Source: Bacteroidales bacterium (GTDB lineage: Bacteria; Bacteroidota; Bacteroidia; Bacteroidales; PWNQ01). Taken from it: a stretch of DNA of 32,316 nucleotides. The stretch is from contig PWNQ01000118.1 of NCBI GenBank assembly GCA_003557725.1, positions 1 to 32,316 on the forward strand. Reading direction: 5' to 3'. The notes under the pieces are model-generated. The model was not told where the DNA came from and ran no database searches. It saw nothing but the letters and a program-made list of their open reading frames with translations. The position numbers and the translations under genes were made by a program. Below are positions 1-32,316 of the stretch, in pieces; the stretch's first letter is position 1; the number at the start of each line of letters is the position of its first letter.

Positions 1-1182
1 ACCCAGATACTCGGAGTGGGCATTTCCTTTATCGCCAAAGTTGGTGCTGATAATGGTTTTTTCATAGGAATACTGGAAGGGAGCATATACAAATTGGTAC
101 GTCCCGGGCCCCCAGCCAACCAATGGCCGTTCCCTGGCCATGCGCAGAGCAGCATTCCACCGGTTTATGCGCTCCAGGTTGGAAGCATCGGTGGAAATGT
201 TACTGATAGACTGCACATGTTCGGTAAATGTAGCCGAAGAATCTTGTGTGTTTTTTTCCAAACGCTGAAGGATCTCTGTCTTTAAAGAGAAAAAGGCTAA
301 TATTAATACGGATAAAGTGATGATTAGGTGTTTGAACTTTACTTTGAGCCACAATCCGGCCAGAAAAGCCAAAGCTATTGCAACGCTGAGCCATGCTGCA
401 CGGCTAAAGCTCAGTATCAGGCCAACCATAATGATCACAAATAAGCCGCCAGCCAGTAAGCGCATGCTCCGGGAGTATTCTTGCTTGCTGATTATCATCA
501 AGAAGCCAAAAGGAACAAAGAAAGCGATCAATGCGCCGTAGGCCGTATGATCATTGAAAAAGGGCCACATGATCCAGTGAGCCGTCTGTCCGTCAAAGCC
601 ATGAAATGAATGATTGATGGTAGTATAGATAATCACCAAGGTCAGAGGGATATAATACATCCAACCAAATATTTTGATCTTCTCGTGGTGGCGAAACATT
701 ATGAGCCCCACAAAATAAAAGGGGACCACAAACCACAGACGGGCGATGAGCTGCTTGATGGAAGCCAAAGGCATCTCACTGGTGAGGGAGGTTACCAGCA
801 TCCAAATCAAATTTATAAAGATGGCAATGGATACGGGATGCTTCAGTACTTTAATGTCTATGGGGTTTTTGATCATCGCTTTAAAGAAGAAAAGCAGCAG
901 TACCCCGGCCATTAGGGGTTCGGTAGGCAGGGAAACGGAAAGCCGGGCATCATAATCGCTGATAACAACAGCCAACGGGGTGAAAAAGGCGATCATGTAA
1001 ATGATCTTATCCAGCGAAAAAACATAGTACCAAGCCAATAAAAGCAAAGCCGGCAAAAGGCTGAGCCAGAAAAACTCAAAGGCAATAAGGGCGCTGTTAA
1101 GCACCACAAATACGGCCCCTGCAACAATGATCCAACCCCTGGAAGGGTTTTTTACTTTTAATGCCGGCAATAAATTACGCAC
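1..1182 (-). CDS. O-antigen ligase / Wzy_C-family membrane protein (C-terminus runs off the left edge of the window)
   Basis: Hand translation of the minus strand is open from a GTG at 1182-1180 to position 1. It gives a multi-TM protein with '...NRWNAALRMARERPLVGWGPGTYQFVYAPFQ...NAHSEYLG', the typical O-antigen ligase signature. The GTG start overlaps the stop of the upstream Wzz-like gene. Confidence 0.85.
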   Translation of the reverse strand, partial: MRNLLPALKVKNPSRGWIIVAGAVFVVLNSALIAFEFFWLSLLPALLLLAWYYVFSLDKIIYMIAFFTPLAVVISDYDARLSVSLPTEPLMAGVLLLFFFKAMIKNPIDIKVLKHPVSIAIFINLIWMLVTSLTSEMPLASIKQLIARLWFVVPFYFVGLIMFRHHEKIKIFGWMYYIPLTLVIIYTTINHSFHGFDGQTAHWIMWPFFNDHTAYGALIAFFVPFGFLMIISKQEYSRSMRLLAGGLFVIIMVGLILSFSRAAWLSVAIALAFLAGLWLKVKFKHLIITLSVLILAFFSLKTEILQRLEKNTQDSSATFTEHVQSISNISTDASNLERINRWNAALRMARERPLVGWGPGTYQFVYAPFQYSYEKTIISTNFGDKGNAHSEYLG

Positions 1183-2212
1183 TTTGCTGCTGGATTTTTC
1201 TGAGGTTGGAAATATTTTGAAATACAATAATCAGTATCAGACACAGGATAAATGCCCCCAATGCGGATACTACCACAATCAGCCAGCGGATGGGATAGGC
1301 TTTTTTCTCGGGTTCATAAGCTTCCTGTACCATGAATTTATGTGGCAGTACGGCGTGGGCATCCATTTTTGCCTCTTCATATTTGGTTTTTATCCTGCTG
1401 TGCTCCTTTTTTTCATATTCCAGGGCATCCCTGATGGACACGAATGCTCCACCATATTGCCCTAAGATTTCCAGACGTTCATTGAGGCGGTTGATGGCCG
1501 GCTGGTTGCCACGGGCCAGTTGCTTGGCCAGCTCTTCAGTAAGCCGCTCCGATTGCGACTCATAGTCATGTATTCCCAGAGCCCGCAGGCTGCTCAACGA
1601 GTCTTCCATGGCCTGCACCTCATGCTTTTGCTTCATGTATTCCTGTTCTACCAGACGGTAGGCTTTGTATGCCCGCTGGCGGTGCATATGGGTTTTCACT
1701 GTATCATATATGTCGGCAATAAAGTTGGCAACATTGGCCGCCATTGCCGGGTCTTTATCCAAAACAGTGATCTCTACCGCCATGTATTCAGTCCGCTTAA
1801 ACTGAATGTTTTTTTCATATTGCTTGTAAAGCTGTGTAATAGGAAAGCGTGAATTTGTGTCGATGTCGTAATGGTCCATCAGCTCAAAATGGTGGATCAC
1901 TCTGCTTCGAACCGGGTTGGAACCCAAAATCTGCAACATTTGCTCCGCCTGCTCCTCCTCCCCCAACTCCATAATATCCCGCCGCCCGCTCAGGTCTTCG
2001 GCGATCAAAGCTTTAGAAATGGCTCCGGTAGACGAGGGAAACATTAAAACACGAGCCCGAAACCGGGGCTCAATAAAGGTGGGACCGGAAAAAATGGCAG
2101 CAGCAATGCCAGCTACCAAAGTGACAATAACCAATGTGAGCCTCCACTTCCATAAAAATACAATAAAATTGACCGACTCAAAGTCTTTGTTTTGTTTATC
2201 CTTCTCTGCCAT
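1175..2212 (-). CDS. Wzz/chain-length determinant family polysaccharide protein
   Basis: 345 aa ORF with an N-terminal TM (LWKWRLTLVIVTLVAGIAAAIFSGP), long coiled-coil middle and C-terminal TM (YPIRWLIVVVSALGAFILCLILIIVF), which is Wzz topology. Confidence 0.85.
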   Translation of the reverse strand: MAEKDKQNKDFESVNFIVFLWKWRLTLVIVTLVAGIAAAIFSGPTFIEPRFRARVLMFPSSTGAISKALIAEDLSGRRDIMELGEEEQAEQMLQILGSNPVRSRVIHHFELMDHYDIDTNSRFPITQLYKQYEKNIQFKRTEYMAVEITVLDKDPAMAANVANFIADIYDTVKTHMHRQRAYKAYRLVEQEYMKQKHEVQAMEDSLSSLRALGIHDYESQSERLTEELAKQLARGNQPAINRLNERLEILGQYGGAFVSIRDALEYEKKEHSRIKTKYEEAKMDAHAVLPHKFMVQEAYEPEKKAYPIRWLIVVVSALGAFILCLILIIVFQNISNLRKIQQQSA

Positions 2213-2250
2213 AGCGTTGTAGTACTTTGTTTATATGATTATTTACATCG

Positions 2251-2258
2251 CAAAAGTA
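2251..2258 (-). promoter_or_regulatory. Bacteroidetes -7 box TACTTTTG upstream of the wzz-like gene
   Basis: Plus-strand CAAAAGTA matches TAnnTTTG on the minus strand, 38 nt upstream of the ATG. Confidence 0.5.
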
Positions 2259-2268
2259 GTAATTTTTT

Positions 2269-3759
2269 CTATGCTTCGTCATCTTCTTTAGTGCTGCGTA
2301 CAATCCGGACGAATCGTTGTACGGATACCAGTCCCAGAATAAAGGCCCAACCTACACAAATGGCTACAGATATAAGGGCGTTGTGGACCCAGAGGGGAGA
2401 AAATTCCGGTCTGATAACCACCAGCAGGAGCAGTCCGGAAACAAATCCCATGAAGCGAAGCACATAAGCACGGGAAGGCCTGAACTTAAACAGACGCACA
2501 GCAATATATACCTGTGCTGCTGCAGTAAGCCCCTGGGTAATAAGGCTGGCCACCGCAGAGCCCACCGATTCAAACTGAGGAATAAGTATCAGGTTCAAAG
2601 CCACGTTTAACAACATCCCCGATGCAGCTACAATATTGAGCCGATACATACTGCCGTTGGCTGTAAGTAAAGTACCAAACACATAGGTGACCGACATGGC
2701 CACAAAACAGCCCATCAGGTATTTAAATATTAAGGAGGATTGTTCTATACGACTTTGAAAAACTTCCAGCGTTTCATAATCATGTTGGGGATAAATGGCT
2801 TCCATCAACTGGGGGGAAAACAAAATAGCAAAGGTGAGTGCTGTTAGGGAAAGGGTTGCCAGCATGCTGACGGCCAGACGAACCACCTGGTTTACCTTCT
2901 GGCCAAGCGTGATCATCCGTGCAAAAATGGGCAACAACAATACGGAAAACAGAAAGCTGATGTTGTTGGAAGCATCCAACAGGCGGTAGGCCGTGGCGTA
3001 AACACCGGCCTGCTGACGACCATTGGGAAGCATACGCTCCAGCATTACAGAGTCTACCTTATAATATAGCATCATTAGTAAAACCAGCAATGCATAAGGA
3101 GCACTCTGCTTGATGATCATCAAACTGAAAGGAAGGTTGAACTGTATACGAAGAAAATGTGTGTGGCGGGTCACCTGAAAAAAAGCAATGAAAAAGGTGA
3201 TAAAGTAAGCAATGGACTGGGTGTATACAAACCATTCTATCTGAAATGGACCACTAGTAACGTTGCCCCATAATAATACACTGCATATAAGGATCATGAG
3301 CAGCCGGTCCAAAACGGAGATAAAACTATCAATGCGAAATAGATGAAGGGCTGCAATATTGGAGCGCAAATAAAGAATAAAGGTGAGTAAAAATTGATTG
3401 AACGTTAAAAAAAGGAGCATCTTCAACTGGGAGCTGTCATAGCCCAGAATGAATGCTACGCTAAAGGTGATGATAAAGTATAATATTGCTAATAATAAGC
3501 GCAACAGGATGATATTGGAAAAGTGCTTTTGCAGCAGCTGGCGGTTTTGAGAAATGTTGCGGTTGTTAAAGTTGGTAATGCCAAAATCCAGTAAGATATT
3601 GAACAGGAAAGAAAAGTTTAGCAAGGAGAAATAAAACCCATAATTCTCTGATCCTACTGTATTTTGGACACTAAGGTCAATGCCAAGGATCCAAAATGGT
3701 TTGACAAGCAGGTTCAGGGATAGCAGTAGAGCCAGGTTTGTGATAAACTTGCGTTGCAT
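2269..3759 (-). CDS. Oligosaccharide flippase (Wzx/MATE-like polysaccharide biosynthesis protein)
   Basis: 496 aa, ~12-14 predicted TM segments; the N-terminal 'NLALLLSLNLLVKPFWILGIDLSVQNTVGSENYGFYFSLLNFSFLF' resembles Wzx-type flippases; encoded in a polysaccharide cluster. Confidence 0.85.
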   Translation of the reverse strand: MQRKFITNLALLLSLNLLVKPFWILGIDLSVQNTVGSENYGFYFSLLNFSFLFNILLDFGITNFNNRNISQNRQLLQKHFSNIILLRLLLAILYFIITFSVAFILGYDSSQLKMLLFLTFNQFLLTFILYLRSNIAALHLFRIDSFISVLDRLLMILICSVLLWGNVTSGPFQIEWFVYTQSIAYFITFFIAFFQVTRHTHFLRIQFNLPFSLMIIKQSAPYALLVLLMMLYYKVDSVMLERMLPNGRQQAGVYATAYRLLDASNNISFLFSVLLLPIFARMITLGQKVNQVVRLAVSMLATLSLTALTFAILFSPQLMEAIYPQHDYETLEVFQSRIEQSSLIFKYLMGCFVAMSVTYVFGTLLTANGSMYRLNIVAASGMLLNVALNLILIPQFESVGSAVASLITQGLTAAAQVYIAVRLFKFRPSRAYVLRFMGFVSGLLLLVVIRPEFSPLWVHNALISVAICVGWAFILGLVSVQRFVRIVRSTKEDDEA

Positions 3760-3766
3760 GATAGTG

Positions 3767-3774
3767 CAAAGATA
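3767..3774 (-). promoter_or_regulatory. -7 box TATCTTTG of the flippase gene, 7 nt from the ATG
   Basis: Plus-strand CAAAGATA; matches TAnnTTTG. Confidence 0.55.
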
Positions 3775-3818
3775 TTGAAATCTTTCATGGCATAGGCTTG
3801 AAAAGCCTCAGGAGCGGA

Positions 3819-3834
3819 TATTTTTGTAATTTTG
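3819..3834 (+). promoter_or_regulatory. Two back-to-back -7 boxes (TATTTTTG-TAATTTTG) of the GT4 gene
   Basis: Both octamers match TAnnTTTG. The second ends 5 nt before the probable GTG start at 3840. Confidence 0.5.
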
Positions 3835-3839
3835 CCCCT

Positions 3840-4982
3840 GTGAAGATAGCGGTAAATACACGTTTGCTTATAAAGGACAAGCTGGAAGGGATTGGCTGGT
3901 TTACCTATGAAACCCTCAGGCGTATGGTTCGGTCCAATCCGGAGCATGAGTTCGTCTTTTTTTTTGACAGGCCTTATGACCATGATTTTATATTCGGGTC
4001 AAATGTTACTCCGGTGGTGGCGGGTCCTCCGGCGCGGCATCCGGTTTTGTTTCTCTGGTGGTTTGAGATCACTGTTCCCCGGTTGTTGCAGCAGCATCAG
4101 CCTGATGTTTTTCTTTCTCCCGACGGCTATTTATCACTAAGGGCATCTACTCCTTCTGTGGCTGTTATGCATGATCTTAACTTTGAGCACTACCCCCGCG
4201 ATCTGCCCTTTTTGGTCCGCCACTACTACCGCACCATGTTTCCCCGGTTTGCCCGGAAAGCATCACGGATCCTTACCGTTTCACACTATTCGGCCAACGA
4301 TATTATTTCCCGGTATGGAGTGGATAAAGGGCGTGTTGATGTGGCCTATAATGGCGCCAGTCATTTTTTTACTCCTTCGGCTATAGATGAACAGCAGGAG
4401 ACACGCAGACAGCTATCCGGTGGCCATCCTTTCCTGTTGTATGTGGGCGCTTTGCATCCCAGAAAGAATATTGTGAATATGCTTGGCGCCTTTGATCATT
4501 ATAAAAGCACCTTCCCGGATGACCCGGTTAAGCTATTGGTGGTAGGGGAGAAGATGTGGAAAAACCGGGCTATGTAAGATGCATACCGCAGGATGGCTTT
4601 TCGTGACCATGTGCAGTTCACCGGCCGAATGGATCGTCAGAACCTGAGAAAAGCTTACGGGGCCGCCCAGGCGCTGTTATATGTTTCGTACTTTGAAGGG
4701 TTTGGCATACCCATTATTGAAGCTTTCCGGTGCCATATACCTGTTATTGGCTCCAATGCCACGTCTATCCCGGAAGTGGCCGAAGAGGGAGCCCTGTTGT
4801 GCGACCCCTTTGATATTGAAGCCATCAGCAAATCCATAGCACGCATCAGGCAGGAGCCGGAGTTGAGAAAAAAACTGGCTCAGGCCGGAGCCCAAAGAGC
4901 AAAACAGTTTTCCTGGGATAATACGGCAGAAATAGTTTGGGAAAGCTTACTCAAAGTAACCGGAAAAAAGGACCAGTCATAG
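3840..4982 (+). pseudogene. GT4-family glycosyltransferase interrupted by an in-frame TAA (4575-4577)
   Basis: The two ORFs (ending 4577, starting 4593) are in the same frame and together form one GT4 protein: N-terminal 'VKIAVNTRLLIKDKLEGIGWFTYETLRRM', C-terminal 'HVQFTGRMDRQNLRKAYGAAQALLYVSYFEGFGIPIIEAFRCHIPVIGSNATSIPEVAEEGALLCDP'. Reading through gives '...VVGEKMWKNRAM*DAYRRMAFRDHVQF'. Confidence 0.85.
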
Positions 4983-5028
4983 CCCCCGGAAGTGCAGGGC
5001 AAGAACAGGGCATAAGCATTGCTGTGCA

Positions 5029-5496
5029 TCAGTCATTATGGTAGGGGGTGTTTTTTAATATGCTAAAAGCACGGTATAATTGCTCGAGAAAGACCACACG
5101 TACCAGGTGGTGGGGAAAGGTCATGGAAGACAAGGATATCAGCCCGTTTGCCCGCTCCAGTAGTGAGGAATGAAAGCCATATGCTCCGCCTGAAACGAAT
5201 ACCAGCCGGCGTGGTGCTGCGTTCATACGCTTTTGCAAGTAGCCTGCGAAATCGCGGGAAGAATATTGCCGGCCCTTTTCATCCAGTAAGACCAAATAAT
5301 CCCCGGGGTCGAGCCGCTGAAGAATAGCTTGCGACTCTGCCAAAACCATGGAGCCACGGCGCAGGGTGCGCTTATCCGGAGTAATCTCCTGATAACGAAA
5401 CTTCACAAAGTGCCGCAGACGCTGGCAATACAGATCAACCCCCTGAGCAACCCAGCGGGAATGCTTCTGCCCGCCTGCTAAAAAAATTATCTCCAT
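5029..5496 (-). CDS. rlmH: 23S rRNA (pseudouridine1915-N3)-methyltransferase RlmH
   Basis: ~155 aa; 'VLLDEKGRQYSSRDFAGYLQ', 'FVSGGAYGF', 'SLSSMTFPHHLVRVVFLEQLYRAFSI' are RlmH/SPOUT motifs. Probable start is the internal ATG (MEIIFLAGG). Confidence 0.93.
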   Translation of the reverse strand: MEIIFLAGGQKHSRWVAQGVDLYCQRLRHFVKFRYQEITPDKRTLRRGSMVLAESQAILQRLDPGDYLVLLDEKGRQYSSRDFAGYLQKRMNAAPRRLVFVSGGAYGFHSSLLERANGLISLSSMTFPHHLVRVVFLEQLYRAFSILKNTPYHND

Positions 5497-5561
5497 AGGG
5501 CTTTGCTTCAAAAATATGTTTTATGCCGGCGTGATCATTTGCCGCCATGCGGGAGCAACTG

Positions 5562-5569
5562 CAAAAGTA
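5562..5569 (-). promoter_or_regulatory. -7 box TACTTTTG upstream of rlmH
   Basis: Plus-strand CAAAAGTA in the rlmH/DUF4296 divergent intergenic region. Confidence 0.4.
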
Positions 5570-5581
5570 CTGTTTTTGTTA

Positions 5582-5589
5582 TATCTTTG
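5582..5589 (+). promoter_or_regulatory. -7 box TATCTTTG upstream of the DUF4296-like gene
   Basis: Matches TAnnTTTG; would give a ~95 nt 5' leader. Confidence 0.4.
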
Positions 5590-5688
5590 CCGGGCGGGCA
5601 ATAGTCCCCGGGGAATGCAGACAAAGTTTGTTGCCAGGCAGCAGGGAGAGGGGGTAAAAATTATTTAAAAAGCTGACTAATAAGAGCT

Positions 5689-6051
5689 ATGCGTTTTTTC
5701 TTGTTGTTTGTTGTAACCTTACTGATCTTTTCTTCCTGCAACCGGGAGGATGAGGATAATGGGCTGAAGAATCCGCCGGATGATGTGATCGCTTATGATC
5801 GTATGGTGGATATTCTGGTGGATTATCACTGGAGTGAAAACGCCATCAAATACATGATGCGTTACGGGGCTTCTCCGGGTCCATTATCGGAGCGTATATA
5901 CCATACCGTGCTGGAGAAGCATGACATTACCCGGCAGGAGTTTGCCCGTAGTATGGCGTATTACAGTTCAGATCCCAACCGGATGGAGGCCTTATATACT
6001 TCTGTAATGGAAGAGCTCAGTTCCCTCCAGGGCAAGCTGGGGGGAGGGTGA
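5689..6051 (+). CDS. DUF4296-like small lipoprotein
   Basis: 120 aa with lipobox (LLIFSSCN) and 'DRMVDILVDYHWSENAIKY...LEKHDITRQEFARSMAYYSSDPNRMEALYTSVMEEL', typical of Bacteroidetes DUF4296 proteins. Confidence 0.75.
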   Translation: MRFFLLFVVTLLIFSSCNREDEDNGLKNPPDDVIAYDRMVDILVDYHWSENAIKYMMRYGASPGPLSERIYHTVLEKHDITRQEFARSMAYYSSDPNRMEALYTSVMEELSSLQGKLGGG

Positions 6052-6483
6052 GGCAGGCAGGCTCCGGTTCATCTCTCCGATCACCTGGTCCAGGTCTGCC
6101 CCGTCGTTTACCGTATACTCAATCTCAATAAGGTTGTCATTCTTCATCTCCGCAAAGCCTTCAATGACCATGTTTTCTACGTCTTGCTCGGGAATGGTAA
6201 AAGAGTTTCCTGTGACAATGGCATAGGCATACGTGTTCTGCCCCAGCTGATAGATGTTATATAGCCTGATCTGTGCGGTGTTTACATCCAGTTCCACCTT
6301 CACACTAAAGGTGGTGGGTTGGGGGTAGAGCGTGCTGGTTTCGCTTGTTTGCCAGGTCCCGGTAAACTTATCCCGGGGGTCGGCCATCGGGTCATCATCA
6401 ATAATTTCATCACACCCGGCCATAAATATTGCGCCCAGGATCAACACCATGACCAAAATCAGAGAGAGAGGTTTCTTTTCCAT
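5992..6483 (-). CDS. Hypothetical lipoprotein
   Basis: 163 aa with lipoprotein signal (MEKKPLSLILVMVLILGAIFMAGCDE). The 3' end overlaps the convergent gene by 60 bp. Confidence 0.65.
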   Translation of the reverse strand: MEKKPLSLILVMVLILGAIFMAGCDEIIDDDPMADPRDKFTGTWQTSETSTLYPQPTTFSVKVELDVNTAQIRLYNIYQLGQNTYAYAIVTGNSFTIPEQDVENMVIEGFAEMKNDNLIEIEYTVNDGADLDQVIGEMNRSLPASPSPQLALEGTELFHYRSI

Positions 6484-6512
6484 GTCCTTAAAGTTTAGTT
6501 GTTAAAATAATG

Positions 6513-6579
6513 AGCCCGGTCTAAATAGCCCACTATTGATTTTCAGTGGGTGAATCATTTGATGTATTCAGTCCGGGCT
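6513..6579. repeat. MITE-like inverted-repeat element, copy A (67 bp)
   Basis: Ends AGCCCGGTCTAAATA ... TATTCAGTCCGGGCT are imperfect inverted repeats (13/15), with an inner stem CCCACT/AGTGGG. Homologous by eye to 15980-16047. Confidence 0.6.
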
Positions 6580-6622
6580 TATGTACTTAAATAATGTTTT
6601 TTGGATATTTGATTTGTTTGTT

Positions 6623-8629
6623 TTATAATAAGCTGTTTACCAGTTTTTCATCTGCAATATTTGGCAGGGTTACTTTCAGTTGCGGATTATCTTTCATGGC
6701 TTCTTTCATGGCAAAGATGGCGCCCTTATTTCGGGCCCATGATCTTCTGGCTATTCCGTTGTTCACATCCCAGTGGAGCATCATTTTCAATCGTTTATCC
6801 GACTCATCAGATCCATCTAAAACCATGCCAAATCCTCCATTAATCACTTCTCCCCATCCAACTCCACCACCGTTATGTATGGATACCCATGTAGCTCCCC
6901 GGAATGCATCGCCGATCACATTATGTATGGCCATATCTGCGGTGAAGCTGGATCCGTCATAGATATTTGATGTTTCCCTGTATGGGGAGTCGGTGCCGGA
7001 TACGTCGTGGTGGTCACGCCCCAGGATAATGGGTTCTTTTACATCCCCACGGGCTATGGCCTGGTTAAAGGCCTGAGCGATCCGTATTCGCCCTGGGGCA
7101 TCCGCATAAAGGATGCGGGCCTGGGAGCCCACCACCATTTTGTTTTCTTCTGCTGCTTTGATCCACTTCAGGTTATCTGCAAGCTGCTGTTTGATCTCCC
7201 CGGGGGCTTCTTTATGCATGTCTTCTAGTACTTTTGCTGCGATAGCGTCGGTGGTGCGCAGGTCTTCAGGGTCTGAAGAGGCGCATACCCATCGAAAAGG
7301 ACCGAAGCCGTAATCAAAGCACATGGGCCCCATAATATCCTGTACATATGATGGATATCTGAAATCGCCTTTTTCATTGAGGATGTTAGTTCCGGCGCGA
7401 CTGGCCTCCAGCAAAAAGGCGTTTCCATAATCAAAAAAGTACATACCCCTTTGGGTAAGGGTGTTTACAGCATCCACATGGCGGTGCAGGGAAGCATAAA
7501 CCTTTTCCTTAAACTTTTTCGGGTCTTTGGCCATCAGGTTGTTAGATTCTTCCAGGCTGAGTCCTGCCGGGTAGTATCCGCCGGCAAAGGGGTTATGTAA
7601 AGAAGTTTGATCACTACCCGCATCCACATGTACATCATGCTTTACAAACGCTTCCCAGAGGTCTACGATATTGCCCTGATAGGCAATGGAAACAGCTTCC
7701 TGATTGTTTTTGGCCTTCCGGATACGGGCAATAAGCGCGTCCAAGTCTGTAAATACTTCATCTACCCACCCCTGTTCATGTCGTTTTTGTACAGCTTTGG
7801 GGTTAACCTCAGCCACGACCCCCACCACACCGGCAATGACAGCCGCTTTAGGCTGGGCTCCCGACATGCCACCAAGGCCTGAGGAAACAAACAGCCTCCC
7901 TTTTACAGGTTCTTTGCCTTTAGAGATCATGCGCATGGCATTCAGCACTGTAATGGTGGTGCCATGAACAATTCCTTGGGGGCCAATATACATAAAAGAA
8001 CCGGCGGTCATCTGGCCGTACTGGGAAACACCCAAAGCGTTGAACTTTTCCCAGTGGTCGGGGCTGGAATAATTGGGGATAACCATGCCGTTGGTGACCA
8101 CCACACGGGGGGCATCAGGATGAGACGGGAATAGCCCCATGGGATGGCCCGAGTAGAGAACCAGGGTTTGCTGGTCGGTCATCTCTGCTAAATATTTCAT
8201 ACAAAGGCGGTACTGGGCCCAGTTTTGAAAAACAGCCCCATTGCCACCATAGGTGATAAGCTCATAGGGGTGCTGAGCCACTGCCTTATCCAGATTGTTG
8301 CCGATCATGAGCATAATGGCTGCCGCCTGCCTGGAACGATGAGGATAGTGGCTAAGGCTCCGGGCCGACAGATCATAAGGCGGCCGGTAACGGTGCATAT
8401 AAATACGGCCATACTCCTTAAGCTCAAGGGCAAACTCAGGAGCCAACACTTCATGATGCTCAACCGGAAAATAACGAAGAGCATTTCTCAACGCCAGCTT
8501 TTTTTCCTCATTGGTCAGTATGTCTTTGCGAACGGGGGCACGGTTGATGTCTTTGTCAAACTCCGGCATGGAGGGAATATCTTCGGGAATACCCCGTAAA
8601 ATGTCTTCTTTGAAAGATATATGAGCCAT
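6623..8629 (-). CDS. hutU: Urocanate hydratase
   Basis: ~668 aa; 'YGGNGAVFQNWAQYRLCMKYLAEMTDQQTLVLYSGHPMGLFPSHPDAPRVVVTNGMVIPNYS', 'GGMSGAQPKAAVIAG', 'SGTDSPYRETSNIYDGS' match urocanase. Probable start is MAHISF at 8629. Confidence 0.95.
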   Translation of the reverse strand: MAHISFKEDILRGIPEDIPSMPEFDKDINRAPVRKDILTNEEKKLALRNALRYFPVEHHEVLAPEFALELKEYGRIYMHRYRPPYDLSARSLSHYPHRSRQAAAIMLMIGNNLDKAVAQHPYELITYGGNGAVFQNWAQYRLCMKYLAEMTDQQTLVLYSGHPMGLFPSHPDAPRVVVTNGMVIPNYSSPDHWEKFNALGVSQYGQMTAGSFMYIGPQGIVHGTTITVLNAMRMISKGKEPVKGRLFVSSGLGGMSGAQPKAAVIAGVVGVVAEVNPKAVQKRHEQGWVDEVFTDLDALIARIRKAKNNQEAVSIAYQGNIVDLWEAFVKHDVHVDAGSDQTSLHNPFAGGYYPAGLSLEESNNLMAKDPKKFKEKVYASLHRHVDAVNTLTQRGMYFFDYGNAFLLEASRAGTNILNEKGDFRYPSYVQDIMGPMCFDYGFGPFRWVCASSDPEDLRTTDAIAAKVLEDMHKEAPGEIKQQLADNLKWIKAAEENKMVVGSQARILYADAPGRIRIAQAFNQAIARGDVKEPIILGRDHHDVSGTDSPYRETSNIYDGSSFTADMAIHNVIGDAFRGATWVSIHNGGGVGWGEVINGGFGMVLDGSDESDKRLKMMLHWDVNNGIARRSWARNKGAIFAMKEAMKDNPQLKVTLPNIADEKLVNSLL

Positions 8630-8896
8630 AATGATCTTTTTTTTGGATTGAGCGCCCAATTTCACACTTGAAAAACAGTGAAAATCAACGGACAGTAAAT
8701 ACTTTTACTAATAACGTATTAAATATAATATATTGGCTATAAGCATTATGATATGATAATAAAACCAATGTATATGAACAGCAAAATTAGCTAAAAAATG
8801 TGAAATGTATGTCCTGATATAATAACCAACAGTTCAACCGGGAGTTGATGGTGGGGAGGTTAAACCATAAATCAAACGGGTAATGGCAGGGGGGGT

Positions 8897-9505
8897 CTAA
8901 ATATCTTCCCTGGAGGGGTCCAGAATGTTATGCAGAAACTCCCTGGCCCGAAAAAGCTGGGCCTTAACCGTTCCCAGGGGAAGATCCAGCTCGCGGCATA
9001 TTTCTTCATAACTGTACTCTTCAAAGTATCGTAACTCAATAAGTTTCTTATAATGCGGCTTTAACTTTTCCACCACTACCCGCATAACTTTGACTTTTTG
9101 TCCCTTGATCAGCTCTTCATCGGGGCCCGGGGTGTTGGTTATTATGGATTGTTCAAGGCTGACACCTTCCTCTTCAGTGGTTACATTAAGAGAGCTGGTA
9201 TTCTGTTTATTCTTTTTTCGTAAAAAGTCAATACAATTGTTGGAAGCAATGCGGAACAGCCAGGTGCTAAAAGCATAGTCGGGAGAATACTGGGCCAGTT
9301 TTTTGAAAGCTTTGGCAAAAGCTTCAATGGTAAGGTCTTCCGCATCAGTAGGGTTGTTGGTCATTTTCAACATCATAAAATACAAGCCATCCCTGTAATT
9401 ATTCATAAGGTGGGCATAAGCAGACTGCTCCTTATGTTTTAAGGCTCTGGCGATAAGGTCAATATCGCGTTTTGCTTTGTGGGTAAGATGTGAATTTATT
9501 TCCAT
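8897..9505 (-). CDS. ECF-type sigma-70 family RNA polymerase sigma factor
   Basis: 202 aa with region 2 ('NNPTDAEDLTIEAFAKAFKKLAQYSPDYAFSTWLFRIASNNCIDFLRKK') and region 4 ('HYKKLIELRYFEEYSYEEICRELDLPLGTVKAQLFRAREFL'). Confidence 0.93.
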   Translation of the reverse strand: MEINSHLTHKAKRDIDLIARALKHKEQSAYAHLMNNYRDGLYFMMLKMTNNPTDAEDLTIEAFAKAFKKLAQYSPDYAFSTWLFRIASNNCIDFLRKKNKQNTSSLNVTTEEEGVSLEQSIITNTPGPDEELIKGQKVKVMRVVVEKLKPHYKKLIELRYFEEYSYEEICRELDLPLGTVKAQLFRAREFLHNILDPSREDI

Positions 9506-10653
9506 TTATCCGGCTTGCGCATCAAGTTTGCAAAGGTAATAAAGAGATAAATAATGGTAAGAAAAATATCTATAATCGGTGATGCCAACCAATAGCCTTT
9601 TTCCTGCAGTACGTTCATGGTCTTTTTTATAATGATAAAAAAGCTGATCAAAAGGATCCCGGCCAGGGCAACGACCCATCCTACGTTAAAGAAACGTACT
9701 AATAAAGCAATTAGTGTGCCCCAAAACAAGAGTTTAGAGGTGTTAAATATTCCCAGCCACCATTTATGGCGTTTTTTGTAGTATGCTCCTGTAGTAAAAT
9801 GACGTCGTTTTTGTCTGAGCCAGCTTGTGGCAGAGCGGGCAGCCCGGGAAATGGTGAATGCTTCTTGGTGGAGGCACACTTCTGTGTTCTTTGGGGTGGC
9901 TACCTGGTTGATAAACAGGTCGTCATCTCCTGATTGCACTTTATAATGGGATGAAAACCCTTTGCGTTGTTCAAATAAAGGTTTGAGGTAAGACAGGTTA
10001 CGCCCCACTCCCATATACGGCATTCCCTTTAACGCAAAAGAGAAGTACTGCATAGCCGTATTAATGGTGTCGTAGCGTTGCAGCAAGTTCACCAGGGAAG
10101 GGGTGCTTTCGTACTTTCCGTATCCCAGAACGATTTCAGTATTATCCTTGTAAGCAGAAGCCATGTGGCGGATCCACTGCCTGCCGGATGGCTTGCAGTC
10201 GGCATCGGTGAGCAACAGATGCTCGTGCCGGGCCGAACGGATGCCCATTGACAGAGGAAACTTCTTCCCCTTGAAAAAATTAAAGTTCTTGTACAAGGTG
10301 ATCACCCGTAAATGAGGGTATTGTGAACGGAAGTCGTCCAGTAACTCTGACGAATCGTCGTCGGAAGCATCATTTACCACGATCACTTCATAGTGAGGGT
10401 ATTCCTGCTCAAGAACCAGGGGAAGGTTTACTTTTAAGTTATGGTATTCGTTTTTTGCCGCAATGATCAATGATACCGGTGGTAGGGAGTGGTCTGCAGT
10501 GCTGACCGCCTGGGGTTTGTGAAAAGCCAAGCGGGAAAAGATCACCCATAAAAACAGCATATTCACTACCCAGCTCAGGGAGTATACAATGAATATAACT
10601 CCCCAAAACCCTTGCAATGAGAAGTCTGTAAATAGATGCTCCAGGTGGTTCAT
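9496..10653 (-). CDS. GT2-family membrane glycosyltransferase
   Basis: 385 aa; N-terminal TM, 'PPVSLIIAAKNEYHNLKVNLPLVLEQEYPHYEVIVVNDASDDDSSELLDDF', 'LLLTDADCKP', 'RQKRRHFTTGAYY' and C-terminal TMs. Confidence 0.9.
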   Translation of the reverse strand: MNHLEHLFTDFSLQGFWGVIFIVYSLSWVVNMLFLWVIFSRLAFHKPQAVSTADHSLPPVSLIIAAKNEYHNLKVNLPLVLEQEYPHYEVIVVNDASDDDSSELLDDFRSQYPHLRVITLYKNFNFFKGKKFPLSMGIRSARHEHLLLTDADCKPSGRQWIRHMASAYKDNTEIVLGYGKYESTPSLVNLLQRYDTINTAMQYFSFALKGMPYMGVGRNLSYLKPLFEQRKGFSSHYKVQSGDDDLFINQVATPKNTEVCLHQEAFTISRAARSATSWLRQKRRHFTTGAYYKKRHKWWLGIFNTSKLLFWGTLIALLVRFFNVGWVVALAGILLISFFIIIKKTMNVLQEKGYWLASPIIDIFLTIIYLFITFANLMRKPDKWK

Positions 10654-10658
10654 AGGTG

Positions 10659-10666
10659 CAAAAATA
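10659..10666 (-). promoter_or_regulatory. -7 box TATTTTTG of the GT2 gene, 5 nt from the ATG
   Basis: Plus-strand CAAAAATA; matches TAnnTTTG. Confidence 0.5.
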
Positions 10667-10755
10667 ATAGTAAAGGCGCTAAAAATGGCAGGTTCAGGGA
10701 AAACTTATAAACAATTTCCTGTGGATGGGTCTGTGATTATATTCTTTGTAATGCG

Positions 10756-10763
10756 TACTTTTG
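10756..10763 (+). promoter_or_regulatory. -7 box TACTTTTG upstream of tgt
   Basis: Matches TAnnTTTG, 19 nt upstream of the ATG. Confidence 0.45.
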
Positions 10764-10782
10764 TGGCATAAAAGTGTAGTTT

Positions 10783-11913
10783 ATGGTTTTTAATATAACG
10801 GCAAAAGACCGGGACAGTGATGCTCGCACAGGGGTTTTGCATACGGATCATGGGATTATTGATACTCCGGTCTTTATGCCAGTAGGCACGGCCGGGGCGG
10901 TGAAGGCGGTTCATATGCGTGATCTCCGTGAGGATGTAGATGCTCCGGTGATATTGGGCAATACGTATCATTTATACTTGCGGCCGGGGCTTGACATCAT
11001 AGAAAAGAGCGGTGGCTTGCATGGGTTTAACGGCTGGGACCGGCCCTTGCTTACCGATAGTGGTGGGTATCAGGTTCATTCTTTGTCTGAAATACGAAAG
11101 ATCCGTGAGGAAGGGGTAGAGTTCAGGTCGCATATTGACGGCTCCAGGCATTTTTACAGCCCGGAATATGTTATGGATATCCAGCGTATTATCGGGGCGG
11201 ACTTGGTAATGGCTTTTGATGAGTGTACTCCCTGGCCCTGCGATTATTCCTATGCCCGTGACTCCATGCAGCGTACTCACCGGTGGTTGGATCGGAGTTT
11301 GAAGCAATTTGATAGCAGCAGTCCTCATTATGGATATGAACAGACCGTTTTTCCCATTGTTCAGGGGAGCGTTTATAAAGACCTGCGCCGGGAATCTGCC
11401 CAATATATTGCTTCGCACAACAGGGCAGGGAATGCTATTGGCGGACTGTCTGTGGGGGAGCCGCCGGAGATAATGTATGAAATGACCCATGAAGTTTGCT
11501 CCATACTCCCTCAGGATAAACCCAGATACCTGATGGGAGTGGGAACACCTGCCAATATTCTGGAGTGTGTGGCCCTGGGCGTGTATATGTTCGACTGTGT
11601 GTTACCCACTCGAAACGGACGAAATGGTATGCTGTTTACCAGGGATGGGATTATCAATATAAAAAATAAAAAATGGGAAAAGGACCTATCGCCCATTGAC
11701 TCAAAGGGGCAATCCTTTGTGGATCAACAGTATTCCAAAGCCTACCTTAGGCACCTGTTCGCTGCTAAAGAGGGACTGGGACCTATGATCGCCAGCCTGC
11801 ACAACCTGGCATTCTACCTGGAACTGGTGAGAGAGGCGCAAAAGCAGATTAAAAACCAGTCGTTTGCACAGTGGAAACGTAATGTAACGCCCCGGCTGGA
11901 AAACCGGATATAG
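10783..11913 (+). CDS. tgt: tRNA-guanine transglycosylase
   Basis: 376 aa; 'GIIDTPVFMPVGTAGAVKAV', 'LGNTYHLYLRPG', 'LTDSGGYQVHSL', 'YLMGVGTPANILECVALGVYMFDCVLPTRNGRNG'. Confidence 0.97.
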   Translation: MVFNITAKDRDSDARTGVLHTDHGIIDTPVFMPVGTAGAVKAVHMRDLREDVDAPVILGNTYHLYLRPGLDIIEKSGGLHGFNGWDRPLLTDSGGYQVHSLSEIRKIREEGVEFRSHIDGSRHFYSPEYVMDIQRIIGADLVMAFDECTPWPCDYSYARDSMQRTHRWLDRSLKQFDSSSPHYGYEQTVFPIVQGSVYKDLRRESAQYIASHNRAGNAIGGLSVGEPPEIMYEMTHEVCSILPQDKPRYLMGVGTPANILECVALGVYMFDCVLPTRNGRNGMLFTRDGIINIKNKKWEKDLSPIDSKGQSFVDQQYSKAYLRHLFAAKEGLGPMIASLHNLAFYLELVREAQKQIKNQSFAQWKRNVTPRLENRI

Positions 11914-12060
11914 TGAACAACACAACAGAAATGACTTCGTTGAATAATAGCAGTAAAATGAATTATACGCCCAGACCAGGCCTTTTTTCCGGCATGCTGT
12001 GCGAATACTTATCAGTTATTGGCTGCGGACGGAACGAAAGCGCTTAATATGCAATAATAT

Positions 12061-13137
12061 ATGAGAAGGATCGACTGGTATATCATAAAAAAGTTTTTAA
12101 GTACTTTTTTTCTGGCCATTACGCTGATCATACTTATTGTGGTGATCTTTGATGTATCGGAAAGGATTGATGACTTTATCCAGGAGAAGGCACCCCTGGA
12201 TGCCATTCTCTTTGATTATTATCTTAACTTTATTCCCCACTTTGTTAATTTGTTCAGCCCTTTGTTTACCTTTATTGCCGTGGTATTTTTTACCAGCAAG
12301 CTGGCTTCCAATACGGAGCTTATCGCTATGTTGTCCAGCAGCATATCTTTTCGCCGCATTCTGGTGCCCTATTTGTTGGCTGCCACATTGTTGTCGGGGA
12401 TGACTTTTTACCTGGCCAACTTTTTGATCCCTCCGGCCAATGAAAGGCGACTGGCTTTTGAGCTGGAATATATCCATGGATCGGGTCAGACCCGTGAGCG
12501 AAACATCCACCTGCAAACATCAGAGAATGACTTTGTATATGTTCAGCGGTTTGACCGAAAGAACAATACCGGATTTCGTTTTACCCATGAGCAATTTGAG
12601 GGCCGGGAGTTGGTATATAAGCTTAGCAGTGAGCATATCCGATGGGATACTACCAATAATCACTGGGTGTTGGAAAATTTCTCTCGGCGATTTTTTCATG
12701 AGAACGGACAGCGCCTGATCCATGGGGACACCATGGACACTACTATGATCCTCAAGCCGGATGACTTTACTCATCAGGTGAAGCGTGTGGAGGTGTTGGA
12801 TTATTTTGAACTCCGGGAGTTTATTCGTGAAGAGGAGATTAAAGGGTCAGGGAATATTTCCATCTACAAAGTGGAAAAGCATCGTCGCATGGCAGCTCCC
12901 TTTGCCACCATTGTGCTGACACTGATTGGCTTTTCTTTGTCTTCCCGGAGGGTTCGCGGGGGCACCGGCATGCATTTGGCTGCCGGGATTACCATTAGTT
13001 TTGCTTTTATCCTGTTTATGCAGATCTCCACCACTTTTGCCATAAAGGCTTCTCTTGAGCCCTGGATAGCCGTTTGGTTGCCTAATTTTGTTTTTACTAT
13101 TATTGGGTTGCTGCTTATGCGCTACGCTCCTAAGTGA
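12061..13137 (+). CDS. LptF/LptG (YjgP/YjgQ) family LPS-export permease
   Basis: 358 aa; 'MRRIDWYIIKKFLSTFFLAITLIILIVVIFDVSERIDDFI', six TM pattern; directly downstream of tgt. Confidence 0.9.
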   Translation: MRRIDWYIIKKFLSTFFLAITLIILIVVIFDVSERIDDFIQEKAPLDAILFDYYLNFIPHFVNLFSPLFTFIAVVFFTSKLASNTELIAMLSSSISFRRILVPYLLAATLLSGMTFYLANFLIPPANERRLAFELEYIHGSGQTRERNIHLQTSENDFVYVQRFDRKNNTGFRFTHEQFEGRELVYKLSSEHIRWDTTNNHWVLENFSRRFFHENGQRLIHGDTMDTTMILKPDDFTHQVKRVEVLDYFELREFIREEEIKGSGNISIYKVEKHRRMAAPFATIVLTLIGFSLSSRRVRGGTGMHLAAGITISFAFILFMQISTTFAIKASLEPWIAVWLPNFVFTIIGLLLMRYAPK

Positions 13138-13947
13138 TCACAGTTGCCCCTGCCAGGTTTGGTATCCCGGAAACCACTTACTCATATGGGGCTTTTCCCT
13201 GAACAACCCGTACACAGCTGAACCGCTCCCGGTCAGGGAAGCGTAAACAGCGTTCAGATGGTAAAGGTCTTCTTTTATAGTAGCTATTTCCGGATATTTT
13301 GGAAACAGGTGCATTTCAAACTGGTTGCCAATGGTGTTGCGCCAGTGGTCCGGGTCGCTTCCGGGTAGCTCCCAGCGTGAGGGTGCCGGGGAGGGAACAA
13401 CATTATGGTAGGCCTCTGCTGTGGAAATATGAACCGGTGGCTTTACTATTCCCAGAAATAATCCACTAAGATCCACATGGGTTTGCGATAACAGTTCGCC
13501 GCGCCCCGCCGCAAAGTGGGCCTTGCCATCAATAAAAAACGGACAATCGCTGCCCAGCTTTGTTGCAATGGAGGCCATGCGACGGGTCTTCAAGCCCAGA
13601 TCAAACAGCCGGTTAAGCAAAACAATGGTGTGGGCAGCATCCGAGGAGCCACCACCCAGGCCTGCACCCATGGGGATACGTTTGTGTAAATGAATATGGG
13701 CCGGCGGCAGGTTAAACAGGCCCTGCATCAGCCGCCAGGCCTTTACCACCAGGTTGTCACCCTCCGCAACTTCCGGGGCCTGGCCGGTTTGACGAAAAGA
13801 GAAAACACCATCCGGGGAAGGAACGGCTTCCAGGAGATCATTCCACGGAACCGGCCACATAATGGTCTCTATATTATGATAACCATCCGTGCGCTTGCCG
13901 GTTATATACAAACCCAGGTTTATCTTGGCGTGGGGAAAGACGAGCAT
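13138..13947 (-). CDS. ispE: 4-diphosphocytidyl-2-C-methyl-D-erythritol kinase
   Basis: 269 aa GHMP kinase; 'AKINLGLYITGKRTDGYHNIETIM', 'IPMGAGLGGGSSDAAHTIVLLN', 'ASLTGSGSAVYGLF'. Confidence 0.95.
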   Translation of the reverse strand: MLVFPHAKINLGLYITGKRTDGYHNIETIMWPVPWNDLLEAVPSPDGVFSFRQTGQAPEVAEGDNLVVKAWRLMQGLFNLPPAHIHLHKRIPMGAGLGGGSSDAAHTIVLLNRLFDLGLKTRRMASIATKLGSDCPFFIDGKAHFAAGRGELLSQTHVDLSGLFLGIVKPPVHISTAEAYHNVVPSPAPSRWELPGSDPDHWRNTIGNQFEMHLFPKYPEIATIKEDLYHLNAVYASLTGSGSAVYGLFREKPHMSKWFPGYQTWQGQL

Positions 13948-13989
13948 AAAATCAGGTTTAGAGATTTAAAAATGAATAGGCTGTCATGG

Positions 13990-15111
13990 TTATAATGCAG
14001 CATGCGTTACAATGCGCTTTAGTCCGTCGGCCAGCTCTTCCTTTTCCCGTGCAATATTGATGCGGATATAGTTTTTATAGGCTTTCCCAAAGTGCTCTCC
14101 GGGGATCACTGCCGTTTTTTCCTGCTTGTAAAGGTGTTTTGCAAACTGTATGCCGCAGGGGATGTGCCCGGGTAAAGCCGCCCATAAGAAATAGCCGCCG
14201 TGGGCTTCGGGTATTTGAAAGCCTGCTTCCCCGAGCATGGCGCTGCCGTCCTGGAAATTCTTTTTTATCCGGGTCCGGACTTCTTCCACATAGGTGTCTT
14301 TCTGGCTGCTGGTATCCATAAACCCGGCCAGGCTTTCTTGTAATATGGACGGGGAGCACAGACCAGTGTAATCATGGATATCACTGATACGGGGAAATAC
14401 GGAAGGATGGCAAAAAAAGTATCCCGTGCGCCAGCCGGTAACGGAGTATAGCTTGGAAAAAGAGTTTATGTAGTACACCTGATCATGAAACAGATGAAAG
14501 GGATAATATGGAGGGCTGTTAAAATAGATCTGATCATATACTGCATCAATAAGCAACTTGCAATTATATTCCCGGGATAGGTCCAGCAGTTTGTCAAATG
14601 ATACCTGATCCAGAGTGTTACCGTAAGGGTTTCCCGGGCTGTTTATGAAAAATACCTGGGGTTGATGTTTCTTAAAAAAGCTTTCCAGAGCCATGGGTAA
14701 CTGTCCCTGGCGGTTATCCATCTCTAAAGTAAAAAATGAATCCCCGTAAAGGCGGGGCAGGTGCATATATGACTCATAAACCGGTGTAAAGGCTGCTGTG
14801 GTCAGGGGAGCACTTCCGGAATGAAAGGACATATATAGCAAGTGAATGGCTTCCGTTGCACCGTTGGTGATCATCAGGGAATACCGGTCGCGGGGAAGCT
14901 TATCCTCATACATCTGAAAAATGTGCTCCCGCAGACGGTGGTTGCCCAGGCCAGGAGCATACTGATGAACAGGCTTGTTGGCGTACTCCTTTAAGGTGTC
15001 CAGCAAATCCGGGGGAGGCGCAAACCCGGGAATGCCCTGTGCCAGATTTATACCACCATGCTGCTTTACCAAGTTGGAAAAATAAGATATCCAGGATTGT
15101 TGTACGGCCAT
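13990..15111 (-). CDS. PLP-dependent class I/II aminotransferase (methionine-aminotransferase-like)
   Basis: 'GGINLAQGIPGFAPPPDLLDTLKEYA', 'HQYAPGLGNHRLREHI', 'NSPGNPYGN', 'YINSFSKLYSVTGWRTGYF'. Probable start is the ATG at 15111; the listed start at 15129 is a TTG codon inside the promoter. Confidence 0.9.
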   Translation of the reverse strand: MAVQQSWISYFSNLVKQHGGINLAQGIPGFAPPPDLLDTLKEYANKPVHQYAPGLGNHRLREHIFQMYEDKLPRDRYSLMITNGATEAIHLLYMSFHSGSAPLTTAAFTPVYESYMHLPRLYGDSFFTLEMDNRQGQLPMALESFFKKHQPQVFFINSPGNPYGNTLDQVSFDKLLDLSREYNCKLLIDAVYDQIYFNSPPYYPFHLFHDQVYYINSFSKLYSVTGWRTGYFFCHPSVFPRISDIHDYTGLCSPSILQESLAGFMDTSSQKDTYVEEVRTRIKKNFQDGSAMLGEAGFQIPEAHGGYFLWAALPGHIPCGIQFAKHLYKQEKTAVIPGEHFGKAYKNYIRINIAREKEELADGLKRIVTHAAL

Positions 15112-15199
15112 AATTCTTTTTTGCTGCAAAAATAACAGAGTTGACGGTAACCGAAAGGAAAATTGTGCCAGGGAACACAGGATTGTGCCGGGGGAAAAC

Positions 15200-15895
15200 T
15201 TACTTTAACCCTTTTACTTTGGGCTTCCCCGCCACAAAGTCCTTGAGGTAAAAGGGTACAAACCAGGCGGTGTTCTCAAATGCTTTTGTAAAGTATTTTT
15301 TTTGGGCCAGGGGGTTCATAAATGCTGCCGATGGGGTGCCTTTTTCCAGCATGGTAATATTTTTTCTTCCGGAAAACAGGGTTTGGCATTTTTCTGCTCC
15401 GCAGCCAAAGTAGTACACGTGCTGGTTTGTTGTATATTTATCCAGAGATGTTTTTTCCATGATCTGTGCGCTCACCGGCTCCAGTATTTCACCACTGGCA
15501 TTACAGGCCGTGGTATATACTTCCATGCGGCGGGCATCGATCATGGGAATATACACTCCCCGGGGGTCATGGTGATGGTGGATGGCACTTAGGGCCATGG
15601 CCTGAAGGGTGCTTACTGATAACAGGGGGATGGATAGTGCCAGGCATATGCCTTTTGCTGCTGAGACCCCTATGCGCAATCCGGTATATGAGCCGGGGCC
15701 CTGGCTTACTGCTACGGCGTCCAGTTGCTGAAACTCTGACTGACCCTCCTGTAAAACCTCTCGAATAAAGGGGTGAAGCACACGGGCATGTTCCAGAGTG
15801 TCCACCTCATGACGGGTAGCTAAGGGCTGACCGCCACGGCATAAAGCTACCGAACAAACACGCGTGGAAGTTTCTATATTTAATATTAATGCCAT
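15200..15895 (-). CDS. tsaB: tRNA t6A biosynthesis protein TsaB
   Basis: 'MALILNIETSTRVCSVALCRGGQPLATR', 'VSQGPGSYTGLRIGVSAAKGICLALSIPLLSVSTLQAMA'. The listed ORF start at 15955 lies in the promoter box; the real start is probably 15895. Confidence 0.93.
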   Translation of the reverse strand: MALILNIETSTRVCSVALCRGGQPLATRHEVDTLEHARVLHPFIREVLQEGQSEFQQLDAVAVSQGPGSYTGLRIGVSAAKGICLALSIPLLSVSTLQAMALSAIHHHHDPRGVYIPMIDARRMEVYTTACNASGEILEPVSAQIMEKTSLDKYTTNQHVYYFGCGAEKCQTLFSGRKNITMLEKGTPSAAFMNPLAQKKYFTKAFENTAWFVPFYLKDFVAGKPKVKGLK

Positions 15896-15944
15896 ATGAT
15901 ATGGTATAAACGCTCCCTCTAAGTAACAAGACATTTGAGGTGTG

Positions 15945-15952
15945 CAAAAATA
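15945..15952 (-). promoter_or_regulatory. -7 box TATTTTTG of tsaB with TTG (-33) 19 nt upstream
   Basis: Plus-strand CAAAAATA at 15945-15952 and CAA at 15972-15974. Confidence 0.5.
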
Positions 15953-15979
15953 CATGATTGGACTTAATAAACAAATATG

Positions 15980-16047
15980 AGTCCAATCTAAAAAGGTTAC
16001 TTTTGATTTTTAGCGGATATGAAAAATGTGTGTTTTTAGACCGGACT
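15980..16047. repeat. MITE-like inverted-repeat element, copy B (68 bp) flanked by 8-bp direct repeat CAAATATG
   Basis: AGTCCAATCTAAAAA ... TTTTTAGACCGGACT (13/15 inverted repeats), flanked by CAAATATG at 15972-15979 and 16048-16055. Confidence 0.65.
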
Positions 16048-16118
16048 CAAATATGCCACGGTATTGGTCTTTTTTATATTTTCGGCATGTGAAAAAGCGT
16101 TGGTGAGCCAACCATGTG

Positions 16119-16158
16119 CGGTGGCCCTCCCCTTTAGGGGCCGGGGGCGCGCGCGGGG
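16119..16158 (+). repeat. Dispersed GC-rich repeat module (CGGTGGCCC.TCCCCTTTAGGGG.GGGGCGCGCGCGGG), copy 1
   Basis: Same ordered words recur at 32219-32266. Confidence 0.65.
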
Positions 16159-16201
16159 AAATGATGCGAGGAGGCGAAGAAATAATAATGTCACCCCTTC
16201 G

Positions 16202-16243
16202 GGGCATAGGGCATAGGGCATAGGGCATGGGGCATGGGGCATG
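16202..16243 (+). repeat. Tandem 7-bp repeat (GGGCATA)x3 (GGGCATG)x3
   Basis: Six consecutive heptamers read directly, followed by a TTTGGG-rich tail. Confidence 0.9.
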
Positions 16244-16306
16244 GGGGTTTGGGTTTGGTGTGTGGCGCGGAGCGTTTGGGTGTGATGCGTGGGGTGTGAG
16301 GAGTAG

Positions 16307-16364
16307 CATATTATTCGTGCATTCGTGGCAACAAACACCAAACAAGGAACAACGAACAAAAATT
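16307..16364 (-). repeat. Dispersed repeat modules (TTGCCACGAATGCACGAATAATATG and AATTTTTGTTCGTTGTTC), copy 1
   Basis: The 25-bp word is an exact reverse complement of 32125-32149; the second module is near-identical to 32167-32183. Confidence 0.8.
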
Positions 16365-16372
16365 ATAAACAT

Positions 16373-18703
16373 ATGAAGCGCATTATATTTGCAGGCATAT
16401 TATGGATATTGGGGTTGGTTTATTCAGCCCCTTTAACCGCACAACATCGTGCCACCGATAGCATGGATGTTCATCACTATCATATTGATCTGGATTTTGT
16501 GCATCTTTCCGGTCAGTCTTTAAGCGGCTTTGCGGAGTTAACTCTTCAGGCCCGTTATCCTGCAGATCAGCACAACCTTTACTTTGATCTTCTAATGTTG
16601 CATATAGATTCCATACTTGTTGATGGGCAGGTGTATCCTTATCATTACAATGATACACTGATCACCCTTCCCGCATCCGGGCTGGATTTGTATGATACCC
16701 TTACCGTAGTCATTTATTATCATGGGCAACCAGTGGTAGAAAGTGCCAACTGGGGTGGCTTTCATATTTTGAATGACAGCAGCATGGCCTATAACCTGGG
16801 GATAGGCTTTCAGGCAGACCCTCATAATTACGGGCGTGTTTGGTTCCCATGCGTTGATAACTTCACCGACCGGGCTACCTATTCGTATCACATTCATACC
16901 AAAGGAGACCAAATGGCGGTATGTGGAGGGGTGTTGGACTCGGTAACTGTTCATGGCAACGGGCATAAAACCTGGCACTGGGACCTGAAGCAAACCATAC
17001 CTACTTATCTGGCTTCAGTGGCAGTTTCTGATTTTTCAGAGATAGAGCAGGTGTACCCCGGGGTGTTGGGAGATATTCCGGTATTCTTGCATGTGGTCCC
17101 TTCCGATTCCTCAGATGCGTTAACTACTTTTTCCGGTATTAATAGTGCTTTACAGGCTTTTGAATCGGCTTTCGGGCCTTATCGCTGGCCCCGGGTTGGC
17201 TTTGTGGGCACCCCAAAAGGAGCTATGGAGCATGCCATGAACATTGCATTCCCCAGGCATGCCATAGATGGAACCCTTAACTATGAGCGACTGGTGGTCC
17301 ATGAGCTGGCCCATAGCTGGTTTGGAAACCTGGTTACCTGTAAAACCGCCGCAGATATGTGGCTTAATGAGGGGTGGGCCGTATATAGTGAAGCCATATT
17401 CCGGGAAAGTACAGGCGGAAAAGAAGCTTACCTTGATTATATGCGGGAGAAACGCCATGAAGTGATCAAAACGGCTCATGTGACCGATGATGGATACCGG
17501 GCCGTATATGGCCTGCCCCAGGCTTATACCTACGGAGCTACCGTATACGACAAAGGAGCCACCGTAGTCCACGCTCTGAGAAACTATTTGGGCGATAGCC
17601 TCTTCTTTCATACTACACGGGCCTACCTGGATACCTTTGCCTTTGGGTATGCTTCCACTCAGGATATGAACCAGTTCTTTAACCAGTACTCAGGGATAAA
17701 CCTGGATGCCTTTTTTGATGCCTGGGTCTATCGTCCCGGGTTTTCTCATTTTAGCATTGATTCCTTTAATGTATATCCCTCGGGTGCAGATTATGAGATC
17801 ACCCTTTACCTGCGTCAGCGCTTGCTGGGGACAACTCAGATGGCGGATGACAACCGCCTGGAAGTGGGCTTTGTGGATGATCAGCAAAATATCATAAGGG
17901 AACAGGTGCAGTTTTCCGGGCCCCATTCATGGGTAACCCTTACCCTCCCTTTTTATCCTCAATCTGTTATGATGGATCCTGGCGAAAAGATGAGTCATGC
18001 CACCACAGATAGAATGATCACATTAAAAGGCAGCGGGCTTGAAGAGTTTCATCATACCTATGCCGGGGTGGAGGTGGAGGCGGTAAACGATTCCGCACTG
18101 GTCAGGATCAGCCATAACTGGGTCGCACCCGCAAACCATAAGACAGAACCTCCTTTGTACCACGTCTCCGGAAAAAGATACTGGAAAGTGGAGGGCGTGT
18201 TCTCTTCGGGGTTCCGTGCCCGGGGGCACTTTGAATACGTGAAAAGCAGCCTGATGGATGGGGAGCTGGTAAATTCGGTTATGGATACCTTGTCACTACT
18301 TTATAAAAAATGCCTTTCTGACCCCTGGAAGCCCTTGAAGTATAGCCGTATGGGAACTCTTTTCAACGGAGTGCTGATTACCGATTCACTAATGCCCGGG
18401 TATTACACCCTTGGACGCTACGATAAGAGCCTGGGAGTTTATGATAAGGAGGATGATAAAAAGCATATTACCATCATACCCAATCCGGCCAGCCAGTATG
18501 TGGATATCCTTGTGAAAGACCAGGGGCCGGTGGAGCTTATGATATATACGGTCGCCGGCCAAATGGTGACTGAAAAACGTGTGGAAGGGGATAACCAGGC
18601 TTACCGTTTGTCAATGGATGGGCTGAAACCGGGAGTATACCTGCTACGGTTTCGCCGGAAAGAACAAGGATTGGACGAAACCCATAAGCTGGTGGTTCAA
18701 TAA
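16373..18703 (+). CDS. M1-family metallo-aminopeptidase with T9SS type A C-terminal sorting domain
   Basis: Signal peptide (MKRIIFAGILWILGLVYSAPLTAQ), GAMEH and 'VVHELAHSWFGNLVTCKTAADMWLNEGWAVYSE' (HExxH-18-E), and the C-terminus 'ITIIPNPASQYVDILVKDQGPVELMIYTVAGQMVTEKRVEGDNQAYRLSMDGLKPGVYLLRFRRKEQ..HKLVVQ'. Start corrected to the ATG before the signal peptide. Confidence 0.95.
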   Translation: MKRIIFAGILWILGLVYSAPLTAQHRATDSMDVHHYHIDLDFVHLSGQSLSGFAELTLQARYPADQHNLYFDLLMLHIDSILVDGQVYPYHYNDTLITLPASGLDLYDTLTVVIYYHGQPVVESANWGGFHILNDSSMAYNLGIGFQADPHNYGRVWFPCVDNFTDRATYSYHIHTKGDQMAVCGGVLDSVTVHGNGHKTWHWDLKQTIPTYLASVAVSDFSEIEQVYPGVLGDIPVFLHVVPSDSSDALTTFSGINSALQAFESAFGPYRWPRVGFVGTPKGAMEHAMNIAFPRHAIDGTLNYERLVVHELAHSWFGNLVTCKTAADMWLNEGWAVYSEAIFRESTGGKEAYLDYMREKRHEVIKTAHVTDDGYRAVYGLPQAYTYGATVYDKGATVVHALRNYLGDSLFFHTTRAYLDTFAFGYASTQDMNQFFNQYSGINLDAFFDAWVYRPGFSHFSIDSFNVYPSGADYEITLYLRQRLLGTTQMADDNRLEVGFVDDQQNIIREQVQFSGPHSWVTLTLPFYPQSVMMDPGEKMSHATTDRMITLKGSGLEEFHHTYAGVEVEAVNDSALVRISHNWVAPANHKTEPPLYHVSGKRYWKVEGVFSSGFRARGHFEYVKSSLMDGELVNSVMDTLSLLYKKCLSDPWKPLKYSRMGTLFNGVLITDSLMPGYYTLGRYDKSLGVYDKEDDKKHITIIPNPASQYVDILVKDQGPVELMIYTVAGQMVTEKRVEGDNQAYRLSMDGLKPGVYLLRFRRKEQGLDETHKLVVQ

Positions 18704-18951
18704 TTGTTAAAAAATAACGTTTTATACTGGTGGTCGCTATTGGTCCCGGCCTGTGAAGACGATGGCTTATGTTAAGGTATATATTTGTTCAGGTGGTTAA
18801 AATTTACAAAATAGTTGTTTTCGGCATGGATATATTTTCCGCTTTTTGGTTAAGGGTTATGTGGTATCGCTTATCAGTACTGGTAAGCTGTGGTGGCCGG
18901 GTAGTTGGTAAAAAATATCATTCTTCTTTGTGTGGAAAGTTTTCGGTATGG

Positions 18952-20229
18952 ATGTTTCATGGCCTTATTATGTTCTTATTACTGATTTCTTATGGGGGTT
19001 TTTCACAACAGGAGGGTGATTATGAGGTGCTTCAATGGCATAACAGCGATTGTCCCGGGGCCATATTTCTGGAGGACACCATTTTTGGGCCTACTACTCC
19101 ACCGCCGGGCCCGGGGGATATTCTGGAGATAAGCAGTGATGACTGGTCGGCTTATGCTTTTCGCCGTGAGCATCATACCGTTTGGTACCGGTTTGTGGCT
19201 CCGGCATACAGCTACTTGTCTTTTACCATTGAGCCCCTGTCGGTGGACGATGACTATGACTTTTTATTGTATCATGAGCAAGGACCGGACTTTTGTGAAA
19301 GGATCCGGCGCGATGAGGTTACGCCTGTGCGGTCTAATCTTTCCCGTAATAACAAAGCTATTGGAAGCAAAACAGGGCTGGGAACACAGGGAGGGCAGAC
19401 CCATGTCCCGCCGGGGCCGGGCGATGACTTTAGCAAGCCGATGGAAGTGAGCAAGGGAGATACCTTGCTGCTGGTGCTGGACAACGTTTATGAAGGGGGA
19501 AAAGGCCATGTTTTAAAGCTGTCCTATGATGTGATTACAGAGCCAGAGCCTGAAACCAGAGAGCCTGTTGAGACCAAAGGGCCACGGCAGTTTCTGATGC
19601 TTACGGTGGTGGACAAGGCGTCCGGGGAAAGAATCAATGGGAGTGTGTTTATGACTTATGCACGAAGTAGTGATACCCTGTTTTATGATGGACAGGTCAG
19701 CCATGTGAACACCCGGCTTAAACCCAATGCACAATACCAGGTGGTGGTGGAGGCCTACCCATACTTCCGGCATCAAATATCCTTTCAAACGGAACAAATG
19801 GATACCACTATCTCCATAACTGCCCCATTAACAAAAATTGAAAGAGGGCGGATGTTAACCCTGGATAACCTGTACTTTTACTCCGGGACAGCCAATTTCC
19901 TCCGGGAATCTTACGAAACATTGCGTAACCTTTTGGAAGTGATGCAGGAATATCCTTCCCTGAAAATAGCCATTTATGGACATGTGAACCAACCCCTGCA
20001 GTGGCGCCAAAGAAGTTCGGATGAGTACCTGGAGCGCCTGTCACAACGGCGGGCCGATGCCGTAAAACGCTACCTGGTAAGAAGAGGAATTGACCCGGAA
20101 CGAATGATCACCGAAGGAAAAAGCAACCGGAAAATGATTCACCCCTACGCAGAATCTGAAGAAGAGCAAAGTGAAAACCGGCGCGTGGAAATAAAGGTGC
20201 TGGACATCAAACCCCGTTCAGAGAATTAA
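18952..20229 (+). CDS. OmpA-family protein with secreted N-terminal beta-rich domain
   Basis: Signal peptide at 'MFHGLIMFLLLISYGGFSQQ'; C-terminal OmpA-like 'LYFYSGTANFLRESYETLRNLLEVMQEYPSLKIAIYGHVN...LSQRRADAVKRYLVRRGIDPERMITEGKSN...SENRRVEIKVL'. The listed ORF start at 18769 is probably too far upstream. Confidence 0.85.
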   Translation: MFHGLIMFLLLISYGGFSQQEGDYEVLQWHNSDCPGAIFLEDTIFGPTTPPPGPGDILEISSDDWSAYAFRREHHTVWYRFVAPAYSYLSFTIEPLSVDDDYDFLLYHEQGPDFCERIRRDEVTPVRSNLSRNNKAIGSKTGLGTQGGQTHVPPGPGDDFSKPMEVSKGDTLLLVLDNVYEGGKGHVLKLSYDVITEPEPETREPVETKGPRQFLMLTVVDKASGERINGSVFMTYARSSDTLFYDGQVSHVNTRLKPNAQYQVVVEAYPYFRHQISFQTEQMDTTISITAPLTKIERGRMLTLDNLYFYSGTANFLRESYETLRNLLEVMQEYPSLKIAIYGHVNQPLQWRQRSSDEYLERLSQRRADAVKRYLVRRGIDPERMITEGKSNRKMIHPYAESEEEQSENRRVEIKVLDIKPRSEN

Positions 20230-20266
20230 CCGTACCTTTGCATCCCATTATTATAAACAACACACC

Positions 20267-21049
20267 ATGGCCAACCGGGACAGTTTCTTCCGGCGCATCC
20301 TATACCGGGCGCTCCCTTTCAGAACATATTTATGGGTATTGAGTAAGATATATTTCCTGGCTTACCGGAAAGGATTATTAAAATCCAATGAGTTTTTCGG
20401 ATATCAGTATTTTATCCGAAATATTGTTAAAGAGGGAGACGTGTGTATCGATATTGGAGCAAACATGGGGTACTTCACGGTGCCTTTGGCACGGCTGGCC
20501 GGAAGGCAGGGAAAAGTCTATGCCGTAGAACCCGTAAAGCCGGTGCTGGATATTTTGCGGAAAAACACCAAAAAACTGGATAATGTGGAAATATTACCCT
20601 TTGCTCTGGGAACGGAAAATAAGCCCATCCACCTGGGAAACGACTCCATAAAAACTAAAGGGTATGTGGCCTCGGGATCCCATTTTGTAATGGATAGCAA
20701 TGACCCACAAGATGAACAGGTGGTTACCTTTGATGCAGAAATGCGCAAGGCGTCTCAGGTATTTCAGCACATAAAACGATTGGATTTTATTAAGTGTGAC
20801 GTGGAAGGATATGAAGTTCATATTATTCCGGAAATTATGCCAATGATCAAAAAGTTTCGCCCCGTGCTCTTTGTAGAAACCAGCGGTGATGCCCGAAAGA
20901 CCATACTTAATCTATTTAAGGAGAATGATTTTATTGCCTATGTGCTGCGCAATGGCATGATGCAACCAACCAACGGCAACCTTTCCGGAGACCTTATTTT
21001 GGTTCCCGCAGAGAAGGCAGATGCCTTAAGTCCGCATATGGTTAGTTGA
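20267..21049 (+). CDS. FkbM-family SAM-dependent methyltransferase
   Basis: 'IVKEGDVCIDIGANMGYFTVPLARLAGRQGKVYAVEPVKPVLDILRKN', 'DFIKCDVEGYEVHIIPEI', 'FVETSG'. A TACCTTTG -7 box lies upstream. Confidence 0.88.
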   Translation: MANRDSFFRRILYRALPFRTYLWVLSKIYFLAYRKGLLKSNEFFGYQYFIRNIVKEGDVCIDIGANMGYFTVPLARLAGRQGKVYAVEPVKPVLDILRKNTKKLDNVEILPFALGTENKPIHLGNDSIKTKGYVASGSHFVMDSNDPQDEQVVTFDAEMRKASQVFQHIKRLDFIKCDVEGYEVHIIPEIMPMIKKFRPVLFVETSGDARKTILNLFKENDFIAYVLRNGMMQPTNGNLSGDLILVPAEKADALSPHMVS

Positions 21050-21076
21050 GATTAAGTGTCCTGCACCGGCTTTATC

Positions 21077-23551
21077 TTACCCCCGGATCTGGGCCTGCAG
21101 CTTTTCTTCAAAGGCTTTTTGCAGCTTTTTCATAGACTTATCGATCACTTTATCCGTGAGGGTTTTATTTTTATCCTGCAGGATAAAGCTGATGGCATAG
21201 GACTTTTTTCCCAAAGGCACATTCTTTCCCTCATATACATCAAAGAGGCGCATTTCCTGGAGTAATTTTCGCTCAGTGGTGTATGCCAGCTCCTGGATTT
21301 CCTGGTAGGTAACATTTGTTTTCAGCAGCATGGCCAGGTCTCTTTTTACTTTGGGGAACCGGGGCAAGGGTTCATGGATGATCTTAACCTTTGCGCTTAA
21401 CTCCATAATGGGCTCCAATGCCAGGTCGGCATAAAACACCTCCTGTTCAATGTCAAAAGCTTTCAGTACCTTCCGGCTTATCTTTCCCATTTGGAGCAAT
21501 TCCTTTCCGGAGGAGCTCAGATATCGCACTCCTTCATCAAAGTAATCCCGGTTGCTATGGTCTGCAGATAAATGTTTTTGAGATATGCCCAGACGGTTTA
21601 ACACGGCTTCCACATGGTGTTTCAGGTCAAAAAAATCAGCAGGCTTGTGGGGCATGTTCCAGGACTCCCTGTATTTTTTTCCGGTAATGAAGATGCCTGC
21701 ATGTAAGGTTTCAGAAAAGCGTTTGCGCACGTCGGTATTCTTATGGCCTCCGGGGTTTATCCGGTACACTTTTCCTGTTTCATAAAGTCTTAGATTGCTG
21801 CTCTGTCGGTTGATGTTATGGGCTATATTTTCCAGTCCCCCGGCAATTAAATCTTGCCTCATCACATTGAGTTCTCTGCTCAGAGGGTTAATGATCTCCA
21901 CCTGGTATTCTTCGCTGATGAGTTGCGACAGATGGTGGTAGTCCATGGCGGTGAGCGAGTTGTTCATTACCTCGGTGAATCCATTATTGCTCAGAAATTC
22001 AGAAAGGGTGTTCACCAGCTGGTCTGGCTCTGGTTTTTGGGGTGGCGATAAAGAGATTTGCATATTGCCGGGCAGAGGGATATGGTTATAGCCATAGATG
22101 CGCAGCACTTCTTCCATAATATCCACGTCTCTGGTTACATCCACTTTACCGGTGGGGACGGCCAGCACCAGCTTTTCATTGGTTTGCTCCAGGAATTTCA
22201 TTTCCAGGTCGGCAAGTATTTGTTGAACCGTTTTTGGGTTTATGGTAATGCCTGCCAGCCGGTCCAGTTTACGGTATTCTAATGTAACGGTAGCTGGCTG
22301 GATCTTTCCGGGGTTATGGTCGGTTATGTGGGAGGATATTTTCCCTCCGGCCACTTCCCTGATAAGCATGGCCGCTCTTTTTAATGCATATACGGTTATG
22401 CCTGGGTCTGCACCACGTTCAAAGCGGAAAGAGGCATCGGTTTGCAGTTGATGTCTTTTGGATGTTTTTCTGACGGAGACCGGATTGAAATAAGCACTTT
22501 CCAGAAATAGGGAGGTGGTTTTTGTGGTCACCCCCGACCCACTGCCTCCAAAAACCCCGGCAATGCATAACGGGGTTTGGCTATCACAGATCATCAGATC
22601 CTGGTTGCTTAGTTTTAAGATTTTATGGTCTAAGGTAGTAAATGATGTTCTTTCTTTGAGTTTTTGTATAATGATAGTATGGTCCTCGATTTTATCTGCA
22701 TCGAAGGGGTGGAGGGGTTGTCCTGTTTCCAGCATCACATAGTTGGTGGCATCCACTACGTTGTTCACTGGCCGGATTCCTGCGGCTTTCAGTTTGTTTT
22801 CAAGCCATTGTGGCGATGGTTTTACGCTGATGCCGGTGAGGGTGACTCCCGAGTACCGTGGGCATGCTTCTGTGTCCAGGATCTTTACTTTTACGGGAAG
22901 GCTTTCATTGTCCGGTTTAAAGTGGTCCACCCGTGGATAATTGAGTTTTTTGGCGGGGGAATTGTTTTTGCTTTGATTGATCACCGCCACCACATCTCTG
23001 GCTACACCCAGGTGTGATGTGGCATCGGCCCGGTTGGGGGTAAGGTCGATCTCCAGGGTCCAGTCTTCTTCTACGGGAAAATAGTGGGAAGCGGGTTTGC
23101 CTGTTTGGGCATCCGGGCTTAGCACCATAATGCCGTCGTGTGACTGGCCCAGGCCCAGCTCATCCTCGGCACAGATCATCCCCATGGAGGCCTCTCCTCT
23201 GATTTTGGCTTTCTTGATGGGAAAGGGCTGGTCCTGTTCCGGGTAAAGGGTGGACCCCACGGTGGCCACCAGCACCTTTTGGCCTTCAGTCACATTAGGT
23301 GCTCCGCACACTATGGGCAGGGGCGCTCCGCTGCCAATATCTACTTTGGTGACGGTAAGCTTATCCGCGTTGGGGTGCTTACTGCAACTAAGCACTTTGC
23401 CAACCACAATGCCTTCCAAACCGCCTTTTACCGATTGGAATTTTTCCAGTGAGCTAACTTCCAGACCGCAGTCAGTCAGTAGCTTCGATAATTCCTGTGG
23501 ACTGTGGTCAAAGTCCACGTATTGCTTAAGCCAGTTGTATGAAACCTTCAT
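21077..23551 (-). CDS. pheT: Phenylalanine--tRNA ligase beta subunit
   Basis: 'MKVSYNWLKQYVDFDHSPQELSKLLTDCGLEVSSLE', EMAP/tRNA-binding domain, 'FRFERGADPG', C-terminal FDX-ACB 'PLPRFPKVKRDLAMLL...FDVYEGKNVPLGKKSYAISFILQDKNKTLTD'. Probable start 23551. Confidence 0.97.
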   Translation of the reverse strand: MKVSYNWLKQYVDFDHSPQELSKLLTDCGLEVSSLEKFQSVKGGLEGIVVGKVLSCSKHPNADKLTVTKVDIGSGAPLPIVCGAPNVTEGQKVLVATVGSTLYPEQDQPFPIKKAKIRGEASMGMICAEDELGLGQSHDGIMVLSPDAQTGKPASHYFPVEEDWTLEIDLTPNRADATSHLGVARDVVAVINQSKNNSPAKKLNYPRVDHFKPDNESLPVKVKILDTEACPRYSGVTLTGISVKPSPQWLENKLKAAGIRPVNNVVDATNYVMLETGQPLHPFDADKIEDHTIIIQKLKERTSFTTLDHKILKLSNQDLMICDSQTPLCIAGVFGGSGSGVTTKTTSLFLESAYFNPVSVRKTSKRHQLQTDASFRFERGADPGITVYALKRAAMLIREVAGGKISSHITDHNPGKIQPATVTLEYRKLDRLAGITINPKTVQQILADLEMKFLEQTNEKLVLAVPTGKVDVTRDVDIMEEVLRIYGYNHIPLPGNMQISLSPPQKPEPDQLVNTLSEFLSNNGFTEVMNNSLTAMDYHHLSQLISEEYQVEIINPLSRELNVMRQDLIAGGLENIAHNINRQSSNLRLYETGKVYRINPGGHKNTDVRKRFSETLHAGIFITGKKYRESWNMPHKPADFFDLKHHVEAVLNRLGISQKHLSADHSNRDYFDEGVRYLSSSGKELLQMGKISRKVLKAFDIEQEVFYADLALEPIMELSAKVKIIHEPLPRFPKVKRDLAMLLKTNVTYQEIQELAYTTERKLLQEMRLFDVYEGKNVPLGKKSYAISFILQDKNKTLTDKVIDKSMKKLQKAFEEKLQAQIRG

Positions 23552-23616
23552 GCCGGGATATTTTTTCAGAGCCACAAAAGTAAGGAAAATTATTTATGGA
23601 CAGGGGGGTGTTTTGC

Positions 23617-25722
23617 TTAGCTGATGCGGCTCCAGTGAGCGGAGCTTTCACCGATGTGCATCAGGTAATTCCTCATGGGGGCATTTTCCGGCTTTTCCAG
23701 GGAGGGGTCATCATTCAGCACTTTTCCTGCTATATCCCGGGCCGCTTTCAAAATCTTTTCATCCCGAATGATATCGGAGATCTTCAGGTTTAATATGCCG
23801 CTTTGCTTTGTTCCTTCCAGATCGCCGGGCCCCCGGAGCTTCATATCTTCTTCTGCCACTACAAAGCCGTCCTGAGTATGAACCATGGTGCCAATGCGCT
23901 TTCGTCCATCCTGGGTAAGCTTGTCTTTGGTCATCAGGATACAGTAAGACTGGTCGGCCCCACGGCCCACACGACCCCGCAACTGGTGTAGCTGGGATAA
24001 TCCGAACCGTTCTGCATTCTCAATAACCATTACCGAAGCATTGGGAACGTCTACCCCCACCTCAATAACGGTGGTAGACACCAATATCTGGGTTTCTCCT
24101 TTTATAAAACGGCTCATTTCATAGTCTTTGTCGCGGGTTTTCATCTTTCCGTGCACAATAGAAATGGCATAATGGGGCAGGGGAAATGCTCTGACAATAC
24201 TTTCGTATCCGTCCATCAGGTCTTTCAGGTCCATTTTTTGTGATTCATGGATCAATGGATATACTACATATACCTGTCTGTTTTTTGCTATTTCTTTTTT
24301 CATAAACCCAAATACTTTCAGTCTTTGGGCATCGGTAAAGTGTACTGTTTTCACGGGTTTTCTTCCCGGTGGCAATTCATCGATCACCGAGCAGTCCAGG
24401 TCGCCATAAACGGTCATTGCCAGGGTCCGGGGAATGGGGGTGGCGGTCATTACCAGCACATGGGGGGGAATGGTGTTTTTCTTCCACAGTCGGGCCCTTT
24501 GGGCAACCCCAAAGCGGTGTTGTTCGTCGATAACCACAAAGCCCAGGTTATTAAACTGTACTGCTTCTTCAATCAGGGCATGGGTTCCGATAAGGATGCG
24601 GATGGTTCCCCTTGCCAGGTCGTTTAAGATTGTTTTTCTTTGTGACTGTTTTGTGGAGCCTGTGAGCAGTTCAACCTGAATGTCCAGCCCTTGTAGCATT
24701 TGTGAAATATTGGTATAGTGTTGGGCTGCCAGTATCTCCGTGGGGGCCATCAGGGAAGTTTGTGTATTGTTATCCAGCGCAATAAGCATACACATAAGGG
24801 CCACCATGGTTTTTCCACTGCCCACATCTCCCTGGAGCAGGCGATTCATTTGGTATCCGTCGGCGGTGTCTTTTCGTATTTCCCGTATTACTCTCTTTTG
24901 GGCAGCGGTAAGCTCAAAGGGGATTTTTTCCCGGTAGAAGCGGTTTAAGAGTGTGCCCACATCATTAAAAATATGCCCTTTAAGTCTGGCTTTTTTTTGT
25001 TTAACCCGTAGAATACGCAATTGGATAAAGAATAGTTCTTCAAACTTAAGTCTTCGGCGTGCTTTTTCGAGGGCCTCAGGTGACTGAGGGAAGTGTATTT
25101 GCCGGAATGCCTCTTCACGTCCCATGAGCTTATAGTTCTGAATAAGCCTTGATGGGAAGTTTTCCGGGATTGTATTTTCGGTGGTTTTTAGCAGGTTTCG
25201 CAGGATTTTTTCCAGCCCCCGGGTATGGAGTCCAAACTTTTTCAGCTTTTCAGTACTGCTGTATATGGGTTGAAAGCCTTTACGCCGGGCGATTTGTTCG
25301 GGTGATTGTACCAGTTCCAGTTCAGGGTGAGCGATGGAATAAGCTCCTTTAAAGAAGTTGGGTTTTCCCAGTACCAGGTACTTCTGCCCCGGGGTGATGC
25401 GCTCTTTGGCATGGCTGACTCCTTTAAACCATAGCAACTCAATGGTTCCTGAGTCGTCGGCCAGGATAGCCGAAAAGCGTTGGTTTTGGCGGCTGCCCAC
25501 GGTCTCTGCTGAGCGGATGGTGCCCATAATCTGTACATAGGCCTGGTCGGAAGTGATATGGCTGATGCGGTGCACCTGGCTCCGATCAATATACCGGAAG
25601 GGATAGTGCTCCAGCAACTGTCCAAAATAAAAGACCCCCAGCTCCTTTTGAAGCAGCTCGGCCCGCTTGGGGCCCACACCTTTCAGGTAGGTAATGGGGG
25701 TTTTTAACAGATCAAAACTCAT
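23617..25722 (-). CDS. recG: ATP-dependent DNA helicase RecG
   Basis: 'LLQGDVGSGKTMVALMCMLIAL', 'VIDEQHRFGVAQRARL', 'VMTATPIPRTLAMTVYGDLDCSVIDELPPGR', 'QLHQLRGRVGRG'. Start probably 25722. Confidence 0.97.
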   Translation of the reverse strand: MSFDLLKTPITYLKGVGPKRAELLQKELGVFYFGQLLEHYPFRYIDRSQVHRISHITSDQAYVQIMGTIRSAETVGSRQNQRFSAILADDSGTIELLWFKGVSHAKERITPGQKYLVLGKPNFFKGAYSIAHPELELVQSPEQIARRKGFQPIYSSTEKLKKFGLHTRGLEKILRNLLKTTENTIPENFPSRLIQNYKLMGREEAFRQIHFPQSPEALEKARRRLKFEELFFIQLRILRVKQKKARLKGHIFNDVGTLLNRFYREKIPFELTAAQKRVIREIRKDTADGYQMNRLLQGDVGSGKTMVALMCMLIALDNNTQTSLMAPTEILAAQHYTNISQMLQGLDIQVELLTGSTKQSQRKTILNDLARGTIRILIGTHALIEEAVQFNNLGFVVIDEQHRFGVAQRARLWKKNTIPPHVLVMTATPIPRTLAMTVYGDLDCSVIDELPPGRKPVKTVHFTDAQRLKVFGFMKKEIAKNRQVYVVYPLIHESQKMDLKDLMDGYESIVRAFPLPHYAISIVHGKMKTRDKDYEMSRFIKGETQILVSTTVIEVGVDVPNASVMVIENAERFGLSQLHQLRGRVGRGADQSYCILMTKDKLTQDGRKRIGTMVHTQDGFVVAEEDMKLRGPGDLEGTKQSGILNLKISDIIRDEKILKAARDIAGKVLNDDPSLEKPENAPMRNYLMHIGESSAHWSRIS

Positions 25723-25726
25723 TAGA

Positions 25727-25734
25727 CAAAAATA
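25727..25734 (-). promoter_or_regulatory. -7 box TATTTTTG of recG, 4 nt from the ATG
   Basis: Plus-strand CAAAAATA; matches TAnnTTTG. Confidence 0.5.
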
Positions 25735-25750
25735 CAAAAAACCGCCATAA

Positions 25751-25787
25751 AAAAACTCCCTGCCGCTTTTTGTGGCAAGGAGTTTTT
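25751..25787 (-). terminator. Intrinsic terminator after the gld/por operon
   Basis: Stem AAAAACTCC-TGCC / GGCA-GGAGTTTTT with a T-run on the minus strand, 25 bp past the gldN stop. Confidence 0.8.
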
Positions 25788-25811
25788 ATGCGTTAAACTA
25801 TGCATACCCTC

Positions 25812-26720
25812 TTAGTATTCCCAGAGGTTCATTTCGCTGTTTCTGATCCGCTCTTTAATACCCTCAGCTTCCAGCAGGGCGTCCATCCCCATTTTATAGT
25901 CACTGATCTCACGGTCATAAACGTTGGACTCCTTGTAGATAAAACTGGCAAACATTCTTTTGGCAAAGAGATCTTCATAGGAAAGTTCCTGAGCCTCATT
26001 ATGCCGGTTGAATACAGGAGCATTCACGAATGAATGCCTTGCCTCGGGGTAGTATATCCAGAACAAAGGTGTTACATCCACTTCACCACCATCCAGGGGC
26101 TTATGCCATATGGGGCGTATGCCAATGATGCGCACATCCATTACCGAACGGTGTTTGTCAAAAAACCACACCTCTTTAACATCCAGTTCGAAGATATCCT
26201 GTGTATTGGCTTCAATGGGTACTCTTTCAAATATCTCTTGTCCGAAATCATCATAGTCAATCACATCGATGGAGTCCTGCATTTGAGAGATAGCCTCTTC
26301 GATGGAGAGTGGTTCTACAAATTTATCGTCAGTGATATCTGAGCGGTAGACTACCATTTCCCCCCTTTCGATGGCACCTCTCACAACGGTCATAAAGTTT
26401 TCTCTTCCGTTTCTGGGTTGAAAGGGGTAGTAAAACGGCAGGTTGATCTTTTGCCTCATATCGATGCGTCGCCAGATGGTTTGGGACCACATAACGTCAG
26501 CTTCCCGGATGTATACATAAGGGAGTACTTCCCGGTTGTCGTGGCGGGTTTGTTCGGCAACATAATGGTTAGGAGCCTCTATAGTGCTCCTTTCGGTCTG
26601 CCACGCTTCCGGCCGGTCGGGTCGTTGCTGGGGTGTTACTGTCTCCTCAAACTGTGCCCATGCACCGGAAAAAGGTGCTATGATCAGTAGGGTAAGTAAA
26701 AACTTGATTGCCGTTTTCAT
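25812..26720 (-). CDS. gldN: Gliding motility/T9SS protein GldN (PorN)
   Basis: 302 aa, signal peptide, 'YVYIREADVMWSQTIWRRIDMRQKINLPFYYP', 'KEVWFFDKHRSVMDVRIIGIRPI', last gene of the porP-gldKLMN order. Confidence 0.95.
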   Translation of the reverse strand: MKTAIKFLLTLLIIAPFSGAWAQFEETVTPQQRPDRPEAWQTERSTIEAPNHYVAEQTRHDNREVLPYVYIREADVMWSQTIWRRIDMRQKINLPFYYPFQPRNGRENFMTVVRGAIERGEMVVYRSDITDDKFVEPLSIEEAISQMQDSIDVIDYDDFGQEIFERVPIEANTQDIFELDVKEVWFFDKHRSVMDVRIIGIRPIWHKPLDGGEVDVTPLFWIYYPEARHSFVNAPVFNRHNEAQELSYEDLFAKRMFASFIYKESNVYDREISDYKMGMDALLEAEGIKERIRNSEMNLWEY

Positions 26721-26741
26721 GGTTCTGGTATTTAAAGGATT

Positions 26742-28439
26742 TTACATCATATTAAAGAAGATGCCGTCCAGGGGGACAGATCCACTGGGACCCTGTGCTC
26801 TGATATTACTGAAACGGACCACAGATCCTCTGGGCAGGTTGTTCACCATGTTTTGCATTTCCTGAGTAAGCCGGTCGCCCTGTGTGTTATAGTTTTGCGT
26901 TCTGTTACCCACGGTGACGCTCATCTGGAAAGCCGTTACCCTGTAGTTTGCTTCGATCAGGGCGTCTTGTCTGGGGAAGAGACGAGCCCTGTTAAGCTCT
27001 ACGGCGGTAATATTATCTCCGGATGATTTGCCGGCCATTTGCAATGTGGGTCTGGGTAAGTTCCTTACCCGGAACTCCATGCTTCCCATAGCCCTGGTTG
27101 ATCCATCAGGCATTCTTGCACTCACATTGATGGTAGAAGTGGGTCCTTGTCCGGGTCGTACGGTATACCTTCCGCCACCACCGGTGATGGAAGCATTGGA
27201 AGCACTGACGCTCAGGTTTGCGGCGGCAACACCTGGAGCAGATACCTCAAGTGGGTTATCCACACCCCGGTAGAATACGTTTACCGCAGTAGCTGAAATA
27301 GTAGCCGCAGGCTCTGCAACCATATAGCTGGATGAGAAAGAATACAGGTTAAAGTCTTCCGGCTTGTCACCGGGAGTTCCAGCTTTCTGCAGACGGATAA
27401 GTCCGGCATATGTCCTTTCACCCAGACCACCCGGCTGGGTACGATACCGGGTCACCCCGTCAATAGTGGCTGTATCACTGCTAACCAGAGTACCTTCCGC
27501 TAATATTTGCTCATGAGATGCCGAGTCCACGCCTTCCAGAATATAAACTTCCGGTTTTTGCGTTTCACTCATGGCAGCTACCAGTATTTGCGCCTCATAA
27601 TCTTGCCCCCTCATAATATAGTTTGACTCGGGGATCACATAGGCCTCTACCCGGTCAAAGGTAAAGTCGGTTACACGAATTTGAGAAATAATGGCACTCA
27701 CCACTTCAGCTTCTGCATTGCGGATCTCAGCAATAATACGGTTTAGGGTAACCACATTGGCAGCCAAAATGGTCTTGTAAAAGTTAAAGGTCTGCCAGCT
27801 ACGGTAAGAGTCTGCCAGATGGGAGTAAATGTCGTCGGTGCTTAATCCCAGGCTTAAAGATTCGATCACATCCTGATCTTTTTCCGGGTCAAAGACATTT
27901 TCCAGGTCACTCCTGAACTGATCAATTTTCAGTTTGAGGCTATATCCGTATCCGGCATCCGGGTTTTCGTCTCCGTGAGGTGCCATAATACGGGTTGCCC
28001 TGATGTAGCTGTCCCTGCTTTTCATCATGGCCAGGGGCTTTTCCGCCCAGGTTCCGGTGACCTTGTTCCCGTCGCCATCTTCCCAGGTCGTCTCCAGGTT
28101 TGTAGTATCTTCTCCTTCTGAGAAGGCAATAAGTACATTCTTAACATGTTCCACATAACCCACCATGTCTTCGGTAAGTTCTTTGGCTTCTTGCGCCATT
28201 TCATATTGATCAGCAACCCTTGCGGAGTCAAAAGTGAGCTCCTGATGGAGTTGATTATATAATACCTGTGTTTTTCTGGTAAAGTTCCGGTTGGTTTCTT
28301 CCAGGCCTCTGTTTACCGTAACAAAAGCCTCCAGAACCTCGACGGATACGTTCAAGGCCAATAAAGCCGTCAGAACCAGGTACATCATATTGATCATCCT
28401 CTGTCGCGGACTAAGTGCGCTTAGGCTATTTCCACCCAT
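26742..28439 (-). CDS. gldM: Gliding motility/T9SS protein GldM (PorM)
   Basis: 565 aa, 'LSPRQRMINMMYLVLTALLALNVSVEVLEAFVTVNRGLEETN', GldM-type N-terminal TM and C-terminal domains. Confidence 0.96.
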   Translation of the reverse strand: MGGNSLSALSPRQRMINMMYLVLTALLALNVSVEVLEAFVTVNRGLEETNRNFTRKTQVLYNQLHQELTFDSARVADQYEMAQEAKELTEDMVGYVEHVKNVLIAFSEGEDTTNLETTWEDGDGNKVTGTWAEKPLAMMKSRDSYIRATRIMAPHGDENPDAGYGYSLKLKIDQFRSDLENVFDPEKDQDVIESLSLGLSTDDIYSHLADSYRSWQTFNFYKTILAANVVTLNRIIAEIRNAEAEVVSAIISQIRVTDFTFDRVEAYVIPESNYIMRGQDYEAQILVAAMSETQKPEVYILEGVDSASHEQILAEGTLVSSDTATIDGVTRYRTQPGGLGERTYAGLIRLQKAGTPGDKPEDFNLYSFSSSYMVAEPAATISATAVNVFYRGVDNPLEVSAPGVAAANLSVSASNASITGGGGRYTVRPGQGPTSTINVSARMPDGSTRAMGSMEFRVRNLPRPTLQMAGKSSGDNITAVELNRARLFPRQDALIEANYRVTAFQMSVTVGNRTQNYNTQGDRLTQEMQNMVNNLPRGSVVRFSNIRAQGPSGSVPLDGIFFNMM

Positions 28440-28479
28440 AAATCAAAGTTTTTAAATTAAAAAATTGGTCTTTTGCGTA

Positions 28480-29358
28480 TTACTGGCTCTGCTGTACATT
28501 CATTGCAGCAAGCATATTACCGTAAACCTTATTGAGCTGGGCTACGTTGGAGCTGAGTGAAGCGGCATTTTGCTTGTATTCATCTGTTGTCTGTGCCGAT
28601 TCTTCCAGTTTGGTTACAAACTGGTTCAAGTTGTCTTTCAGCCTGTTGTTAATATCAGCCTGCTCACTACTGGTTTGAAGTTGTAACTCATAGGCGGAGT
28701 TGAGGGAAGCCAGGTTTTCAGAAACCTTCTTAATCTCATTTTTATAGGCGGAGGTATCCACATCCGAAAAGTCAATAGCGGATAATGAACTCTGCAGTTG
28801 CCTGGATGATTGATCCAGCAATTCGGTAGATTTCTTATAGGTGTCAGTCATCTCAGAGACGCTTTTGCTTGCCGTTTCCATGCTCTGCACATAGTTATTA
28901 GTTGCAACGGCTGCATTGCTTATCTGTCCTAATTTTTCAGCATTATCGCTAAGATTTCTCAGTCCTTTTCCCAGGCTTTCCATCAGTTCAGGGCCAATTT
29001 TAGCGTTCTCCAGCATTTTGTCCAGCTCTTGTGTGGTTGAGTCAACGATGACTTGCTGAGCACCACCACGGCGAGCAGGAGTGCTTTTATGCCCTTCCTC
29101 ATCATCCGGGTCATGTAAACCTGCTAATTCCGGATACACCAGACTCCAGTCCGGTTCTTGTTTTTGCTCCTCAAAAGCAGAAAAGAAGAAAATTACTACC
29201 TCGGTACCCATTCCGATGATAAGCATAATCTCTGCTCCGGGATAGTGGTTGATCTTAAACAATGCACCGGCAATTACCATTGCTGCCCCCCAACCATAAA
29301 GTCTGGCCAATACCACCTTAAAGGTTGGATTGTTTGAAATTCTGTTGATAAAACTCAT
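28480..29358 (-). CDS. gldL: Gliding motility/T9SS protein GldL (PorL)
   Basis: 292 aa, 'ARLYGWGAAMVIAGALFKINHYPGAEIMLIIGMGTEVVIFFFSAFE'. Confidence 0.96.
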   Translation of the reverse strand: MSFINRISNNPTFKVVLARLYGWGAAMVIAGALFKINHYPGAEIMLIIGMGTEVVIFFFSAFEEQKQEPDWSLVYPELAGLHDPDDEEGHKSTPARRGGAQQVIVDSTTQELDKMLENAKIGPELMESLGKGLRNLSDNAEKLGQISNAAVATNNYVQSMETASKSVSEMTDTYKKSTELLDQSSRQLQSSLSAIDFSDVDTSAYKNEIKKVSENLASLNSAYELQLQTSSEQADINNRLKDNLNQFVTKLEESAQTTDEYKQNAASLSSNVAQLNKVYGNMLAAMNVQQSQ

Positions 29359-29428
29359 GATGTTGTTTGTTGATTTAAAATGGTTTGTTGTTTTGAACTA
29401 TCATATTATCCAATTATTTACAGATGGT

Positions 29429-30793
29429 TTAATTGTAAATATTGGATGCGCGCGGGCCATCTCCTTTATGCCGTCCCAGGTAGGTTTGAACGTTTCGGAA
29501 GCCGATAAATGATTTGGCAGTATCTTGATATTCGTAGGTTCTTACCCCGTTACGGATGTAGTGTCCAAAGTCCTTCCATGACCCACCCCGGAGCACTTTC
29601 CGTTTTTGTGCCTGGGTATCGCCGTCGCGGGCGTTATATGCCACCTGCATATTAAAGTCGGAGGCATAGTTATAGGCGGATTCATCATAAGCATCTGCTG
29701 TCCATTCGGCTACGTTTCCGGCCATATCATATAGCCCCCAGTCGTTGGGAGCATAATGAGCTACAATAATGGTATGGAATCCTCCATCATCTACCAGATT
29801 TCCTCTTAGTGGCTTATAGTTTGCCAGGAAGCAACCCTGGCTGTTACGTACATAGGGCCCGCCCCATGGGTACGGGTTCAGGTCCAGGCCACCACGGGCA
29901 GCCCATTCCCACTCCGACTCAGTAGGTAAACGGTAATCGTTCACAAAGGAAATGTTATTGGAGGAAAGGTACGCGTGATGCAGCCGAGTACGCCAAACGG
30001 AGAAAGCACGTGCCTGGTTCCAGTTAATGCCTACCACCGGATAATGGTCGTAGGCCGGATGCCAGAAATAATTCTGTGCCATGGGTTCATTATAAGAGTA
30101 AGCAAAATCGGAAATCCATACCAGGGTGTCCGGGTATATATTAATGGGTGCCGGGTTTACGATAAAAGCAGACCGGTCCTGTAACCCTTGTGCCCGGTTG
30201 CTACGTTTGGCCGCAGCACGGTAGTCGATCCAGAAATAATCGAAATTGAGCCGGCGTGTATCAAACTGAGTACGGTAATAAAATTGCTCATGTTCGGGCA
30301 GCAGATATCCTTCCTGCTCCAAATACAGACGCACTTCCGGGTGATCCCAGTCGATATCCTGCGACCAGTCGATGGCATAACACTCCCCGCCGCTCTCAAA
30401 ACAACGGTCTATAAACATCCCGTCGTCATCTCGGAGGAAATGCTCTCCATACATATCAGGATCATCCATAAGCCCTAATGCGTAATGAATTATAGAGTCC
30501 CTGACCCAATTTACAAACTGGCGATACTGGTTATTGGTGATCTCTGTTTCGTCCATGTAAAAGGCCTGAACCGATACGGTTCTGGATTGAGCCACATGGG
30601 CATAAGGAACGTCCTCATCGCTTACTCCCATATTATAGCTTCCCATGGGAATGTATACCATGCCGTGAGGATCTGGCTGATACCAATCAGGACGGTCCTG
30701 AACGCCGATCAGCTGACCATGGCCACGGTTATCACAGCTGGAAGCCATTACGGCAATACCCAGCATGACAAAAAGTAAACTCCTGACTTTCAT
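29429..30793 (-). CDS. gldK: Gliding motility/T9SS lipoprotein GldK (PorK)
   Basis: Lipobox 'MASSCDN'; FGE/sulfatase-modifying-like fold motifs 'MVYIPMGSYNMG', 'MDETEITNNQYRQFVNWV', 'RLPTESEWEWAARGG', 'VLRGGSWKD'. Start 30811 or 30793. Confidence 0.95.
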   Translation of the reverse strand: MKVRSLLFVMLGIAVMASSCDNRGHGQLIGVQDRPDWYQPDPHGMVYIPMGSYNMGVSDEDVPYAHVAQSRTVSVQAFYMDETEITNNQYRQFVNWVRDSIIHYALGLMDDPDMYGEHFLRDDDGMFIDRCFESGGECYAIDWSQDIDWDHPEVRLYLEQEGYLLPEHEQFYYRTQFDTRRLNFDYFWIDYRAAAKRSNRAQGLQDRSAFIVNPAPINIYPDTLVWISDFAYSYNEPMAQNYFWHPAYDHYPVVGINWNQARAFSVWRTRLHHAYLSSNNISFVNDYRLPTESEWEWAARGGLDLNPYPWGGPYVRNSQGCFLANYKPLRGNLVDDGGFHTIIVAHYAPNDWGLYDMAGNVAEWTADAYDESAYNYASDFNMQVAYNARDGDTQAQKRKVLRGGSWKDFGHYIRNGVRTYEYQDTAKSFIGFRNVQTYLGRHKGDGPRASNIYN

Positions 30794-30833
30794 TAGCTTG
30801 TTCAAAATCATAGATGTTCGTTTTATTATTTCA

Positions 30834-30853
30834 GTTTCTTTAACGAAAGAAAC
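30834..30853 (-). promoter_or_regulatory. Perfect 8-bp stem-loop in the gldK 5' leader
   Basis: GTTTCTTT-AACG-AAAGAAAC, downstream of the -7 box and upstream of the gldK start. Confidence 0.55.
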
Positions 30854-30866
30854 CTAAATCAGGTTA

Positions 30867-30874
30867 CAAAGATA
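30867..30874 (-). promoter_or_regulatory. -7 box TATCTTTG of the gldK promoter
   Basis: Plus-strand CAAAGATA; matches TAnnTTTG. Confidence 0.55.
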
Positions 30875-30886
30875 CATACTTTATGG

Positions 30887-30918
30887 AAACCGTACCGTAT
30901 TTATAAAAACCGTACCGT
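30887..30918. repeat. Two 12-bp direct repeats AAACCGTACCGT with 20-bp period
   Basis: Exact copies at 30887-30898 and 30907-30918, upstream of the gldK promoter and spanning the porP stop codon. Confidence 0.9.
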
Positions 30919-31890
30919 TTCATGTGACTCCAAAACTTTTGGGATCTCAATGTTAAAGCAGTAACGGAAAAATACTTCCACCGACCCCATGCTTCTTCCT
31001 TCCCTTCCCAGGGGTGAAGTGGTCACATCATAGCTGATACCCAGCATATCCCCTTCGGGAACAAATACATTGCCTCCTCCTCCTCCCAGGACATTGCGCA
31101 TGCCGATCAATACGGCAAATGCATCATTGGTACGGTATGTGAGTCCCCCGTAAAAGCGGTTCCTGTACCAAACGAGCGTGCTGAAATCATATTGTGCTGC
31201 AGCGAAATCCGTCTTTATCATTACCGAAGGCTCTAAGCTGAAATCAGGGTCGGGAAGGTTATAGGTATAACCACCGGTGATGTAGTAATGTCGCCTCCCT
31301 TTAGGGTTGGCAAGCTCATTGGGCAGATCGATCTCACTCTGTAATATTTTGGATGTGGATATGCCGGCATAAAAATGACCCGGAACCAGATAATAGGCAC
31401 CAAACTTCAAATCAAAAGCCATATTGGATTCTTCATTACCCCCCCCCCTCAAAAGAGGATCATTGGGGTCGCGTGGATCAAACATGGTAAAGTCGATAAC
31501 CTGATCCAGCATGCCTCCCATAATGCCGATCCCCAGGGTTCCCGGGCCGATATTCCGGTGGAATGAATAACCAAGTTCAATACTGGTATTTTTAAAGGCC
31601 CCGATTTGATCCTGCTTGAAGTTGATACCCACTCCGCCCAGGATCTGGTAAAAGTACAGATCAGCCGAGAAAAAAGTGGTTACCGGGTTCACACTGTTGC
31701 CCTCGGGGTCTTGAAAGCCAATCCACTGTTGGCGATGGGCACCATTAATGCAGTAGGCTCCGTTCAACCCGATATAACCGGGATTGTAGGCCGTGGTGGT
31801 AAACATGTAGTGTGTGTACTGTTCCTCCTGTTGCCCAAACAAGTGCAACGTTGCCAGCAGCATTAAAAATGTAAAAATTCGCTTTATCAT
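30901..31890 (-). CDS. porP: PorP/SprF-family type IX secretion system membrane protein
   Basis: 329 aa, signal peptide, 'QYTHYMFTTTAYNPGYIGLNGAYCINGAHRQQWIGFQDPEGNSVNPVTTFFSADLYF', C-terminal outer-membrane-barrel pattern. Confidence 0.93.
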   Translation of the reverse strand: MIKRIFTFLMLLATLHLFGQQEEQYTHYMFTTTAYNPGYIGLNGAYCINGAHRQQWIGFQDPEGNSVNPVTTFFSADLYFYQILGGVGINFKQDQIGAFKNTSIELGYSFHRNIGPGTLGIGIMGGMLDQVIDFTMFDPRDPNDPLLRGGGNEESNMAFDLKFGAYYLVPGHFYAGISTSKILQSEIDLPNELANPKGRRHYYITGGYTYNLPDPDFSLEPSVMIKTDFAAAQYDFSTLVWYRNRFYGGLTYRTNDAFAVLIGMRNVLGGGGGNVFVPEGDMLGISYDVTTSPLGREGRSMGSVEVFFRYCFNIEIPKVLESHETVRFL

Positions 31891-32124
31891 AACGGTAATA
31901 GTTTTCCTAAAATTGGCGCTAAATTAATAAAAAAATATTAATCAACAATCATTTGTTAATAGCATGATTTTATACAATCAGTTATATAAATCCATGATAT
32001 GATTCAAAACGCTGGCAGACCAGATTTTTAAGTATAACGGTTCAGTGGTTTTTTTCATATATGCCGCGTGTTAATTTATAATCATTCTAAATTGATCGGG
32101 TGCAATTTTTCATATGTTTATTTT

Positions 32125-32183
32125 TTGCCACGAATGCACGAATAATATGGGGTTTTATCTGTTTAGAATTTTGTTCGTTGTTC
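32125..32183 (+). repeat. Dispersed repeat modules (TTGCCACGAATGCACGAATAATATG and AATTTTGTTCGTTGTTC), copy 2
   Basis: 25-bp exact and ~17-bp near-exact matches to the reverse complement of 16307-16364, in swapped order. Confidence 0.8.
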
Positions 32184-32218
32184 GTCCAGGCCCCGAAGGG
32201 TTTGGACAGGGGCGCGTT

Positions 32219-32266
32219 CGGTGGCCCGGTCCTCCCCTTTAGGGGAGTCAGAGGGGCGCGCGCGGG
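32219..32266 (+). repeat. Dispersed GC-rich repeat module, copy 2
   Basis: CGGTGGCCC ... TCCCCTTTAGGGG ... GGGGCGCGCGCGGG in the same order and orientation as 16119-16158. Confidence 0.65.
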
Positions 32267-32316
32267 AGTATTTATGATGATGCAATCATTATCTTTTCTT
32301 TGTCAAGTTTCATGTG

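Follow-up and report, generated by a model that had tools for sequence, protein, structure and literature searches.

The tsaB locus and its inserted element

The window analysed here is the whole 32,316-nucleotide stretch of contig PWNQ01000118.1 from a Bacteroidales bacterium (assembly GCA_003557725.1, genome G000). Near its middle, tsaB and a divergently transcribed peptidase gene border an intergenic region that contains a short element (Table 1). The original prediction described a 68-bp MITE-like element with 13/15 inverted-repeat ends and an exact 8-bp direct repeat on either side. These letters are all present: CAAATATG occurs at 15972-15979 and again at 16048-16055, and the 15-base ends AGTCCAATCTAAAAA and AGTCCGGTCTAAAAA (the right end reverse-complemented) are identical at 13 of 15 positions. 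The size and the duplication length required correction once other copies were aligned, as described below. An Rfam scan of the window returned no match.

Bacteroidetes promoters follow the consensus TTTG/TAnnTTTG, and a pair of this kind can be read by eye ahead of tsaB. Its TTTG overlaps the left duplication rather than the MITE. The earlier placement of the left flank over the -33 area of a tsaB promoter stands only as an overlap with a consensus match. Because this TTTG overlaps the left duplication, it predated the insertion and survived it. The MITE landed upstream of the promoter-like sequence and left it intact, so the insertion at tsaB is probably neutral. The same intergenic region also carries tandem GGGCATA/GGGCATG units at 16201-16256, beside a very G-rich segment at 16129-16160.

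Table 1. Features of the window that bear on the element upstream of tsaB
Feature	Position	Strand	Basis or remark
ORF without assigned family	5992-6483	-	neighbour of the decayed MITE copy
Decayed second family copy	6512-6580	+	no recognisable duplication; between the ORF above and the urocanase gene
Urocanase gene	6623-8665	-	other neighbour of the decayed copy
tsaB, start MALILNIETS	15200-15895	-	PF00814, E 9e-28; the element lies 83 bp upstream of its start
Promoter-like pair for tsaB: TTTG (15972-15975), 19 bp, TATTTTTG (15945-15952)	15945-15975	-	consensus match, read by eye
Left 6-bp target-site duplication AAATAT	15973-15978	.	73-copy register comparison
MITE short form, 70 bp (GAGTCC...GGACTC)	15979-16048	+	alignment of same-genome copies; profile match
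Left terminal inverted repeat GAGTCCAATCTAAAAA	15979-15994	+	consensus GAGTCCAGTCTAAAAAGGTTA matches left end of related IS
TGATTTTTAGCGG, sole copy left of the 13-bp direct repeat (consensus TGATTTTCAGCGG)	16004-16016	+	short-form deletion joint
Right terminal inverted repeat, TTTTTAGACCGGACTC on +	16033-16048	-	right end of related IS is TTTTTAAACYGGACTC
Right 6-bp target-site duplication AAATAT	16049-16054	.	73-copy register comparison
GCCACGAATGCACGAATAATATG, uninterrupted copy of the dispersed repeat split in copy L015	16307-16329	-	related empty site
M1-family peptidase with Por secretion tail, divergent neighbour	16373-18703	+	

A high-copy family in one genome

A search of the genome for further copies had been suggested with the original prediction. 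Apart from the window copy itself, a 115-base query scored at least 40 copies in G000, with E-values down to 6e-32; a first look had given 190 candidates. Exact matches to the end motif AGTCCRGTCTAAA number 96 in 2.8 Mb, against none for the reversed control. Together these counts show that the repeat in the window is not a product of chance. The core word TTTTGATTTTCAGCGG, allowing up to two mismatches, matches 182 times against 6 for its control. About 180 dispersed copies in 2.8 Mb is therefore a fair estimate, although a few sequences outside the family may hold the core word and decayed copies escape it. Placement is intergenic: only 1 of 37 copies with enough flank lies wholly within an ORF of at least 120 aa, compared with 0.52 of random positions. 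A profile of the family matches the tsaB copy over 72 columns (15978-16049, E=2.4e-23, with this copy itself in the profile) and also recovers the decayed copy, which was outside the training set (6511-6579, E=1e-9).

Edges and target duplication

Copies were taken as short stretches around matches with their left and right ends paired, and 73 passed the filter (53 short, 20 long). With GAGTCC...GGACTC as the ends, a 6-bp duplication is exact in 37 of the 73 copies and has at most one mismatch in 54; the shuffled expectation is 1.1 and 4.9, respectively. Two neighbouring registers were considered. Ends of TGAGTCC...GGACTCA give an exact 4-bp duplication in 38/73 copies, with the preceding base nearly always A and the following base nearly always T. 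Ends of AGTCC...GGACT, the register of the original prediction, give an exact 8-bp duplication in only 2/73.

The bounding bases decide between these registers. Among copies with no more than one mismatch in the inner four bases, the duplication opens (left, right) with A,A in 47, T,T in 7, G,G in 1 and T,A in 2. It closes with T,T in 51, A,A in 4 and T,G in 2. Since the rare exceptions covary on both sides, the T and A that adjoin GAG...CTC belong to the duplicated target and not to the element. Both the 4-bp and the 8-bp readings were replaced by the 6-bp reading on these grounds. The target consensus is ANNNNT and AT-rich. In 14/73 copies the flanks differ at 3-4 positions, as would be expected of old or rearranged copies.

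The element at tsaB is accordingly 70 bp long, and the edges drawn earlier for a 68-bp element were one base off on each side. The apparent 8-bp repeat consists, on each side, of the 6-bp duplication, one element base (G on the left, C on the right) and one base that matches by chance (C15972 and G16055). The terminal inverted repeats of this copy match at 14/16 positions, and those of the family consensus are almost perfect.

Long and short forms

The family also has a long form of 151 bp (153 with the bounding T and A), in which a palindromic unit forms the core between 13-bp direct repeats of TGATTTTCAGCGG. Removing exactly 81 bp from it, one 13-bp direct repeat plus the palindromic unit, gives the 70-bp form. 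Neither form has coding capacity, and both are much shorter than any transposase gene. Mean pairwise identity is 0.928 among long copies versus 0.839 among short ones, which points to more recent movement of the long form, in a non-random sample where short copies came mostly from similarity searches with the tsaB copy and long ones from the end pattern. Many contigs stop about 118 bases into a long copy. We read these contig ends as the assembler breaking at near-identical repeats, in which case the MITE family accounts for part of the assembly fragmentation.

Related empty sites

One copy, L015, splits a second dispersed repeat to give CACGAATGCACGAAT[MITE]ACGAATAATAT with the duplication ACGAAT. 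The same repeat occurs unbroken in the window itself, once upstream of tsaB (Table 1) and once around 32115-32162. A weaker second case is L005, a local paralogous pair with one member carrying the MITE and one lacking it. At tsaB, neither of two congeners offers a usable orthologous empty site, because the upstream neighbour differs in both: an efflux-type gene (typed by eye from its sequence) takes the place of the M1 peptidase. The empty sites that the original prediction looked to were thus found in related form, at the repeat split by L015, whereas congener synteny at tsaB precludes the orthologous comparison. The dispersed repeat CCACGAATGCACGAATAATAT, to which the two window copies belong, also recurs near other genes of the same genome.

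Partner insertion sequences in related genera

The 22-base left end of the MITE, TGAGTCCAGTCTAAAAAGGTTA, is also found at three contig ends of Bacteroidales bacterium KA21 (G048). The KA21 sequence beyond this end matches complete insertion sequences (ISs) of about 1,974 bp in G222 and G230 (Seramator thermalis). The left end of the MITE agrees with the G230 IS at 19/19 positions and with the KA21 IS end at 22/22. Its right end agrees with the G230 IS at 18/20, and the right ends of ISs in G391 and G328 concur. All five genomes with these common ends (G048, G222, G230, G328 and G391) are other members of the same order. Past the ends, the MITE core showed no homology to the interior of the ISs. 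Flanks of the ISs fit ANNNNT in 8/9 cases on the left, a count that includes two unclassified elements without a demonstrated transposase (L117 and L133), and in 4/4 on the right. The two complete copies, in G230 and G222, have no matching duplications at their two sides; rearrangement is one possibility. L117 and L133 (CSMAG_2693) have left ends identical to the MITE/IS end that lead into unrelated sequence, and may represent a further partner IS or a non-autonomous element of greater length.

The G230 transposase contains a DUF772 domain, and its best NCBIfam model is NF033551 (IS1182), with E 1e-32 and 113 bits against a curated cut-off of 270. Transposases of the related ISs are 64-66% identical to it over the alignment. 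Conserved candidate DDE residues are D177, D372 and E493.

No IS1182-like transposase was found in G000 (92.6% complete) or in the incomplete assemblies of congeners G001 and G002. Short-read bins often lose multi-copy ISs, and at this completeness the failure to find such a gene in G000 does not prove its absence. Many known MITEs have no resident autonomous partner, so with assemblies this incomplete the missing partner does not disqualify the family. A full-length IS with the same termini, as originally sought, exists in other genera and is absent from this assembly. The ends held in common with IS1182-like elements argue strongly that the MITE would be mobilised in trans by a transposase encoded elsewhere; this part of the original prediction gains a candidate transposase type but no partner within G000, G001 or G002.

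A model and its alternatives

Taken as a whole, the best explanation is that the 70-bp element upstream of tsaB represents the short form of a new MITE family, moved by a putative IS1182-like transposase, to which we assign a probability of about 0.92. Good support for the first proposal, a tiny non-autonomous MITE, comes from its copy number, its duplications, the related empty sites and the ends common with transposase-bearing ISs. In the proposed mechanism, an IS1182-like DDE transposase would bind two distinct ends, GAGTCCRGTCTAAAAAGGTTA on the left and TGTGTTTTTARACYGGACTC on the right. It would then excise or copy the MITE and insert it at a cut staggered by 6 bp at A-NNNN-T, and host repair of the stagger would yield the 6-bp duplication. 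Replication slippage may have removed the long-form core, a long palindrome between 13-bp direct repeats, to leave the 70-bp form. With its ends intact, the 70-bp form could then have spread on its own.

The repeats could instead be mobile but moved by a different transposase. A DDE_Tnp_1 search of the genome found a single IS1634-family gene (C148:310-2097; L105/L109), and searches for IS3-type (rve) and DDE_Tnp_1_6 transposases found none, which leaves it the sole transposase in G000 by the families searched. IS1634 elements make 5-6 bp duplications. However, no MITE-like terminus occurs around this gene at up to 3 mismatches, and it is the IS1182-like elements of other genomes, unlike the C148 gene, that carry both MITE ends. 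We consider this source improbable.

Still less probable is a REP/RAYT-like or other palindromic intergenic repeat that is kept for a function (terminator, mRNA stability, or a nucleoid or regulator site) and spreads without duplication. Strong palindromes (the long-form consensus folds at -71.5 kcal/mol), intergenic location and similar folded cores in other genera would all suit such a repeat. REP elements are palindromes of 20-40 bp without target duplication or other marks of transposition, whereas this element is 70 bp long, duplicates precisely 6 bp with covarying outer bases, and has related empty sites and IS-type ends. The duplications by themselves largely refute such a repeat. A functional role on top of transposition is possible. 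Finally, the idea that the element is fixed tsaB leader or regulatory DNA merely resembling a transposon draws on its place directly upstream of promoter-like sequence, and is already refuted by about 180 copies at unrelated sites, as well as being at odds with the congeners, in which another gene adjoins tsaB upstream and the element is missing from that locus.

Relatives across the Bacteroidetes

Both congeners have MITEs related to the IS1182-linked family, as do members of further families in the order (G015, G042). Others with the same ends occur elsewhere in the Bacteroidetes, vent genomes included; the named records include CSMAG_1401 and two SZUA MAGs. The cores of several are folded in a comparable way, a likeness that inverted repeats alone may give.

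Two of these genomes have features of their own. In G029, loci L053, L060 and L068 hold a MITE-like repeat with different ends, GAGGCTGTCTCAAAA, and a core up to 83% identical to the long form, which suggests that ends or cores were exchanged. A SZUA-53 MAG (L118, L120, L122-L126, L128, L130-L132) has two MITE subfamilies that differ from each other yet share their outer ends, and many of its copies have short flanking direct repeats.

A speculative and rather doubtful extension is that these elements form an old Bacteroidetes MITE superfamily. Outer ends and a folded core (a GCTGATTTT-type stem with CCCTTTAGGG/GGGGCAAA arms) would be kept across families while the letters drift and ends are swapped between IS types, the last as judged from the similar core within GAGGCTGTCTCAAAA ends in G029. 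If so, the core itself would be under selection, as a transposase-recruiting, replication or insulating hairpin, and would not be filler.

Comparison with known systems and significance

One close parallel, by description and not by sequence, is MITECca01 of the Cardinium endosymbiont, which has 169 copies and derives from an IS982-family element (PMC9769881). Both families live in Bacteroidetes hosts at very high copy number, lie mostly between genes and share their ends with an IS; MITECca01 belongs with another IS family and has intact parents in the same genome, whereas none is assembled here. Porphyromonas gingivalis has MITE239, MITE464 (PgRS), MITE700 and BrickBuilt, with IS5-like termini that read GAGACC... 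in BrickBuilt and PgRS (PMC4596501). These elements are likewise non-autonomous, come from the same phylum and have IS-like termini, and BrickBuilt too is predicted to fold into long stem-loops. BrickBuilt has 19 copies per genome, and its duplications vary in length (PMC4596501), against about 180 copies and 6 bp here; the IS5-like termini of the group also differ.

Among NCBIfam models, the transposase of the ISs with MITE-like ends best matches the IS1182 family, at a score below the model cut-off. Within that family, ISPse1 has 16/16 end repeats and a 4-bp duplication (PMC3281130) and IS1272 makes none (PMC5678879); the 6-bp ANNNNT duplication differs from both. The same MITE family was not found in the open-licence literature on IS1182-type or Bacteroidetes MITEs, which is weak evidence of novelty. 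The family is new, but of a well-known kind of element.

This work adds a high-copy MITE family with exact ends, target and duplication, tied to a transposase type of related bacteria. Such MITEs upstream of genes can pass for leaders or regulatory sites. With no resident transposase of that type found, the origin of the youngest copies becomes a testable question.
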